Below, piece after piece: positions 1 to 64,000 of a stretch of DNA of 64,000 bases. This stretch comes from Verrucomicrobiales bacterium (GTDB lineage Bacteria; Verrucomicrobiota; Verrucomicrobiia; Verrucomicrobiales; DEV007): contig JARGPH010000008.1 in assembly GCA_029213065.1 (NCBI GenBank), positions 1 to 64,000 on the forward strand, read 5' to 3'. A program made the position numbers and the translations under genes. Position 1 is the stretch's first letter. Each line of letters starts with the position of its first letter. A model generated the notes under the pieces. It worked only from the letters and a program-made list of their open reading frames with translations. It did no database searches and was not told the origin of the DNA.

Positions 1-23
1 AGGTTCAAATCCTGCTCCCGCAC
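1..23 (+). tRNA. 3' end of a tRNA, probably tRNA-His (partial)
   Basis: The first bases hold a T-loop (TTCAAAT) closed by G and C, the 3' half of the T-stem (CCTGC) and a 3' acceptor strand (TCCCGCA). The base after the acceptor is C. A C at discriminator position 73 is the hallmark of tRNA-His, so His is the likeliest identity, but the anticodon lies outside the window. No CCA is encoded. A strong terminator follows 14 bases later. Confidence 0.7.
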
Positions 24-36
24 TCTAACTTTAAAG

Positions 37-66
37 CCTCTAACTCAGTGAGTTAGGGGTTTTTTT
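37..66 (+). terminator. Rho-independent terminator after the tRNA
   Basis: A 10-bp stem (CCTCTAACTC paired with GAGTTAGGGG, with one T-G wobble) has a 3-base loop and is followed directly by a run of seven T. It sits just after the partial tRNA and should end that transcript. From here to 433 I see no gene, only the palindromic repeat at 280-368. Confidence 0.85.
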
Positions 67-279
67 GTTTGGTGGGAGGATGGCCCGATTTTAAGCGAAT
101 TGGATCCCTGAAATCCAATCAGCGGAGCTTTTTGCAAGATTCCGCTGCTTAGATGCCTCGTAGCGGAAGATGCCAGATTTTCCGCGCGGGCGATTAGTCA
201 AGTATCAGTCAAGTTATCAGTCCACGACATGGTGGAACCGGGGCGTTTCGAAACAGAGGGACGCTTCAAAGCCCAACCG

Positions 280-368
280 ATCCGCGTAAATTTAATTCCA
301 TCTGTGTGAGCGAAGCGAATTTGTGCTAGAAAACGAATGATGCGAATTTTGCACAGATGGACACGGAT
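280..368 (+). repeat. Palindromic intergenic repeat element, copy 1
   Basis: The element is bounded by inverted ends: ATCCGCGT and CCATCTGTG on the left, CACAGATGG and ACACGGAT on the right. It contains the blocks AGCGAAGCGAAT and GATGCGAATTTTGCACAGAT. A second copy lies in opposite orientation at 3895-3979. It carries no open frame of its own. The structure resembles a small non-autonomous palindromic element, and I do not recognise it as a named family. Confidence 0.6.
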
Positions 369-433
369 TTCTGATGATTGATACGGATCTTTTGAGATTG
401 CTCCACTGTGGAAGTGACTGAGTCAAGCCCGCC

Positions 434-2371
434 CTACAACCGCCCCTTATACTTCTTCGGATTCTTGATGTAGTCGAAGCCGTCGATCGCTTCACCGTCC
501 TTGTCGACGATGGTGAAGGTGCCTTTTGAGCCTTTGGCAAGCTCGGCGAAACTCTCTTTTCCCTCGGCGGTCTGCATCGCGATGCAGTTGATTTTGGGGC
601 GCCCGTGTCGCTTGCTGTTGCTCAGGATGGAGGAAACGTTGAGATCGCGGTCCTGACCGTCGGACATGAAAAAGATGACGTCGGGGGAGGGCTTCATGAG
701 GTGGGCGAGTTCGAGGGCGTTGTCCCAGTCTGTGCCGCTGAAGCGTTTTGAATCTTTCACGAACTTGATCGATTTGCGGGTCGCTGACGAGGTCGCTTTG
801 ATCCATTTCGGTGCGGGAAAAGTGGAGTCGGCTTTGGCGAGGGAATGGTCGAAGAGGCTCTTTGCTTTGAAGCTGTATTCACCGTCCGGGCTGAAGAAAT
901 CGGTGGGACCGAAGGGCGGTTTTCCTTTAACCGGTTTCACGCCCCAGCCCTTGTCGGCGAAGTAGGCACCTCCGGCAAAAAGCATCACGTGGTAGTCGAC
1001 GCCTCTGAGAGTCTTCAAGGTTTTCTCCAGTTCGTCGTCCCGCAATTTTACCTGGTGCGGCTGCATCGAAATGGAAGCGTCGAGAACGAAAAGGAAGCGT
1101 TGTCCGCTCGATTTGCTGCCGAAAAACATCGCGGAGGATCCGCCGCCGGTGCCGAAGGTCATGCTGGAGCCGAAGCCCATTCCGAGGGTGGAATCGCCCA
1201 TGCCCACTCCGGGGGAATCGAAGGTTTGCATGGTGACATCAGAGACGGCGGTGGTCGTCATGACATCCATCGCCATCGCCCCGGCGGTAAGCGCGGCCGG
1301 GGTGGGGACATTTTGTGGTTTTGTCATGACCTGGGTTTCAATCTCGTCGGCCTTCTCTTCCGGTGCCGAAGCGACGATTTGAGGAGGGGAGGGCCGCGGT
1401 GAGGCGGTCACTATGATCAGCATGAGAAGACAGATGATCGCCGTCGCGGCGAGTCCGGCGAGGACCGAATAAATCTTATTCCGGCGGTCCGCAACTGTGA
1501 GGGTGGACTCGTTCTCTTCGCGGTGACGCCGTATTGCCTCCTGCAGGTTGGCGATGAGGTGGCCGTCCTCGGTCGTGGAGGCTCCCACGAAAATCTCATC
1601 TTCATTGCGGGGGGCATGAAAGATTGTTTCGTCGGGAGCCTGGTAGTTGTAGGTCACCAGCTCGCTGTCCGGTTGTGGCTGGAGGCTCACATTGACGAGT
1701 TCTTCGCGGTAGTCGGCGTCCGGCGTGTGGATCGGCTCATAGCGGGTGACGTTTTCCTCGTATTGCAGGCCCGGTAGCGCAGGGAGGCTGGCCGGATCAA
1801 CGAGCGGGGCCGGCTGAAGGCCGAGTGCTTCCCGCAGGGTGATGACGGGATACTCTCCCGGTGCGGGGTAGTAGACCTCCTCCCGGGAGCGGGGCTGAGG
1901 ATGCGAAGCCGGTTGTGGCAGGGCGGGGGCGGTTTCCTCTGCTTCGTGCGCGGCCTCCGTAGGTTCTTCTTCCGTTTCGGCCGGGGAATCGTAGGCGGCT
2001 GCGAGTTCGGGATCGCTGAGCTGTCCGTTGAATGTCAGGGCGGAGAAGTAGTGGCGTTTTCCCTGCTCGTGGTCACCTATGCGATAGCATAATTTGGCCC
2101 GTTCGAGGTGGGCCGCTGCGTTGGCGGGGTCTTCGGCGAGGATGGCGTCGATGACCTCAAAGCCACTTGCCGGGTTGATCAGCCCGTAAGCCCGGCCCGC
2201 CATGACCCGGGAATCGATCTCTTCGGGCAGGATCGTGACCTGTTCGAGAACGGCAGAGGCCTCGTCGATTCGATCTTCGGCGATGAGGGCCTCAACGAGC
2301 GCCAGCCTGCATTGCCAGCTGTCGGGCGCGGCCTGAAGCGTCGCCGTGAGGGTTTCGATGATGGCTGACAT
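434..2371 (-). CDS. TPR and VWA-domain membrane protein
   Basis: This 645-residue protein has three parts. Residues 1 to about 140 look like tetratricopeptide helices (MSAIIETLTATLQAAPDSWQ onward). A long acidic, proline-rich linker leads to one membrane segment near residue 310 (AGLAATAIICLLMLIIVTA). After a glycine- and methionine-rich stretch, the C-terminal third is a von Willebrand factor A domain, with FLFVLDASISM supplying the metal-binding DxSxS motif and FFMSDGQDRD the second conserved loop. The topology suggests a cytoplasmic TPR half and a VWA domain on the far side of the membrane. VWA domains usually bind protein partners through a divalent metal, but the partner here is unknown. 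It is transcribed alone. Confidence 0.8.
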   Translation of the reverse strand: MSAIIETLTATLQAAPDSWQCRLALVEALIAEDRIDEASAVLEQVTILPEEIDSRVMAGRAYGLINPASGFEVIDAILAEDPANAAAHLERAKLCYRIGDHEQGKRHYFSALTFNGQLSDPELAAAYDSPAETEEEPTEAAHEAEETAPALPQPASHPQPRSREEVYYPAPGEYPVITLREALGLQPAPLVDPASLPALPGLQYEENVTRYEPIHTPDADYREELVNVSLQPQPDSELVTYNYQAPDETIFHAPRNEDEIFVGASTTEDGHLIANLQEAIRRHREENESTLTVADRRNKIYSVLAGLAATAIICLLMLIIVTASPRPSPPQIVASAPEEKADEIETQVMTKPQNVPTPAALTAGAMAMDVMTTTAVSDVTMQTFDSPGVGMGDSTLGMGFGSSMTFGTGGGSSAMFFGSKSSGQRFLFVLDASISMQPHQVKLRDDELEKTLKTLRGVDYHVMLFAGGAYFADKGWGVKPVKGKPPFGPTDFFSPDGEYSFKAKSLFDHSLAKADSTFPAPKWIKATSSATRKSIKFVKDSKRFSGTDWDNALELAHLMKPSPDVIFFMSDGQDRDLNVSSILSNSKRHGRPKINCIAMQTAEGKESFAELAKGSKGTFTIVDKDGEAIDGFDYIKNPKKYKGRL

Positions 2372-2461
2372 GCAGAGAAAGTAAGAAAGGGTAAGGAAAT
2401 CCCATCCGGTTCTGGATGGGTCCGGCGATTCTTAAGATTCTCAGGCGTCGTGTCAAGACGC

Positions 2462-2478
2462 GGGCTGAATTTCAGCCC
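2462..2478. repeat. CTGAA-core palindrome
   Basis: GGGCTGAA and TTCAGCCC form a perfect 8-bp palindrome around one base, three bases past the trhO stop codon. It shares its CTGAA core with the palindrome cluster at 41592-41791. There is no T-run, so it is not a classical terminator. Confidence 0.55.
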
Positions 2479-2481
2479 TGC

Positions 2482-3420
2482 TCAATCTGCCTGAGCCGGC
2501 TTCGCGGCTTCTTCACGGCAGGATTCTCCGCAGAAAAGGCCGTGTTCCTCGCGGCAGGAGGGGCAGACGAAAATCTGTTCGTTGCAGTCGGGCCATTTGC
2601 AGTTGCCGAAGTGAGGTTCCTCTTCTCCGCAGTAGCGGCAATGCGAGATGATCTTTCTCGTTTCGGTGTGGTTCACTTCCACCCCGACCCGCTGGTCAAA
2701 GACGTAGCAGAGCCCGTCGAAGTCACGGCCCTGAACTTCGGGATCCTTGCTGTATTTGACGATGCCTCCATCGAGCTGGTAGACGTCTTCGAAACCTTCG
2801 TTTCGGATTAGACCGGAAAGTTTTTCGCAGCGGATTCCACCGGTGCAGTAGGTGAGGATCTTTTTGCCCTTCAGTTCCTCCGCGTTCTTTTTGAGCCAGT
2901 CGGGGAATTCACGGAAGTTGCCGATATCGGGGCAGACTGCATCTTTGAAATGCCCGAGGGCGGCTTCGTAATCGTTCCGGCCGTCGATGATGATGACGTC
3001 ATCTTCCTGCATCGCCTCATAGAATTCACGGGGCGAAAGGCGCTCTCCGGTCGTCTCGTTCGGGTTGATGTCGGATTCGTCTTCGAGTCCGAGGCTGACG
3101 ATTTCGGTTCGAAGTTTGATCGAAAGTTTCGGGAAAACGTGATCGTCGGAGGGATCGATTTTAAATTCCATCTCCGAGGTGAGAGGGGACGCCTTCATCT
3201 CTTCGATGTAGCGGTTGGTCTCCTCTGTCGCTCCCGAAACAGTGCCGTTGATGCCTTCCTTTCCGATGATGATTCGCCCCCTGAGGTTGAGATTTTCGCA
3301 GAGTTCCCGGTGCGACTTCACGTAGGCCGCGGGATCTTCGATTGGCACATAGCGGTAGTAGAGCAGGACCTGAAAAGGCGCTGCGACCGTTGCCGACTGG
3401 ATGGTGGATTCTGTATTCAC
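2482..3420 (-). CDS. trhO: tRNA uridine(34) hydroxylase, rhodanese family
   Basis: This family (TrhO, formerly YceA) hydroxylates uridine 34 of certain tRNAs to 5-hydroxyuridine, the first step to the wobble modifications mo5U and cmo5U. The 312-residue protein has the family's N-terminal acylphosphatase-like part (LLYYRYVPIEDP, GKEGINGTVSG). A rhodanese domain follows, with the catalytic loop CTGGIRCEK near residue 190. The C-terminal tail carries several CxxC pairs (CRYCGEE, CPSCREEHG) that probably bind zinc. Length is normal for the family. The start is a GTG. The gene stands alone between two intergenic regions. Confidence 0.93.
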   Translation of the reverse strand: MNTESTIQSATVAAPFQVLLYYRYVPIEDPAAYVKSHRELCENLNLRGRIIIGKEGINGTVSGATEETNRYIEEMKASPLTSEMEFKIDPSDDHVFPKLSIKLRTEIVSLGLEDESDINPNETTGERLSPREFYEAMQEDDVIIIDGRNDYEAALGHFKDAVCPDIGNFREFPDWLKKNAEELKGKKILTYCTGGIRCEKLSGLIRNEGFEDVYQLDGGIVKYSKDPEVQGRDFDGLCYVFDQRVGVEVNHTETRKIISHCRYCGEEEPHFGNCKWPDCNEQIFVCPSCREEHGLFCGESCREEAAKPAQAD

Positions 3421-3576
3421 GACAATTGGAATCTACGGATTTTCGGAGATCTCTCAAGTGCTTCGAATCGACAAAGGATCTGAAATTTTCTCAGAACGTA
3501 ATATTAAAAATGAGAATTCTTTCAAAAATGACAATAATTTCTGGACGAAAGGAGGTTTTCTGCTCTAATTCACTTC

Positions 3577-3783
3577 GTGAGCACGCTTGGATCCAGTCCC
3601 AGAGAGAGAGCCATCAGTCGTATCTGTTTTTACGCGCTGGTGGCTGCGATCATGTGGACGGGGAACCTGATGCGCCCTGATTTCGAGGCGATTCGCGCGG
3701 AAAAGCTGGTCGCGCAGGGAGTCGCTCAACCGATGATCGGAGTTCCGGTCCCGAACGGGGTTACCTTTCGCCGCGTGAACTGA
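3577..3783 (+). CDS. Small single-span membrane protein, hypothetical
   Basis: A 68-residue frame begins with GTG and has one hydrophobic helix (ICFYALVAAIMW) followed by a short polar tail. A strong AGGAGG lies at 3550-3555, 21 bases before the GTG, which is too far for an ideal site, so the true start is uncertain. I do not recognise the protein. It is the only plausible gene in the 600-base space between trhO and nagA, and it could be a chance frame. Confidence 0.35.
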   Translation: MSTLGSSPRERAISRICFYALVAAIMWTGNLMRPDFEAIRAEKLVAQGVAQPMIGVPVPNGVTFRRVN

Positions 3784-3894
3784 GTTACCTTCGTTTTAAG
3801 AAGATGACTCGAGGAGAGGTGTTTCTTAGAAGCGACCTTGGCTGGCGATGCCCTGACGAATCAGGCGATTGGTTTAAATTGCCTGAAATCGGTG

Positions 3895-3979
3895 ATCAAT
3901 CTGTGCAAAACTCGCATCAGGTGAGTGGTTGAGCACCGATTCGCTTCGCTTTCACAGATGGAATCGGATTGACACGGAT
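3895..3979 (-). repeat. Palindromic intergenic repeat element, copy 2 (inverted)
   Basis: Read on the minus strand, this stretch matches the element at 280-368. It has ATCCGTGT and CCATCTGTG at one end, then AGCGAAGCGAAT, then GATGCGAGTTTTGCACAGAT. The inner 10-15 bases are the most variable. Between the small frame ending at 3783 and this element I see no other feature. Confidence 0.6.
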
Positions 3980-4021
3980 ATGATGGGCTTTGAACCCACT
4001 ATAAAGAGGTGGCGCTTCTCT

Positions 4022-5173
4022 TTACGCGGAATAGCGCTGCTCACCGCCCACGTAAGTCGCAATGACCTCGAGTTTGGGAGTCAACAGGGTCAGGTCGGCG
4101 AGTAAACCCTCTTTGATCATGCCCCGGTCGCGAATCCCCAGTGAATGGGCCTGGTTCGCGGCACAGGTTTTCGAAAGTTCGTTCAATGTCAGTTTCGTGA
4201 TGCGGCTGACATGACGAAGCGCTTCGTCGAAGGTCACGACGGAGCCCGCGAGGTTGCCTTCAGGAATGCGGGCTTCACCGTTTTTAACAATGATCTCGGT
4301 GTCGTGAAGTGGGTAGACTCCGTCGCCGAGATGGGAGGCGGCGATGGAGTCGGTGATGAGCATCAACTGATCGCAGCTGCGGTGCTTGAATGCGATTTTG
4401 ATCATCTCAGGATTCAGGTGGATCGTGTCGCAGATGATTTCGATCATGACTTTGTCATCGAGCAGTCCCGCCCCCACTAGACCGACTTCGCGATGGTGGA
4501 GGCCTGACATTTGATTGCAGTAATGCGTGAGGTGTTTGAGGCCCGCTTCCCGGGCGGTGCGGTATTCGTCGTAGGTGGCCGCGCTGTGAGCTGCTGAGGT
4601 GATGATTCCCATGCTCCGCATTTCGCGGACGAAGGAAACGGCGCCCTCCAGCTCGACGGCGAGTGAGACGATTCCGACGGGGCAGATCTCGTTGATTTTC
4701 CGAATCTCCTCAACGCTGGGAAGACGCATTTCTTTCGGGTTCTGCGCTCCGGCTTGTGAGGGATTGAGAAACGGCCCCTCGACATGCAAAAGGGGCGCAC
4801 GGGCAAATCGCTGATTTTCGCGATACTCGGCAGCGGCTTTTGCCATTGCGATGGTTTCCTCTGGCGAAGCGGTCCAGGTCGTCGGCAGGAACGTGGTGAC
4901 CCCTTCTGCGAGTTTCGCTTCGGCGATGGTTTCGACGGCCTCGAGGGTTGCGTTGGAGAGGTCAAATCCATTGGCACCGTGGGTGTGGATATCGATGAAG
5001 CCGGGCATGGCCTGCACTTCGCCGCCGCCGTCAAAAATCACCTCGCTACCCTTGGGCGGGTCGTGTCCTTCGTGGATCTGCTCGATGCAATTGTCGTCTC
5101 CGAGTTCGATCGATACGGGGCGAATATGCGCGTTGGGGGACACGAGGAGAACGTCATTGATGACTCTGGCCAT
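4022..5173 (-). CDS. nagA: N-acetylglucosamine-6-phosphate deacetylase
   Basis: NagA removes the acetyl group from N-acetylglucosamine 6-phosphate in the cytoplasm, feeding amino-sugar breakdown and cell-wall recycling. The 383-residue protein carries the family marks in order: the metal motif GFIDIHTHGANG, HVEGPFLN with the metal-binding glutamate, AAHSAA, HLTHYCNQMSGLHHR, and ITDSI with the catalytic aspartate. The length is typical. It is divergent from tag, with 41 bases between the two starts. No nagB or transporter is present nearby. Confidence 0.93.
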   Translation of the reverse strand: MARVINDVLLVSPNAHIRPVSIELGDDNCIEQIHEGHDPPKGSEVIFDGGGEVQAMPGFIDIHTHGANGFDLSNATLEAVETIAEAKLAEGVTTFLPTTWTASPEETIAMAKAAAEYRENQRFARAPLLHVEGPFLNPSQAGAQNPKEMRLPSVEEIRKINEICPVGIVSLAVELEGAVSFVREMRSMGIITSAAHSAATYDEYRTAREAGLKHLTHYCNQMSGLHHREVGLVGAGLLDDKVMIEIICDTIHLNPEMIKIAFKHRSCDQLMLITDSIAASHLGDGVYPLHDTEIIVKNGEARIPEGNLAGSVVTFDEALRHVSRITKLTLNELSKTCAANQAHSLGIRDRGMIKEGLLADLTLLTPKLEVIATYVGGEQRYSA

Positions 5174-5214
5174 AGGGAATGATAGGATGACTTCTCCAAT
5201 TGGAAACCTATTTC

Positions 5215-5865
5215 ATGAGTGATCAGAAAAACGAAAATCTAAAGGCGGGTGAGGATGGCCGCTTGCGTTGCTGGTGGGGCGCGGGGGATGCTGAGTATTG
5301 CCGTTATCACGATGAGGAATGGGGAAGGCCCGTGGTCGACGATCAGCGGCTCTTTGAGAAAATCTGCCTGGAGGGGTTTCAGTCAGGGCTTTCGTGGCTC
5401 ACGATTCTGAGAAAGCGGGAGAATTTCCGAAAGGCGTTTAATCATTTTGATTTCCGTGCCATTGCGAAGTTTGACGATTCGAAAGTGGTGCCGCGGCTTC
5501 TCGAGGATGCGGGCATAATCCGTCATCGCGGTAAGATCGAGGCGACGCTGAACAACGCGCGTCGGGCCGTCGAAATGGTTGGGGAATTTGGTTCTCTTTC
5601 CGCATATTTCTGGTCGTGGGAACCGGCCGGAAGGGAGCCGCACGTTGGGAAAGGTGAGTATGATCATCCGATTCCCAGTGTCACCGATACCTCCCTCGCT
5701 TTGAGCAAAGATCTGAAAAAGCGGGGTTGGAAATTCTTCGGCCCGACGACGGCGTATGCCTTCATGCAGGCGATGGGAATGGTCAATGATCACCTTGAAG
5801 GGTGCGTTATTCACAAAGAGTCGGAGGCCTTGAGAGCGAAGCTGGTTCGCCCTTCGAAAAAGTGA
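5215..5865 (+). CDS. tag: DNA-3-methyladenine glycosylase I
   Basis: Tag excises 3-methyladenine from alkylated DNA and so starts base-excision repair. The protein has the four zinc ligands known from the E. coli enzyme: Cys in RCWWG, His in YHDEEWG, and His and Cys in NDHLEGC near the C-terminus. The core motif FQSGLSWLTILRKRE is intact. I prefer the ATG at 5215 over an in-frame TTG at 5200. With this start the protein has about 216 residues, slightly longer than E. coli Tag because of an extended N-terminus. A short terminator follows. Confidence 0.93.
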   Translation: MSDQKNENLKAGEDGRLRCWWGAGDAEYCRYHDEEWGRPVVDDQRLFEKICLEGFQSGLSWLTILRKRENFRKAFNHFDFRAIAKFDDSKVVPRLLEDAGIIRHRGKIEATLNNARRAVEMVGEFGSLSAYFWSWEPAGREPHVGKGEYDHPIPSVTDTSLALSKDLKKRGWKFFGPTTAYAFMQAMGMVNDHLEGCVIHKESEALRAKLVRPSKK

Positions 5866-5903
5866 TCCGGTGAAATATCGGTTCTGCCGGAGATTGATTC
5901 TTG

Positions 5904-5921
5904 ACCGGTTGACCGGTTTTT
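5904..5921 (+). terminator. Short terminator after tag
   Basis: ACCGG and CCGGT form a 5-bp stem with the loop TTGA, followed by a run of five T. It lies 39 bases after the tag stop codon. The stem is short but the arrangement fits an intrinsic terminator. Confidence 0.5.
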
Positions 5922-5989
5922 CATAACATTTTCCCCTGCCAGAGCAGGAATCTGCATTGGCGTATCCACTCTGAAAATTTCCTCTATAT

Positions 5990-6838
5990 ATGAAACACTC
6001 TTCTTTTAAACGGCAACTGAACAAGGGCCTCACCATGATTGAGATCCTCGTGGTGATTGCTATTCTGGGCATCCTTATCGGGATTCTCGTTCCCAGCCTG
6101 GGGAAAGCGAAAGAAGTTGCTGAAGCGGTTAAGAATACCTACAACCTCAAGCAAATCGCGGTGGCGACGATCAACTGGGCTGCTGACAACGGCAGTAAGT
6201 TGCCTTCTCCTCAGTATCCCGGTGGGATGGAAGCTCCGAAAGGGATTCCTGAAGAGGACTTTTTCCCCCCTTACTATAATGTCGGTGAGACAGGGCTTTG
6301 GCTGGACGGGGTTATCTTCGCTGAAATGTATCTGAAGGAGGCCAATGTCAGGGAGAACGAAGAGGAGGACCCAAGCGGCGCAACGGATGTTGAAGAAACC
6401 ACGGGTGGCTACACGTTTGATGAAAATGGTTCCCATCTGAAAGGAACCCTTTTCGAGAATACGATGTCTGTGAAAAAGGATCCGGGCGAGGAAGACTGGC
6501 ACAAACACAGCTATGCGATGAACGCCAGTCTCCAGTATGACCGTATTTATGATTCGGTAAATACTTCTGACCCCTATTTGACGGAGAAAACGCTGTCGAA
6601 TTTGGTCTTTGCCCCAAATGCGATGCTGTATATCGATTGCATCGAGACGAACGTGATTCGTTTTGAAGAGAGAGAGTCTGTGATTGAGACCAGCGAGGAG
6701 CGCTGGGATGGAGGCAAGCTGATCGCTGCATTTATCGACGGTCATGCTGAGCGACTTTCTCAGGATGATGTTCCGAGTGAAGATCCTTCCAGTGATCTCA
6801 AATCGAGCCGCTTCTGGCGCGGGGTGAATCCTGACTGA
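5990..6838 (+). CDS. Type II pseudopilin-like protein (DUF1559 type)
   Basis: The N-terminus carries a type IV prepilin signal: a short basic leader ending in KG, then LTMIEILVVIAILGILIGI, with the conserved Glu at position +5 of the mature protein. Prepilin peptidase would cut after the Gly and methylate the new N-terminus. The globular part (residues 45-282) ends with FIDGHAERL, the H-and-DG type motif common in the many pseudopilin-like proteins of Verrucomicrobia and Planctomycetes. It is predicted to sit in the inner membrane and assemble into a type II secretion-like pseudopilus. No other secretion genes lie beside it. A GCTCCGG/CCGGAGC hairpin at 6864-6884 follows without a T-run. Confidence 0.82.
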   Translation: MKHSSFKRQLNKGLTMIEILVVIAILGILIGILVPSLGKAKEVAEAVKNTYNLKQIAVATINWAADNGSKLPSPQYPGGMEAPKGIPEEDFFPPYYNVGETGLWLDGVIFAEMYLKEANVRENEEEDPSGATDVEETTGGYTFDENGSHLKGTLFENTMSVKKDPGEEDWHKHSYAMNASLQYDRIYDSVNTSDPYLTEKTLSNLVFAPNAMLYIDCIETNVIRFEERESVIETSEERWDGGKLIAAFIDGHAERLSQDDVPSEDPSSDLKSSRFWRGVNPD

Positions 6839-6889
6839 GGCTACAGAGGCCTGGTTGAGGCAGGCTCCGGGTGCTTTCCGGAGCGTTGA

Positions 6890-7516
6890 TCAGCTCTCAT
6901 CCGGCGCATTGGCCTTGTCGTAGGCCTTTTTCACCAGCTCCCGGGCTTTGCTGACCGCGAAGGTGCATGCCTCTGTGCAAACAGGTGGAATGAAGCGCTT
7001 GTGGGGTTTGATCCGGCTCACCGCGCACTGGTCGTCAATCGGCCAGGCGATTTTTCTGATGCAGCCCGGGGAACAGACTTCCCGCATGATTTCGTTCGCC
7101 ATCTGATCGTTAATCGTTCCCGCAAATCGGTACATCCCGGTCTGCCGGTCGAGAGTGGTTCGCAGTGAGACCGGGTCGAGTTTTCCGGCATCGTAGGCCA
7201 CCCAGGTAGCAAAGAGTCCGGGGTAAATGGCGTCGAGTCGCTTGATGAATTCAGCAGGTTCATCGCATTCGGTAACCCACCCGCATTTCAAGGTCGGCGC
7301 GGTTTTGAGCGGGCGATATTCGTTGTTCGCGTCGAATTTAGCCATCTCGCGGAGTTCGGCGAGCGACTCAAGTTTTTCCAGCCTCTCCATCGAATCCCGA
7401 TTGCGGGAATGGACCGCGCGAAAGGAGCCTTCAGGGGATCGGCTCAGTTGCAATTCACCCAGTCGCAAGGTGGAATCAGGGGGCAGTAGATTTTCGAGCG
7501 CGTCTGCGAGAGTCAT
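6890..7516 (-). CDS. DR2241-like protein with iron-sulfur-type cysteines
   Basis: This 208-residue protein overlaps the upstream CbiX-like gene by four bases (ATGA), so the two are translationally coupled. It has two C-x3-C pairs near the C-terminus (CSPGC and CTEAC) plus a further Cys in IDDQC, a pattern fit for a 4Fe-4S cluster. From memory, Deinococcus DR2241 joins a CbiX domain to a stabilising domain and a 4Fe-4S domain in one chain. Here the same parts appear as two adjacent genes. The likely role is tetrapyrrole or metal-chelation metabolism together with its partner. The family assignment is by recall, not by search. Confidence 0.6.
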   Translation of the reverse strand: MTLADALENLLPPDSTLRLGELQLSRSPEGSFRAVHSRNRDSMERLEKLESLAELREMAKFDANNEYRPLKTAPTLKCGWVTECDEPAEFIKRLDAIYPGLFATWVAYDAGKLDPVSLRTTLDRQTGMYRFAGTINDQMANEIMREVCSPGCIRKIAWPIDDQCAVSRIKPHKRFIPPVCTEACTFAVSKARELVKKAYDKANAPDES

Positions 7517-8328
7517 GATCGATAATGTTCGTCAAAGTATGCGACTTGATCAACGATTACTTCAGCGAGTGAGGGGTCGGTGCCTATCGCGGAGCTGTAG
7601 TAAAGGGTCCGGCCCTCGATGGCGTAGGGATTCTGCCTGAAAATGTCGCGCTGACTGGCGGCTTCGGTCGGCTCGGATTCGATCCCGAGAAGCACGGGGA
7701 TATCCTGGTAGCTGTGGAGCGCGTCGGCGATGAAAAAGGGAACCACGATGACGATGGGGGAATCGGTCAGGGTTTTCCAATCGGCGATAAAAGGGGCTTC
7801 CTCCATGTAGGCGTCAATGACATCGCCGAAGGGCTCGCCTGACTCCTTGATCGCCGCGACCTGATCCTTGATCGCCTCTACTGACTTTTTGTTCAGATTG
7901 GTGCCGTGGCCGACGATGATCAAGGTTGTCGCGGAAAGTTCTACGCCCGGATCGAGAATCTCTTTGGCCCGCTTGATGAGAAGGTCGGTCATTTTGCTGT
8001 GAATCCCGACGGGGTCGCAATAGTGAATCTGTTTGCCTTTTCGCTCGCAGTTGTGGCCTTCGATTTCCAGCTCTCTCGGGAGGACTTCGCGGGTGAAATA
8101 GCCTTCGCTGATGAAGTTGGGAACGATGTAGACCTCGTCTTCTTCGATCATGGGCCAGATCTGGCGAAAGCTGGGCTCCTCTTTCCAGAACGCGCAGTGA
8201 ACGCTGCCGAACTGGCCCGTCGCGGCAATTTTGTCGGCGTGTTCCCACGAGGGGTGTGATGAATCCGGATTCTCGGTCGATCCGTGACCGAGGATGAGAA
8301 GTGCGCTGTCGGGTTTTGAGATAGGCAT
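7513..8328 (-). CDS. CbiX-like sirohydrochlorin chelatase family protein
   Basis: CbiX/SirB chelatases insert cobalt or iron into sirohydrochlorin on the way to cobalamin or sirohaem. The protein has two CbiX-like halves, with LLILGHGSTEN at the start of the first and IIVGHGTNLNKKS at the start of the second. The His in each GHG is the usual metal-binding and catalytic residue. I chose the ATG at 8328 because homology begins at PISKPDSALLILGHG. An upstream in-frame ATG at 8385 would add 19 residues with no family character. It forms a two-gene operon with the downstream DR2241-like gene. I see no other cobalamin genes. Confidence 0.75.
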   Translation of the reverse strand: MPISKPDSALLILGHGSTENPDSSHPSWEHADKIAATGQFGSVHCAFWKEEPSFRQIWPMIEEDEVYIVPNFISEGYFTREVLPRELEIEGHNCERKGKQIHYCDPVGIHSKMTDLLIKRAKEILDPGVELSATTLIIVGHGTNLNKKSVEAIKDQVAAIKESGEPFGDVIDAYMEEAPFIADWKTLTDSPIVIVVPFFIADALHSYQDIPVLLGIESEPTEAASQRDIFRQNPYAIEGRTLYYSSAIGTDPSLAEVIVDQVAYFDEHYRS

Positions 8329-8394
8329 TGTCAGGAATACGGGCGGTTTCGCAAAAGGGACGCTGAAATAATGGGCTCCGTCCACTATTTTAGA

Positions 8395-8425
8395 TTGCTT
8401 AATTATTATAATTTCCTAATATAAT
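8395..8425 (+). promoter_or_regulatory. AT-rich promoter candidate
   Basis: TTGCTT at 8395-8400 and TATAAT at 8420-8425 are 19 bases apart, upstream of the gene at 8462. A second TATAAT at 8407-8412 and its reverse complement at 8405-8410 make this patch unusually AT-rich for the window, so it may serve both divergent genes. It is a sequence match only. Confidence 0.4.
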
Positions 8426-8461
8426 AAAAGCGGAGCGCAGTAGTTCAACTTTTCCCACTAA

Positions 8462-9067
8462 ATGAGATTTTTTATCCTGACTGTAGCAGGCCTTCTTGGT
8501 TTTGCTTCGCCTTTGACGGGGATGGCAGATCCTGCAGAGTCTGACGGGGGGCTTACGGGGTTGGCTGCGCTGGATCAGTTCGTGAGTGTCGCAACACTCG
8601 CTCCGAATGAAGAGGTGTTGGGCATGGCCGGCTTTTACGGCGAATCCCAGCCCGGGAAGTGGTTGATCCTGTCGGCCGATCCTGCGACTCCCGGTATGCT
8701 GCATGAGTCTGTTTTTGTGGATGGCGCCGTGCTCGCAGAGCGAAGCTTTCGCCGGCTTCCCGACCAGAATGTGCCTGAAATACGGCTTCGCAGAGAGGGA
8801 CTTTTAATCGACTCCGACAAGGCATTTGAGGTCGTGGCGATGGTTGCCCGGTCGGAGCAGCGGACATTTCAATATGCCCACTATCAGCTGAGGATTCGTG
8901 AGGAGGGCAACGAGCCAATCTGGATGGTGAGCCTTCTCAACAAGGCTCAGGTCCCGCTGGGGACGCTCTATGTTTCCGCTAGAACCGGGGAGATCGTGCG
9001 ACGCGCCTGGATCAAGCCGGCCTCGCCTCCGAAAGTCGAAGTCGACGATTCGATTTCCCTTCGCTGA
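8462..9067 (+). CDS. Secreted hypothetical protein, PepSY-like C-terminus
   Basis: A 201-residue protein with a signal peptide (residues 1-22, hydrophobic core ILTVAGLLGFASPL, likely cut after GMA). The C-terminal part, WMVSLLNKAQVPLGTLYVSA followed by a TGEIVRR motif, resembles the strand pattern of PepSY or YpeB-type domains, in which a T-G-E/K-V turn ends the fold. It is probably periplasmic. It sits alone between a divergent CbiX-like gene and a convergent PhoX-like gene, so the context does not reveal its job. Confidence 0.6.
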   Translation: MRFFILTVAGLLGFASPLTGMADPAESDGGLTGLAALDQFVSVATLAPNEEVLGMAGFYGESQPGKWLILSADPATPGMLHESVFVDGAVLAERSFRRLPDQNVPEIRLRREGLLIDSDKAFEVVAMVARSEQRTFQYAHYQLRIREEGNEPIWMVSLLNKAQVPLGTLYVSARTGEIVRRAWIKPASPPKVEVDDSISLR

Positions 9068-9081
9068 ATTTGCTTTCTTCT

Positions 9082-10482
9082 TTAAGAAACGAATTTTCCC
9101 GTGATTGCGAGTGTGATTCCCGGTGTCTGGATATTCACGAACATGGTTTGACCGTCGGGGCTGAAGCAGGCGCCCGCGAGCTCCCCTGACGGGAAGGCAT
9201 TTCTGGCGAAGTTGAAGAGCTCACCTTCTTTGGTGACGCCTCGAATGAAGGCGCCTTTGGTATCCTCGCAGATGTAGAGGTGACCGGAGTTTGCAATCGT
9301 GATGTTGTCACCGCTTTTGAGAAGGTCGGAATTGTTGGGTTCAAGATAGAGTTCCAGTTCCCCGGGGGCATTCGCTTCTTCGGCGGTGCCTTCGGCCTCG
9401 CTCGGGAAGTAGCGGAAAATCTGACCGAAGCGTTTTTCCCCTCCGTCGGTGCAGGCCCAGTAGATCGAGTGTTCGCCCGCGTCTTCGGGGCTGCCATACC
9501 ACATCCCTTCGGCGCGTGAGAAAATGACGGCACCTTTTCCGATCGCCCTCAAGCGCAGGTCGTCCGCGGGTGCTTCGACGTCTTCGAGATCGACCCATTC
9601 CACCGCGACACGCTCTCCAATGGGAAAGGCGCTTTTCCCGCCGGGCCAGTTTCTCGTGTCGGCTTCTTTGTCGCCCTTAATCATGAGCGCCTGCAGTTTT
9701 CCGCCTGCTGCGGGATTTTTGCGTTCGGCGGGAAGGAAGCGGTAAATAACGCCGTCGTTTCTGTCTTCGGTCAGGTAGATGATGTCGGTCCGTGGATCGA
9801 CTGCGATCGCTTCGTGGCGGAACCGCCCCATCGCCTTCAGCGGAACGGGCTTTGTCAGGCCCGGCTTTCTGTCAGCGGGAACTTCGAAGCAGTAGCCGTG
9901 AAACGCGCCCCATTCGGTCGTCATATCGGCGGGTTCTTCGCAGGTGATCCAGGTTCCCCACGGGGTGGGACCGCCTGCGCAATTGCGATCTGTTCCGACG
10001 AGGCTGAGATACTCTTCCTCGACCTGTCGCGTTTTCAGATTGTAGACAATCGTGGTTGTTCCTCCGACGAAGGGCTGGGCACCGTGTCTGCCTCCGTCAT
10101 AAATCAGTGATTTATCGAAGTCTTCGGGGAGCGTTTTGTTGTCATCAAAGGGGCCGGTGGTGTAGCCCGAGTGCCCGATCTCGTGATTCCGAATCAGAGC
10201 AACGCGGTCTTCACCGAGGTCAAAGGCAGCCATCCCGTCCGGTTTTCCGGGCACCTTGTATCCGTCAGACATCCGGCTCCCTGTCTGTGAAATGACTTCG
10301 TAGGAAAAGCCTTCGGGGAGATCGAGAATGCCATTGGGATCAGACTTCAGTTCTCCGTATGAAAAGGATGGCTTCGCAGACGTTTCAGCGTTCGCGCTCG
10401 TGGACAGGTAGCGGTCGAGGCCGAAAAAACCCGCTGTGACGGCGGAGGACTGCGAAAGGAAAAGGCGTCGGGAAGTCTTCAT
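9082..10482 (-). CDS. PhoX-family (DUF839) exported phosphatase
   Basis: The N-terminus has a twin-arginine export signal (SRRLFLSQSS) followed by a hydrophobic stretch, so the protein should be exported folded. The 466-residue body has features of the PhoX/DUF839 beta-propeller family: LIRNHEIG, GGTTTIVYN, NCAGGPTPWGTWITCEE and RHEAIAVDPRT. PhoX enzymes are calcium- and iron-dependent alkaline phosphatases that free phosphate from organic esters in the periplasm. Many DUF839 members have never been tested, so phosphatase activity is inferred. Its 3' end faces the gene at 8462 with a 14-base gap. Confidence 0.8.
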   Translation of the reverse strand: MKTSRRLFLSQSSAVTAGFFGLDRYLSTSANAETSAKPSFSYGELKSDPNGILDLPEGFSYEVISQTGSRMSDGYKVPGKPDGMAAFDLGEDRVALIRNHEIGHSGYTTGPFDDNKTLPEDFDKSLIYDGGRHGAQPFVGGTTTIVYNLKTRQVEEEYLSLVGTDRNCAGGPTPWGTWITCEEPADMTTEWGAFHGYCFEVPADRKPGLTKPVPLKAMGRFRHEAIAVDPRTDIIYLTEDRNDGVIYRFLPAERKNPAAGGKLQALMIKGDKEADTRNWPGGKSAFPIGERVAVEWVDLEDVEAPADDLRLRAIGKGAVIFSRAEGMWYGSPEDAGEHSIYWACTDGGEKRFGQIFRYFPSEAEGTAEEANAPGELELYLEPNNSDLLKSGDNITIANSGHLYICEDTKGAFIRGVTKEGELFNFARNAFPSGELAGACFSPDGQTMFVNIQTPGITLAITGKFVS

Positions 10483-10616
10483 GATTGGTTCGGAAATTAT
10501 ACGGACAAAAATGCGGTATCATGAGGCTTTTCTCCTACTGATTTGTGTGAACTTTCAGAAAGGCTTTCGCTTGCACCGCTGCGCTCCTTTTGTCAGGCTC
10601 ACGCTTCAAATTTATT

Positions 10617-11894
10617 ATGAAACTGGAAACAATCTGTCTACACGGCGGGCACACGCCCGATGCCGTTACCAACTCAAGAGCGGTGCCGCTCTATCGTACG
10701 AGCTCGTTCACGTTTAACTCCACGGAGCACGCCGCGAATCTCTTTGCGCTGAAAGAGCTCGGGAATATTTACACCCGGCTCATGAACCCGACGACGGATG
10801 TGCTCGAGAAACGAGTCGCTCTCCTCGAAGGCGCTCACGAAATGGCGGGGCTTGGCGTTGCCTCGGGAACAGCCGGTGTTTTCTATTCCATCATCAATTT
10901 GGCCCAGAAAGGGGACAACATCGTCTCCGCCCGCAATCTTTACGGCGGCACCTATACGCAGTTCAACGACATCCTTCCTTCGATGGGGATCGAAGTCCGA
11001 TTTGTGGATTCGCAGGATCCTCAGGCCTTCGCGAATGCGATTGATGAAAACACCCGTGCCCTCTTCTGCGAATCCGTGTCCAACCCTGCTGTTGAGATTA
11101 CTGATCTTGAAGCGGTTGCCAATGTGGCTCATTCGCACGGTTTGCCGCTCATTGTCGATTCGACCTTTTCAACCCCCTACCTGACACGTCCGATCGATCA
11201 TGGCGCTGACATTGTTGTCCATTCCCTCACGAAGTGGATGGGCGGTCATGGTGCCGGGCTCGGCGGGGTTGTCGTTGATTCCGGAAAGTTTAACTGGGCC
11301 GGTGGAAAGCACCCGCTCTTTGACAATCCTGACAACTCCTACCACGGCCTTCGCTGGGGTCACGATCTTCCCGATCCTCTCGCTCCGCTCGCCTACATTC
11401 TCCGCATGAGAACAGTGCCGCTTCGCAATCTCGGGGCCTGCATCTCGCCTGACAATTCATGGTTCCTGCTTCAGGGGATCGAAACATTGCCGCTTCGGAT
11501 GGAGCGCCATTGCGAAAACTCACTCGCGGTGGCGAAGCATCTGCAGGCGCATCCCAAAGTGCAGTCCGTTCGCTATCCCGGTCTCGAAGGTGATTCCGAG
11601 TATGAGAAGAATCAGAAATACCTCAAAGGCAAGGGCGGTTCCATGGTCGTCTTCGAAATCGAAGGCGGTGCCGAGGCAGGTAAGGCTTTCATCGAAAAGC
11701 TGAGCCTGTTCTCCCACCTCGCCAATGTCGGTGATGCGAAATCTCTCGCGATCCACCCGGCGACAACGACTCACTCCCAGATGAACGCGGAGCAGCAGGC
11801 CGCCGGTGGTATCACACCGGGTCTGATCCGTCTTTCGGTCGGTATCGAGAACATCGACGACATTCTCGCCGATCTTGATTCCGCTCTCTCCTGA
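10617..11894 (+). CDS. metY: O-acetylhomoserine sulfhydrylase, PLP enzyme
   Basis: The protein belongs to the Cys/Met metabolism PLP family and is closest in look to MetY, which makes homocysteine from O-acetylhomoserine and sulfide. Marks are [12 protein letters not shown] at the N-terminus, [25 protein letters not shown], and the PLP lysine in [11 protein letters not shown]. The length from the ATG at 10617 (425 residues) matches MetY rather than the shorter MetB or MetC. A TTG at 10590 in the same frame would add nine residues and is less likely. I saw no SAM riboswitch in the 134 bases upstream. A strong terminator follows. Confidence 0.9.
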
Positions 11895-11916
11895 GAGGGG
11901 AGACGTCTCTGTTATG

Positions 11917-11950
11917 CGCAGGGGAGGCTGTTTCGCTTCTCCTGCGTTTT
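11917..11950. terminator. Strong terminator between metY and the haemoglobin gene
   Basis: A 12-bp stem (CGCAGGGGAGGC paired with GCTTCTCCTGCG, with two G-T pairs) encloses a 6-base loop and is followed by TTTT on the plus strand. It lies between two convergent genes and most clearly serves metY. Confidence 0.75.
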
Positions 11951-11954
11951 CCGC

Positions 11955-12335
11955 TCAATTGATGATGTCGGTCGTGATCTCGTCGGCGTAGATGTTGATC
12001 AATGCGACGACTTCACGGCTGTCTTCCCCGGTGATTCCCCGGGTTTCCAGCGCTTTAACGAGGTGACCGACGTAGCGGTCGAATTCATACCGGCTGATCC
12101 CCATGTGCTTGTGGATATCTTTGAGAGGGCGCCCGCTGTAGGTTCGCGGGCCACCGGTAGCTGCAGCAAAGAACTCTTTCTGCATGATGATGATTTTCCC
12201 GACACTGGCGTGTTTAAAGTAAGGCTTTAAAACCTCATCACTCATGATGCTCTCGTAGAATTCATCGACGAGTCCGGCAATACCTTCCGCGCCTCCAATT
12301 TTTTCGTAGATCGATTCGGGTTCTTCCTGGCTCAT
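11955..12335 (-). CDS. Group I truncated haemoglobin
   Basis: Truncated haemoglobins bind haem in a short two-over-two helical fold and handle oxygen or nitric oxide. The 126-residue protein begins SIYEKIGGAEGI and has Phe-Tyr at B9-B10 (DEFYESI), where the Tyr hydrogen-bonds the ligand. GGPRTYSGRPL precedes the proximal His in KDIHKHMGI. This layout fits group I (trHbN-like). I chose the ATG at 12335. The longer frame from 12410 adds 25 hydrophobic residues with no family match. It is a single gene. Confidence 0.9.
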   Translation of the reverse strand: MSQEEPESIYEKIGGAEGIAGLVDEFYESIMSDEVLKPYFKHASVGKIIIMQKEFFAAATGGPRTYSGRPLKDIHKHMGISRYEFDRYVGHLVKALETRGITGEDSREVVALINIYADEITTDIIN

Positions 12336-12460
12336 GGTGTTAATCGGTTCGGTGATACTTAATACGAAATCGCTGAGATTGAAAATGAGGTAATTTACAT
12401 AAATCAGCAAATAATCCGGGTATCCAGAGAAGGAGTCGTTTCGTAGTTCGGTAAACCAAT

Positions 12461-12694
12461 ATGGAAAAACACGACCTTATTCACGAATTCCCCGAGCACA
12501 AAGACGCCATTCACGAGCTGAAAGTGAGCAACAGCCACTTTCGTCGACTTTTCGACGAGTATCATGAAGTGGATCATGACGTGCATCGGGTTGAGACGGG
12601 TGCTGAAAACACCGACGACGATACCCTCACTGCGTTTCGCAAAAAGCGACTTCAACTGAAGGACGAGCTTTTTGCGATTCTCAATGAGGCGTAG
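12461..12694 (+). CDS. YdcH-family (DUF465) small protein
   Basis: This is a 77-residue, highly charged, all-helical protein. The opening HDLIHEFPEHKDAIHELK and the closing KKRLQLKDELFAIL are characteristic of the YdcH/DUF465 family, short coiled-coil proteins of unknown biochemical role found in many proteobacteria and PVC bacteria. Length is normal. It ends eight bases before the 3' end of the convergent 964-residue gene. Confidence 0.85.
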   Translation: MEKHDLIHEFPEHKDAIHELKVSNSHFRRLFDEYHEVDHDVHRVETGAENTDDDTLTAFRKKRLQLKDELFAILNEA

Positions 12695-12702
12695 GCCGCC
12701 CA

Positions 12703-15597
12703 CTATTCGTAGCGAAGTTGGACCGTTGCTGTGGTCTCAGTGTCACTGATGGCACGGATCCAGTAGGCGCTGAATTCGATGGGAAATTCCCCTTCGATGA
12801 CGGCGCCCGGTTTGACTTCGAACGATTCGTAAGGAACCCAGACGCCGGTTCCGTCGACATCCATTTCCAGACGAATCGTTGCTGCTTCCGTTGATTCAAT
12901 TTGGAAGCTCTTTTTGTCATACCCTGTCATTAGATAGGGATCTGAAGGCGTTTCCGCTTTCACCCCGGTATTCTTCCAGGGGCCTCCGAGGCCGCGTGGC
13001 TTTCCGAGTTTCCAGAGGTCGTCAATCACACCCGCCCAGACCGCGGCTTTCCCGTCAGGGCTTCGGAGGATGTGATCGCTCTCTGTCTCGGGATCGAGCC
13101 CGGTGAAGAAAAGGAGTCCGTTGTGCGAGCAGAAGTCCTGAATCGCGAGATTGTGCGTTGCAACGGGGCGCACCTTGGCGAGCCCCTGAGCGTTCCGCGC
13201 CGGCAGCTCGTAAACGGTTCCGTGAACGTTGAGCAGATCGCGTTCTGTCGCGACTTCGCGGCAAATGCGCGCCGGTCCGAGTCCGTCGATCTGATACCGT
13301 TCGATTTCCGGAACGTGATCGAACGCGGCAATTTCGTAAATGCGGAAAGGGGCTTTGTTCGTCGCGAGGAGGCGCAGCTTTTGTGCGGTGATCGGTGCTG
13401 CCAGCGGAATTTCTCTTTCCACGGAACGATTCCCGCGGATCTCGCCGTTCTCGATTGTTACCCATTCTCCGTCGATTTCCGTTTGAACATCAAACTCTCT
13501 CGCGGCAAAGCCTTCGTCATTTTTCCAACCTGAGACAACCCAGAGGTTCGCAATCGTTTCCGGTTCCTCAAAGGTGAACTCGATCCAGCTGGCTTCGCCT
13601 TCTTTACCGATCCAGCGGGATGAATCAGTAATTTTTCCATCGTTCGCAAATTTGGCAGCGTATTCTCCGAATGCCGCGCTGGCGCTGACAGTTGCTTTAC
13701 GTGTGAGGCTTTTCCCGAGAATTGATTCGAGGTCGGCAACCGGTTCGCCGGTGCTTTCCGCTTCCTCTTTTACATAGTCCGGATTGAGGGGAAGGCGGTA
13801 GCGCTGGCCGTCTTCGATCAGGAGAATCGAGGCGTCATCGACGCTGATGACGCCTTCGGGCTGCCGGACATTTTTTGCGAGCTTCGACGCGGCGGCAGGA
13901 CTGTCGACGGGGGTGAACTCCAGTTTCGAATTGATTTCGTAGTAGCTGTAGTCATCGGGATTGGACTTCGATGCTGCGACCAGCCCGAGTGTGTCATAAG
14001 CGAGACTCTGCATCACACCGGTCAGTGCAGGCGTTTCCCCGGCAGGGACCAATCCGGCAAAGATGGCGTCATTCTCAGCGGAGCGTTTGTCCTCTTTGCG
14101 ATACTGAAAATGGGCCGTTGCCATGGCGGTGTCTTTGTCAGGGCTGATCCGGATCCAGGCACCCGCGTCGCTTTTTTCAAAGGCATGGAAAACGGATTCG
14201 CCTGCCTCAACCGTGATTTCCTTCAGTACAGTCCACTCGTTCGTGCCGTCCTTGTCCACTTCGAGGGTGAAAGTGACGGCGTCTTCGTTTCCGTGGCTGA
14301 GATGGAGGAGGCGGTGGTCGTAGCCCGAAAAGAGGTAGGGGAGGCTCATCGCGCCGGCGGCGACTTTTTCGTTGAGCCAAACCGATCCGCGTCCGATTGC
14401 GGGACCGAAAGAGTCGAGGTCTTCGGGAGCGATAAACCAGAGGTTGGAGTTCGACTGCCGCGGAGCTCCATGTTCAGCTTTGAAGGGGCGGGTGTTGAGG
14501 AATTCTCCCGCAGCGGAGTCGTCGCATCCGAGGACGAGTCGATCCTCCCAACGGCAAAAGTCGCCGATCACTTTCAGGTAGTTCGATCTCGGGGCGATTC
14601 CGGCAGAGTTCCTGCGTGAAAATCTGGAGGGAAAATCCCAGAAGGTGCCATGCATCGTCGCGAGGAATTTTTCCTCTCCGATATCACGAATTCGCGGCCA
14701 TTCCGTATTCCAGCCGTGGGCACCGTCGTAGCTGTGGCTCCCTTTGGGAAGGCGGTAGAAGTGCCATTTCTTGTTTTCAAGGAGGGCGATAAGAAGTGAT
14801 CTCGCGTCCCAGCCCATCGACCAGACCGGATCCGTTTCCGGCTTTTTGTTTCCGCTGATGCCTCCGGGACCGGTGATTTCAGTGAACTGCTCGCGAAGAA
14901 CCAGCTCCCAGTCGCCTTTTCCAAACCATTGCGCGAGGGCACCGGAGATGGCTTCAGGATCTTTGAGGGCCTCGGAGGATCGTTCCCCGTTGTTGCTGTA
15001 GAGAAGTCGTCCCTGACCGGAATAGAGCCCTTTCCCGTGGTAGCCGGGCAGCTTGCTTGCGATTCCCGGGGAATCCTTGTCGTGCCCGTCCTTGATCAGG
15101 TTTTTCACGGCAAGGGTGTTCACGTCCACTTCGTAGAGCCCTTCCTCCATCGTCGCGTAGTAGACCTTGTTTTGGGGATCTGTCAGGTGGCGGGCATTGC
15201 CGGTGAGTCTCCCGGACATTTTCGAAGGGGGAATGACGCGAATGTTTTTCTCCGCATCAATCAGATAGGGACCAATGAGGAGCTGCTTGCTCTCTTCGTG
15301 AATCATCCGGTTTGCGGGGGTGCCGCCGACGCTGCCTTCGAATATATGCTGACTGAGATCCGGGCTGATTCGGTAAAGTTTGTCGGTCGAGCCATTTGGC
15401 TGGTGCGGGGCGTAGGTGATCGCCCAGAGTTCACCCTGCCAAACCACTACGGCTCCAGTCCCGGCTTCGTTGTGGGTGTTCCACATCCGCAGATGCGGGT
15501 AGACTCCGGAAATACTGATGGGTTCGTCGGCATGAGTCTCAGGCGTGAGGGTGAGCACAAACGCAGCGAGGGTGATGAAAAATGATTTACGTTTCAT
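12703..15597 (-). CDS. Large secreted protein with a discoidin-type domain
   Basis: The 964-residue protein starts with a signal peptide (KRKSFFITLAAFVLTLTP, likely cut after THA). Residues 30-400 have repeated strand and turn patterns such as LWAITYAPHQPNGSTDKLYR and YYATMEEGLYEVDV, which suggest a beta-propeller. Residues 640-760 look like an F5/8 type C (discoidin) domain: ATVSASAAFGEYAAKFANDG, SRWIGKEGEASWIEFTF, then KLRLLA and FRIYEIAAF. Such domains often bind carbohydrate. The start and end of the chain share an HLLHLSHG/YDKKSFQIE-type motif, so the C-terminal region may repeat an inner one. I cannot assign a reaction. It is transcribed alone. Confidence 0.7.
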   Translation of the reverse strand: MKRKSFFITLAAFVLTLTPETHADEPISISGVYPHLRMWNTHNEAGTGAVVVWQGELWAITYAPHQPNGSTDKLYRISPDLSQHIFEGSVGGTPANRMIHEESKQLLIGPYLIDAEKNIRVIPPSKMSGRLTGNARHLTDPQNKVYYATMEEGLYEVDVNTLAVKNLIKDGHDKDSPGIASKLPGYHGKGLYSGQGRLLYSNNGERSSEALKDPEAISGALAQWFGKGDWELVLREQFTEITGPGGISGNKKPETDPVWSMGWDARSLLIALLENKKWHFYRLPKGSHSYDGAHGWNTEWPRIRDIGEEKFLATMHGTFWDFPSRFSRRNSAGIAPRSNYLKVIGDFCRWEDRLVLGCDDSAAGEFLNTRPFKAEHGAPRQSNSNLWFIAPEDLDSFGPAIGRGSVWLNEKVAAGAMSLPYLFSGYDHRLLHLSHGNEDAVTFTLEVDKDGTNEWTVLKEITVEAGESVFHAFEKSDAGAWIRISPDKDTAMATAHFQYRKEDKRSAENDAIFAGLVPAGETPALTGVMQSLAYDTLGLVAASKSNPDDYSYYEINSKLEFTPVDSPAAASKLAKNVRQPEGVISVDDASILLIEDGQRYRLPLNPDYVKEEAESTGEPVADLESILGKSLTRKATVSASAAFGEYAAKFANDGKITDSSRWIGKEGEASWIEFTFEEPETIANLWVVSGWKNDEGFAAREFDVQTEIDGEWVTIENGEIRGNRSVEREIPLAAPITAQKLRLLATNKAPFRIYEIAAFDHVPEIERYQIDGLGPARICREVATERDLLNVHGTVYELPARNAQGLAKVRPVATHNLAIQDFCSHNGLLFFTGLDPETESDHILRSPDGKAAVWAGVIDDLWKLGKPRGLGGPWKNTGVKAETPSDPYLMTGYDKKSFQIESTEAATIRLEMDVDGTGVWVPYESFEVKPGAVIEGEFPIEFSAYWIRAISDTETTATVQLRYE

Positions 15598-15738
15598 GGG
15601 ATTTTCCGGTCAAACAGTTGATCGGCACAGACATAAGGACCTAAATCGGAACATTGGACACCGTTTTTATGGGCGCGTGAGCGGTTTTCGCGGGGCGCAT
15701 TTCGTGGTATCTTTCTGTGAGTTCCTTATTCGCTGCCG

Positions 15739-16905
15739 ATGAAAATCCGAAATCTTCTTTTGTCTGTGTCTGTTTTGACAGGCTGCTTCTTACTCGCTGC
15801 CTCAAGTGGATTTGCCGAACTCGATAAGTCCGATTTTGAAACGCTTCACGAGTCGTTGAAGCCGGATAGCACTGAGTCCTGGCGTCAGATTCCATGGCGG
15901 ATATCTCTGCTTGAAGGGCAGCGGGTCGCTGCCGCGGAGGGCAAGCCGATCTTCATCTGGGCGATGGACGGGCACCCTTTAGGATGCACCTGAAACAACG
16001 GAGTGCTCGACCGTGCGTCGACTTTTGCAGATCCCGCCATCGTTGAATTGCTCAAGACGAGGTTCATTCCCGTCGCAATCGATCAGGCTTATCAACGGCG
16101 CCAGAAAGACGCCGAAGGGGAGTTCTATCGGAAAATTGCGCTTCAGGGGCCGCGCCACGATTTCGAGGGTTCGACCACTCAGGGGTTCTATGCCGCGACG
16201 AGTTCAGGGGCATTGCTCTTTTACAACAACTACCGCGGTCCCGGAGGTGAAGAAGGGCTCATCGGCGAGTTGAACGCCGCGTTCACGGTCGCATCAGTGG
16301 TGCAGGATGTCGCTCCCATCGCGGATGGCGAGCTGGATCGCAGATACAATCCCCGCCCGCCGGAGGGCGGCCTTGTGTTGCGCGCCCATGCGAAAGTGCT
16401 GCATGGCTATGACCCGCCCGAAGACCGGTTTCAGAAAATCTTTCAGGAAGGGCTCGGCCGCGACAATTTCTGGATCACCGCGGCCGAACATGAGGCGCTC
16501 GTGAGAGGGGAGTTGCCGGAGTCATTGAAATTGCGATTGGTTCGCTATCATTTTGTCGACAACACGAGGGGAGAACCGCCGATGTGGGCGCGTGATGAAG
16601 TTCGATCGCTCTCGATGACCTTGAAAGACGGCGAGTTGAGAGGTTCCGTCAGTCTTTCGACTGCGGACGGGAAGCGCAGCTACGACGCGGAAATGCTCGG
16701 TTACGTCGAAACCGATGGAAGCAAGGTGACCCGCATGGATATCGTTGTTCGCGGGCTTTTTGAAGGGCGCGGTGAATACACCAAAGACCCGCCTCCGGGG
16801 AAATTTCCCCTCGCGATTTCGTTCACGATTGCCGACGGCAGCGACACCGCCGACGCGATTCCACCCCAGGGTTCCCGGGGATGGGTCGAGGGCTATTTTG
16901 AGTAG
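15739..16905 (+). CDS. Candidate exported thioredoxin-like selenoprotein (in-frame UGA)
   Basis: Two open stretches in the same reading frame, 15739-15990 and 15994-16905, are separated only by one TGA at 15991-15993. Read through, they give a 388-residue protein with a signal peptide (a lipoprotein cut at VLTGC or a standard cut after GFA). A thioredoxin-like core then reads FIWAMDGHPLGCT, the UGA residue, then NNGVLDRASTFADPAIVELL. The UGA lies two residues after a Cys, where thioredoxin-fold proteins keep their redox pair, and a hairpin of the right size and distance follows it. I therefore read UGA as selenocysteine. The C-terminal half (residues 150-388) is unrecognised and may carry its own fold. 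A nonsense mutation is the alternative, but there is no decay after the stop. The SelA, SelB, SelD and tRNA-Sec genes are not in this window. Confidence 0.75.
15991..16021 (+). promoter_or_regulatory. Putative bacterial SECIS element with its UGA codon
   Basis: The UGA at 15991-15993 is followed by a perfect 5-bp stem, TCGAC (16007-16011) with GTCGA (16017-16021), and the loop CGTGC. The loop begins 18 bases after the UGA and has G at its second position. Bacterial SECIS elements are hairpins within the coding region just after the UGA, with a G near the start of a small loop, so spacing and loop fit. The lower stem is poorly paired (a C-C mismatch, then wobbles), which is the weak point. Confidence 0.55.
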
Positions 16906-16920
16906 TCTGCCTCGCAGCCG

Positions 16921-17170
16921 CGTCCCGAGGGCGCGGACGTATGGTCTGGGATGTCCGGGTGGTCAGAGAGCGAGGTCGAGGCCCTCATCTACAGGATTGC
17001 GCGCGAGCGCTGTATCCGCGTCCCGAGGGCGCGGACGGAAGGTGTGGTACGTTCGGGTGGTAAGAGAGCGAGGTCGAGGCCCTCACCTACAGGATTGCGC
17101 GCGAGCGCTGTAGCTGCGTCCCGAGGGCGCGGACGGATGGTCTGGAATGTTCGAACGGTCAGAGAGGGAG
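16921..17170. repeat. 98-base tandem repeat, about 2.5 copies
   Basis: Units begin at 16921, 17019 and 17117, each with CGTCCCGAGGGCGCGGACG. The first two units are complete, ending in TTGCGCGCGAGCGCTGTA. The third stops after about 55 bases. Units differ at roughly one base in ten. The array fills the gap between the selenoprotein candidate and hemQ. It contains open frames in several phases, but these follow from the repeat and GC content, so I do not call a gene. Confidence 0.85.
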
Positions 17171-17198
17171 ATCACTCGCCCCCACCTGCCGAACAGCC

Positions 17199-18041
17199 TT
17201 ACAGACCAACGCGGCGGAAGAGCTCGTCGAGAGGTAGCTGCAGGCCGATGTAGAAGTCACCGAATTCACCGTATTTCACAGTCACTTCATCGAAGCGCAT
17301 TTGGTAAACGATTTCTTTGATGTCCTGCGTGTTGTGGGAAAAGAGTGTCACACCCCACTCCATTTCGTCGAGTCCGGTGGAACCGGTGATGAGCTGGCGG
17401 ATTTTTCCGGCCCATTGGCGACCGACACGGGCGTGTCCGCCCATCAGCTTGGCGCGATGCTCGTGCGTTTCGCCATACCAGTTGTGAACTTCGCCACGGC
17501 GTTTTGACATGGGGTAAAAGCAGAAAACCGGCCAGTCAGGCATGTTGGGATAGAGCCTGTCCTGATTGTATTTCGCGATGCGGCGGTTGAATTCAGCGAT
17601 CTTTTCTTTGAATTCGTCGCTCCCTTCTTCGATGCCCTCTTCGACGAGGTCTTTTCCGTAGGATTCCTCGCTCGTGGTGTATTCGCTGAGCTCCGTCATG
17701 CTGAGGTAGCTGTAGACGCAGGTGAGCACATCCGGCCCGAGAGCGCGGGTGATGCGCTTTTCAAAATCGTTCGCTTTGTGAAGGTCATCTGTCAGAAGCA
17801 TGAAAGCGAGGTCCGCTTTCGGCGAAACCACCGAAAACGTAAGGACCTGAGACGAATCGGTCGAGCGGATCTCCTGGATGAGCTCGGAAAGGTTCGTTTT
17901 TGCCTCCAGTTTCTCTTCGTCTGAAAAGAGCGACCACTGCGATTGCTCGATGTTGTAGAACAGGTGCATGACGTGCCATCCCTCGTAGGGGATCACCGTG
18001 TCAGAGTCAGTTTCCTGGGATTCAGTAGCGTGAGGATTCAT
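17199..18041 (-). CDS. hemQ: Coproheme decarboxylase HemQ (ChdC), chlorite dismutase family
   Basis: HemQ turns coproheme III into haem b by two peroxide-driven decarboxylations, the last step of the coproporphyrin-dependent haem pathway. The 280-residue protein has the family marks. They are YPMSKRRGEVHNWY, whose first Tyr is the catalytic tyrosine, MGGHARVGR with the proximal haem His, WGVTLFSHN, and YGEFGDFYIGL near the C-terminus. It lacks the distal Arg context of true chlorite dismutases as far as I can judge. It is divergent from the ferredoxin gene. A tandem repeat lies directly past its 3' end. Confidence 0.9.
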   Translation of the reverse strand: MNPHATESQETDSDTVIPYEGWHVMHLFYNIEQSQWSLFSDEEKLEAKTNLSELIQEIRSTDSSQVLTFSVVSPKADLAFMLLTDDLHKANDFEKRITRALGPDVLTCVYSYLSMTELSEYTTSEESYGKDLVEEGIEEGSDEFKEKIAEFNRRIAKYNQDRLYPNMPDWPVFCFYPMSKRRGEVHNWYGETHEHRAKLMGGHARVGRQWAGKIRQLITGSTGLDEMEWGVTLFSHNTQDIKEIVYQMRFDEVTVKYGEFGDFYIGLQLPLDELFRRVGL

Positions 18042-18178
18042 AGTAAAAGCTTACGTCGGATTTGAGGACAGGGACGTCCGGATTAACGTCTCACAACAAG
18101 CCGATGAAAACGGTTGCGTCCACCCAAAAGAAATCCTAGTTTTGGCCGCAATCATTTCTTTAGAAAGAAAAACCTGTC

Positions 18179-18418
18179 ATGGCAGAACTCGAAGACAAAT
18201 ACGAAGACAACGTTGATGGTGAATTCTACGTGGATGACCAGTGCATCGACTGTGATCTTTGCCGCGAAACGGCTCCTGATAATTTCACACGCAACGAAGA
18301 CGGTGGCTACTCATATGTGTATAAGCAGCCGACGACCGATGAAGAGCGTGCTCTCAGCGATGAGGCCATGGAAGGTTGCCCTGTAGAGGCAATCGGAAAT
18401 GACGGCAACGACGCCTGA
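18179..18418 (+). CDS. Single-cluster [4Fe-4S] ferredoxin
   Basis: A 79-residue acidic protein with CIDCDLCRETAPDNF and, 50 residues later, CPVEAI. The C-x2-C-x2-C plus distant C-P pattern holds one [4Fe-4S] cluster, as in the Fer4_13 type ferredoxins. It would carry electrons in the cytoplasm. The partner is not evident. It lies next to hemQ in divergent orientation and is followed by a terminator, so it is probably its own transcription unit. Confidence 0.9.
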   Translation: MAELEDKYEDNVDGEFYVDDQCIDCDLCRETAPDNFTRNEDGGYSYVYKQPTTDEERALSDEAMEGCPVEAIGNDGNDA

Positions 18419-18440
18419 GTCTGATCCGAAACAAATTTGA

Positions 18441-18476
18441 AAGGCGGTGGTCCGGAAACGGTCGCCGCTTTTTTTG
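18441..18476 (+). terminator. Terminator after the ferredoxin gene
   Basis: GCGG and CCGC, with further partial pairing inside, form a hairpin followed by a run of seven T, 22 bases past the ferredoxin stop codon. Confidence 0.7.
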
Positions 18477-18512
18477 TGGCGTTTTCGCGGAAAAATACGT
18501 AATCTGATCGTC

Positions 18513-18881
18513 ATGAGATATCGTCCCAAAAGATCCACCCGCGACCGTGCGCTTTCGGAGTTGCGGGGGTATTGGGAGCCTCAGGATGTCTCCAAATACG
18601 AGCGGGATATCGAAAGTGTCGTCGAGCTGACGATGAAAGGTCTCGGGCTCAAGGATCGTTTCAACGAAGAGCAGGTCTTCGACGCCTGGAACGACCTCGT
18701 AGACAACTTTGTCGCCCAGAACTCGAGACCGGTTGCCCTGACGCACAAAGTCCTGAGCATTCAGGTGCTCCATTCGACGGTGCATTACGAGCTCGAGCGC
18801 ATGAAAGGGCAGATTTTGAAGAAAATGCAGGACCAGTTCGGCGCCGAAAACATCCGCGAAGTGCGGTTCCGGTTGGGGTGA
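18513..18881 (+). CDS. dciA: DUF721 / DciA-like protein
   Basis: The 122-residue protein fits the DUF721 family, whose member DciA loads or activates the replicative helicase DnaB in bacteria that lack DnaC. It has a basic N-terminus (YRPKRSTRDRALSELRGYW), then VFDAWNDLVDNFVAQNSRPV and VLSIQVLHSTVHYELERMK. These match the family pattern of a W-x2-(I/L/V)-V segment followed by a KH-like strand and helix. I chose the ATG at 18513. The longer frame from 18447 overlaps the ferredoxin terminator. DciA function is inferred from the family. Confidence 0.75.
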   Translation: MRYRPKRSTRDRALSELRGYWEPQDVSKYERDIESVVELTMKGLGLKDRFNEEQVFDAWNDLVDNFVAQNSRPVALTHKVLSIQVLHSTVHYELERMKGQILKKMQDQFGAENIREVRFRLG

Positions 18882-18902
18882 AGAGGGTTGAGTCTCTCAT
18901 TC

Positions 18903-18933
18903 AACAGGGTTGGATCGATGGCGTGACCCTGTT
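18903..18933 (+). repeat. AACAGGGT hairpin with conserved loop, copy 1
   Basis: AACAGGGT and ACCCTGTT form an 8-bp stem around a 15-base loop that contains TCGATGGC. It lies 21 bases after the dciA-like stop. A second hairpin with almost the same stem and loop is at 40592-40622. There is only a short T-stretch after it, so a terminator role is possible but not shown. Confidence 0.6.
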
Positions 18934-19003
18934 TGTTCGAGTGCGGATGCGTTCGAAAAGCTTGTCATCTTCCGCCCATCGCGGTAAGTAGAAGACTCCA
19001 TTT

Positions 19004-19363
19004 ATGAGCGATTCCATTCACATCAAAGGCCTTCGACTTTCCACTCGTGTCGGTGTTCCCGAAGAGGAGCGGGCGACGGCTCAGAGCGTCGCGGTGAGTG
19101 CCTCAATCACGCTTTCGAAATCGTTCAAGGGCTTCGATGACTGCATCGAGCACACGATCGATTACTACCAGGTATCGCTCAAACTCCGCGAAGTCGCCGC
19201 AACCGGTGAACGAAAGCTCATTGAAACGCTCGCCGAGGATCTCGCCGCTGCTGTAGTCGAATTCGATGGTGTCTGCGCCGTTACCCTCGAAGTGGAAAAA
19301 TTTATCCTTCCCGATTGCGACAGTGTCAGCGTTGTCATCACCCGTGCGCGGGAGCACGTCTGA
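19004..19363 (+). CDS. folB: Dihydroneopterin aldolase
   Basis: FolB cleaves 7,8-dihydroneopterin to 6-hydroxymethyl-dihydropterin in folate synthesis. The 119-residue protein shows IHIKGLRLSTRVGVPEEER with the conserved pocket Glu, IEHTIDYYQVSLKL, ERKLIETLAEDLA and VEKFILPDCDSVSV with the catalytic Lys. Length is normal for the octameric enzyme. The dihydrofolate reductase of the same pathway is also in the window, at 46.5-47.0 kb, but not linked. The SOUL gene follows after 33 bases. Confidence 0.9.
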   Translation: MSDSIHIKGLRLSTRVGVPEEERATAQSVAVSASITLSKSFKGFDDCIEHTIDYYQVSLKLREVAATGERKLIETLAEDLAAAVVEFDGVCAVTLEVEKFILPDCDSVSVVITRAREHV

Positions 19364-19396
19364 TCCAATTCCCAGGTTCATGGCGTAACCCTTGCC

Positions 19397-19996
19397 ATGA
19401 AAACGAAACTTTCCCGCCGTAAAGGCCTCCTCTGGTTGGGCTTCACCCTGTTTTTGGTCGCTGGAACCGCGTTTGTGGTCACGAGTCGGGCGGGGTATGA
19501 AACGGCCTCCTACACCGTCGAGAAGAAGGACGGGAAGTTTGAAGTGAGGCTGTATTCGAAAGTGACGGTGGTGACGGCACCGATGAAAGGGGAGTCTCAG
19601 AACGGCAGCTTTGGAAAACTGTTTCAGTATATTTCGGGAAGCAACGAGGCCGATCAGAAGATCGCGATGACGACTCCGGTTTTTATGCCCGCTGACAGTT
19701 CCGGCACGACCAAAGAGATGCAGTTTGTGGTCCCGGGAGAGATTGCCAGGGAAGGCGCACCGACTCCGAAAGACAATTCGGTGAAACTCAAGAGCATGAC
19801 CGGAGGGAAGTATGCCGCACTCAGGTTTTCCGGTCGGAGCAATACGGCGGACCGGAAAAAGAAGCTCGCTGAGCTGAAAGCGCTCATCAAAGCCAACGGC
19901 CTCGCCGCTTCGGGATCGCCCGTCTTTGCCGGCTATGACCCGCCCTGGACGCCCGGTCCAATGCGTCGCAACGAAGTGCTCATGCGCGTTGAATAG
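19397..19996 (+). CDS. SOUL-family haem-binding protein
   Basis: The 199-residue protein has one N-terminal membrane anchor or uncleaved signal (GLLWLGFTLFLVAGTAFVV). A SOUL domain follows: YETASYTVEKKDGKFEVRLY, QKIAMTTPVFM and a C-terminal WTPGPMRRNEVLM. SOUL/HBP proteins bind haem or other tetrapyrroles loosely, and the bacterial roles are poorly known. Placement close to hemQ is suggestive, but the genes are not co-oriented. It would sit on the outer face of the inner membrane. Confidence 0.87.
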   Translation: MKTKLSRRKGLLWLGFTLFLVAGTAFVVTSRAGYETASYTVEKKDGKFEVRLYSKVTVVTAPMKGESQNGSFGKLFQYISGSNEADQKIAMTTPVFMPADSSGTTKEMQFVVPGEIAREGAPTPKDNSVKLKSMTGGKYAALRFSGRSNTADRKKKLAELKALIKANGLAASGSPVFAGYDPPWTPGPMRRNEVLMRVE

Positions 19997-20009
19997 ACCG
20001 ACTCTCGAA

Positions 20010-20131
20010 AGTAGAGGAACGAAACTCGTTCCCACCCACCGGGCGTTCGAGAGAGTATTGAGGGAATTTAGATCGCCTGATTGGAAGGGGTTCTCCTTCC
20101 TCTACAGTAGAGGAACGAAAATCGTTCCCAC
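20010..20131. repeat. Pair of 26-base direct repeats with inner dyad
   Basis: Two 26-base copies, at 20010-20035 and 20106-20131, differ by a single base. Each contains GGAACGA and TCGTTCC around a 3-base loop, so each can fold into a 7-bp hairpin. They lie in the 224-base gap before the cytochrome/DUF1549 gene. They may be a regulatory pair or a small mobile repeat. Nothing else is visible in the gap. Confidence 0.65.
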
Positions 20132-20220
20132 TTCGCAGGATTCCGCGACCGGGTATAACGGGTATACGCCCCCGATCCGTTCTCGTCTCTTTTCATTATT
20201 TCCTGAAGACTCATAGCTGG

Positions 20221-23070
20221 ATGAATTTTCCGGCACAGCAAGGTAGTAGAAACATCGCGGGGGTATCTTTGATCACCGCTCTGTTTCTTTTCCCGGGCGC
20301 TTTTGCCGAAGGCGTCGATTTCGAGAAAGAGATCAAACCCTTCCTCGAAAAGAAATGCCTTGGCTGCCACAATCCTAACATCGCCAAAGGTGACGTCATT
20401 CTCGCCGGAGCCGGACACGTCTTCGCAGAAGGCAGTGAACTGATTGTTCGCGGCGATGCTTTAAAAAGTGATCTCTATCTCGTCGCCACTCCGGCTGAGC
20501 CCGGGGAAATTCCCGAAATGCCCGAAGAGGGCGATGCGCTAACGGACGCCGAAGCCGCTTTGCTGAAAACATGGATTGACGAAGGCGCGGTGTGGCCTGA
20601 CGAGCTCGTCCTTCACGAGGCGTCGAAGTCAGACAAATCCTGGTGGGCCTATCAACCGCTGAGTGATTCACCGCACCAATCGATCGATGCGTTCATTGAG
20701 GCGGGTTTGAGGAAGGAAGGCCTCGCGATGAATCCTCCTGCGGATCGCCGCGTCCTCATTCGCCGGGCGACCTACGATCTCACCGGATTGCCTCCAACGC
20801 AGGAGGATGTGACAGCGTTCGTCAATGATTCCGATCCTGACGCGTATCCCAAACTGATCGACCGGCTTCTCGCGTCACCCCGCTATGGCGAGCGCTGGGG
20901 GCGGCATTGGCTCGATGTCGTTCGCTTCGGTGAGAGCAAGGGGTACGAGCGAAATGTCATCATCGACAACGCGTGGCCGTTTCGGGATTACGTGATCGAT
21001 TCGATTAACGACGACAAGCCGTTTGATCAATTCATCCGCGAGCATGTCGCCGGCGATGTTTTCGGCGCGGGCGATCCGGAGGTTGAGATCGGGAGCGCTT
21101 TTCTCGTAGGTGGTCCTTACGATGATGTCGGAAATAAGGATGTCGTTGCCGCTGCTCAGATTCGGGCGAACACGCTGGATGAAATTATCAGTGCGACGGG
21201 GGAGGCCTTTCTGGGGATGACGATTGGCTGTGCCCGTTGTCATGATCACAAATTCGATCCTATTTCTCATCGCGATTATTACAGCCTGTATGCGACTTTT
21301 TCCGGAGTGCGGCACAACTCACGCCCGCTTGCCTCCCCTGAAGCAACCGCGGCACGGGAGGCTGCCTTAAAACCGCTCAATGCAGAGAAGGTCTCGCTCG
21401 CGGCAACGCTGAAAAAGCTCGAAGGCCAACTGAACAAGAGAGTGCGAAGCAAGCTCCCTGACTATGAGAAGCGGTGGGTCCGACCCAAGGTCAGCCGCAC
21501 CCTTACTGAGGAAACGTTTGCTCCTGTCAGGGCCCGGTTTGTTCGTCTCGTCAGTGAAGCACTCGATACCAATCCGAACAATGCAGCCGGTTTTCGAATC
21601 GATGAGTTCGAGATTTTCTCCAGCGGTGAGAACCCCCGCAATGTGGCTCTGCTAAGCAATGGCGCCACGGCGACAGGGGCGGCGAGATCGATCGAAGACT
21701 TTCCGGGTGCCTACGGACCGCAACTCGCGATTGATGGAAAGTTAGGGGCTCGGTTTGTCTCCACAGGAACCGATTTGACGATCGAATTGCCCGAAGTCAC
21801 CGAAATTGATCGTGTCGTATTTTCGAGCGGGCGGAATGAGGAGACTTTCGTTCATGGGAAATTCGCCTTTGTTGCCGACTATCGAATCGAAGTTTCGGAT
21901 GATGGCAAAAAGTGGCGGGAGGTGGCTCACGGCCGAGATCGGAAGCCCGTCAGCGCCTCTCACGAGATGGTGCGTTTGCGCAGGGGAGAGGCGACGAGGG
22001 AGGAGACCGATGCGATTCAACTGGCAAAATCAAATCTCGCTGCGGTCGATCGGAAGATTGCCGCGGTGCCGGCGCTGCCGAGCGTCTGGCTGGGAACGCG
22101 GAGCAAGGCGGACGCGAAAGGTCCGTTCCACATCTTTCTCGGAGGCAGTCCGCAGAAGAAGGGGGAGCGAGTTGTCGCTGCGAGTCTTTCCACCCTGAGT
22201 GAAGTGGCACCGCTTTACGAATTGGCTCCCGAAGCCGATGAAGCGGCTCGAAGAAGCGCCCTTGCCGACTGGATCGTGGATGAAAAGAACCCGCTTTCCC
22301 TCCGGGTGCTTGCGAACCGGATATGGCACTACCATTTCGGAACCGGCATCGTCGAGACGCCTAACGACTTCGGCTACATGGGAGGAAGACCAAGTCATCC
22401 CGAGCTGCTCGATTTTCTCGCGAGGCGATTGCAGGAAAATGGTTGGAAGCTGAAGCCGATGCACCGGGAGGTGATGCTCTCGAAGGCATATCAGCAGTCG
22501 TCTACCTGGAATGATGCAGCCGGCAAGGTGGATGGAGAGAGTCGGTTGCTGTGGCGGTTTCCTCCGCGACGTCTCTCGGCTGAGGAAATACGCGATACCG
22601 TTTTGGCGGTGTCAGGGCAGCTTGATTTGAAAATGGGAGGGCCCGGATTTCGACTCTACAAATTCATGCAGGATAACGTCTGCACCTACGAGCCTCTCGA
22701 TGAACACGGTCCTGAAACCTACCGCCGTGCGGTCTATCATCAGAATGCGAGAGCTTCAGTGGTGGATCTCATGACGGAGTTTGATCAGGCTGATTGTTCG
22801 TTCTCAACACCGAAGCGATCCGAAACGACAACCCCGCTTCAGGCGCTCACTTTGTTGAATCATCAGTTCACGATGGATATGGCGAAGGGATTGGCTGCGG
22901 CGATCGGCAAACGTGGCGGGAATCCCGTAACGAGCGCGTTCGAGTTGGCTTACCAAAGAGCTCCTGCCGCCGAGGAGTTGGCACAGTCGGAAAAGGTGAT
23001 CAACGAACATGGTATCGAGGCCTTTTGCCGCGCGCTCCTGAATTCAAGCGAACTGATTTATCTGGACTGA
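20221..23070 (+). CDS. Planctomycete-type cytochrome c / DUF1549 / DUF1553 protein
   Basis: The 949-residue protein has a signal peptide (residues 1-29), then a PSCyt1 domain with the haem motif CLGCH near residue 48. DUF1549 follows (IRRATYDLTGLPPTQEDV, SPRYGERWGRHWLDVVRF), with a second pair, CARCHDHKFDP, near residue 340. A middle insert (about residues 430-590) has discoidin-like strands. DUF1553 fills the C-terminal third (LANRIWHYHFGTGIV, SEEIRD-type helix, SFSTPKRSETTTPLQAL). These proteins are abundant in PVC bacteria next to DUF1501 genes, as here, and are linked by context to sulfated polysaccharide use. Their reaction is not known. The DUF1501 gene starts 15 bases later. Confidence 0.9.
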   Translation: MNFPAQQGSRNIAGVSLITALFLFPGAFAEGVDFEKEIKPFLEKKCLGCHNPNIAKGDVILAGAGHVFAEGSELIVRGDALKSDLYLVATPAEPGEIPEMPEEGDALTDAEAALLKTWIDEGAVWPDELVLHEASKSDKSWWAYQPLSDSPHQSIDAFIEAGLRKEGLAMNPPADRRVLIRRATYDLTGLPPTQEDVTAFVNDSDPDAYPKLIDRLLASPRYGERWGRHWLDVVRFGESKGYERNVIIDNAWPFRDYVIDSINDDKPFDQFIREHVAGDVFGAGDPEVEIGSAFLVGGPYDDVGNKDVVAAAQIRANTLDEIISATGEAFLGMTIGCARCHDHKFDPISHRDYYSLYATFSGVRHNSRPLASPEATAAREAALKPLNAEKVSLAATLKKLEGQLNKRVRSKLPDYEKRWVRPKVSRTLTEETFAPVRARFVRLVSEALDTNPNNAAGFRIDEFEIFSSGENPRNVALLSNGATATGAARSIEDFPGAYGPQLAIDGKLGARFVSTGTDLTIELPEVTEIDRVVFSSGRNEETFVHGKFAFVADYRIEVSDDGKKWREVAHGRDRKPVSASHEMVRLRRGEATREETDAIQLAKSNLAAVDRKIAAVPALPSVWLGTRSKADAKGPFHIFLGGSPQKKGERVVAASLSTLSEVAPLYELAPEADEAARRSALADWIVDEKNPLSLRVLANRIWHYHFGTGIVETPNDFGYMGGRPSHPELLDFLARRLQENGWKLKPMHREVMLSKAYQQSSTWNDAAGKVDGESRLLWRFPPRRLSAEEIRDTVLAVSGQLDLKMGGPGFRLYKFMQDNVCTYEPLDEHGPETYRRAVYHQNARASVVDLMTEFDQADCSFSTPKRSETTTPLQALTLLNHQFTMDMAKGLAAAIGKRGGNPVTSAFELAYQRAPAAEELAQSEKVINEHGIEAFCRALLNSSELIYLD

Positions 23071-23084
23071 AGAATCTCACCAAT

Positions 23085-24530
23085 ATGAATTCACCACTGG
23101 ACCTTACCCGCCGTCGATTTTTTGGAGATGTCTCGACCGGACTCATGGGCGCAGGGCTGATCCAGTTGCTCGGGGGTGAGTATGTTTCCGCTGCGGGTGA
23201 TCTCACCGTGAAGTGGTCGCCGGGATCGGGGAAGCCTCATTTTCCCGCGAAGGCCAAGCGCGTCCTTCAGATTTTTTGTCCCGGCGCGGCATCGCACATG
23301 GATTTGTGGGAGCACAAACCGATGCTCGAAAAGATGGATGGAAAGCCACTTCCGGGTGAAGAGAACATGGTTTCTTTCCAGGGGAAGAACGGTCCCTTGA
23401 TGCGAAGTCCCTGGGCGTTTCAGCCCGCTGGTGAGAGTGGTAAAATGTTTTCATCGATGCTCCCTCATATGGCGCAGCACGTCGACGATATCGCCTTTTT
23501 CCATGGCATGACCTCGAAGACGAATACGCACGGACCGGGCTGCGTCTTTGTGAACACGGGGCATGCGACGGAGGGGTTTCCCAGCGCAGGAGCGTGGACG
23601 AGTTACGCGCTCGGCAGCCTGACCGACAATCTTCCGACTTATGTCGCACTGCCCGATGTTCGAGGTGAGCCACCGAATGGGAAGGCGAACTGGAGCAACG
23701 GATTCCTTCCGGCGAGACATCAGGCCATCGTCATGGCGGCGCATCAGCCGATTCGAAATCTGGAGCGACCGGAGGGCGTCAGTGCCGCCGAGGAGAGGGG
23801 AACGCGCGGACTGCTCGATTTTTTCAATCGTCGTCACGCTTCAATGCGGCCGGAAGAGACCGAGCTGCAGGCCCGTATCAGTGCCTACGAACTGGCTGCG
23901 AAGATGCAGATGTCTGCTCCTGAGGTGAGCAATTTTGCGAGCGAGCCGAAGCATATCCATCAGCTCTATGGAACGGACTCTAACAATGAACTGAAAGCGG
24001 CCTACGCGCGGAATTGCCTTCTTTCGCGGCGGCTTCTCGAGCGGGGCGTTCGCTATGTGAATCTCTACTGTGCCTCGCGGGCGAGTGGCGTTGACGGGCT
24101 CTTGAACTGGGATGCTCACAAAACACTTAAACACGATTATGAGCGGCACTGTCCGGTCTTTGATCAGCCGACCGCTGCTTTGCTCACTGACCTGAAGCAG
24201 CGGGGAATGCTCGATGATACTCTCATTCTCTGGACAACGGAGTTCGGTCGTATGCCGACTCGACAGGAGGGAACGGCAGGACGGGATCACAATCCCGACG
24301 GGTTCACGCTCTGGATGATGGGCGCGGGAGTTAAAGGGGGCACGAGTTACGGTGCGACCGATGATTTCGGCCGGAGAGCGGAGCGCAATCCGACTTCGGT
24401 TTGGGAGTATTATTCAACTGTGCTGCACCTCCTCGGGCTCGACTATGAAAAGCTCAGTTGGTATCACAACGGGCTCGATAGACGCCTCACAGACGTACAC
24501 GGAAAAGTGATTCGTCAGGTCCTCGCCTGA
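23085..24530 (+). CDS. DUF1501 protein with Tat signal
   Basis: The protein (481 residues from the ATG at 23085) starts with a twin-arginine signal, LTRRRFFGDVSTGLMGAG. The DUF1501 body is related to the alkaline phosphatase/sulfatase superfamily: FCPGAASHMDLWEHKP, NTHGPGCVFVNTGH, and near the end ILWTTEFGRMPTRQEGTAGR and RDHNPDGFTLWMMGAG. It follows the DUF1549/DUF1553 gene by 15 bases and is surely co-transcribed. Export in folded form suggests a metal cofactor. The substrate is unknown. I rejected the longer frame from 22794, which lies within the upstream gene. Confidence 0.9.
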   Translation: MNSPLDLTRRRFFGDVSTGLMGAGLIQLLGGEYVSAAGDLTVKWSPGSGKPHFPAKAKRVLQIFCPGAASHMDLWEHKPMLEKMDGKPLPGEENMVSFQGKNGPLMRSPWAFQPAGESGKMFSSMLPHMAQHVDDIAFFHGMTSKTNTHGPGCVFVNTGHATEGFPSAGAWTSYALGSLTDNLPTYVALPDVRGEPPNGKANWSNGFLPARHQAIVMAAHQPIRNLERPEGVSAAEERGTRGLLDFFNRRHASMRPEETELQARISAYELAAKMQMSAPEVSNFASEPKHIHQLYGTDSNNELKAAYARNCLLSRRLLERGVRYVNLYCASRASGVDGLLNWDAHKTLKHDYERHCPVFDQPTAALLTDLKQRGMLDDTLILWTTEFGRMPTRQEGTAGRDHNPDGFTLWMMGAGVKGGTSYGATDDFGRRAERNPTSVWEYYSTVLHLLGLDYEKLSWYHNGLDRRLTDVHGKVIRQVLA

Positions 24531-24579
24531 CACCTCAACCGATAGAGTGGTCCCGACCGGTGAGGCAGGCGCGCCGGCA

Positions 24580-25671
24580 TCAGCGGGGCGGAGGTCCGCC
24601 TTTACCGCCTTTGCTGAAAGGAGGAGGGCCGTCACCGGGGGGGCGTCGGTCATCATCCCTGCGTGGAGGTCGCTCGTTACCACCGGGGCCCCCGGCTCCT
24701 TTTTCCACCAGTGTTTCAGGGGTTCCTTTGAAGGCCCGGGGGATGACGGGCCAGTCGCTCGTCATGAAGTAGGCATAGGTGCCGTCGGGAAATTCGGGTG
24801 TGACGCAGAACCTCCCGTTGCATTCGTCGAGATCGCCGGAGCCCGGCACGTATTCGTAGTCCTGAACAAAAGCGCCGTCGTATGCGCCGCCGGGACCTTC
24901 GGGGTTGGCGGGGCGATTTCCTGCTTTTAAGGCGTAGCTGGTTTTCAGTTCAACCGCTTCGCCCGCGGCGACGGTGGGATCGCTGTAGCCGAACATGGCG
25001 TAGATTGGAAAGCCATCGGCGGCCCATCCGATCATGGGTGAGTGCTCTCCTTTCGTAAATCCGAGGCGGCGCATCAGGCCGGTGGGAATGCCGTGGTAGT
25101 GATACATTCCGGTGGGCTGCACGTGGGCGTAGTTGGTGTCGAGACCGAGTCCGACGGCTCCTCCGAGGGCTTCGTAGTTCCAGTTTTTCTCCCGATCACC
25201 CATCCAGAATTCAGCGGTGTCGGGTTGGATGATGACTCCATCGAGGGTGATTCCAAATTGCATTGGACGAGGCGCCGGTTGTCCCGGTTCGGAATGAAGA
25301 AAAGTGATCTCCGGCGCAGGCTCGGGATTGGCGGGAAGTTCGATGTCGTAGCCCTGCCCGGTGATCTCGTGCGGATTTCCCTTGTTGGGAAAGCGCGCGA
25401 CTTTGTGATCGGGAATTCCATTCGCTTCGATCGTAACAGAGTCATCATCTTTCGTCACTTCGACTTCAGATTTTGCGGGTGGTCGACGATTGGCTTCAAC
25501 GAGGTCGATCTCTTTTGCTTCTGTCGCGGTATGTTCGCGGGAGGGAGGTCTGCCTTCACCGGGGCCGCCTTGACCTCCTCCGCGGGGCGGTGGGCCGGGG
25601 GGACGCTGCGCGAGGCAGGCGCTGGTGGAAAGTAGAAGGAGGAGAGAAAGCAGCGTCGGGAAAAGTTTCAT
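24580..25671 (-). CDS. Secreted YHYH-domain protein
   Basis: The 363-residue protein has a signal peptide (LFPTLLSLLLLLSTSACLA) and a Pro/Gly-rich low-complexity stretch at each end. The central domain carries the eponymous motif in GMYHYHGIPTGLM, plus GWAADGFPIYAMFGY and CNGRFCVTPEFPDGTYAY. YHYH proteins are secreted, probably metal-binding, and of unknown function. They are common in marine and PVC bacteria. It is convergent with the DUF1501 gene. Confidence 0.85.
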   Translation of the reverse strand: MKLFPTLLSLLLLLSTSACLAQRPPGPPPRGGGQGGPGEGRPPSREHTATEAKEIDLVEANRRPPAKSEVEVTKDDDSVTIEANGIPDHKVARFPNKGNPHEITGQGYDIELPANPEPAPEITFLHSEPGQPAPRPMQFGITLDGVIIQPDTAEFWMGDREKNWNYEALGGAVGLGLDTNYAHVQPTGMYHYHGIPTGLMRRLGFTKGEHSPMIGWAADGFPIYAMFGYSDPTVAAGEAVELKTSYALKAGNRPANPEGPGGAYDGAFVQDYEYVPGSGDLDECNGRFCVTPEFPDGTYAYFMTSDWPVIPRAFKGTPETLVEKGAGGPGGNERPPRRDDDRRPPGDGPPPFSKGGKGGPPPR

Positions 25672-25825
25672 GCGTCAAAATGGACTGGAATGATAGCGGG
25701 AAAGTGAACGGTATTATTACAGTTTGTTCATTTTTGATCCCCGGGTCAAATTCTCGGTCTCCTTTGTCGCGATACTTCCCAATCGTCTCTTTGGGTGCTA
25801 GGTTCCTTAGATTTATTAACCTCTA

Positions 25826-27223
25826 ATGAAACTAAACTATTCCAGGCGTTCCTTTTTTCAAAAATCAGGTGCAGTCGGGATAGGTAGTTTTCTTTCTCCC
25901 TATACAAATGCTCAAGCTGACGAGCCTCTTTGGCTGCGGCCGGGGGAGAATGGTTTCTCCAGTGCGTGTGTGCCTTTCAACACCGAGATTCGCACGAAGC
26001 CGGGACTGATTGCACGATGTCACTCTCCGGCTTCAGTGGCTTCGGCGGTCAAGTATGCAGGGGAGAATCGTCTTCCGGTTGCGGTTCGCAGTGGTGGACA
26101 CAGCTTTGTCGGGCATTCCATCAATGCGGACGGTGTGGTTCTGGACCTTTCGGGGATGAATCAGCAAATCCTGAGTTCGACCGGTGAAATCTATACCGCT
26201 GGGCCGGGTGTGAAGTTGAAGAATGCCTATGATTTTCTGCTTCCGCAGGGTCATTTGCTGCCTGCCGGCTCGTGTGGTGGTGTGGGGCTCGGGGGATTGA
26301 CACTCGGGGGTGGGTATGGACTTTTTGCGCGTCAGTATGGCCTGACCTGTGATCATCTCGAGGGGCTTACTGTGGTCACGGGAAAAGGGGAGGTTGTCGA
26401 TTCACGGGATGATCCTGAATTGCTCTGGGCCTGCCGTGGAGGCGGGAACGGAAATTTTGGGGTCGCCGTGTCGATGCGGTTTCGGACGCAGGTTGCGCCG
26501 CAGGGTCTCGGTGCGGTCCGCTACACGGCGTCTCCTTCGAGTGAGTCTGAGATGCTGAATCTGATGAAGGAGTGGTTTTCGATCGCTGCGGAATTACCCG
26601 ATCCCATTTTTTCGGCACTGGTCATGAATCACAAACAAGTGAGCGTCCTCATGACCTCTCCGCATTCGCCAGGCGGTCCCGCTTTTTCCCGTGCTTCGGA
26701 AGCGCTGCGTTCACTGGGGATGAGAACCAAAGGGGCGTCGCATGTCGCGCTGGCGAAGGCCCTGCCGCGCTACTACGGGCGTCCCAATCCGCTTCCGTTC
26801 CGGAATTTTTCAGGCGGCTACTACCGCGGCTTCGATGACATTGCACCCGCCGGCGCAGGAATCATTCACGAGATTCGTTCGACGCCGGGATCGATCTTTC
26901 AAGTCAACACGCTCGGGGGCGCAATCACGAGAGGACCCGACAGCGCGTATCCTCATCGGGAGTTTCCGTTTCTGGGAGAGGCTCAAACGTATTGGAAGCC
27001 GGGCGAGTATGCTCAGCGTGAAGCCCTGTTGGAGTCTTCCGAGCGTGTCAGACTGGCCATTGCGGGCGCGGGAATTACGAGGCACTACCGGAATTACCCG
27101 ACCCTGAAGTTCGAGAACTGGAGGAGTGATTACTACGGCGAAGGGTACCGGCGGTTACAGCAGATTAAGGCGCGGATCGACCCTGACAATGTGATACGAC
27201 ATCGTCAGAGTGTCACGGTGTAG
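25826..27223 (+). CDS. Exported FAD oxidoreductase, berberine-bridge type
   Basis: The 465-residue protein has a Tat signal (YSRRSFFQKSGAVGIGSF). The FAD-binding type 4 domain contains VAVRSGGHSFVGHS, whose His can bind the flavin 8-alpha carbon. PAGSCGGVGLGGLTLGGGYG carries a Cys where bicovalent family members attach the 6-position. The BBE motif closes the chain (IDPDNVIRHRQSV). Relatives oxidise sugars or oligosaccharides and pass electrons to oxygen or a carrier. The substrate is not evident. Its last 11 bases overlap the 3' end of the convergent ceramidase-like gene. Confidence 0.87.
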   Translation: MKLNYSRRSFFQKSGAVGIGSFLSPYTNAQADEPLWLRPGENGFSSACVPFNTEIRTKPGLIARCHSPASVASAVKYAGENRLPVAVRSGGHSFVGHSINADGVVLDLSGMNQQILSSTGEIYTAGPGVKLKNAYDFLLPQGHLLPAGSCGGVGLGGLTLGGGYGLFARQYGLTCDHLEGLTVVTGKGEVVDSRDDPELLWACRGGGNGNFGVAVSMRFRTQVAPQGLGAVRYTASPSSESEMLNLMKEWFSIAAELPDPIFSALVMNHKQVSVLMTSPHSPGGPAFSRASEALRSLGMRTKGASHVALAKALPRYYGRPNPLPFRNFSGGYYRGFDDIAPAGAGIIHEIRSTPGSIFQVNTLGGAITRGPDSAYPHREFPFLGEAQTYWKPGEYAQREALLESSERVRLAIAGAGITRHYRNYPTLKFENWRSDYYGEGYRRLQQIKARIDPDNVIRHRQSVTV

Positions 27224-28562
27224 GAACTCCGGGAACCGCTGAAATGATGACTTCTTCGATCGTCCCGTCCCAGAGCGAGGGGAGTCCGTAGTAGACGTTC
27301 GATTCGCCGCCTTCGTAGCCTCCCTCTTTGAGAACCCGAAGCGACGGGATGTAGGCCATGACGTCGTTGGCGTAGCCTGCAACCCAGGTGTTCGTTCCCC
27401 TTCTTTCCTGTTTCAAGCGAAGCGCGTAGTCGATCACGACCTCACCGCCGAGGAAGACGAAATCAATTTTATTTCCGATGATCCAGTTCCCGACGGGGTA
27501 GGGATAGGATTTTTTGAGAGGACCTTCCTTCGCTATTTTTCGCTGAAGGTAGTTCGCCCGCGCGACTTCGAACCGGTTCGTAGAAGTCTTATTTTTTTCA
27601 ATAGCGTCGGTCCCGGGGAGCGCTTTGAGAGGCGCATCGATCAGTGAGTAATGAGTCGACAGCTTCGGCTCGAGCTCTCCCATTGGTGCGTTGATAACAT
27701 CGCCAACCCGGGCGGCAAGATCGGCGCCGTAATCTTCGGCGAGCGAAACTTCTTTCCTCGGGAGCGGGTTCTGGTCTCCACCGCACCCCGCCCAGAAAAG
27801 GGCGACGGATCCGGGAAACGCTTTCTCGAGTTCCGCCTGCGCGTAGCCGGGGTAGTCACCGTTCCATTCGTTGAGGCTGAGCGTCGTGGCGTGGCAGGCG
27901 TAGCCGAAAAGGATCGCGAGCAAACTGTCGTCTTCGCCTCGAACCGTGAGGACGGGAACGTCGTGATCGACGGGACCTCTGAGGAGCCCGCTCGTTCGCT
28001 TCTCCGGCACTGTCTCGTAGGGCTTGTTTTCGCGGCGGTTGACCGCAAAGGTGCATTTCCCTGAACCATGCTGAAGGCGGGCCGGGACTTTAGCGGCAAA
28101 GGCGGCGTCAGTGACCGTAGTGATATGTTTGAGGAGGACTTCAGCATAGGCATCGATCTTTTTCTGCTCATCTTCTCCCAGTGACAGGTAATGAAGCGGG
28201 CTGAGATTCTGAGCGACGACGGGGCCGCTGTGGGTGTGTGAGGTGCAGATCGCAATTTGTTCTCTGCTCAGTGAGTGTTTTTTTGAGATCGCTTCGGTGA
28301 CGCGGTCCGCGAAGCCTTTATCCATGCCGACGAGGTCGAGTGTGAGAATGAGTCCGACGTGCCCGTTCTTATCTTCGAGAAGGAGCGCCTTGGCAAAAAG
28401 GTCGGTGCGTTTGCCCGCCGCCGGTTCCTTGCGTCCTCCGTAGCCGGCCATCCAGACAGGCTCCTCCGGAGTGATGATCTGACTCGCGGCTCCGGCTTTC
28501 CAACCTTCTCCCTGTGCGCCGAGAGTGATGCTGAGGATTATGAGTATAACCGTATATTTCAT
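27213..28562 (-). CDS. Neutral/alkaline ceramidase-like hydrolase
   Basis: The 449-residue protein has a signal peptide (YTVILIILSITLGAQG) and the opening pattern of the neutral/alkaline non-lysosomal ceramidase family: GAASQIITPEEPVWMAGYGG. The zinc-site motif CTSHTHSGPV and FGYACHATTL follow with their histidines. True ceramidases are longer (over 650 residues), and short members like this are frequent in PVC bacteria with unknown amide or ester substrates. It is the last gene of a tight three-gene run, 19 bases after the beta-propeller gene. Confidence 0.8.
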   Translation of the reverse strand: MKYTVILIILSITLGAQGEGWKAGAASQIITPEEPVWMAGYGGRKEPAAGKRTDLFAKALLLEDKNGHVGLILTLDLVGMDKGFADRVTEAISKKHSLSREQIAICTSHTHSGPVVAQNLSPLHYLSLGEDEQKKIDAYAEVLLKHITTVTDAAFAAKVPARLQHGSGKCTFAVNRRENKPYETVPEKRTSGLLRGPVDHDVPVLTVRGEDDSLLAILFGYACHATTLSLNEWNGDYPGYAQAELEKAFPGSVALFWAGCGGDQNPLPRKEVSLAEDYGADLAARVGDVINAPMGELEPKLSTHYSLIDAPLKALPGTDAIEKNKTSTNRFEVARANYLQRKIAKEGPLKKSYPYPVGNWIIGNKIDFVFLGGEVVIDYALRLKQERRGTNTWVAGYANDVMAYIPSLRVLKEGGYEGGESNVYYGLPSLWDGTIEEVIISAVPGVPTP

Positions 28563-28581
28563 CGTATTTTAGGTGAAACTG

Positions 28582-30054
28582 TTAGTTGCCGAAACGGAAT
28601 GAGTAGAGGTCTGCATCTTTGAGTAGAAACCGGATTTTGACGGCTTTCCCTTCCAGCGAAGCGACCGAGTCCCCTGCTTTCCAGCTGACCCGACGGGAGA
28701 TCTCGTTTCCGATCTGTTCCGTTGCCTCCGCTTCGGAAAAGCCTGGAATCGGGGTGCCGCTCTCATCGAGCAGTTCGACACGAACGCCACCCGCTGCGGA
28801 TGTGGAAAAGTTAATCTCGAGGTGGTCTCCGGAGAAACGAACCGGTTTCGTGATCAGTTCGCCTCCCTTGTAGTCACCACGAATCGAGGCGAAGCCGTCG
28901 AGTCTCAGTGAGTAGCGATGGAGATGGGCAGTGGGCTGCGCGTAGTCCTGATTGAGATAGAAAGACATTTCTGTCGGTCCGGTCTGAACGGTGTTGAGGG
29001 CAGGGTAGTTCGTTCGCGAGACCCAGTTTTGAGCGCCGATTCCGGGCCTGACAAAGCTGCTCAGAAAGGTGCGATCGTAGTGATCGCTTCCGGGGCGTGT
29101 CGTCATGAAAATCGCATCAGAGGTGTCTTTGAAGTAGCTCGGGTTCACGCCGATTTCCTTTGCCTGCGCATCGGTGAGAACCTGTCGTCCCGGCATGAAA
29201 CGCGCCGCGAGGGAAACGTAGAGATGTGGGGCTCTGAAGTAGGGGTGCGTTTGGCTCGTGTAAAGGTGTTCAATCGGCGCTTCTCCGCCTCTGTGCTCAT
29301 ACTCCATGAGAACAGGTTTCGACCAAGTCATGAAGTCGTCACTATCGGTCCGGGCTATGCGTCGGATTTTGTCTTTGAAGACCCTGAAAAAGCACACGTA
29401 TTGCTTCTCGGCCCCGGACCAGAAGGAGACGTTCTGTGAATCAAAGTAGTAGGGGAAATCCGGTTCGACGAGTGAGTTCGGTATCACAGGATCGCTCTGA
29501 AGCGGGGACCACGTTTTTCCATCAGGGGAGGTGTAGGCTTTCAGCCCGCTTTCTTTCGTGCCTCCGAGTGCTTTGTATTGACTGTCCGGTTTCGCTTTGG
29601 GATTCGTATCGAGAAAGGGGCTGAAGTTGTGGGAGATCGGAGCGTGACCGGCAAGGACGATGTTGTTCTCTTTCGTTCCATTGTGTGCGATTTGGTTCAG
29701 GTTCGGTTTCGTCCACTGGATTCCATCGCTTGATTCCGCGTAGGCCGTCACTTCCGAATCGCTTCCATCGGGAAGGTGGACATCGTGGCCGCGATAGTAG
29801 AACTGGTAGAGGTCACCGTTTTTGATGATCGTGGCGTAGGCGCTGAATTTGCCCTCCCACGGCTTGTCGAATTTGAGAGCAATGCCTTCGTCGCGCGGGG
29901 TGTGCAGCGTTTGGGTGAGGTCGCTCATCTTTTCGATGAGATACCCATCGGTGAAGAGTTCACGGCGCGTCCCTACATCGATGGGTTCAGCGATGGATCG
30001 CGTCGGGGCCACTGCAAGGACCGTTGCGAGAGAGAGGTGGAGAAACGTTTTCAT
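28582..30054 (-). CDS. Secreted beta-propeller protein, glycoside hydrolase-like
   Basis: The 490-residue protein has a signal peptide (FLHLSLATVLAVAPTRSIA). The body has repeated strand motifs typical of five-bladed propellers of the GH32/43/62/68 kind: AYATIIKNGDLYQFYYRGHD, AYAESSDGIQWTKP, AYTSPDGKTWSPL and FRAPHLYVSLAARFMPG. The C-terminal 100 residues form a beta-sandwich. Families with this layout are common in Planctomycetes and Verrucomicrobia, usually without a tested activity. It lies between the isomerase gene (2-base gap) and the ceramidase-like gene. Confidence 0.7.
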   Translation of the reverse strand: MKTFLHLSLATVLAVAPTRSIAEPIDVGTRRELFTDGYLIEKMSDLTQTLHTPRDEGIALKFDKPWEGKFSAYATIIKNGDLYQFYYRGHDVHLPDGSDSEVTAYAESSDGIQWTKPNLNQIAHNGTKENNIVLAGHAPISHNFSPFLDTNPKAKPDSQYKALGGTKESGLKAYTSPDGKTWSPLQSDPVIPNSLVEPDFPYYFDSQNVSFWSGAEKQYVCFFRVFKDKIRRIARTDSDDFMTWSKPVLMEYEHRGGEAPIEHLYTSQTHPYFRAPHLYVSLAARFMPGRQVLTDAQAKEIGVNPSYFKDTSDAIFMTTRPGSDHYDRTFLSSFVRPGIGAQNWVSRTNYPALNTVQTGPTEMSFYLNQDYAQPTAHLHRYSLRLDGFASIRGDYKGGELITKPVRFSGDHLEINFSTSAAGGVRVELLDESGTPIPGFSEAEATEQIGNEISRRVSWKAGDSVASLEGKAVKIRFLLKDADLYSFRFGN

Positions 30055-30056
30055 GT

Positions 30057-30857
30057 TTACGCGATTCCGAGGGCTTTGTTCATGCGTTCGGCGACGCCTT
30101 TGAGTTGTTCGAGGTCTCCTCCGGGAACTTCAGCGGTGCACCATCCCTGATAGTTGATTTCGCTGAGCGCTTTCCTGACATCGGCCCATTTCACTTCACC
30201 TTCAAAAAGCGCGCAGTTCCTTTCCGTCGCGTGATGGTGATCTTTGACGTCCACTTTGATGATTCTCTGATAGCCGAGTCCGCGAATCCAGGCAGGGGCT
30301 CCACCGTCATAGCGGTCATGATTGCCAATGTCGAAAAAGGCTCCCACAAAAGGGGAGTCGAACTGATCGAGGTAGTCCGCCCATTCCTGAATCGAAGTCG
30401 CGAATCCGTTCTTCACATTCTCACAGGCGATACGCACCCCGACTTTCGCCGCGAGCGGGATCGCTTTTTTGAGTTGCTCAGCAGATCGTTCTCCGACCTG
30501 CGCGGCGTTTTCAGTCTCTCTGTTAGTGGCTTTCCCTATCACCTGTAGAATCGACGATGCCCCGACATCGCTCGCGAACTGAATCGCGTCGAGCGTGTTC
30601 CGGAGTGCTCTCTGACGCACTGCCGGGGCGGGATCGGAAAGTCGGGTGCCCCAGTGGTCTGCCACATTGATGTTGTGAACGGGAAGATCGACTTTGTCGC
30701 GGGCCTTCCAGACCTCCTGAACGGAGTATTCACCGGGAGCCGAAAGGGTGATCCCGTCAAATCCCGAGTCTCTGGCGGCTATGAGGAGGTCTTCGACGGT
30801 CGGATTCTTGACCGTTTTGACCATGTTCCATTTCACTGCTTTGAGTAGATGATTCAT
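30057..30857 (-). CDS. Sugar phosphate isomerase/epimerase-like TIM barrel
   Basis: The 266-residue protein matches the xylose isomerase-like TIM barrel (AP_endonuc_2) family. Visible marks are LLIAARDSGFDGITLSAPGE, VGVRIACENVKNGF with the metal-binding Glu, GAFFDIGNHDRYDG, IIKVDVKDHHHA and WCTAEVPGGD. The Glu, Asp, His and Glu positions of the metal site are present. Members interconvert keto and aldo sugars or inososes. It heads the tight run with the propeller and ceramidase-like genes. There is no signal peptide, so it acts in the cytoplasm. Confidence 0.85.
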   Translation of the reverse strand: MNHLLKAVKWNMVKTVKNPTVEDLLIAARDSGFDGITLSAPGEYSVQEVWKARDKVDLPVHNINVADHWGTRLSDPAPAVRQRALRNTLDAIQFASDVGASSILQVIGKATNRETENAAQVGERSAEQLKKAIPLAAKVGVRIACENVKNGFATSIQEWADYLDQFDSPFVGAFFDIGNHDRYDGGAPAWIRGLGYQRIIKVDVKDHHHATERNCALFEGEVKWADVRKALSEINYQGWCTAEVPGGDLEQLKGVAERMNKALGIA

Positions 30858-31030
30858 GAGGCCACCGATTCAAGCAGGTCCCGGCTAAAGGGGCCATCAC
30901 GTCATCGCGAGAAAAGGAACCGCTCATGGGCGTTGATTGCCGCTAATCAGGGCTTCTGCGCATGATGGTAGCGCTTTTCGCGCCGGGAGAACAAGGGGAG
31001 AGGCGCCCGCCGGATTGCGCCAACCTTCAG

Positions 31031-31849
31031 CTAGGCATTCGCCCACTCCTCACGAAGATAATTCGCTGACTTGGGAAGCACATCGGCGGCTTCACCGGAA
31101 AGGGTTCGGCATTCGACCTCGACGAGACCGGTGTATTGCATCGCTTTCAAGGCTTTGAATCCGGGCTTGAAATCAAGCGTTCCGGGTCCGGGCTCGACGC
31201 GGTTGTGCTCGGCAGTATGGATATGTCGAATCGCCGATCCTGCGCGGATCAGCGAGGCGGGAATGTCAGCTTCTTCTTTCTGCATGTGGAAGAAATCAGG
31301 CGTCAAGCCGATCGCGGGATGATTCACTTTTTCGCAAATTCCGGCGGCATGGATCACGGTGTTGAGATAGTCGCTCTCGGACTGATTGACCGGTTCGATG
31401 AGAAGCTGGAGCCCGCGCTTTTCGGCTTCGTCGCCAAGCGCGGGGAGCTGATCGATCAGCAATTGATCCTGCTCTGCAATCGCATCGGCAGGAAAGCGCG
31501 CTACGCCGTCCTGTTTCAGGATCGGGGGCATGTTGACGCTTTTCGCTCCCAGTGCTGCGGTGAAATCAAAGAGCTCTACCAAGCTCCGAAAACAGAGGGC
31601 GCGGGATTGGGGATCGGGGCTGCAAAGGGAACCCTCGAATCCGAGTGAAACCGTTTCGACAGGGAGGGAGAGACGGCTCTTCAATGCGAGCGTTTCTTCT
31701 CCGAATTCTTTGCGAAACCTGCCCGGGAATGCGATTCCGTCGAACCCGCAACGGGCCGCCAGTTCGACTCGTTGCGCCACGGAATCACCGGGGACGACTT
31801 CGAGCCGAATCGTGAGCCGCCCGTCGAGTGAATCTACTGAAACACTCAC
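31031..31849 (-). CDS. Second sugar phosphate isomerase/epimerase-like TIM barrel
   Basis: The protein belongs to the same family as the one at 30057-30857 but is clearly diverged: LAARCGFDGIAFPG, LQLLIEPVNQSESDYL with the metal-binding Glu, IGLTPDFFHMQKEE, IRHIHTAEHNR and YTGLVEVECRTLSG. I chose the GTG at 31849, which overlaps the TGA of the upstream dehydrogenase gene and couples their translation. An ATG at 31879 would add 10 residues inside that gene. A gap of 173 bases without visible features separates it from the next gene. Confidence 0.82.
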   Translation of the reverse strand: MSVSVDSLDGRLTIRLEVVPGDSVAQRVELAARCGFDGIAFPGRFRKEFGEETLALKSRLSLPVETVSLGFEGSLCSPDPQSRALCFRSLVELFDFTAALGAKSVNMPPILKQDGVARFPADAIAEQDQLLIDQLPALGDEAEKRGLQLLIEPVNQSESDYLNTVIHAAGICEKVNHPAIGLTPDFFHMQKEEADIPASLIRAGSAIRHIHTAEHNRVEPGPGTLDFKPGFKALKAMQYTGLVEVECRTLSGEAADVLPKSANYLREEWANA

Positions 31850-33990
31850 TCTGCTGCTTCCAGTTCGGCTTGCGTCCACGGAGCCAGTCTGTCTGCGTGG
31901 GCTTTCTTGTAATCGGCAATGTCCTTTGCGGTGACCGCGTCGCCCTTGTTACCCCATGCGTTGCGCACGTAGGTCATAATATTGGCGAGCTGATCGTCTG
32001 GAAGAAATCCGTGCGGAGGCATCACCGGGGGAACGTCAGTTACTGTTTTGCCGTTCACGGTGATTTCTCCCATGACGCCGTGAACGCCAACTGCGATGAT
32101 GCGGTGCTTGTCTCCGAGAACCCAGTCGCTTTTCACGAGGCCTGGAGCGAGATTTTCGAGACCCTTGCCGTGAGGCTGGTGGCAGGCAGCGCAGATCGTT
32201 GCGTAGTGCTTGAGGCCATCGCGATACTGTTTCTGCAGCGCTTTGTCTTTCGATACCCAGGCCGGCTCTTTGTCCTTGAAGCTAATCACTGAACGCGAGG
32301 GGTAGCCTTTTGTGGAGAGCGTTTCTGCATAGCGAGCGAGGAGAGGCTGCTTGTGCGTCGCGATGTCGGCGGCAGTGGTTTTAAAACTCTCAGGAAAAAG
32401 ATCGGCCGCACCTGCTGCGGTTCCGGCGAGTCTGAGTGCGGTCATGGCGACGAACCAGTCGGCATCGGCTGCATTCTGCTTCACGACAGATTCTTCCAGT
32501 TTGCCGATGCCTTCGAGTGCCCACATTGCGTGTGCCCGTGCGAAGGGTGAGGCGTCTTTGTCAGCGGCGAGATCAGCGATGTCTTTGGCTAGGTCTTCGC
32601 GGTTTCCTTCGACAATCTTCTTCTGTGAGTTGAGACGCCACCAGAGGTAAGGGTGGGCCAGTCCCGCGATGAGATCGTCAGGTGCAGCGACCGGCTTGTG
32701 GTCGTCGGGAACGACGCGGTAGATGCGGCCGAGGCCGATGGGAAGATCCAGCTCACGTTCTTCGGATTGATTGCGAAGATAGGAAGTGAGGAATTTTTTG
32801 TGCTGAATGACCCCGCGGTGGAAGTCGACGAGGTAAAGAGCACCGTCCGGTCCGAAGCTCGCGTTGACGGGGCGAAAGCGTCCATCGGTGCTCGCGAGGA
32901 ATTCGCGCTTCTCCCATTCCTTGTCAGGATAGGTGACGTGTTCGTAGCCGGTGGTTTCAGGAAAAGGTTTGTTCGGCTTGAACGCTCCCACTGTGTTGGT
33001 CCCGGGAGACATTCCGAAAATGGCTCCCTCCCACTCGTCACCAAAGGCACCATTGCTGTGAACCGCGAGACCGCTGATTGAGGTAACCGCCTTAGGCACG
33101 CCGCGATCGTCGAGCATTCCTTTCTGATAGGCACGGTTCAGCGCCGTCGTCGGGTGGATTGGGAAAACATCCCTGGTCGGAGCCGCCATATCTTTGCCAT
33201 TGAGCGGCCACTGTTTGTCATAAATTTCCCAGTCGATATTGAACCAGGTGCTGTTGTGATTGTGGTAGAGACGTCCGTAGGCGTCTGTCGCCATGCCCCA
33301 CTGACCTCTGCCCTCGGCGGGGGAGGTGATCACGCTCTGATTCGACCACTTTACCCGTCGTTTCGTCTTGGAGTTGTACATCCAGTTGTCGATCGAGTAG
33401 TGGAGACTGTTTTCGGCGTGTTCAATGTTTTCCTTCGCTTCGACCGCGAATTCCATGAGGTCGGTCTTTTTGTCGCAGACGAGATCACCGTCGGTATCTT
33501 CGCAGAACCACATTTTCCCTGATTCGATGATGAGCACGCCGCCCTCGACAATGCTGAGGGTCCGTGGATTGATCATGTCCTCGACGAAGGGGGTTGATTT
33601 GTCCATCTGCCCGTCACCGTCGGTGTCTTCGAGAACGACGACGCGGCTGATGCGCTGGTTTTCCCCGTTACCATCGAGGTCGATCATGTAGGTGTTGAAT
33701 TCACAGACCCAGAGGCGGCCTTCGGAGTCCCACTCGGCAAAAACAGGATCTTTGATGAGTGGTTCAGCGGCAACGAGTTCTATCTTGAATCCGTCGGCGA
33801 TCTTAAACGTTTTTAATGACTCTTCGGGGGAGAGAACCGGAACGGGATCAGGAGCCCATTTCTTCCAGTTCTCAGAGCTCAAGAGATCCGGATTTTTCTC
33901 CTTCAAATCGCCATTCTGGGCGAACAGCGGGAGGCTGATTGAAGTAATTAGGGTGATTAAGGTCAGGTATTTGTTCATTCCAAATTTCAT
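31846..33990 (-). CDS. Exported sugar dehydrogenase-like propeller with C-terminal cytochrome c
   Basis: From the ATG at 33990 the protein has about 714 residues. A signal peptide (YLTLITLITSISLPLFA) leads into a PVC-type membrane-bound dehydrogenase propeller (FKIADGFKIELVAAEPLI, GRLWVCEFNTYMID, VVLEDTDGDGQMD). A helical repeat region follows near residues 450-570. A C-terminal haem domain has CAACHQPHGKG and, about 80 residues on, VMPPHGFL, whose Met may be the axial ligand. Such proteins are thought to oxidise sugars in the periplasm and pass electrons to the haem. An ATG at 33978 is an equal start choice. The isomerase gene follows by stop-start overlap. Confidence 0.85.
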   Translation of the reverse strand: MKFGMNKYLTLITLITSISLPLFAQNGDLKEKNPDLLSSENWKKWAPDPVPVLSPEESLKTFKIADGFKIELVAAEPLIKDPVFAEWDSEGRLWVCEFNTYMIDLDGNGENQRISRVVVLEDTDGDGQMDKSTPFVEDMINPRTLSIVEGGVLIIESGKMWFCEDTDGDLVCDKKTDLMEFAVEAKENIEHAENSLHYSIDNWMYNSKTKRRVKWSNQSVITSPAEGRGQWGMATDAYGRLYHNHNSTWFNIDWEIYDKQWPLNGKDMAAPTRDVFPIHPTTALNRAYQKGMLDDRGVPKAVTSISGLAVHSNGAFGDEWEGAIFGMSPGTNTVGAFKPNKPFPETTGYEHVTYPDKEWEKREFLASTDGRFRPVNASFGPDGALYLVDFHRGVIQHKKFLTSYLRNQSEERELDLPIGLGRIYRVVPDDHKPVAAPDDLIAGLAHPYLWWRLNSQKKIVEGNREDLAKDIADLAADKDASPFARAHAMWALEGIGKLEESVVKQNAADADWFVAMTALRLAGTAAGAADLFPESFKTTAADIATHKQPLLARYAETLSTKGYPSRSVISFKDKEPAWVSKDKALQKQYRDGLKHYATICAACHQPHGKGLENLAPGLVKSDWVLGDKHRIIAVGVHGVMGEITVNGKTVTDVPPVMPPHGFLPDDQLANIMTYVRNAWGNKGDAVTAKDIADYKKAHADRLAPWTQAELEAAE

Positions 33991-34225
33991 CTTGAAGCCG
34001 CGGAAGCGATCCCCTCCGGGAGAGGGGGAGGGGCAGAATATCGTGATATTCCAAGGCAACGCAACCTCGCAGACGGGTATAAAGCGGCCAGTGGCGAGAA
34101 TACGTCTCTGTATTCGTGAAAGTTTCTTCGGGGTTCCTTGCAAATTCTTTACAACTTCAGGCTTACTGATTCGTCCACCACTGCGTTATGGTAAGTGAAA
34201 TCAGATCACTCACCCCCGCAAACCT

Positions 34226-37200
34226 ATGAAATCGTGTCGCCCACTCATTCTCTATTTGTTAACCGTTGTCTCATTCACTGCTCTTATGCCCGCTTATTCA
34301 GACGAAACTATCGGATTTATTGAAACCTTCGCTCTTGCTGAGGATCGTGCTGCGGCGATTGATGAGCTCGTTCCGGGAACTGAGGACTATTACTATTTTA
34401 AGGCGCTTCTTGCTCAGCAGGAAGGGAAGCACGCCGAGGTTGCCGCTCTACTTGAGCCATGGATCAAGCGTCACGGTCGAACCGTGCGTGTCATCGAGAT
34501 CGAGCATCGCGAAGCGCTTCTCCAGTACACCGACAATCCTCAGCTGACTCTCGCCTACTTGAAAAAGCAGCTCGGGCTCACTTTCAATCATCAGCAGGAG
34601 CGGCTCGACGCGAAGCCTGACTTTCCGACAAAACTCGATCCTGCTTCATTTACCTGGGAAGCCTTTCGCGACGAGGCGATGCGTCGTAATGATTTGAGCC
34701 AAATAACGGATTCCGGGCTCGATCGCCTTATTCGTGAGGAGACACCCCTCAATCCGGCGCAGCGGAGGGAGTTGCTCGGAAGAATTCAGTATGCCGACGC
34801 GGAGAGACTTGTCGGTGTGATCGCTGCTGATTTGCGTACCAAGGAGTCGCGTGGCTTCGGAGAGTTTTCGGTTCATCGTAATCTAACACTGAGCCAACTG
34901 GATGAACTTGTCGGGCTCATTCCCGAGCTCAAAGAGCAGCCGGCCTACGTCGCGACACGTCTCGCCAAAATTCAGCCCGGTGAAGATGAGTCACTTTCCG
35001 ATCCGGCTGCGCGACTCGCACATCTGGATCGCGTCTGGGAATATGTGACGACGCTCTCTCCTTCTTTTGCTGATGTCAGGGCAGCGGTCTTGTATGAACG
35101 GTTGGAGCTGGCCCGTTCACAGGGGAACTATCCGCGGGAGGAGTTTCTTCTCTACCTGTCGCTGCCGCGTCCGATGTCCTACATGCGACAGGATTATGTC
35201 CGGAACCAGCAGCGGCAGGGCATCAGTATTCAGAATCGACCCGATCTTTTGACTCCCGTCGGCCTTGCCGTCCAGGGCAACGATGAGGCGCTCGTCCGCG
35301 ATTACCTTGAGCATTTCTTTGTTGAGGAAGCTCAATACACTTCCTTTTCGAATTTTGTGAAAGAGGATTACCTCAAGCGGGTCTTTGCCGAGACGAAGCT
35401 GCTCAATGGTGTCGGAAATGCTGAGAAATGGTTTTCGATGCTAAGCCCCGGGCAGGTGCAGTCGCTCAAAGAACGAATCGAGATCGCCTTTTCCCCTGAC
35501 AACCTGCAGGAGCACCCTGTTGCGGAGGGAGTTGATCTCACGGCGCGGATCAAAAACGTAAAAGAGCTTCTTGTGAAGGTTTACGAGGTCAACGCTCTGA
35601 ATTTTTACCTTAACGAGAAACGCGAGATCAATACCGATCTCAACCTCGACGGGCTCGTCGCCAATGAAGAGCAGCGCTTTGTCTATGAGCACAGTTCGAT
35701 GCAACGTCATCTTGAGAGTTTCTCCTTCGACTCGATGAAAGGACGACGCGGCGTCTGGGTCGTTGAGTTGATCGGTAACGGAATCAGTTCCCGTGCCCTG
35801 GTCAGGAAAGGAAAACTCCAGTTTCTTTCACGGAGCACTGTCGGGGGCGAATTGATCACCGTGCTCGACGAGTCGAACGAGCCGGTCGAGAACGCTGCGA
35901 TCTGGTTTGGTGGAAAGCGCTACACCGCTCTCGAAAATGGTGATGTCCTTCTGCCGTTCTCCACGCAGGGCCGGGCCCCGGTGGTTCTCGAGGCAAACGG
36001 TCAGGCTTCTTTTGCGACGATCGACCTTCCGCGGGAGCAGTATGAATTTGATGCGGGCTTTTTCCTCGAAATGGAAACCCTGCTTCCGGGACTAAAGAGC
36101 GAAGTCATCGTGCGGCCGTCGCTGACGCTGAATGGTGAACCCGTGTCGCTCGCTGCGGTGGAGAAAGTCAGTATCACGGTGACGACGACCGATCTCGATG
36201 GCGTCAGTTCGAAGAGCGAAAGTCCGGATTTTCCGATTCTGAATGACAGGGAAGCAGTCCATTCCTTCCGCGTTCCCAATCGGTTGCAGAGTGTCAGCGT
36301 TACCCTGAGCGGGGAGATTCCGCCGGTGAGTCGTGGAGGCGATCCGATCAAGGTGACTGCCTCACGGCATTTTCCCGTCGCCGGCGTTGAGCAGCAGGGG
36401 CAGATCTTCGACACGCATCTCACGAAGATCGATGGTGAGTATGTGATTGAAGTGTTAGGGCTCGCAGGAGAGGTGATTAAAGATCAGGCAGTCAATGTGA
36501 AGCTCGTTCACGAGGATGTTGGGCTGACGCGTCATTTCAGTTTGAAAAGTGATGCCTCGGGTCGAGTCGGTCTCGGCGATCTCGATGAAATTGAATCCAT
36601 CGGTGTTGTGGGTGGCGGCATGATGCCGCGGGTTTGGCAATTGGAGGATGGGCGTGATGCAGTGCCTTCAGCGATTCACGCAAAAGCGGGCGAGTCGATT
36701 TTGATTCCAACTGCTTTGAACGGCGAAAAGTTGAGTCGCAGCGAGTTTGCCGTTTTTGAGATTCGAAACGATCAGGTTGTTCGGGACGCCTTCGGCCTCG
36801 CCAAAGCGGTTGGCGGTGGGATCGAGTTGAGTGGTCTCGAGCCCGGCGACTACCGCGCGGTTTTGAAGCGTGAGGGAACCACAGTTCAGATTCGAGTGAC
36901 GGATTCAAACAGCAGCGTTGCGGGATACGAATTGTCCGATCACCGTCATCTTCAGGTGCGGAATCCGAAGCCGCTCATGATTGAATCGGTTGAGAAGGAG
37001 GGCGGAAAGGTTGTCATTTCTCTCGCGAACGCCGGTAAGGACGCGCGAGTTCATCTCGTTGCAACGCGATACGTGCCTGTCTTTGACGCCTTCGAGAGTT
37101 TGAATTTCGGCTACAATTCGTCGCCGTTTGAGATCATTCGGGGCTCGAATGACTCTCAGTATGTCTCGGGTCGTGATATCGGCGAAGAGTATCGCTATAT

Positions 37201-40200
37201 CCTTGAGCGCCGGGGCGAGAAACGTTTCCCCGGAAACATGCTGACCCGGCCCGGTTTGATTCTGAATCCCTGGGAGTTGAATGAAACGAGCACGGACACG
37301 GATGAAGCGAAGAAAGGCGAAGCCTACAGTCGCAGCCGGGAAATGAAGCAGGCCGGTAAGAAGAAGGATTCTGCGGGTGCTCGTATGCCGGCGGGGATGG
37401 CCGATGACGGAATGATTCGAGAGTCGATTGAGCCTTCGCTTCAGTTCCTCGCGAACCAGCCGCTCGTCCTCACCAATCTTATTGTCGGCGAGGATGGAAA
37501 GGTAGCGGTCGATCTCGCGGATCTGAAAGACAGGCAGCATCTCCACGTCGTTGCGGTAAATCCTTTCAATACATCGAGCCGGGATCTCGCACTGTCCGAG
37601 CCGGAAGGCGGAGTCAAAAAGCGCGACATCCGCCTGCAGAAAATTCTGAACCCTGAGAAAGATTTCACCCAGAGGCGAAACGTCACTTTGCTGGAGACGG
37701 GCGACACCCTCGCGATCGACGATCTCCGTTCCTCCGAGTTGGAAACTTATGACACCGTCGCCGGCGTCTACAGCACTTTACTGGGAATCGCGCCGAATGA
37801 CTGGTTTACGGAGTTCGGATTTGTTACGGGGTGGCCGAAGCTGGAGGAAGCGAAAAAGAGGGAACTCTATTCGAAGTATGCCTCGCACGAGTTGAACTTT
37901 TTCCTCTCGAAGAAGGATCCTGATTTTTTCAAAAAAGTGGTCCAACCCTACCTCGGGAACAAGAAGGACAAGACCTTCATGGATCACTATCTCGTTGAAG
38001 CGAATCTGGAGTCCTACCTCGCCCCGTGGAAATTCGGACGTCTCAATATTGTTGAGCGTATCCTCCTCGCCCGCCGCATCGGTGGCGATGAAATCACGCG
38101 GACCGGCAAACACGTGAGGAGTCTTCACGATCTGATTCCACCGAATCCGGGGCAGGATGCTTTTGTGTTTCGTCAGGCCCTCAGAGGAAGGCGTTCGAGC
38201 GGGTTGAATTTGAGCTCGGGAAGAGCAGACGGTGATTCGTTTGCTGATAGTCCAGATAGTGGATTTGGATTCGCCGGAGGAGGCGGCGCGATGCCGGCTC
38301 CGGTAACAGCTACCTTGCGGCCATCGGCCAAGCCTCAAATGCTGGGCGCTATGGTCGCGGAAGCGGAAGTGGCGTCGGATCCGTTCGCGGCTCCCGTCGA
38401 GAGTGATAGGGCCATGGCGAAGAGTTCTCCAATGGCGCGTGGTGCCGTGGCGATGGACGCGCTTCGTGAAGAAGCTGTCTCCGAAGCCCTCTACCGCCGT
38501 CTCGAATCGACGAAGGAATGGGCTGAGAACAATTACTATCATTTACCCATCGAGCAGCAGCTCGCAGACCTCGTGACCGTGAATGGTTTCTGGAAAGACT
38601 TCGCGAGCTGGGATGGCAAAGGAGGCTTCTACTCCCGTGAGTTTCCCGCAGCGACGGGGAGCTTCACCGAGATGATGTTTGCCCTCAGTGTTCTCGATCT
38701 CCCTTTCAGTGCCGAGGAACACGACTTCACCGTCGAGGAAAATGCGCTCAAGCTCACCGCGAAATCACCACTGGTAGTATTTCACGAGGAAGTGAAAGAA
38801 GCGGCACGCGCGGAGGAGGGCACTCCGATTCTGGTGAGCCAGAATTACTTCCGCTCGGATGATCGGCACCAATACGTCGATGGCCAGCAGGTTGATAAGT
38901 TTGTCACTGAAGAGTTTCTTCGTGGCGTCGTTTACGGAAGTCAGATTGTGGTGACCAACCCGACTTCTTCCACGCACCGCCTTGATCTCCTCGTTCAGAT
39001 CCCCGAGGGGGCGGTTCCCGTTTCGGGAAGCGATTACACCAAGTCGGAGTCCGTCCAGTTGAACTCGTTTTCAACCCAGCGAATCGAAGTGTCATTCTAC
39101 TTTCCGAAGACTTCGGGTGAGGCGGCTTTCCCCGTTTATCCCGTTCGCGTTTCGAAGAATGAAGAGGTCATCGCGGCAGGGGATGCAATCGAGTTTCGTG
39201 TCGTCGACCAACTGAGCAAAGTTGACGAAGCCTCGTGGGAATACCTCTCACAGTATGGAACGCCGAAGCAGGTTCTCGACTATCTGGAAAACAACAACCT
39301 CGAGCGCATCGATCTCGGCAAGATCGCCTGGCGGGTTCGTGAGGACGTCGATTTCGCCAAAGCGGCCGTCAAGGTCATTAGCGAGCATCACGCCTACAAC
39401 GACACTCTCTGGAGCTACGGGATTCACCACAACCTTCCCGGCGTTGCCGGGGAATATCTCAAGCACAACGAGGGATTTCTCAGTCAAAGTGGGTTGTGGA
39501 TCGAGAGCGAACTTATCTCGGTGGAGCCGGTTGAGCGCCACTGGTATCAGCATCTCGAATACTCGCCACTCGTGAACGCTAGGCGCCATCAACTCGGCCG
39601 CGAGCGCAAGGTGCTCAATGATCGATTCCGCGAGCAGTATGGTGAATTCCTTGAAGTCGCGAGTTACAAAACGAAACTCACGGATGAAGACGCCCTTGCC
39701 GTGTCAGCCTATCTATTCCTTCAGGATCGCATCGGCGAAGGTCTCACCTGGTTGAAGAAGGTGAACCCTGACAATCTCACGACGACGCTTCAGTTTAACT
39801 ATCTCAAAGCCTACGCGGCGATGTATGAGAACGAAGTCGGAACCGCGAAGGCAATCGCCGCAAACTACCTCGACTATCCAGTCGAGCGTTGGCGTTCGAA
39901 GTTCGCGGAGATCGATTCTCATGTGAAGGAAATCGAAGGCGCTGCGAAGGCAGATGGCAGAGGCGACACCCGCGAAGAACAGATCGAGAAGCTTTCCGCG
40001 TCCGATCCGATGATCAACCTCACTGCGAACGGCCGGGAAGCCAAACTCGTCTATCGCGCCGTCGACGAGGTCGTTGTGAATTACTACGAGATGGATCTCG
40101 AGTTTCTCTTTTCAAGCAAGCCGTTTGTTTCGGGCGGGAGCAGTCAGTTCAGTGTTATCAAGCCCAACGCGAGCGAGCGGAGAGCGCTGCCAAAAGACGG

Positions 40201-40579
40201 CGATACGATCGTCCTGACATTGCCTGAAGTTTTCGAGAGCAAGAACGTCCTCGTCGAGGTTGTCGCTGCCGGTCGGACCGAATCAGTCGCGATCTATTCA
40301 AATCAGCTCAAGGTCCAGATTTCGGAGAATTACGGGCGCATCGACGTCGCCAACGGCGAGACCGGTGAAGCGCTCAGTGCCGTTTACGTGAAGGTCTACG
40401 CGAAGATGAAGAACGGGGAAGTCCGCTTCTTCAAAGACGGCTACACCGATCTTCGCGGACGACTCGATTACACGAGCCTGAGCACCAACGAAATCGATGA
40501 GGTCGAGAAATTGAGTCTTCTCGTCATGAGCGACAAACACGGCTCTCTCGTAAGAGAAGTGAAGCCGCCGCAGCGCTAA
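34226..40579 (+). CDS. Giant secreted protein with macroglobulin-like beta domains
   Basis: The 2117-residue protein begins with a signal peptide (RPLILYLLTVVSFTALMPAY). Residues 30-450 are helical, TPR-like. Residues 480-930 hold several beta-sandwich-like units, such as RGVWVVELIGNGISSRALVR and GGELITVLDESNEPVENAAI, reminiscent of macroglobulin or carboxypeptidase-regulatory repeats. A Gly/Ala/Met-rich linker lies near residues 1320-1410. More helical and beta parts follow, and the chain ends in a domain with FFKDGYTDLRGRLDY. I saw no CxEQ thioester motif and almost no cysteine. It resembles large verrucomicrobial proteins of unknown role. It is a single gene, divergent from the dehydrogenase. 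Confidence 0.75.
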   Translation: MKSCRPLILYLLTVVSFTALMPAYSDETIGFIETFALAEDRAAAIDELVPGTEDYYYFKALLAQQEGKHAEVAALLEPWIKRHGRTVRVIEIEHREALLQYTDNPQLTLAYLKKQLGLTFNHQQERLDAKPDFPTKLDPASFTWEAFRDEAMRRNDLSQITDSGLDRLIREETPLNPAQRRELLGRIQYADAERLVGVIAADLRTKESRGFGEFSVHRNLTLSQLDELVGLIPELKEQPAYVATRLAKIQPGEDESLSDPAARLAHLDRVWEYVTTLSPSFADVRAAVLYERLELARSQGNYPREEFLLYLSLPRPMSYMRQDYVRNQQRQGISIQNRPDLLTPVGLAVQGNDEALVRDYLEHFFVEEAQYTSFSNFVKEDYLKRVFAETKLLNGVGNAEKWFSMLSPGQVQSLKERIEIAFSPDNLQEHPVAEGVDLTARIKNVKELLVKVYEVNALNFYLNEKREINTDLNLDGLVANEEQRFVYEHSSMQRHLESFSFDSMKGRRGVWVVELIGNGISSRALVRKGKLQFLSRSTVGGELITVLDESNEPVENAAIWFGGKRYTALENGDVLLPFSTQGRAPVVLEANGQASFATIDLPREQYEFDAGFFLEMETLLPGLKSEVIVRPSLTLNGEPVSLAAVEKVSITVTTTDLDGVSSKSESPDFPILNDREAVHSFRVPNRLQSVSVTLSGEIPPVSRGGDPIKVTASRHFPVAGVEQQGQIFDTHLTKIDGEYVIEVLGLAGEVIKDQAVNVKLVHEDVGLTRHFSLKSDASGRVGLGDLDEIESIGVVGGGMMPRVWQLEDGRDAVPSAIHAKAGESILIPTALNGEKLSRSEFAVFEIRNDQVVRDAFGLAKAVGGGIELSGLEPGDYRAVLKREGTTVQIRVTDSNSSVAGYELSDHRHLQVRNPKPLMIESVEKEGGKVVISLANAGKDARVHLVATRYVPVFDAFESLNFGYNSSPFEIIRGSNDSQYVSGRDIGEEYRYILERRGEKRFPGNMLTRPGLILNPWELNETSTDTDEAKKGEAYSRSREMKQAGKKKDSAGARMPAGMADDGMIRESIEPSLQFLANQPLVLTNLIVGEDGKVAVDLADLKDRQHLHVVAVNPFNTSSRDLALSEPEGGVKKRDIRLQKILNPEKDFTQRRNVTLLETGDTLAIDDLRSSELETYDTVAGVYSTLLGIAPNDWFTEFGFVTGWPKLEEAKKRELYSKYASHELNFFLSKKDPDFFKKVVQPYLGNKKDKTFMDHYLVEANLESYLAPWKFGRLNIVERILLARRIGGDEITRTGKHVRSLHDLIPPNPGQDAFVFRQALRGRRSSGLNLSSGRADGDSFADSPDSGFGFAGGGGAMPAPVTATLRPSAKPQMLGAMVAEAEVASDPFAAPVESDRAMAKSSPMARGAVAMDALREEAVSEALYRRLESTKEWAENNYYHLPIEQQLADLVTVNGFWKDFASWDGKGGFYSREFPAATGSFTEMMFALSVLDLPFSAEEHDFTVEENALKLTAKSPLVVFHEEVKEAARAEEGTPILVSQNYFRSDDRHQYVDGQQVDKFVTEEFLRGVVYGSQIVVTNPTSSTHRLDLLVQIPEGAVPVSGSDYTKSESVQLNSFSTQRIEVSFYFPKTSGEAAFPVYPVRVSKNEEVIAAGDAIEFRVVDQLSKVDEASWEYLSQYGTPKQVLDYLENNNLERIDLGKIAWRVREDVDFAKAAVKVISEHHAYNDTLWSYGIHHNLPGVAGEYLKHNEGFLSQSGLWIESELISVEPVERHWYQHLEYSPLVNARRHQLGRERKVLNDRFREQYGEFLEVASYKTKLTDEDALAVSAYLFLQDRIGEGLTWLKKVNPDNLTTTLQFNYLKAYAAMYENEVGTAKAIAANYLDYPVERWRSKFAEIDSHVKEIEGAAKADGRGDTREEQIEKLSASDPMINLTANGREAKLVYRAVDEVVVNYYEMDLEFLFSSKPFVSGGSSQFSVIKPNASERRALPKDGDTIVLTLPEVFESKNVLVEVVAAGRTESVAIYSNQLKVQISENYGRIDVANGETGEALSAVYVKVYAKMKNGEVRFFKDGYTDLRGRLDYTSLSTNEIDEVEKLSLLVMSDKHGSLVREVKPPQR

Positions 40580-40591
40580 AAGGTGAGACTA

Positions 40592-40622
40592 AACAGGGTT
40601 GAGTCGATGGCTTAACCCTGTT
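40592..40622 (+). repeat. AACAGGGTT hairpin with conserved loop, copy 2
   Basis: AACAGGGTT and AACCCTGTT form a perfect 9-bp stem around a 13-base loop that contains TCGATGGC. GGGTTTTG follows. It lies 12 bases after the giant gene and may end its transcript. The copy at 18903-18933 shares stem and loop, which is unusual for independent terminators. Confidence 0.65.
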
Positions 40623-40717
40623 GGGTTTTGCTGTCGCGGCATTCGTGCCGACATAAGGGCGCCGTTTTCGGAGGATTCGAATTTACTTTTTCCTGCCGAT
40701 GCTTTCTTCTTCAAGGT

Positions 40718-41557
40718 ATGATCATCGATTCGCACCATCATTTTTGGGATTACGATTCAGCGGATTATGGCTGGATCGGGGAGGGAATGGAAGTGCTGAA
40801 AAAGGACTTTGGTCCTGAGGCGCTTGGAGCGGAGATAGCCGCGGCGGGAGTTGACGGGGTGATCTCAGTCCAGGCGAGGACGGATGAGAAAGAGAACGCT
40901 TACCTCCTTGAGCACGCGAGGGACAATGACTTCATCAAGGGCGTTGTCGGGTGGGTTGATTTGACGGCTGAAAATGCCTGGGAGCGCATCGGGAAGTTTG
41001 CGGAGTCGGAGAAGGCCGTCGGGATTCGCGAGGTGCTTCAGGGGAATGAGGATCGCCGATTCTGTTTGCGTGAGGATTTTAACCGTGGCATCGCCGCTCT
41101 TCACGATTTTGGACTGACTTATGACATTTTGATTCTCGCTGATCAGATTACGGCAGCGACTGAGATGGTGGACAGAAATCCCTCACAGCGTTTTGTCCTC
41201 GATCATATTGCGAAGCCGAAGATCAGTGCCACGGGCGTCGATGCTGAGTGGGAGCGTGCCATTCGGGAATTGGCGAAGCGCGAGCAGGTCGCCTGCAAGG
41301 TCAGTGGTATGGTGACCGAAGTGGCCGTCGGTGAAACGACCTCGCCTGAATTGATGCGGCCCTGGTTCGATGTCGTCCTCGATGCCTTCGGAGCGGAGCG
41401 GCTTATGTTCGGAAGCGACTGGCCGGTTTCGTTGCTGCGAACGACTTACGGTGAGTGGGCCGATTGCGTGAGACTCTGGACTGCCGAACTTTCGCCGGAT
41501 GAGCAGGCCGCGATTTGGGGAGGGACTGCGATGCAGTTTTACGCGATTCCCGTATAG
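40718..41557 (+). CDS. Amidohydrolase family 2 (lactonase-like) enzyme
   Basis: The 279-residue protein starts with the metal motif IDSHHHFWDYDSADYGWI, typical of the amidohydrolase-2 branch that includes L-fuconolactone hydrolase and 2-pyrone-4,6-dicarboxylate lactonase. Later marks are FVLDHIAKPKI and LMFGSDWPVSL, the latter with the active-site Asp. I chose the ATG at 40718. The frame from 40628 adds 30 cysteine-rich residues without family match. The enzyme is cytoplasmic and probably opens a sugar lactone. It is a single gene. Confidence 0.85.
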   Translation: MIIDSHHHFWDYDSADYGWIGEGMEVLKKDFGPEALGAEIAAAGVDGVISVQARTDEKENAYLLEHARDNDFIKGVVGWVDLTAENAWERIGKFAESEKAVGIREVLQGNEDRRFCLREDFNRGIAALHDFGLTYDILILADQITAATEMVDRNPSQRFVLDHIAKPKISATGVDAEWERAIRELAKREQVACKVSGMVTEVAVGETTSPELMRPWFDVVLDAFGAERLMFGSDWPVSLLRTTYGEWADCVRLWTAELSPDEQAAIWGGTAMQFYAIPV

Positions 41558-41591
41558 TGGTCGTTCAAGACCGGACCGGTGATAGCGATTT

Positions 41592-41791
41592 GGGCTGAAA
41601 GCCCTACCGCGCAAAGGCCAGCCTCTTCAGGGCTGGCAATCGATGTGATAGGTTGATTTCGGCCTGAAAGGTCGATCGCGAATGTTGGGAGAGGGCAAAT
41701 TTTGCGGGCGACCTTTCAGGGCGCGAACACAGTCTTTGATCTCAACCGGGGCTGAAGCCCCGGCCTTTGTGCGGGTGGACTTTCAGTCCAC
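41592..41791. repeat. Cluster of palindromes with CTGAAAG/CTTTCAG cores
   Basis: Within 200 bases there are five dyads. They are GGGCTGAAAGCCC (41592-41604), GCCAGCC with GGCTGGC (41617-41637), GGCCTGAAAGGTCG at 41661 facing CGACCTTTCAGGGC at 41709, CCGGGGCTGAAGCCCCGG (41746-41763), and GTGGACTTTCAGTCCAC (41775-41791). Almost all share a CTGAA core. A related palindrome is at 2462-2478. The whole gap 41558-41916 has no credible gene. Confidence 0.75.
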
Positions 41792-41916
41792 TTCTCGATC
41801 CGAAAGGTATTGGGTTTATGTGCCTGGCAAACAGGGGTGCCTGCCGCAGATCGCCTGGCGCAGGGTCGCCTGCCGCAAGTGTGTTTGCCTCACCTCGCTC
41901 AATCGGTCGGCAACCG

Positions 41917-43287
41917 TTAATTGTCCTCCGTAAGAAACCCCGTCAGCATCGTTGTGAGGACTTCGATGCCCCAGTGGAATCCCTCAATCGGGATGCGTTC
42001 GTTGTGGCCGTGAAAGAGTGACGCGAAGTCGAGGTCTTCCGGCATCTTGAGCGGGTAAAATCCGTAGCAGGTTGCGCCGAGGGTTGCGTAGTTTTTGCTG
42101 TCGGTGAATCCCTGAATGATAGAGGGGACGACGTGGGATCCGGGGTCGGCTGATTCGAGTGATGCTTCGATCGCCTCGAATAGAGGCGTGTTAGACGGAA
42201 AGGAAACCGGCGGGGACGTCTCGAGCACCTCGAGGGTGTAATCGCAACGCGGCACCTCGTCGAGGACGGCCTGCAATTCTCGAATGAGATCTTCTGCGGT
42301 TTGTCCCGGGGCGAGGCGGCCATCGATATCGGCAGAGGCTTCGCCGGGGATGACGTTGATGGCTTCCCCGGCACTGAGGCGTGTCGGGTTGGCTGTGTTT
42401 CTGAGGACGGCTTCGAGCGAGGCGCGGCGGGATTTATCCGTCACGAGAAGTTTCAACAGGGTCGGCCCGAGTTGCGGATTCAAAAAGAGCGAGGCTACCT
42501 TTTGGGCGATGGCTCCTTCCGGGGCGGCGAACCCCTCGATGAATCGAGCGGCCTCCCTACCGGGGTGCCAGGGGAGGCGAGCTTCGTCGATTGCCTGAAC
42601 GGCACGGGCGAGAGTGGCTGCGGCGTTGTTTTGTCCGGGGAGGGAGCTGTGGCCCGGAGTGCCCTTCACGGTGAGCCGGAGCCAGGCGACGCCCTTCTCC
42701 GCAACCTGGACGGGATAGAAGCGGCGCCCTTTGCGGTGGACTGTGAAGCCTCCGACCTCGTTGATGACGTATTCGGGATCGTTACCGAGGAGATCGGGAC
42801 GGTTTTCGACGAGCCATTTCGAGCCGAACTTGGTTCCGGCTTCCTCGTCGCAGACAGCGACAAAGATGACATCGCGGTTGAGAGATTCTTTCTTCGCGGT
42901 GAGCGTTTCGAAGGTGACGGCAGCCATCGCCGCAAAGCCCTTCATGTCGATCGCTCCGCGTCCCCAGATGCAGGTGCCGTCGTCGTGGGCGGAAAAGGGC
43001 GGGTGGGTCCACTGACTTTCGTCGGCGGGGACGACGTCGAGGTGGCAGCTCAGAATGAGGGGGCGATGTTTCCGGTTCTCCGGGGGCGCCTCGATCCTCG
43101 CGACGAGATTGACTTGTTCCGGCGTTTCCCCGACGAGAGTCGAGGAGATCCCTTTGCCTTCAAATCGCTCCCGGAGGAGTTCCATCGCCGGGGCGACATT
43201 GCCCGGCGGGTTGGAGGTGTTTATCCGCAGGAGCGCCTTGAGCAGCTCAGTCGCTGAGTCGCGCTGTTCTGAGCTGATAAGAGACAT
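41917..43287 (-). CDS. M20-family metallopeptidase
   Basis: The 456-residue protein shows the M20 dizinc site in order: LSCHLDVVPADES (His, Asp), WGRGAIDMKG (bridging Asp), VCDEEAG (catalytic Glu and zinc Glu) and FHGHNERIPIE (last His). Between them lies the dimerisation domain. Size and motifs fit the carboxypeptidase/aminoacylase branch (PM20D1-like, ArgE/DapE relatives). The substrate cannot be told. No signal peptide is visible. It is followed on the plus-coordinate side by the LolA-like gene on the same strand, 25 bases upstream. Confidence 0.88.
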   Translation of the reverse strand: MSLISSEQRDSATELLKALLRINTSNPPGNVAPAMELLRERFEGKGISSTLVGETPEQVNLVARIEAPPENRKHRPLILSCHLDVVPADESQWTHPPFSAHDDGTCIWGRGAIDMKGFAAMAAVTFETLTAKKESLNRDVIFVAVCDEEAGTKFGSKWLVENRPDLLGNDPEYVINEVGGFTVHRKGRRFYPVQVAEKGVAWLRLTVKGTPGHSSLPGQNNAAATLARAVQAIDEARLPWHPGREAARFIEGFAAPEGAIAQKVASLFLNPQLGPTLLKLLVTDKSRRASLEAVLRNTANPTRLSAGEAINVIPGEASADIDGRLAPGQTAEDLIRELQAVLDEVPRCDYTLEVLETSPPVSFPSNTPLFEAIEASLESADPGSHVVPSIIQGFTDSKNYATLGATCYGFYPLKMPEDLDFASLFHGHNERIPIEGFHWGIEVLTTMLTGFLTEDN

Positions 43288-43312
43288 TCGTGAAAGGTGC
43301 GGCAGGAAACGA

Positions 43313-44038
43313 CTACCTTTTCGGTCCGACGTCTTTGCGTCCGCCGAGCGCTTCGCGTGTGAACATCTTCGCGGGAAAGCTGGAGATCTTCACGTTGCTG
43401 AAGGCGATGTTGATCGTCTTGCTGGAGTCGCGGATCTGCATCTTGGAAAGGAAGGGGCGACCGTTGGCCTTGTTGTTATACTCCATTGTCGAGGTGCGCA
43501 GGAGCGTGTCGGACTTGGTGTAAAACTCAGCTTTCTTACCGAGGTTTCCGTTCGTGGTCACCCAGTATTTGATCTTCGCGTAGGTGTCTCCGAGAGAGTT
43601 CGCTTTCATCGTGTAGACGGTGGCGGGCTCGCCGTTGACTTCACCGCTTTCTGATCCGACGACCTTGTAACCGTCGACGTAGCTGGTTGAGGCGATGTCA
43701 CCGATCGCGGCATCGCCGGAGAGACGCTGACGTTTCGAAACCGAGACGGGGCGGCTGTTGCCCGGCTTCCAGAACCACATGTCGCCGTCTGATTCCGCGA
43801 GATACTTGCGTCCGGTTGCGTCGGCGGGCTCGATCACTTCGGCGACGATTTTACCGCCCTGAGAAGTGGCGATGAATTTCGCGCTTTTGTTGCCGGTGAC
43901 GCTGACGGTCCACTGAACGCCGGTGTTTCCGGTCATGATGCCACGAGCCTGTTCGGCTTGCAAAAGGGCGGCGTCCTGGGCGTGTAGGCTTGTGAGGCTG
44001 AGAGCTCCGATGAGGAGAGCGAAGAATGAGTTTTTCAT
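43313..44038 (-). CDS. LolA-like outer-membrane lipoprotein-sorting protein
   Basis: The 241-residue protein has a signal peptide (FFALLIGALSLTSLHA) and a LolA-like half-barrel pattern: VQWTVSVTGNKSAKFIATSQ, KYLAESDGDMWFWKPGNSRP and LLRTSTMEYNNKANGRPF. This branch, annotated as outer membrane lipoprotein-sorting protein, often sits next to FtsX-type permeases, as here: the permease gene ends 18 bases upstream. It probably binds a lipid or lipoprotein in the periplasm delivered by that permease. Confidence 0.8.
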   Translation of the reverse strand: MKNSFFALLIGALSLTSLHAQDAALLQAEQARGIMTGNTGVQWTVSVTGNKSAKFIATSQGGKIVAEVIEPADATGRKYLAESDGDMWFWKPGNSRPVSVSKRQRLSGDAAIGDIASTSYVDGYKVVGSESGEVNGEPATVYTMKANSLGDTYAKIKYWVTTNGNLGKKAEFYTKSDTLLRTSTMEYNNKANGRPFLSKMQIRDSSKTINIAFSNVKISSFPAKMFTREALGGRKDVGPKR

Positions 44039-44056
44039 GGGAATGTGAGTGGTGGG

Positions 44057-45301
44057 TTATACGTGGCCGAGTGAATCGACGATACTTTGTTTGGCAGCGC
44101 GTCGGGCCGGGGCAATCGCGGCAAGCGCTGTGAAGATGACGAGCAGGACGAAGGTGGTAAGCAAATGAAATGGTTGAATGCGAATTTCCCAGACAATTTC
44201 CCGGGCGGTGACCGGTGGTTCCCAGGTAGGCTTCACCGCGGCGATGGCGTAGGCGAAGACGAGCACGATGAGAAGGCCGCTGATGGCCCCGATGATTCCG
44301 AGGAGGGCGCTTTCCGTTCCGAAAAGGCGAACCACTCCGGGGCGTTTCAGCCCGATCGCCCGCAGTGTTCCGATCTCCCTGGTGCGTTCGACGACGGCCA
44401 TTCCAATCGTGTTCAGCACGGACATGGTTACGATGGTTGCGATGATGACAAAGACGACACCGAAGATGATATCGAACATGTTTTTGGTTCGAAGATACAA
44501 TTTGGAAACATCGTACCAGGGAATGACCTCCCACTGATCTTCGCCGAATTTCTCACTCAGTTTCGCGGCGAAGGCGTCCGTGTCGGTGTTGTCTCCGAGC
44601 ATGAATCGGACGCAGCTGACTCCGCCGGTTTCGTAGAGGGCCTGACCCAGTTCGAGGGGCATGAAAATGTAGCGGTTGTTGAGCGCTTCCGAGGCGACCT
44701 CCGCGATTTGCATGACTTCGGCATCGAGGGCGTTCATCTGTCCGTTCACCGTCGGGGAAACGAGCATGATAGGGGAGTCGATCGCGAGCGCTAGATTTTC
44801 AGCCATTCCCGTGGTGATGGAAATGCCGAAGGGCGTCTCGCTGGTGATGGGCTTGCCCTCGTAGGTGCTTCCATCGGCACTGCGCAACGCGGTCGAACGC
44901 GAATGGATCGCATCGCGTTCCTCGGGCACCATCGCCTGAGCGACGAAGAAGCCGGAAGTGCCGTCGACGTCGACGTTGCCTTTGATCTCGAGGAGACCGG
45001 CGCTGACGAGGACGCGTTCGTCTTCATTGGTAAAGGCTTTGATTTCGGCAAATTCCTCTTCGCTGATGAGACAGGCAGCGGGGTCGGAGCCACCGTATTC
45101 CCGGGCTCCTTTCTTCCAGATTTGAACGTGTCCGTTGACCTGCTCGTAGATATGCGCGTCTTCGATGCTGGCGAACATGTAGGCGGTGAAGCCCGCGAGA
45201 ATGTTGATTGCGGCGTAGCCCAGTGCGACGGCGGCGATCGTGGTAATCGAGCGACGGGCGTTGCGAAGCAGGTTGCGGAGAGCCAGTGAAATCCAGGACA
45301 C
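44057..45301 (-). CDS. FtsX/LolC-type ABC transporter permease
   Basis: The 414-residue protein has one membrane helix at the N-terminus (SITTIAAVALGYAAINILAG), a large periplasmic domain (about residues 40-265) and three C-terminal helices (FDIIFGVVFVIIATIVTMSV, LFGTESALLGIIGAISGLLI, PFHLLTTFVLLVIFTALAAI). The motif VVERTREIGTLRAIGL is the usual coupling segment of MacB/LolC/FtsX permeases. It starts with GTG. The LolA-like gene follows in the same operon. No ATP-binding subunit is seen on either side, so it must come from elsewhere. Confidence 0.88.
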   Translation of the reverse strand: MSWISLALRNLLRNARRSITTIAAVALGYAAINILAGFTAYMFASIEDAHIYEQVNGHVQIWKKGAREYGGSDPAACLISEEEFAEIKAFTNEDERVLVSAGLLEIKGNVDVDGTSGFFVAQAMVPEERDAIHSRSTALRSADGSTYEGKPITSETPFGISITTGMAENLALAIDSPIMLVSPTVNGQMNALDAEVMQIAEVASEALNNRYIFMPLELGQALYETGGVSCVRFMLGDNTDTDAFAAKLSEKFGEDQWEVIPWYDVSKLYLRTKNMFDIIFGVVFVIIATIVTMSVLNTIGMAVVERTREIGTLRAIGLKRPGVVRLFGTESALLGIIGAISGLLIVLVFAYAIAAVKPTWEPPVTAREIVWEIRIQPFHLLTTFVLLVIFTALAAIAPARRAAKQSIVDSLGHV

Positions 45302-45353
45302 GGTGAAAAGGGAAACAGGTTGGAGACTATCTTTAACGGAAATCAGGCTTCGC

Positions 45354-45704
45354 TCAAGGGCGTTTTCGACCGAACCACGAGTTCACGGGCTCTTTTAGCC
45401 AAAAGATCAGCAGTGGAATACAGAAGGGGAGAAAGAGCGCACTCGTCATCCCGATGCAGATGAGGACCATCCCGTAGATCCACGCCCAGGGCTTGCGGGG
45501 GAGGAAGGCGCCGAAGCCGAAGATCACGGCGAAGACGAGGCTCATGAGAATAAAGAACCACCCCAGGAAGGTGACGAAGGATTGCGGCATTTCCGCCTCG
45601 TCGGGATCGAGCGTGAGAAAGAAGGCGCCTCCCGCGATGCAGGCGAGGTAGACCAGCGCGAGAAAGATGGAATAAACGCGGAACCAGATGATTGTCTGCG
45701 GCAT
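45354..45704 (-). CDS. Small membrane protein, hypothetical
   Basis: From the ATG at 45704 the protein has 116 residues and about three membrane helices (FRVYSIFLALVYLACIAGG, FLGWFFILMSLVFAVIFGFG, WIYGMVLICIGMTSALFLPF). The C-terminus is basic. I chose this start because it lies just after the stop of the DedA-like gene. The frame from 45746 would run into that gene. I do not recognise the family. It likely shares a transcript with the DedA-like gene. Confidence 0.65.
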   Translation of the reverse strand: MPQTIIWFRVYSIFLALVYLACIAGGAFFLTLDPDEAEMPQSFVTFLGWFFILMSLVFAVIFGFGAFLPRKPWAWIYGMVLICIGMTSALFLPFCIPLLIFWLKEPVNSWFGRKRP

Positions 45705-45706
45705 AA

Positions 45707-46456
45707 CTATTTTCCGGAGCGGAAGAGTGTTTTTACTTTGTTCCAAAATTTCCGGGACCGGGCAAGAAAAACGAGTCGGCTCCGTTTCGTCGCAAAAATC
45801 TCAAGCAGCTTCACCGTGATCCAAATCAGAATCGCCGCAGTCGCAACCACGGGGATCGCCCATGCCTCGTAGACCTTGAGCCAGTCGATTACCACTTCGC
45901 CGAGATGACGGGAACCTCCCACGAGAATGACAGCGGAGAGACCGCCGGCGAGGAACATGAACAGCGAGAAGCGCCAGAGCGGGTAGTTGAGGACTCCGGC
46001 AGCGGCGTAGACGGGGAGGCGGGAGCCCGGGAGAAGTCGCGATGAGAAAATGATCTTCGCCCCGTGTTCTTCGAAAAGCGATTCCGCCTGCATGATCTGC
46101 GATTCCTTGATCATCCAGCGAAACGGAGCCCGTCGGAGCAGAGCAATGCCCCCGATCCGGCCCATGAGGTAGAGAAACATATCCCCGATATAGATGCCGA
46201 GAAATCCCGCTGTGAGGGCCCAGCCGAATGAGAGAACCCCTTCGCTGGCGAGAAGACCGGCAGTGATGCAGGCGAGGTCTTCACTGATCAGCGTCGCAAA
46301 GCCGATCGCGGTGACGCGCTGCCAGAGCGGGAGGGTCTCGATTGTTTCAAAGCGATCGGACATGGACGCTTTATCTCCACAGGAACAGAGCATCATCGCA
46401 AAAAGGATGAGCAGGACCCCTCGCATCAGCGGGCTGGTGGATTTCAATAACGTCAT
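45707..46456 (-). CDS. DedA-family membrane protein
   Basis: The 249-residue protein has the DedA/VTT (SNARE-associated) marks: ISEDLACITAGLLASEG, GIYIGDMFLYLMGRIGG and FSSRLLPGSRLPVYAAAGV. Four to five membrane helices are present. DedA proteins are undecaprenyl-phosphate or phospholipid transport proteins of the inner membrane. An odd point is the N-terminus, which looks like a lipoprotein signal (VLLILFAMMLCSC). If the ATG at 46363 is the real start, this part disappears. Close to folA, but a 36-base gap and no overlap. Confidence 0.82.
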   Translation of the reverse strand: MTLLKSTSPLMRGVLLILFAMMLCSCGDKASMSDRFETIETLPLWQRVTAIGFATLISEDLACITAGLLASEGVLSFGWALTAGFLGIYIGDMFLYLMGRIGGIALLRRAPFRWMIKESQIMQAESLFEEHGAKIIFSSRLLPGSRLPVYAAAGVLNYPLWRFSLFMFLAGGLSAVILVGGSRHLGEVVIDWLKVYEAWAIPVVATAAILIWITVKLLEIFATKRSRLVFLARSRKFWNKVKTLFRSGK

Positions 46457-46492
46457 GCAAACGTGGAGCGGTGAGAAAGTATTTCAGATACC

Positions 46493-47041
46493 TTAACTAA
46501 TCTGGGGATTTTCGTCGCCGTTATTTGGCCTTTTTTGAAAAGTAAGCAATTCGGCTTTGAAGGCGTTGTTGGCATCACTGTTCCATCGTTCACGCTCTGT
46601 CAGTCTCCACTTTTTGTTTGAATGAAATTCAGGGAAAAGGACGGGGGCGATGACCTCGCCGTCGAATGAAATTTTCGTAACAATGAGGCGGTCTGCAAAG
46701 GGCAGGGCGGCATGGTAAACGGCACTGCCGCCGCAGACGACGAGCTCGCGCGCTCCGTTGGCCTCTGCGAGTGCGATCGCTTCCGGCACAGAGTTTACGA
46801 CGCGATGGCCTTTCGCCTCCGGTTGAAACTTGCGGTTATGCGTGAGGACGATGGGGGTACGGTCTTCGAACCAGCCCGACATCTCGAGGTAGGTGGTTCG
46901 TCCCACGAGTAGCCAGCGTTTCCGCGTTCTCGTCCGGAAGTGCTCTTTGTCGCGGGGGAGGGACCAGGGAATCCCGCCGTTTTCCGAACCGATGACCCCG
47001 TTCTCAGTCATTGCCGCGATCATCGTGACTTCGGGTTTCAT
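46493..47041 (-). CDS. folA: Dihydrofolate reductase
   Basis: FolA reduces dihydrofolate to tetrahydrofolate with NADPH. The 182-residue protein shows MIAAMTENGVIGSENGGIPW, LPRDKEHFR with the active-site acid, VGRTTYLEM and VVCGGSAVYHAALPFADRL. Length is normal with a slightly long C-terminal tail. Its ATG overlaps the stop codon of the upstream MFS gene by four bases, so the two are coupled. Confidence 0.92.
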   Translation of the reverse strand: MKPEVTMIAAMTENGVIGSENGGIPWSLPRDKEHFRTRTRKRWLLVGRTTYLEMSGWFEDRTPIVLTHNRKFQPEAKGHRVVNSVPEAIALAEANGARELVVCGGSAVYHAALPFADRLIVTKISFDGEVIAPVLFPEFHSNKKWRLTERERWNSDANNAFKAELLTFQKRPNNGDENPQIS

Positions 47042-48459
47042 TTCAGAAGTTCGTTCCAGGATTTTCCGGTTTTAAAGTGACGGAAGAGCCAGAGGAAAAG
47101 TAAGACTCCGGAAAAGTAAATCCACCACGATTTTGTCGCCGAGGTGAAAATCTGATGGGTGATCGCATCGGTGAATTCGTCCTCAGGCAGGTCGATTCTC
47201 CCGCGAAAGTAGGCTGTTTGCATCCCGTAAAGCCACGTGAGAATTCCGTAGGAAAGGTTCATCGAAAGCCCGCGGAAACTCAGCACGGTGGCCCGGTTTT
47301 CGGCGTCGGTGACCCGGTTAAGGTAATTGGAGAGGAAAAAGTGCAGGAGTCGCATTGAAATCCAGAGAGTCGGCAGAAAGGCGACGGACCAGAACTGAAT
47401 GGGAAAGGCGAGGCTGAAAATGCCGATGAAGACGAGAAGCCCGAGAAGCTTGAAATTGAACCCCGGGGACCGCGTGTGGATGAGTTTTTCCCCGATCACT
47501 GCCGCCAGAATTCCCGCGAGGGACCCGGCCACGCTGATGATTCCGAATTGCGCGGGCTCAAACCCGATCGTTTCCAGCCAGATCGACCCGACGGTGTAGT
47601 AGAGCCGGATGATACTGTCGAAAAACAGTCCCGTGAGCAGCAACATGAGAGCGGCGGGAGTCACTGCGATCCAGCGCCCGGCCTTGAGGGTGCGGGCGAA
47701 GGCGTCTTTGGTAGAGTGAAAAATATGCTTCTTCTCCGGTTTTACAAAGTTGTCCGTCTCTTTCATCCGAAGCGCCGTGAAGAGCACCGCGAGCGACATC
47801 CCGAAGGTCAGGGCGATGGGGATCTTCAGGGTCTCCTTCTGGAGCAGGGAGCCCTCGAATCCGAGAAAGGTGAGGACGCGGTTGATGAATGCGGGGTCGT
47901 AAACGGCGGCGCCGATCAGGGTCACGACGATGAAGGCGACGGACTGCATCTTCATGAGCTTCGTCGTCAGTTTTGACCAGTGGATGTCGCGGCCTTCTTC
48001 AGGTAGCGAATCGTAGGCGAGCGCCTCGTCGGCTCCGCTCGCTGCGGCTTCGGCGGCTCCGGAAATGACGCGATTGAAAAGAAAAACGGTGAAGAGCAGG
48101 GCCGAGGCGGAGGCGAAGGCTTCCGGATTGCCTTCAAAATCCGCTCTCGAAACGACGGGCATGAACAGCATCACCGCCATTTCGATCATCATGAGAAAGG
48201 CAGCGCCGATAACGAGAGGGCGGCGTCCGATCTGATCCGCAAGTGCTCCGCTCGGTACTTCGAGAAGCACGATGGCGATGGCCCAGGCGAGGTTCAGGGT
48301 CGCGAACTGCTCCTGACTGAGCCCGAAGTCGAGGAACATCAGGGCGTAAACCGGGTAGTAGAAGCGCGAGTTGAAGAAAATGCGAAAGAGGATAAACCAC
48401 TTCGGGTTCGCTGAGGAATCAGTCCCTTCGGGGGAAAGTTGGGCGGGTGGAACTGACAT
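47038..48459 (-). CDS. MFS transporter
   Basis: From the ATG at 48459 the protein has 473 residues and about 12 membrane helices. LEVPSGALADQIGRRPLVI is the loop 2-3 signature of the major facilitator superfamily. The drug or metabolite carried is not evident. A soluble loop after helix 6 (RMKETDNFVKPEKKHIF) is typical. The gene is coupled with folA downstream by an ATGA overlap and divergent from moxR. Confidence 0.87.
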   Translation of the reverse strand: MSVPPAQLSPEGTDSSANPKWFILFRIFFNSRFYYPVYALMFLDFGLSQEQFATLNLAWAIAIVLLEVPSGALADQIGRRPLVIGAAFLMMIEMAVMLFMPVVSRADFEGNPEAFASASALLFTVFLFNRVISGAAEAAASGADEALAYDSLPEEGRDIHWSKLTTKLMKMQSVAFIVVTLIGAAVYDPAFINRVLTFLGFEGSLLQKETLKIPIALTFGMSLAVLFTALRMKETDNFVKPEKKHIFHSTKDAFARTLKAGRWIAVTPAALMLLLTGLFFDSIIRLYYTVGSIWLETIGFEPAQFGIISVAGSLAGILAAVIGEKLIHTRSPGFNFKLLGLLVFIGIFSLAFPIQFWSVAFLPTLWISMRLLHFFLSNYLNRVTDAENRATVLSFRGLSMNLSYGILTWLYGMQTAYFRGRIDLPEDEFTDAITHQIFTSATKSWWIYFSGVLLFLWLFRHFKTGKSWNELLK

Positions 48460-48554
48460 AAACGGGGTGCGGAAACTGGAACACGAAAGTCCCGTGGTAC
48501 GCAAGCGACTTCATTTCGCGAATATACTCTTGCCGAAGGCGCTGTTTATGTGCG

Positions 48555-49559
48555 ATGAACCCACCTACTATGGACGATATCGACGAAACGCCTGCCGATT
48601 TGGATGTGCAATCGGTCAAAGCAATCCTCGCGGAAGCGCGCACTGAGGTGGCCAAAGTCATTATCGGCCAGGAAACGGTCGTTGATCACGCTCTCATCGC
48701 CATTTTCACGGGGAATCACATTCTCATTGAGGGCGTTCCCGGCGTCGCCAAAACGCTACTGGTGCGGACCCTCGCCCGGGTTCTCGGGAGCAAGTTTTCC
48801 CGGATTCAGTTCACTCCCGACCTGATGCCGTCTGACATCACGGGAACGAACGTTTTTAATTTGCAGGAAAGTGCCTTCCACCTCGTTAAAGGGCCGGTTT
48901 TTACCTCCTTCCTTCTCGCCGATGAGATCAACCGGGCACCTGCAAAAACGCAGTCCGCGCTGCTTCAGGCGATGCAGGAGCGCCGCGTTACGATTGACGG
49001 GGTGACGCACAAACTCCCTGACAGCTTCACGGTGTTTGCAACGCAGAACCCGATCGAATATGAGGGCACCTATCCACTGCCCGAGGCACAAAAGGACCGC
49101 TTCCTTCTTCGTGTCGAAATGGATTATCCTACTGAGGAATCCGAGAAACAGCTCGCGCTTCAGGCCCTTGGAAAAGACACCCCTGAGAACATTCTCAACA
49201 GTGGCACCGTGAATGCGATTCTCACCGCCGACCGTATCAAGGCGATGCAGGAAGCGCTTCAGGGCGTTACGGTGAAAGAGGAGTTGGTGCACTACGTCGT
49301 GGAGATCGTGCGTCAGACTCGCGAGCAGGACAGCATTCAGGTTGGGGCCGGCCCCCGCGCGACGACGGCCTTGTTGCTTTCGAGTCGCGCCCTCGCTGCA
49401 CTGGAGGACAGGGACTACGTCACGCCCGATGATATCCGGATGATGGCCTTTCCGGTCCTTTCACATCGTCTCGTCTTGCGGCCCGAATACGAGATCGAGG
49501 GTGTCACGATTGAAGAGGCGATTTCCAAACTGCTCGAAGGGGTTGCGGTTCCGAGGTAG
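48555..49559 (+). CDS. MoxR-family AAA+ ATPase
   Basis: The 334-residue protein has the MoxR layout: VIIGQETVVDHALIAIFTGN, Walker A GVPGVAKT, Walker B LLADEINRA, sensor 1 FATQNPIEYEGTYPLPEAQ with the DRF motif after it, and a C-terminal helical lid. MoxR ATPases act as chaperones that mature protein complexes, usually together with VWA and DUF58 proteins. The DUF58 gene follows 33 bases later in the same operon. Confidence 0.93.
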   Translation: MNPPTMDDIDETPADLDVQSVKAILAEARTEVAKVIIGQETVVDHALIAIFTGNHILIEGVPGVAKTLLVRTLARVLGSKFSRIQFTPDLMPSDITGTNVFNLQESAFHLVKGPVFTSFLLADEINRAPAKTQSALLQAMQERRVTIDGVTHKLPDSFTVFATQNPIEYEGTYPLPEAQKDRFLLRVEMDYPTEESEKQLALQALGKDTPENILNSGTVNAILTADRIKAMQEALQGVTVKEELVHYVVEIVRQTREQDSIQVGAGPRATTALLLSSRALAALEDRDYVTPDDIRMMAFPVLSHRLVLRPEYEIEGVTIEEAISKLLEGVAVPR

Positions 49560-49592
49560 AAAATTCTTATCGCTCTTTTCCGCTGAATTTCG

Positions 49593-50996
49593 ATGCGTCC
49601 GGTTCCTGACATTCGACTACTCTGGATCGCATTTCTCGTGGTCGTTCCGGCCTGCACTGCGGCGGTGTATTTCGATGGCATCGGGAAGCTGCTCGGGCTC
49701 GGGGCGCTTTTGTTAGTGCTCGTCGGGGCCATTTGGGACTATGCCGCTTCGCAGAAGCTTCTCGCTGGCGTGGATTGTGAGATCCCTGAGTTGATTCGCG
49801 GAACGAAGGGGAGAGAGCTGGAGATTCCCGTGACTTTTTTCAACCGGGGGGCAACCCTGAAAGTGCTTCGTTACGGGCTCGCCGTTTCCGGTGAGTTCAG
49901 GATTGAGGGGGAGGTCGTCGGATCGATATCCGATTTTGAATCCGGCAAGAAGCGGACCGTTTCCTATCCCATCACGCCGCTGCGACGAGGACAGTTTTTT
50001 CTCGATTCGCTTCATATTGAAACGGCCTCGAGGTGGAAATGGTGGATGCTCCGCAAAGGCTTCGATCTCAAAACCGAGCTGCGTATTTATCCGGATCTGG
50101 CCTTGGAGCGCAAACGCCTCGCTAGTTTGTTTCTCCTCCGGGGGAATGAGGGCAGCCATGTGATACGTCAGGTCGGGAAGGGGCGCGACTTCGAGCAGCT
50201 TCGGGAATATCAGTCCGGAGACGACTACATCGATATCGACTGGAAAGCGACAGCTCGCCGTCAGTCGCCCGTCACGAGAACCTATCAGATCGAGCGAACC
50301 CAGGAAGTCTACGTCGTTGTCGATCACTCGCGGCTCAGCGCCCGCGAGATTCATGTTCCCGTCGAAAACGCGATGGAAGGGGACTGGATGTATCGCATGG
50401 AATCGTCCGGTGGCGATACCATGGTGACAACTCAGTTGGAGAAATTTCTCCATTGCTCGCTCGTGATGGCATCCGTCGCCGAGAGGCAGGGGGATTTATT
50501 CGGATTCATCAGTTTCGCCGACAAGGTGGATCGGTTCATTCGCGGGCGGAACGGTAAAGCGCATTACAACATCATCCGCGACGCGCTTTACACGCTCGAA
50601 CCGAAACCGGTTGCCCCTGATTACGAGCAACTCATGATCTCGCTTCGACAGCGCCTCACCCGCCGGGCGTTGATTGTCATGTTAGTGGATCTGAGCGACC
50701 CTTTGACCGCCGAGCAATTTTACGAGGCTTTACCGCTCATCAGCAGGCAGCATCTGGTGCTCGTGAATATGGTGAGACCTGAGAAGGCGAATCCGATTTT
50801 CTCCTCAAAAGAGCAGCCGGAAACGGTTTCTGAAGTTTACGAGAATCTTGCGGGGCATTTTGAGTGGCAGGAACTTCGCGAAACCGGAAACAAGCTCCGC
50901 CACCTCGGCGTTGAGCTCGGCATCTCCGAGCACGAGGCGCTTTGTACAGAGACGGTGACGCAGTATTTGAATGTGAAGAAGCGGCAGCTGATTTGA
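49593..50996 (+). CDS. DUF58 protein, partner of MoxR
   Basis: The 467-residue protein has two N-terminal membrane helices (LLWIAFLVVVPACTAAVYF, LLGLGALLLVLVGAIWDYA), a beta-rich middle, and the DUF58 motif FEQLREYQSGDDYIDIDWKA. A VWA-like stretch (VYVVVDHSRL) follows. DUF58 proteins are standard partners of MoxR ATPases. The VWA and transglutaminase genes that often complete such operons are missing here. The 205 bases after it hold only a purine-rich stretch (50997-51040). Confidence 0.88.
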   Translation: MRPVPDIRLLWIAFLVVVPACTAAVYFDGIGKLLGLGALLLVLVGAIWDYAASQKLLAGVDCEIPELIRGTKGRELEIPVTFFNRGATLKVLRYGLAVSGEFRIEGEVVGSISDFESGKKRTVSYPITPLRRGQFFLDSLHIETASRWKWWMLRKGFDLKTELRIYPDLALERKRLASLFLLRGNEGSHVIRQVGKGRDFEQLREYQSGDDYIDIDWKATARRQSPVTRTYQIERTQEVYVVVDHSRLSAREIHVPVENAMEGDWMYRMESSGGDTMVTTQLEKFLHCSLVMASVAERQGDLFGFISFADKVDRFIRGRNGKAHYNIIRDALYTLEPKPVAPDYEQLMISLRQRLTRRALIVMLVDLSDPLTAEQFYEALPLISRQHLVLVNMVRPEKANPIFSSKEQPETVSEVYENLAGHFEWQELRETGNKLRHLGVELGISEHEALCTETVTQYLNVKKRQLI

Positions 50997-51201
50997 GGGG
51001 GGGGAGAAGTAGAGGAGTAAAGGAGTAGAGAAATAAAGAATGCTCTGCTGTAGAGGAAGCCGTGAGGATTTCTATCGCGCTGGAAGTGAGGCACACGGCG
51101 GGATCCTGCGGGGAGAAATGCTCACGCAGTTCCTCTGCGATCTGCACCAATTCGAAGCCTATCGGGACTTTTTACCTTTCACCTTTTACAGCGCGAAGCG
51201 C

Positions 51202-52232
51202 CTACGGCTTCGCGAAGTGCTTTTGATGAAAGCCCATCAACTCGTCGCCTTTGATCTCGTAGATCCCGGCGGCGGAATGCTCGATCTCAGGGGCTTCGAG
51301 GAAGTCGTGGGGAATTCCGAGCGACTTGAGAAATTCTGAATACTTCAGATTGAACTCGTAGTTGAACCCTTTTGTGCCGACCCACAGGAGGATGGGGAGA
51401 CGGGTTTTGTCATCACGCTTCGCGTAGCTCTCCGCGAGATCCCAGGTGTTGTAGCCTTTCGCAAAGACGACGTTTTCACTTTCGGATCCCTCGTTTTCCT
51501 GAATGTGTTTCTCCGGACCGTAGCCTGATCCTCCCGGCGCCGCGCTGACGAAGAGTTCAGGATATTTCAGCATGATCCGCGTGGTACCGCGACCACCCTG
51601 ACTGAATCCTTCGATCGCGAGCTCGCGGGTGCGGTAGGTCTTCTCAATATGAGGAATCAGTTCCTTCACAAAGACATCTTCACCGGCGGCGTTCTCCTTT
51701 TGAGGGTAGTTATACCAGCTCATTGGGCCGCCATTAGGAAAGATGTAAATGGTGGGTTGGATTGTCCCCGCTTTGATCGCCGCGTCGGGAAACTTGGAAA
51801 TCTTGATCGACTTCTTCTCCGATCCGGGGCGTCCGCCGTGGAGATGAAAAACGACGGGGTATGCGCGATTGCCCCCGTTTTGCGCGCCGGGTGGTCAAAT
51901 TTGTAAATTTTTCCTGATTTCTTCCCCGTGGGGGGGCGCCGGCGTGGTATATCAAACACGACGGGGTATTCGCGATTACCCGAAGCTTTGTAGCCTTCGG
52001 GAAGATAGATGAAATAGCCTACATCGAGCCCCATCGACGGGCTTTTGAAAGTCTTGTGGGAAAGGCCTTTCGGAAGTCCATATTTTTCGAGCCCCGCCGC
52101 GCCCATGGGATTGCTCCAGGCAAAGGGGGCTGGCTGTTTTTTCGGCTTTTTCTTTGCGTCCGATTGCGCCGGGGCGCTCGATCCGAAGAGGAGGACAAGT
52201 AGGAGCAGTGGCAGGGCTTTGCGTTTCATCAC
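51202..52232 (-). pseudogene. Secreted esterase, frame broken by a 107-base duplication
   Basis: The first part (52232 down to about 51871) encodes a signal peptide, YFIYLPEGYKASGNREYPVVF and then a garbled stretch. The second part (from 51870 down) encodes NRAYPVVFHLHGGRPG with the oxyanion-hole HGG, then SWYNYPQKENAAGED, the nucleophile GFSQGGRGT and the C-terminal EIEHSAAG with the likely catalytic His. The two parts are in different frames because 107 bases are duplicated imperfectly. Without the extra copy a single ORF of about 308 residues of the esterase D/feruloyl esterase type results. It may be a real pseudogene or an assembly fault. Confidence 0.8.
51764..51977 (-). repeat. Imperfect 107-base tandem duplication inside the esterase gene
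   Basis: Copy A (51977-51871) and copy B (51870-51764), read on the minus strand, both start AATCGCG and share TACCCCGTCGT. The peptides NREYPVVFDIPRRRPPTGKK and NRAYPVVFHLHGGRPGSEKK show the relation. B matches the esterase family. A is diverged and loses the HGG. The offset of 107 bases shifts the frame. Confidence 0.8.
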
Positions 52233-52366
52233 TCGATCCTAAATCCTCTTGAGGCGGGCTGCAATCTCCGCGCGCGGGGGCGGGGTGGCCTCATCGAGGT
52301 TGTGAAACGATTCGCTTGCCATGAGCGGGTCTCCCGTGTATGAAAATCATCACTCTCTTTCCGAAT

Positions 52367-52451
52367 GCCGACATGGCGGAATTGGTAGACGCACCGGACT
52401 TAAAATCCGTTGCTCATTGCGAGCGTGCGGGTTCGATTCCCGCTGTCGGTA
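52367..52451 (+). tRNA. tRNA-Leu(UAA)
   Basis: The 85-base gene has the acceptor GCCGACA paired with TGTCGGT, the anticodon loop CTTAAAA giving TAA, a long variable arm (TTGCTCATTGCGAGC region) as in class II tRNAs, and the T-loop GGTTCGATTCC. The discriminator is A. No CCA is encoded. Confidence 0.95.
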
Positions 52452-52528
52452 TCTTCTCTTTTAGCGAGATGTGAGGTTATGAGAGGTTCGCTATTCTGAC
52501 TGATGGAGAGTGGCCGGTGTACACCAAA

Positions 52529-52550
52529 ACAGCCCGCAGGGGCGGGCTGT
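52529..52550. terminator. Hairpin between tRNA-Leu and the next gene
   Basis: ACAGCCCGC and GCGGGCTGT form a perfect 9-bp stem with a 4-base loop. On the minus strand it is followed by TTTTGG, so it suits the minus-strand operon that ends at 52592. It may also end the tRNA transcript. Confidence 0.6.
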
Positions 52551-52591
52551 CTCAACGTTCTCCCGGGGCTCGGGAGCTGTTCCGGAAACCT

Positions 52592-53371
52592 TCAGTCCGC
52601 TGCGCCGACGCTTTGCGCGTAGGCTTGAATCCCGCGGAGAATGTCGGTCACGAAGATTCCGATCGTGAGAATCGCTCCGATGTGTTCGGCTTTGGAAAAA
52701 TGAATCGCCTCGCCGACCTTGATATCGCGGGCGGAATCGCCGACTCGACGAGTCAGGTTGAGTGAGCCGGGGGTGTCAGAGCTCTGGCCGTCTGCAGATT
52801 GCACGACCTGAACGGAACGGATTTTGAGAGTGCGTTTTTCGCCGTCGGCTGCTTCCTCTTTTGTGAGGATCCCGTCTTTCATCATGAGCGCTTTGGTGAA
52901 CTCCATGAGACTGAGGATGTGTTCTTCAACGTCGCAGCTGATTTGGTAGCGCTCCTTCAGGATGGAGAATTTTTTCCCGATATCCTGCTGGAGGAAATCA
53001 GCGCGCTGGTTCGACGCGATCTCATTGAGTTCCTCCTGATCCTGGCTGCCGGATGCTTTGAAGTCACACAGGGAGCAAATTGTTCTCGCGTCTTCGAGCA
53101 CCGGCATGACGATGGCGAGCCCGTCGGCGAGGCTGTTGCGCAGAATCCACTGTTCGGAGGCCTGCTTTGCTTTGTCGAAGGGCATGCGTGCCGGCTGGCG
53201 GGGCATCACCTGCAATTGCTGGGAGAAATCGTCGTAGTCTCCTTCGCTGATCTTTCGGGATCCAGCGAGGGTGTAGGAGACCATGTCGTAGTTTCTCTGC
53301 AAGTTGTCGAGATAGCGGGCAGCCATCTCTTCGAGGCTGATGGTGGTGGGTTCCGGGGCGGCGGTGCTCAT
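52592..53371 (-). CDS. Hypothetical protein, possible partner of the TolC gene
   Basis: The 259-residue protein is mostly helical and soluble-looking, with an ARYLDNLQRNYDMVSYTL helix at the start. A CSLC pair lies near residue 100 (TICSLCDFKASG), and a weak hydrophobic stretch near the end (IGAILTIGIFVTDIL) could be one membrane helix. I do not recognise it. It follows the TolC-like gene by 18 bases and is likely in the same operon, so a role in export is possible but unproven. Confidence 0.6.
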   Translation of the reverse strand: MSTAAPEPTTISLEEMAARYLDNLQRNYDMVSYTLAGSRKISEGDYDDFSQQLQVMPRQPARMPFDKAKQASEQWILRNSLADGLAIVMPVLEDARTICSLCDFKASGSQDQEELNEIASNQRADFLQQDIGKKFSILKERYQISCDVEEHILSLMEFTKALMMKDGILTKEEAADGEKRTLKIRSVQVVQSADGQSSDTPGSLNLTRRVGDSARDIKVGEAIHFSKAEHIGAILTIGIFVTDILRGIQAYAQSVGAAD

Positions 53372-53389
53372 AGGGAAAATAGTAAAAAA

Positions 53390-55354
53390 TCAGTTTTTGG
53401 TCTTCTGGAAGAATCGTTTCAATCCCTCGCGCTGGACCGGGGAGGCGACGAGACGGGCATCCGCTTCGTCTCCGGTCGTATTCACGTCTGCGGTGGGAAT
53501 CGATACGGGAATGGCAACGACCGTCTCCTTCTGTGATTCTTCACTGACCGCCGGGGTGCTTTTTTCGGTTTTCTTGAAGAGCTTTTTCAAGTGGTTCTCC
53601 AGCGTTTTCGGTTCCTCTTCGACGGGGGCGATGATTTGGGGGAGGGTGTCGGAAGTGGAAATAACGGTGAGGTCGGCGGGAGTTCTCTGCCCTTTCACTG
53701 ATCGGGTCGTCGCTTTGGCGGGGTCCGTTTCAGTGGCATCTGAGACTTCCACTCCGTAGCGGCTCAGAAGGGTGCCGTTCACGATCCAGAGATCGGCGAG
53801 AGACTTCTGGAGGTCGGCGGCGGCGGCAAACTGGCGGAGACGTGTTTCGCTGACATCGCGCTCCACCTTCATGAGAGTGGACTCGGAAATGGTTCCCTTC
53901 TCGAGGCTTTCACGGGTGCTCTCAAGATTGTCGAGTTCGATTCGAGTCGACATCTTTGCGGCATGGAGCCGCTTTTTGTGAGTCTGAATCGAGGTGATGT
54001 GGCGATTGATGAGAATATTGGTCTGCAGTTCCTCGCGTTTCACCTGAAGGAGGGCCTGCCGCTGTTGATTCGCGGTTTCCGCATAGAGTGCTTTTTTCTC
54101 GGTGTTACCAAGTGGAACGTTCACGACGATCCCGATGCCGTAGTCGTGGCCCTGTCCGTCGCTCGACTGATCATAGGCAGCTCCGTAGCTTCCCGAGAGC
54201 CCGCTGTAGCCAATCGTGGCCTCGAGATCGACCCGGGGAAGGAGCTGGTTTTCCCGGTACTTGAGGACGAGTCCGAGTTTCTCCGCATTCTCGACGGCCA
54301 TGAGGTATTCGGGGCGCTTTTTCAGGGCCACCGCAGCGAGTGAATGCGGGTTGAGCTCGGGGTGGTGGATGCTGGGGGCATCGATCGGCAGAAAGACAGG
54401 GTAGCATTCGAATTCAAATTCCTGCTGCATCAGCATGAGAAGGTCGCCGTTTTTGGTGAGGAGAGTCTGGCGGGCGAGGAGGAACCGTTCGTAGCTTTCC
54501 GAAAGCTCGCTTTTGATCGTGGCTGCGTCCTGTTCTCTGGCAGCTCCACGCTCGAGTTGATCCCGTTTCTCCATCGCCATGCGGCGGAGGACTTCGACTT
54601 CGAAACGCTTCACCATGGCGTCTTCATAGGCGAGAAAGGCGTCGTAGTAGGCGTCGATGACCTCTTTGATGATGCCGCTGAGCCGCTGGCGGAATACCTG
54701 ATCCGCGATTTCCTTGTTGCGATGGGAGACGGTGATTTTGGTTTCGTTGACATCCCGTCCGAAATCCTGCAGGAGCGGTTGGAGAAAGGTGATACCGGTG
54801 AAGGTTCGATACTCGGGGTCGAAGCGTCCGACGGTGGGATCGTTGGTGAGGTCGTTAATGAACCGGTTCGTGCGGGTTCCGACATCGTATTCCGCCCCCG
54901 AGCGGAGTCGACCCACGATTCCCGCTTTCGCTTCGAGATTCTCCTCGGTGAAGACCCGGTTCCGGGTTAGTAACCGGCCCTGTGCAAACCGGTCGCCGCC
55001 GGTTCCGAGAAATTCCTGACTGGTTTGCGGGGTGTCGAGATTGTCGTAGCGGAAGCGGCTTTCAAAGGCCGGGTCGAACTCCCCGATGGCCTGAAGGGTC
55101 CGGTCCTCTTCAAGCTGCGGATCGATTGCATCGATTTGGATCTCGAGGTTGGACCGGAGGGCCGCAGCGATGGCCTCATCGAGCTCGAGATAGGTTTCCT
55201 GGCCGCCACCGGCAAGGCGAAGGTCGTAAACCGGTACCATCTCCTCGCTTCGAAGCGGGGAAGTGGCCATACACACGAACAGCAGGAGGAACGGCCCGAA
55301 GGATTGACGAAGCACTGAGGTGCTTGAGAAGTTAAGCGGCGGTAACACAGGCAT
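53390..55354 (-). CDS. TolC-family outer-membrane channel with C-terminal extension
   Basis: The 654-residue protein has a signal peptide (SFGPFLLLFVCMATSPLRS) and the OEP/TolC pattern in two halves: LELDEAIAAALRSNLEIQI opening the first, and HSLAAVALKKRPEYLMAVEN, then VNVPLGNTEKKALYAETANQ, in the second. Long coiled-coil helices lie between. Normal members have about 450-500 residues. Here 120 extra residues follow, with two similar basic helices (LENHLKKLFKKTEK and GLKRFFQKTKN). TolC channels export proteins or small molecules with an ABC or RND pump. No pump gene is visible. The giant adhesin gene lies 93 bases upstream on the same strand. Confidence 0.85.
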   Translation of the reverse strand: MPVLPPLNFSSTSVLRQSFGPFLLLFVCMATSPLRSEEMVPVYDLRLAGGGQETYLELDEAIAAALRSNLEIQIDAIDPQLEEDRTLQAIGEFDPAFESRFRYDNLDTPQTSQEFLGTGGDRFAQGRLLTRNRVFTEENLEAKAGIVGRLRSGAEYDVGTRTNRFINDLTNDPTVGRFDPEYRTFTGITFLQPLLQDFGRDVNETKITVSHRNKEIADQVFRQRLSGIIKEVIDAYYDAFLAYEDAMVKRFEVEVLRRMAMEKRDQLERGAAREQDAATIKSELSESYERFLLARQTLLTKNGDLLMLMQQEFEFECYPVFLPIDAPSIHHPELNPHSLAAVALKKRPEYLMAVENAEKLGLVLKYRENQLLPRVDLEATIGYSGLSGSYGAAYDQSSDGQGHDYGIGIVVNVPLGNTEKKALYAETANQQRQALLQVKREELQTNILINRHITSIQTHKKRLHAAKMSTRIELDNLESTRESLEKGTISESTLMKVERDVSETRLRQFAAAADLQKSLADLWIVNGTLLSRYGVEVSDATETDPAKATTRSVKGQRTPADLTVISTSDTLPQIIAPVEEEPKTLENHLKKLFKKTEKSTPAVSEESQKETVVAIPVSIPTADVNTTGDEADARLVASPVQREGLKRFFQKTKN

Positions 55355-55447
55355 CGTAAGGCTTGTTAAGTGGGATTGGTGTAAAAATCAATGCTTTAAT
55401 TAGCATTTACGAAATTTCTGGTATTTCGAGACTTGTTGGTGCCGACT

Positions 55448-58400
55448 TTAGAATTTGTCAGGATTCCCTTTTTCGCGATTCTTCCCCGAAAAGTGCTTCC
55501 TGAGTCGTCCTGACAGGCTCAGCATTGCCAGCGGAAGGATCGCTGCTTTGGAGGGAGCTTCGTCCGAAGTTTCCCATTGAGGTTCGATGACCGGCGCTTC
55601 CCCCCGGCTCACTGAGAGCTGAGGTGCCGTTGTGTCTTCCTGCAGGGAGGCGGTTTCGCCATCTTCTTCTTCCTCATCGATTGTTTCGTTGTTTTCGAGA
55701 CTCTCGTAGAGGTCGTCGAAGAGGTCCGGAAGGAGGCTTTCCAGTCCGCCGGGGTGATATCCGAAGTAGGCGGTGAAGAAGGATTCAAAATTATCGGTGC
55801 GGAGCATTCCCGGGAAAAAGAGATCGCGAATCGCATCCGGCAGACCGGTAAGAGAGGCGGGGGAGAATCCGGCGTTGCTGAAGAATGCCCCGGCGCGGAG
55901 CCTTCTCTCCGAAGCGTCGTTTCCGGTGCCGTCATTCGAGCCGTTCAAGAGATCGGAGAAGAGGAACACCGAGCCTTCCGGCGCATCGAGTGTCAGTGAA
56001 GTCGACAGTCTTTCTCCGCCCGAGGTGGCCCCGGTCGGTGGAATACTGAAGAGGACGTTGCCTTTAAAGAAAGTGAAGGCGAATCCATCTGCGCGGTCCC
56101 TGACAATGTCATATTCAAGGATGCGAACCCGGTCGAGGAGCTCTGAGTAAGGTTCAACAAAGATTCCGTTGGCAGGGTTGTGGGTTGTGATGGTGAGAGT
56201 TCCGGTTCCCTTGATGGAGCGGTTGGCGCCGAGGTAGTCCAGTTCATCTGCACTGAAGAATCCGTCGCCGACAATATCGGTATTGAAGAGCTGGAGGCGC
56301 CCTGCATCCCGAACTGTGAGTCTGACATCCCCGTTCCCCGCAATGAGGTCGTTGATGATCATGTTCTCCGTCCCGTTGTGGAAAAGGGTGATGTTACCGC
56401 TGCCTGCCGAGATGGAATCGAAGGTGATCGTTCCGTTGAACTCCTCGAAGAAGAGCGCTCCGTTCGTCGAGGAAAAATTGGATACGGTGACGGTTCCGGT
56501 GGCGTAGTTGTTCAGTGCATTGGTTCCGAACCCACTCGCCGAATCGATGTTCCGCGCGCTCGTTTCAACAGGATCGCTCAGCGTGCCGATGTTACGGGTC
56601 GCGCTCAGGTTGAGATCCCGTGCCCGAATGTCGATACCGGCATCCGATTTCCATTCCACGATGCTGTCTGCATCGAGTGAGACGGTGGTGGCTGCAGCGA
56701 CATTGCGTCCGGTGAATGAATTGGAGCCTGAGAGGATCCGGTTGACGTGGAGAGTGTCTCCGACGCTGATTCGGATATCGTTGCTTGCGCTGTCGGTCCT
56801 GGTGTTCGCCAAGTCGATGAAGGCGTTGTTTTCAACCCGCATCGTAATGCTGCCGTCGTCAGTGGTCGCTCTGTCCACGGTGATGGATGAGGCTTCGTGA
56901 AGGTTGATATCACCCGGAGCGAGAACCGTAGCGGTCAGGTTGTTCAACTCGGTGTCGATCGTTTCAACGCCGCCGATTGAGCGATGTGCCGTGAGGATCG
57001 CGTTGTTGCCCTGGAGGTCAACAACGGTGTCGCCGGCGGTGAGGGATTCAATGCCTCCGGCATCCGAAGTGAGAAATACATCCGAAAGATTGCGTTGTGC
57101 GAGAACCTCGTCGAGGAGGATGTCTCCGGCGGTATTGTGCAAAGTAATCGTGTTCAGAAGCCCGTCAGTGAGTGAGCTGACAAAGTGCGCGACGATGTCG
57201 TCGTTGGCGTCAATCTCAATGGAGCCGTCCGCGGTGGTTACGTTGTCGAGGGCGAGCCCGTCGAATTCATTGAGGTCGATGTTCCCGCGAACCAGTGAAT
57301 GCGCCTCGAGTGAATTGAACTCCGTTTCGATCGGCTGGAACTGTCCGATTCCGAGGGCGGCATTCAAGACCGCGTGATCAGCAATCAAATCATTGTCACC
57401 GTCCTCGGGAAGCAGCTCGTCGATGTTGCCAGCGTCGGATCTCAGATTGAGGTCGCCCAGGGCGGTGCCGGCGTTGATCCGGTCAAAGAGGATATCCCCG
57501 GCAGTGTTGTGGAGCGAAATGTCATTGTCATCGGAATCGGTGAGACTCTCGACGTCAAGCGCTGTGATTGTTCCGCCGGCATCGAAGGTGATCGAACCAT
57601 TCATGGTGTCGATGTCCGTAAGGAGGATTCCATCAATCTCGTTCAGATCGATGTTACCTGAATTCACCGAGTGGGCTTCGAGGGTTTGAAACTCCGTTTC
57701 GAGAGCGCTCTGGCCACCGATGGAATGCGCGGCATTGATCGTCGCGCTTTCGGCGACCAGGTCGGTGGCGGCATCGTCAGCGGATACCTCCTCAATGTTA
57801 CCGGTATCGGCGTCGAGAAAGAGATTTCCTTCGATGGCTCCCGCGGAAATACGGTCCACGAGAATGTCTCCGGATGTAGTGTGAATCCGGATGTCGTTGA
57901 GATCGTTGTCGGTTTCGCTCTCGACGTCGACTGCGGTGATGGTGCCGCCGGCATCGAGAGTGATTTTCCCGTCGCCGGTTTTAACGTTTGTCAGGGTGAT
58001 CGCGTCGTGCTCGTTGAGATCGATGTTGCCTGCGTTGGTGGAGGTCGCATCGAGAGAGTTGAGTCGTGTCTCGAGAGGGCGGATTCCGCCGATCGAACCG
58101 TGAGCGCTGAGAACCGCGTTGTCTCCGATGAGATCCAACCCGCCGATGGCAGGGGAGAGGAAAGAGTCGTCGAGATCCTGAGGATTCACTTCTTCGATGT
58201 TGCCGAGGTCGGAAGTGATGATGATGTCATTGTGATTCGTTCCCACCGTGATTTGATCGACGAGGACGTCGCCGGAGAGCGCGTGGAGGTTGACATCGAA
58301 TGTGACCGCCTGAGCAAGGTCGTCTTTTGACTCGACGAAGAGTGCCGTGAGAGTTCCGTCGGTGGTTACATTGATCGAACCCGCATTCGAAGTGAGATGG

Positions 58401-61400
58401 CTGATGACCAGTGCATCATCCTCGACGATTTCGATGTTTCCGATTTGGAAATTGTCGGCGATGAGTCTGTCGATATTGGTGAGGAGATCGAGACGGCCAT
58501 ACGAGGCCACTTCGAGCAGACCTGCGGTGATTTTGGCGTTCGCGACAACGGTGTCACCGGGAAGCAGGCTTCCGGCTGAATCGGTCTGGCCCGAGGTGCG
58601 GGTCTGCCCATAGGAGGAAATCATAACATCGTCTCCACCGGTAGCGCCGGCCTGGATAACACCGAGAATGGCATTGCCCCCCTTGGTGATTGCGTTGGCG
58701 ACGCTGTCAAATTCACCGGCTGTGAGTTCGATGTTTCCATCGGCTGTTTTGATGAACTCGAAGAGGGCGCTGTCGCTTTCTGTGATCGTAATTCCACCGG
58801 TGCCTGTCGACTCGACGATGAGTCGGTCTACGGTGGTATTCGCCGTAATGGTTCCCTGCGCCGTTGCGGTCAGGTTTCGGCCGCGCAGTTTCGGAGCAAG
58901 ATCTTCGACGCCGTCGTTGAGGGCTTCATCAAGTTGCGCGGTGATGGACCCGCCGGCATCGAGGGTGATGTCCCGGTTCGGGGAGGTCACTGACTGATGC
59001 ACAATATCTCCGGCTGCAGTGATGTTGATGTCTCCTGACAGGGTGCTGATCCAGCGAAGTCGTATGTCGTTGCTTTCATCGATGACGATGTCGGCACGCG
59101 AGTTGGTTTCGTCAGGATTTCCTCCGGTAAAGGCGCGGGCGATGAGGTCGTCGATGTCGGTTCTCAGATTAATGACATCCGTGCCGGGATGTTCGGGGAA
59201 TCCGCCTGCAAGAGCGGTAAGGTCTTTCGCCGTGATTCGGCCTGTGCCGGCAGCATCGGAAGTAATGGTGCCTCCTGAAGTGGCTCCTCCTGTCGCGCTT
59301 ACGCTTCCTGACTCGAGGCGAACCGATCCCAGTGCGCCCGCGTCGATTTCATCGACCACGATATTCCCGCCGAACAATTCGCGGGTTTTCAGAGTGATCG
59401 AGTTGGCCGCGCTTGAGGTCTCTGAAACGATTGAATCGACGATCAGATTGCCTTCGTTGTCCACGAGCACGAGACCGTCAGCAGTGGTGAGTGAGTTAAC
59501 ATTCAGAGTGGAGCCGAGTCCACTGTTGTTATCGATTGAGATGGAGCCGGCCGCTGTCGTGGTTGCGTCGACGTTCAGGATATCCGTCGAAACGTTGATA
59601 CTGCCTGCCGCGAGGGCATCGAGACTTCTCGCGGTGATATTGACCTCTGGAAGCTGATCGAGGCCGCTAATGCTGCCGCCTGCATCGAGCGTGACGTCGA
59701 AGCCCGATGTTGCGTCGATCTTCCCAAGCTCGAGATTGCCTCCCGTTTCAATGATGATATTGCCGGCGTCGACGGTGGCGAGGTTGATCGTAATGTCGTC
59801 CTGCTCAAGAATCGTGAGATTCTCTCCTGATGCCATGCCGCTTCCGAGAATCTCGGCGTTACTGATGGTGTTGACTTTTGTTCTGAGAGTTGTGCCTGTT
59901 TTGGCGAAAGCTTCGAGCAGATTGGTTTCCAGAATCGCCCCGGGATCCATGAGGATCGACCCTCCACGTGCCTGAACGCTGATGCTGTTTTGTCCCTTAA
60001 TCTCGCCATCGAGATCGAGGTTGCCACTGGTGAGGCCACTCTTGAGAATCAGGGCGCCGCCCGGTTCGAGCGCTTTAATCGATGCGGTGCTGTCGAGGGA
60101 AATGGATCCGGAATTGTCAGCAGCTCCATATTGAGAAGCACCACTTCCGGCGTTCAGCTGGACGAGTCCGTTCGCTTCAGTTGACTTGAGATCGGTCTTG
60201 ACGCGGATGTCGCGGAAGGCTGTCGCAAACACGGTCGGCGCTTCGATCGGGTTGGTCGAGGAAGCGAATTCGATCGATCCGTCTCCTGCATTTGCACCAT
60301 TGCTCTCGTAAGCTTCGAACTCGAGTTTTGAAGCGGAGGAGAGGCGTGCTGCACCGGTTCCGAGAATATCAATCTCGGAGCCTTTGAGAATGAGCCCCTG
60401 AGCAAAGGCGTGATTAAGAACCGAAGCTTTCCCGCTTCTGATCGCCTCGTCACCGTTGCGTCCGATGATGATGGTGCGGGCTGAATCGGAAATCGTATTC
60501 AGAATATCCGAAGTAATGTTGAGTGTGTCTACGGGAGTTGCACTGTCACCGACTCGAATAGCGAGGTTATCGGTGTTGTTTCGAAAGTAAACATCTCCTG
60601 TTGTGGTCACGGCGCCGCCGGCGGGAACTGTTTCGGTAACGAGTTGCTCCTGAAGTCGCAGCACTTCATAGCTGGAAGAGTAGGTTCGCGGTTCGAGAAC
60701 GGTGTAGGTGGTATACCAGTTCCAGGCGTGGAGCCAGGAATGGTAGGGCCAGTAAATCCGGTAGGTAACTTTGACGTAGTAGGTGAAACTGTAGTGAACC
60801 GTTACCGGGGTGAGAACCTCGCGAAGAACTTCGTAAGTCCTCCCGCTGCTTTGCTCGATACTGTCTGCATTGAAGATAATATCGCGCCCTGCGCCTGCCG
60901 TGATATTCCCGTAGTAGAGAGTATTACCGGGATTTACAGTGAGTTCGATACGGCCGCTGACCGTGTTCAGTCCATCAACTCCGTCGACGAGAGTGACGTG
61001 GAGGTCCTGATCAGAGACGACGTTTATTCCCTCGGCGTCGGTCGAGATGGCTTTGGTTGTCTTTGCGGCAAAGTAGCGTGCATTGATGACAACCTGATTG
61101 GAGGCGAAGCCGACGGTGTCCCTCGCTTCGATGACCACTTCGCCGTTGGCTGCCTGGATCACTCCGGCGCGTGCCGCTGCGTCTGACCCGTCAAAGACAC
61201 TTCCCGTCGGCGTGTTGATTCGAATCAACCCAGTTCCATCTCCCGAAGGAGCGACCAGCCCGGGATCGACACCGGCTGTGCTGAAGACACTGGCGCTGGA
61301 GCTGTAGATGCCGGGGAGCCAGGGATCAGTCGCATCGCGGTTGGAGCCGAGGAAAAGGTTGGCGCTGGCGAGGGGATCCGCGTTTTGAATCGTGATTGTG

Positions 61401-64000
61401 AGGTCACTGTCGTTGCGCAGATTGAGCGCTCTCGTGATGCTGAATCCACGCTTCAGGTTCAGGGTAAGCCCGTCCGCTTCCACATTGGATCGCATCTCCA
61501 CCGTTCCCGCAGTGACGGTCGAACCAACACCGAGGTCGATCCATCGCTTGAGAGGATCACCCCAGACAACGGTGGCGTCACCTGCGTCGAGATCGACCCG
61601 GGTGATACCGCTCATGGTGACTTGCTCGCGGCCGTTGGAGACCGAGGTGACGTCGTAGCTGATCCGTTCAGGGAAGGTTTGCTTGATCAGCGTGGTGCCT
61701 GCTCCGCTTGTATTCTTGATATCGATGTAACCGATGTTTCTCGGGTCCATCCGATCGAGAAGGGTGTCGGCCTCCGGATCAATGTCACTGTAGAAGCGCT
61801 TGAATTGATTCCCGAGAGTGATGGCGTAGAAATTATTTCCCGCTCCACCTTCAATTTCGAGTGTTTTGTCAGGAGCAAAATAGAATGTGTTGAACCGGTC
61901 GTCTCCTGAGCCCGCGATCCATTTGTCGATGCTGTTGAGTCCGCTCGCATCAGGGGCGAAGAAGATGGTGTTGTTGACCTCTTTGGCGCTCTGGACGAGT
62001 CGACCGAGGTTGAAGGTAAGGTCACTGGTCACAGCGCTGAAATCAGCAATGTTTCCGACGCCGGATGCGAAGAGGCGATCTCTTCCGTAGTTCTCAAGGA
62101 ACTGGTAGGTATCGCCACCGCCCCCGCCGACGAGAAGATCTGAGCGTGCTCCGGAAACGATGAGGTCGGCTGCGGTGCCTCCGTAAATGGTGGTGTTGCC
62201 CTGGCCGCCGTAGAGACTCGTCGTCGCATTGGCTGCACCTGTCAGGGTCGAGGTGCCGGTGCCTCCGCGGAGAATACTCCCGGCCGCGGCGCCTGCTCTG
62301 AGATTCGAGTTGCCGGAGCCGCCGGTGAAATCCACGGTGGCGTAGAGAAGATCGGAGGCATCGATGACAGACTGTCCTCCACCTGCAAATCCGATCACTC
62401 TGGTTATATTATCGAAGATGTCTGAGAAAAAGGTCTGACCCTGGAGAACGGCTCGAATTTGAACTTTCTCACCGCCGGAAGAGCCGGCGCCATGACTGAT
62501 CAAGGTGAAGACTTCGTTGCGCGCCGTCGTATCACCGAAGAGACGGAGGTTCGCGAACTGTTCACCCATGTGGAGTGTCAGGGTGCCTCCATTGGCTGCC
62601 CCGAGCTGGATCCCCGGTTTCTCCGCATAGAAGGTGACTTTGAACAGTTCGATGGAAAAGGTTTTCGCGAGAATCCTTTTCACGATTGGACCCACGAAAG
62701 GAATCGGGATCGTGAGATCCACGTAAAAGGTGAGACCCACTGTTCCTGTCAGAGTGACATCGAAGAGGTTGCCCATCTTGCCGTCGGCACCGGGGAGGCT
62801 CTTCAAAAAGTCGATTTGAGAACCTCGCAGTTTGCCGTAGCCGATCGCTGATGAATCTGAGCCGCTGATCTCCGCGCCGAGGAAACTGTTGCCGATGGTG
62901 GTCCCTTTCGGAATCGTGACGTCATTCCAGTTGAAATCGAGGTCCAGATTGAAAAAGGCCTGAACACCGGCTTCGATGAGACCGAAGTTCAATGCCACAC
63001 CGACACTGAAGCCCACTGAAATTCCGAACGCCGGACTTGGGTTCCCTTTGAGATCGAGGGTGCTCCAGTAGAATCCCTGGGTGTCCCAACCGAACTTGAG
63101 GTGGGTGCGGATACTGAAGCTCGCTCCCACGGTGAGCTGAAGTGGAGGAAAGGCCGGCAGTGGAAAGCTTCTGCTGTAGGCGACGCCCAGTTCGATTTTG
63201 GGTAGCTCGAGGTAACTGAGGTTGGCTTCTTTACCGAGAAGAATTTTCTCAATATTTTCAATCTTCAGGTAATCGAGGCGAAAGCCGCCGCCTGAGATGT
63301 TGGCAATGGGGGTTCTACGGCCGCCGCGATCGTCGGAGCCGGCGATTCCCTGATTGGCCGAATCTTTGACCTTGTTGACAAACTTGGTTTTGAGACCGGT
63401 TCCTTCTGATTGCGCGAATCCTTTGTCGCGGAAGGTTTCAAACTTTTTGCTGAACTTGTTCGGGGTCGATACTTTGTCCGTGAATGCTTCGCGGAGACTT
63501 TTCGATGCCTTGCGGTCCTCGGTGGGTTCCTGAAGCGACAGGAAAGCCCGTTCGGCGCGATCGAGCTTTTTCTGGTAGGCATCGACGCGGCGGTTGATCA
63601 CATACTTCTGGATTCTCTCGCGCTCGAGTGTCAGCGGGCTCTTGGCACCATACTGAGTTTTGATTCCCACGGTTCGGGCGACGCCGCCAATGACTCGTGG
63701 TGTATTGATTCCGAGGAAACCATCATGGATGAGGTCGACGCGGGGTTTCGCCCAGTCCGGGGTGCCTTCAGACAATCCGACCCCTTCTCCGAGGGCACGA
63801 ATCGTGTCGTCAATGTTGGTCAGGGTTCTGACAAAAATGAGGAACTTGGGGCCTAAGAATTCACCGACGACAAAAGGCTCCGCCATCCACTCGGTTCCGG
63901 GAACCGGAGTGAGAAGAAAGTCGAGAACCGGGCGAATCGGGGCGATCCCTTCCGAGAACTTGATCAACATCTCGAAAATCGTTCCGCGGAGAAATTCCTC
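55448..64000 (-). CDS. Giant RTX/FHA-like adhesin, N-terminus outside window
   Basis: At least 2850 residues are present and the frame stays open to the right edge, so the start is missing. Counted from the Met at 63970, residues 230-440 are beta-rich (LPKIELGVAYSRSFPLPAFP). Residues 555-640 have glycine and aspartate-poor RTX-like turns (SLYGGQGNTTIYGGTAADLI, LLVGGGGGDTYQF). Residues 1043-1105 hold a Trp/Tyr-rich patch. From 1200 to 2450 follow filamentous-haemagglutinin-like beta-helix repeats, including about four 124-residue units. The C-terminus ends with a short hydrophobic stretch and a basic tail (ILPLAMLSLSGRLRKHF). It is probably a secreted or surface adhesin, exported with the TolC-like protein downstream. 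Confidence 0.8.
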   Translation of the reverse strand, partial: EEFLRGTIFEMLIKFSEGIAPIRPVLDFLLTPVPGTEWMAEPFVVGEFLGPKFLIFVRTLTNIDDTIRALGEGVGLSEGTPDWAKPRVDLIHDGFLGINTPRVIGGVARTVGIKTQYGAKSPLTLERERIQKYVINRRVDAYQKKLDRAERAFLSLQEPTEDRKASKSLREAFTDKVSTPNKFSKKFETFRDKGFAQSEGTGLKTKFVNKVKDSANQGIAGSDDRGGRRTPIANISGGGFRLDYLKIENIEKILLGKEANLSYLELPKIELGVAYSRSFPLPAFPPLQLTVGASFSIRTHLKFGWDTQGFYWSTLDLKGNPSPAFGISVGFSVGVALNFGLIEAGVQAFFNLDLDFNWNDVTIPKGTTIGNSFLGAEISGSDSSAIGYGKLRGSQIDFLKSLPGADGKMGNLFDVTLTGTVGLTFYVDLTIPIPFVGPIVKRILAKTFSIELFKVTFYAEKPGIQLGAANGGTLTLHMGEQFANLRLFGDTTARNEVFTLISHGAGSSGGEKVQIRAVLQGQTFFSDIFDNITRVIGFAGGGQSVIDASDLLYATVDFTGGSGNSNLRAGAAAGSILRGGTGTSTLTGAANATTSLYGGQGNTTIYGGTAADLIVSGARSDLLVGGGGGDTYQFLENYGRDRLFASGVGNIADFSAVTSDLTFNLGRLVQSAKEVNNTIFFAPDASGLNSIDKWIAGSGDDRFNTFYFAPDKTLEIEGGAGNNFYAITLGNQFKRFYSDIDPEADTLLDRMDPRNIGYIDIKNTSGAGTTLIKQTFPERISYDVTSVSNGREQVTMSGITRVDLDAGDATVVWGDPLKRWIDLGVGSTVTAGTVEMRSNVEADGLTLNLKRGFSITRALNLRNDSDLTITIQNADPLASANLFLGSNRDATDPWLPGIYSSSASVFSTAGVDPGLVAPSGDGTGLIRINTPTGSVFDGSDAAARAGVIQAANGEVVIEARDTVGFASNQVVINARYFAAKTTKAISTDAEGINVVSDQDLHVTLVDGVDGLNTVSGRIELTVNPGNTLYYGNITAGAGRDIIFNADSIEQSSGRTYEVLREVLTPVTVHYSFTYYVKVTYRIYWPYHSWLHAWNWYTTYTVLEPRTYSSSYEVLRLQEQLVTETVPAGGAVTTTGDVYFRNNTDNLAIRVGDSATPVDTLNITSDILNTISDSARTIIIGRNGDEAIRSGKASVLNHAFAQGLILKGSEIDILGTGAARLSSASKLEFEAYESNGANAGDGSIEFASSTNPIEAPTVFATAFRDIRVKTDLKSTEANGLVQLNAGSGASQYGAADNSGSISLDSTASIKALEPGGALILKSGLTSGNLDLDGEIKGQNSISVQARGGSILMDPGAILETNLLEAFAKTGTTLRTKVNTISNAEILGSGMASGENLTILEQDDITINLATVDAGNIIIETGGNLELGKIDATSGFDVTLDAGGSISGLDQLPEVNITARSLDALAAGSINVSTDILNVDATTTAAGSISIDNNSGLGSTLNVNSLTTADGLVLVDNEGNLIVDSIVSETSSAANSITLKTRELFGGNIVVDEIDAGALGSVRLESGSVSATGGATSGGTITSDAAGTGRITAKDLTALAGGFPEHPGTDVINLRTDIDDLIARAFTGGNPDETNSRADIVIDESNDIRLRWISTLSGDINITAAGDIVHQSVTSPNRDITLDAGGSITAQLDEALNDGVEDLAPKLRGRNLTATAQGTITANTTVDRLIVESTGTGGITITESDSALFEFIKTADGNIELTAGEFDSVANAITKGGNAILGVIQAGATGGDDVMISSYGQTRTSGQTDSAGSLLPGDTVVANAKITAGLLEVASYGRLDLLTNIDRLIADNFQIGNIEIVEDDALVISHLTSNAGSINVTTDGTLTALFVESKDDLAQAVTFDVNLHALSGDVLVDQITVGTNHNDIIITSDLGNIEEVNPQDLDDSFLSPAIGGLDLIGDNAVLSAHGSIGGIRPLETRLNSLDATSTNAGNIDLNEHDAITLTNVKTGDGKITLDAGGTITAVDVESETDNDLNDIRIHTTSGDILVDRISAGAIEGNLFLDADTGNIEEVSADDAATDLVAESATINAAHSIGGQSALETEFQTLEAHSVNSGNIDLNEIDGILLTDIDTMNGSITFDAGGTITALDVESLTDSDDNDISLHNTAGDILFDRINAGTALGDLNLRSDAGNIDELLPEDGDNDLIADHAVLNAALGIGQFQPIETEFNSLEAHSLVRGNIDLNEFDGLALDNVTTADGSIEIDANDDIVAHFVSSLTDGLLNTITLHNTAGDILLDEVLAQRNLSDVFLTSDAGGIESLTAGDTVVDLQGNNAILTAHRSIGGVETIDTELNNLTATVLAPGDINLHEASSITVDRATTDDGSITMRVENNAFIDLANTRTDSASNDIRISVGDTLHVNRILSGSNSFTGRNVAAATTVSLDADSIVEWKSDAGIDIRARDLNLSATRNIGTLSDPVETSARNIDSASGFGTNALNNYATGTVTVSNFSSTNGALFFEEFNGTITFDSISAGSGNITLFHNGTENMIINDLIAGNGDVRLTVRDAGRLQLFNTDIVGDGFFSADELDYLGANRSIKGTGTLTITTHNPANGIFVEPYSELLDRVRILEYDIVRDRADGFAFTFFKGNVLFSIPPTGATSGGERLSTSLTLDAPEGSVFLFSDLLNGSNDGTGNDASERRLRAGAFFSNAGFSPASLTGLPDAIRDLFFPGMLRTDNFESFFTAYFGYHPGGLESLLPDLFDDLYESLENNETIDEEEEDGETASLQEDTTAPQLSVSRGEAPVIEPQWETSDEAPSKAAILPLAMLSLSGRLRKHFSGKNREKGNPDKF
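56860..58430 (-). repeat. Array of about four 372-base coding repeats in the adhesin
   Basis: Units of about 124 residues recur with the pattern SIGG..ETE, then GNIDLNE, then GSITFDAGGTITA, then TAGDIL. The GNIDLNE codons lie near 56.9, 57.27, 57.65 and 58.02 kb, that is 369-373 bases apart, with a less regular copy near 58.42 kb. Conservation at the DNA level suggests recent duplication of the inner units. Confidence 0.75.

What the first reader, a model, noticed from the sequence alone, without database searches (positions are those of the whole stretch)
15739..16905. Candidate selenoprotein: exported thioredoxin-like protein with in-frame UGA
The reading frame is open for 84 codons, has one TGA, and stays open for 303 more codons in the same frame with no frameshift and normal codon use. 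The TGA falls two codons after a Cys in GHPLGCT-UGA-NNG, in the region where thioredoxin-fold proteins keep the redox pair. A 5-bp hairpin whose loop starts 18 bases after the UGA fits a bacterial SECIS. The protein also has an export signal, and exported selenoproteins are less common in bacteria. Ordinary gene callers would split it into two genes or call it a pseudogene.
Basis: partly seen in the sequence, partly recalled or inferred. Interest (0 to 1): 0.87.

Follow-up and report, generated by a model that had tools for sequence, protein, structure and literature searches.

The report
New exported selenoprotein family, thioredoxin-like
This bacterial gene uses the codon UGA, normally a stop signal, to insert the rare amino acid selenocysteine into an exported thioredoxin-like protein; every close relative found keeps that UGA and none replaces it with cysteine, so the family appears to depend on selenium and is missing from the catalogues checked.

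Summary
The ORF at 15739-16905 has one in-frame TGA (15991-15993): 84 codons, UGA, 303 codons. Neither that geometry nor the hairpin folded alone beats chance in this window; the homologues decide. All 80 closest homologues (Planctomycetota and Verrucomicrobiota) carry TGA at exactly this codon, while 36 of 79 complete genes end in a true TGA stop. The hairpin is a conserved SECIS: all five stem pairs covary, 98.5% of cells pair, and the codons it overlaps show the strongest synonymous constraint in the gene. The genome has selA, selB, selD (itself with an in-frame TGA) and tRNA-Sec(UCA). Of 50 genomes with the gene, 48 have selA. AlphaFold gives a thioredoxin fold with Sec85 at the start of a helix, plus a C-terminal beta-barrel-like domain. 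No close relative has Cys at the site; one full-length distant paralogue does. No NCBIfam or Pfam match reaches its cut-off, and I recognised nothing equivalent in a 2026 table of 119 prokaryotic selenoprotein families. Several further diverged UGA families of the same architecture exist. Substrate and reductant are unknown; exported selenol/thiol oxidoreductase is the best guess.

The parts
15739..16905 (+). Selenoprotein gene: 388 residues including Sec85, stop TAG 16903-16905
   Evidence: 48-66% identity to 79 of the 80 homologues along most of the length (36% for L080)
15739..15816 (+). Probable Sec-type signal peptide (residues 1-26, MKIRNLLLSVSVLTGCFLLAASSGFA)
   Evidence: Sequence inspection; hydrophobic leaders in homologues; AF2 helix 2-20. 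No signal-peptide predictor was available.
15868..16305 (+). Thioredoxin-like domain (residues about 44-189)
   Evidence: AF2 pLDDT 92; VIA Z 13.4 to 3f9u, 12.7 to AGR3, 11.8 to 1sen (ERp19), 10.7 to DsbH
15985..15987 (+). Cys83, forming a C-T-U motif
   Evidence: Invariant in 49 aligned family members; lost in some distant UGA paralogues
15991..15993 (+). UGA codon read as Sec85
   Evidence: TGA in 81 of 81 sequences and in every further close-family hit examined that covers the site
16007..16021 (+). SECIS hairpin: stem UCGAC/GUCGA, loop CGUGC, 18 nt after the UGA
   Evidence: 65 distinct rows all fully paired; in a diverse set 98.5% of cells paired, 5 of 5 pairs with compensatory change, 31 double-change cells against 8.3 in shuffles; synonymous constraint at codons 86, 91, 92, 94 ranks 1-4 of 157 columns
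16363..16833 (+). C-terminal beta-barrel-like domain (residues about 209-365)
   Evidence: AF2 pLDDT about 91-92; weak structural matches only, best Z 5.6

Best explanation
The gene encodes an exported selenoprotein. SelB carrying Sec-tRNA(UCA) recognises the SECIS hairpin 18 nt downstream and inserts selenocysteine at UGA codon 85; translation then continues for 303 codons. The chain is exported and folds into a thioredoxin-like domain, with Sec85 just before the first active-site helix and Cys83 two residues upstream, followed by a small beta-barrel-like domain. Most likely it is a periplasmic selenol/thiol oxidoreductase: Sec85 is the attacking residue, and Cys83 or an outside thiol resolves the selenenylsulfide. 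Shown here: UGA conservation, SECIS covariation, Sec machinery and co-occurrence. Computed only: the fold. Inferred: export, redox chemistry, the role of Cys83, the substrate. The confidence given is for Sec insertion; for the oxidoreductase function it is about 0.6.
For: TGA at the identical codon in 81 of 81 sequences down to 36% identity and in every further close-family hit examined that covers the site. 36 of the 79 genes with a complete 3' end stop at TGA, so UGA is not reassigned. Hairpin covaries at all five pairs; covariation score 0.549 against 0.252 +/- 0.022 in shuffles and 0.136 or less when slid. Own genome has selB, selA, tRNA-Sec and selD with one in-frame TGA. selA above cut-off in 48 of 50 genomes carrying the gene, tRNA-Sec in 45 of 50 with strict filters. 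In a sample of 344 Planctomycetota, 67 of 69 genomes with strong hits have selA against 187 of 344 overall, Fisher p = 2.6e-18. In 289 Verrucomicrobiota both hit genomes are among the 17 with selA. In six loci the gene is convergent to a SelD-fusion/selA/selB cluster, and a seventh shows the SelD-fusion neighbour. Trx fold, pLDDT 92.2.
Against: No experimental evidence. Isolated hairpin energy is only -5.0 kcal/mol, short of the -7.5 of the published bacterial SECIS model, although the 50-nt stretch reaches -10.0. Two genomes with the gene lack a selA hit; one is a 1.7-Mb genome (L022), the other has tRNA-Sec (L070). Cys83 is not universal in the wider superfamily. Pfam matches are below cut-off. 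The oxidoreductase function rests on fold and motif only.
Confidence: 0.95

Rival explanations
1. The TGA is a sequencing error or a disabling mutation; the locus is a pseudogene or two separate genes.
For: MAG-quality assemblies; in-frame neighbouring ORFs separated by one stop occur 8 times in this window.
Against: The same TGA is in 81 of 81 independent sequences, with protein-level conservation on both sides and a covarying hairpin.
Confidence: 0.01
2. UGA is decoded as another amino acid (Trp, Cys) by code reassignment, or read through without SECIS.
For: The frame stays open through the TGA.
Against: 36 of 79 family genes end at UGA; the gene tracks selA; a SECIS-like hairpin covaries at the right spacing.
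Confidence: 0.02
3. Sec is inserted, but the protein is not a disulfide oxidoreductase: for example a selenol peroxidase, or a metal or ligand binding protein in which the beta domain binds the ligand and Sec85/Cys83 coordinates or reduces it.
For: The invariant NNG after Sec85 leaves no Cys at +3, unlike UxxC redoxins; the second domain has calycin/barrel-like topology; AGR-type Trx proteins, which rank high in the fold search, include members with incomplete active sites (own knowledge).
Against: Fold matches at Z 5.6 or below for the beta domain are within the range of common arrangements; no conserved gene neighbour points to a substrate.
Confidence: 0.35
4. UGA serves as a selenium-responsive switch, the 84-residue product of termination being the functional form.
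For: Termination competes with Sec insertion at UGA in bacteria (PMC4513850, abstract).
Against: The 303 downstream codons are under strong protein-level constraint with many invariant residues; the short product would be half a thioredoxin domain.
Confidence: 0.02

Closest known systems
VPGUxxT family thioredoxin-like (seleno)protein, type 2 (NF041383)
   Same: Trx-like selenoprotein; weak profile match over residues 50-119 (E 0.012, 15.3 bits)
   Different: Far below the family cut-off of 275 bits; different Sec motif (GCTUNNG, not VPGUxxT); aligned only over the Trx part
Trx7/PDZ domain (seleno)protein (NF041199)
   Same: Thioredoxin_7-type selenoprotein listed in the 2026 catalogue (PMC13188914)
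   Different: Not reported for this protein at E up to 10; catalogue motif is CxxU; the second domain here is beta-barrel-like, not PDZ
Thioredoxin_7 / DUF255 (Thioredox_DsbH) proteins
   Same: Fold (AGR3, ERp19, DsbH, DsbD gamma at Z 8.5-12.7); weak Pfam matches for 14-26 of 49 members
   Different: Sec instead of CxxC; Gly at +3; extra C-terminal domain; no Pfam match reaches the curated cut-off for P0001
Eukaryotic SELENOF (Sep15), recalled from memory
   Same: C-x-U motif on a Trx-like fold in an oxidising compartment
   Different: No homology tested or claimed; a functional analogy only

Membership tests
Bacterial selenoprotein | In-frame UGA conserved across homologues, or paired with Cys | tested here: met
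   TGA 81 of 81; Cys in a distant full-length paralogue L132
Bacterial selenoprotein | Sec machinery (selA, selB, selD, tRNA-Sec) in the genome | tested here: met
Bacterial selenoprotein | Selenium actually incorporated | not testable with these tools
   Needs 75Se labelling or mass spectrometry
Bacterial SECIS (model in PMC13188914) | Upper stem 4-16 bp, apical loop 3-9 nt | tested here: met
   5 bp stem, 5 nt loop, covarying
Bacterial SECIS (model in PMC13188914) | G in the first two loop positions | tested here: met
   Loop CGUGN, G at position 2 in all 65 rows
Bacterial SECIS (model in PMC13188914) | 16-37 nt between UGA and loop | tested here: met
   18 nt
Bacterial SECIS (model in PMC13188914) | MFE at or below -7.5 kcal/mol | tested here: inconclusive
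   -5.0 for the hairpin alone, -10.0 for 50 nt with extra pairs
VPGUxxT Trx-like selenoprotein (NF041383) | Score above the curated cut-off (275 bits) | tested here: not met
   15.3 bits, E 0.012
Thioredoxin fold | Trx-like fold with the active residue at the N-terminus of a helix | tested here: met
   AF2 helix 86-95 right after Sec85; Z 13.4, rmsd 2.9 over 125 residues to 3f9u
Thioredoxin_7 (PF13899) / DUF255 (PF03190) | Score above the gathering cut-off (27 bits) | tested here: not met
   12.2 and 11.4 bits for P0001
Exported protein | Cleavable signal peptide | tested here: inconclusive
   Hydrophobic leader by inspection and in homologues; no predictor available

The most novel reading that the evidence does not exclude
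This is the best-conserved branch of a large, unrecognised superfamily of exported Trx/beta-domain selenoproteins in Planctomycetota and Verrucomicrobiota that evolved almost entirely as Sec proteins. Its close branches have no Cys forms, several paralogues occur per genome, and it was missed because some current methods require Cys homologues.
Probability: 0.7. Interest if true: 0.75.

Novelty: new member of a known kind. Interest (0 to 1): 0.63.

Why it matters
[quoted passage not shown] A family with UGA in every close member and no Cys counterpart is therefore both a blind spot of annotation and a natural test of why some proteins must keep selenium. It also points to a substantial exported selenoproteome in Planctomycetota and Verrucomicrobiota. 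Gene callers would split each such gene in two or call it broken, so the genes are likely to be misannotated.

Tried and rejected
Single-sequence folding: no significance. Rfam: no match around the UGA. Phmmer and profile search of PDB sequences: only a spurious weak hit to a carboxylase. Foldseek on the full model: nothing at E 0.001 or better; the VIA second look gave the Trx domain clearly and the C-terminal domain only weakly, and the C-terminal domain predicted alone gave best Z 5.6. A SECIS consensus for the more distant MNGHPLGCTU[GN]NG branch, folded as a set, was inconclusive; the hairpin register there seems to differ between branches. No widely conserved gene neighbour apart from the Sec cluster in one lineage of Rhodopirellula-type genomes. 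Plasmid records: no match. Literature searches found no description of this family, but supplementary tables, including the selenoprotein list of PMC4807772, could not be read. Whether Sec85 corresponds to the first or the second Cys of CxxC could not be settled: the profile alignment puts it at the second Cys, but with a gap, and the helix position does not decide.

Full report
What is there. The frame 15739-16905 (+) encodes 388 residues with one in-frame TGA at codon 85 (15991-15993) and a TAG stop. It is the only copy found in its genome. The flanking gene on the left is divergent (12703-15597, minus strand). The geometry is not rare by itself: eight pairs of neighbouring same-frame open stretches of this size occur in the window, five joined at a TGA. 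The hairpin, folded alone, is no better than shuffled sequence. The finding therefore stands or falls with homologues.

UGA conservation. A scan of 84,980 species genomes returned 80 homologous loci, 48-66% identical except one at 36%, nearly all from Planctomycetota and Verrucomicrobiota. All of them, and the window, have TGA at the same codon, in a block reading IFIWAMDGHPLGCT-U-NNGVLDR with few substitutions. Of the 79 with a complete 3' end, 36 end in TGA, 24 in TAG and 19 in TAA, so UGA also acts as a stop in these genomes and a reassigned code is excluded. Profile searches in 387 genomes of the same order and 344 Planctomycetota added many more members. Those hits that cover the site and score strongly carry exactly one TGA, and the ones read base by base have it at this codon. 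Strong hits without TGA begin downstream of the site; several have the 5' part in a separate hit with its TGA (for example G720, G800, G969). In G748 the 5' half has decayed. In G398, which has no selA hit, only a 3' remnant remains.

SECIS. In 65 distinct sequences the stem UCGAC/GUCGA is paired in every cell. Adding diverged branches gives 98.5% of cells paired, compensatory changes at all five pairs, and 31 double-change cells against 8.3 +/- 2.0 in shuffles; sliding the partner by 1-3 columns destroys the signal. In L209 the pairing is kept although the protein changes (codons AAC...TTC instead of GAC...TCG). The four strongest synonymous constraints among 157 conserved degenerate columns are codons 86, 91, 92 and 94, for example Arg92 = CGT in 80 of 81 sequences; codon 86 lies just before the hairpin, next to the UGA. 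Stem length, loop length, loop G and spacing fit the published bacterial model; only its energy limit is equivocal.

Machinery and co-occurrence. The genome has selA and selB above cut-off about 4 kb apart on contig C52, selD on the same contig with one in-frame TGA, and tRNA-Sec with anticodon UCA. Of 50 genomes carrying the gene, 48 have selA and 45 have tRNA-Sec with strict filters; only one, of 1.7 Mb, lacks both. In 344 Planctomycetota, 67 of 69 genomes with strong family hits have selA, against 187 of 344 in all (p = 2.6e-18). In 289 Verrucomicrobiota only 17 have selA, and both hit genomes are among them. In six Rhodopirellula-type loci the gene lies convergent to a cluster of SelD fusion, selA and selB; a seventh, truncated locus shows the SelD fusion.

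Protein and mechanism. AlphaFold (pLDDT 92.2, pTM 0.88) shows a Trx-like domain whose best structural neighbours are an exported thioredoxin-like domain of Bacteroides, AGR3/AGR2, ERp19 and DsbH (Z 13.4 to 10.7). Sec85 sits immediately before helix 86-95. Cys83 gives a C-T-U motif, and Gly88 stands at +3 where UxxC proteins have Cys. Residues about 209-365 form a beta-barrel-like domain with only weak matches. The simplest reading is an exported selenol/thiol oxidoreductase with Sec85 as the nucleophile. Cys83 is invariant in the family but replaced in a few distant UGA paralogues (LGQT, LGPT, LGYV, AGET), so it may be a resolving residue that an outside thiol can replace. Export, chemistry and substrate are inference.

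Wider superfamily. More distant UGA proteins of the same architecture are common in the samples: MNGHPLGCTU[GN]NG..R.SVW, GHCLGYVUGNG, PPHTVCUAAG, DDTRCUVFAG, QPVGRCUGMG. Representatives match no NCBIfam model above cut-off. A full-length Cys form was found only at this distance (L132, 29% identity to P0001, SPLGNC at the site). Shorter, distant Trx proteins carry Cys or other residues.

Comparison with what is known. NCBIfam (June 2026) gives only VPGUxxT type 2 at E 0.012, far below its cut-off. The 2026 inventory of 119 families/subfamilies lists nothing I could recognise as this family. An earlier genome paper on planctomycetes reports selenoprotein candidates, but its table could not be read, so prior annotation of single members cannot be excluded. 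I file it as a new family of a known kind: a bacterial, thioredoxin-fold selenoprotein. What is unusual is the absence of Cys forms among close relatives and the apparent size of the related UGA superfamily.

Noticed in passing
own genome G000:C52:244838-245767: selD of the same genome itself has one in-frame TGA, so it is probably a second selenoprotein.
   Followed up: partly
window 16916-17170: A 98-bp tandem repeat, 2.6 copies, begins 11 bases after the stop codon of the gene.
   Followed up: no
L133, L149, L150, L151, L190, L154, L162: Several further diverged UGA-containing families of the same architecture in Planctomycetota, none matching NCBIfam above cut-off.
   Followed up: partly
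L049, L050, L056, L061, L062, L063 (L053 in part): The gene is convergent and 0.2-1.1 kb from an oxidoreductase/SelD fusion gene, followed by selA and selB where the contig reaches.
   Followed up: yes
L138 (G398) and L203 (G748): Remnants holding only the 3' half of the gene, with the Sec site lost; G398 has no selA hit, which fits decay after loss of Sec use.
   Followed up: partly
L135 and L136 (G417, contig C37): Neighbouring paralogues, one with TGA and one with a Ser codon (TCG) aligned to the Sec position.
   Followed up: no
L208, L210: A branch (YLWEMDGHPLGC[TV]-U-NNGVTDRLL) keeps the hairpin position but with a different stem and loop (AGGUU).
   Followed up: yes
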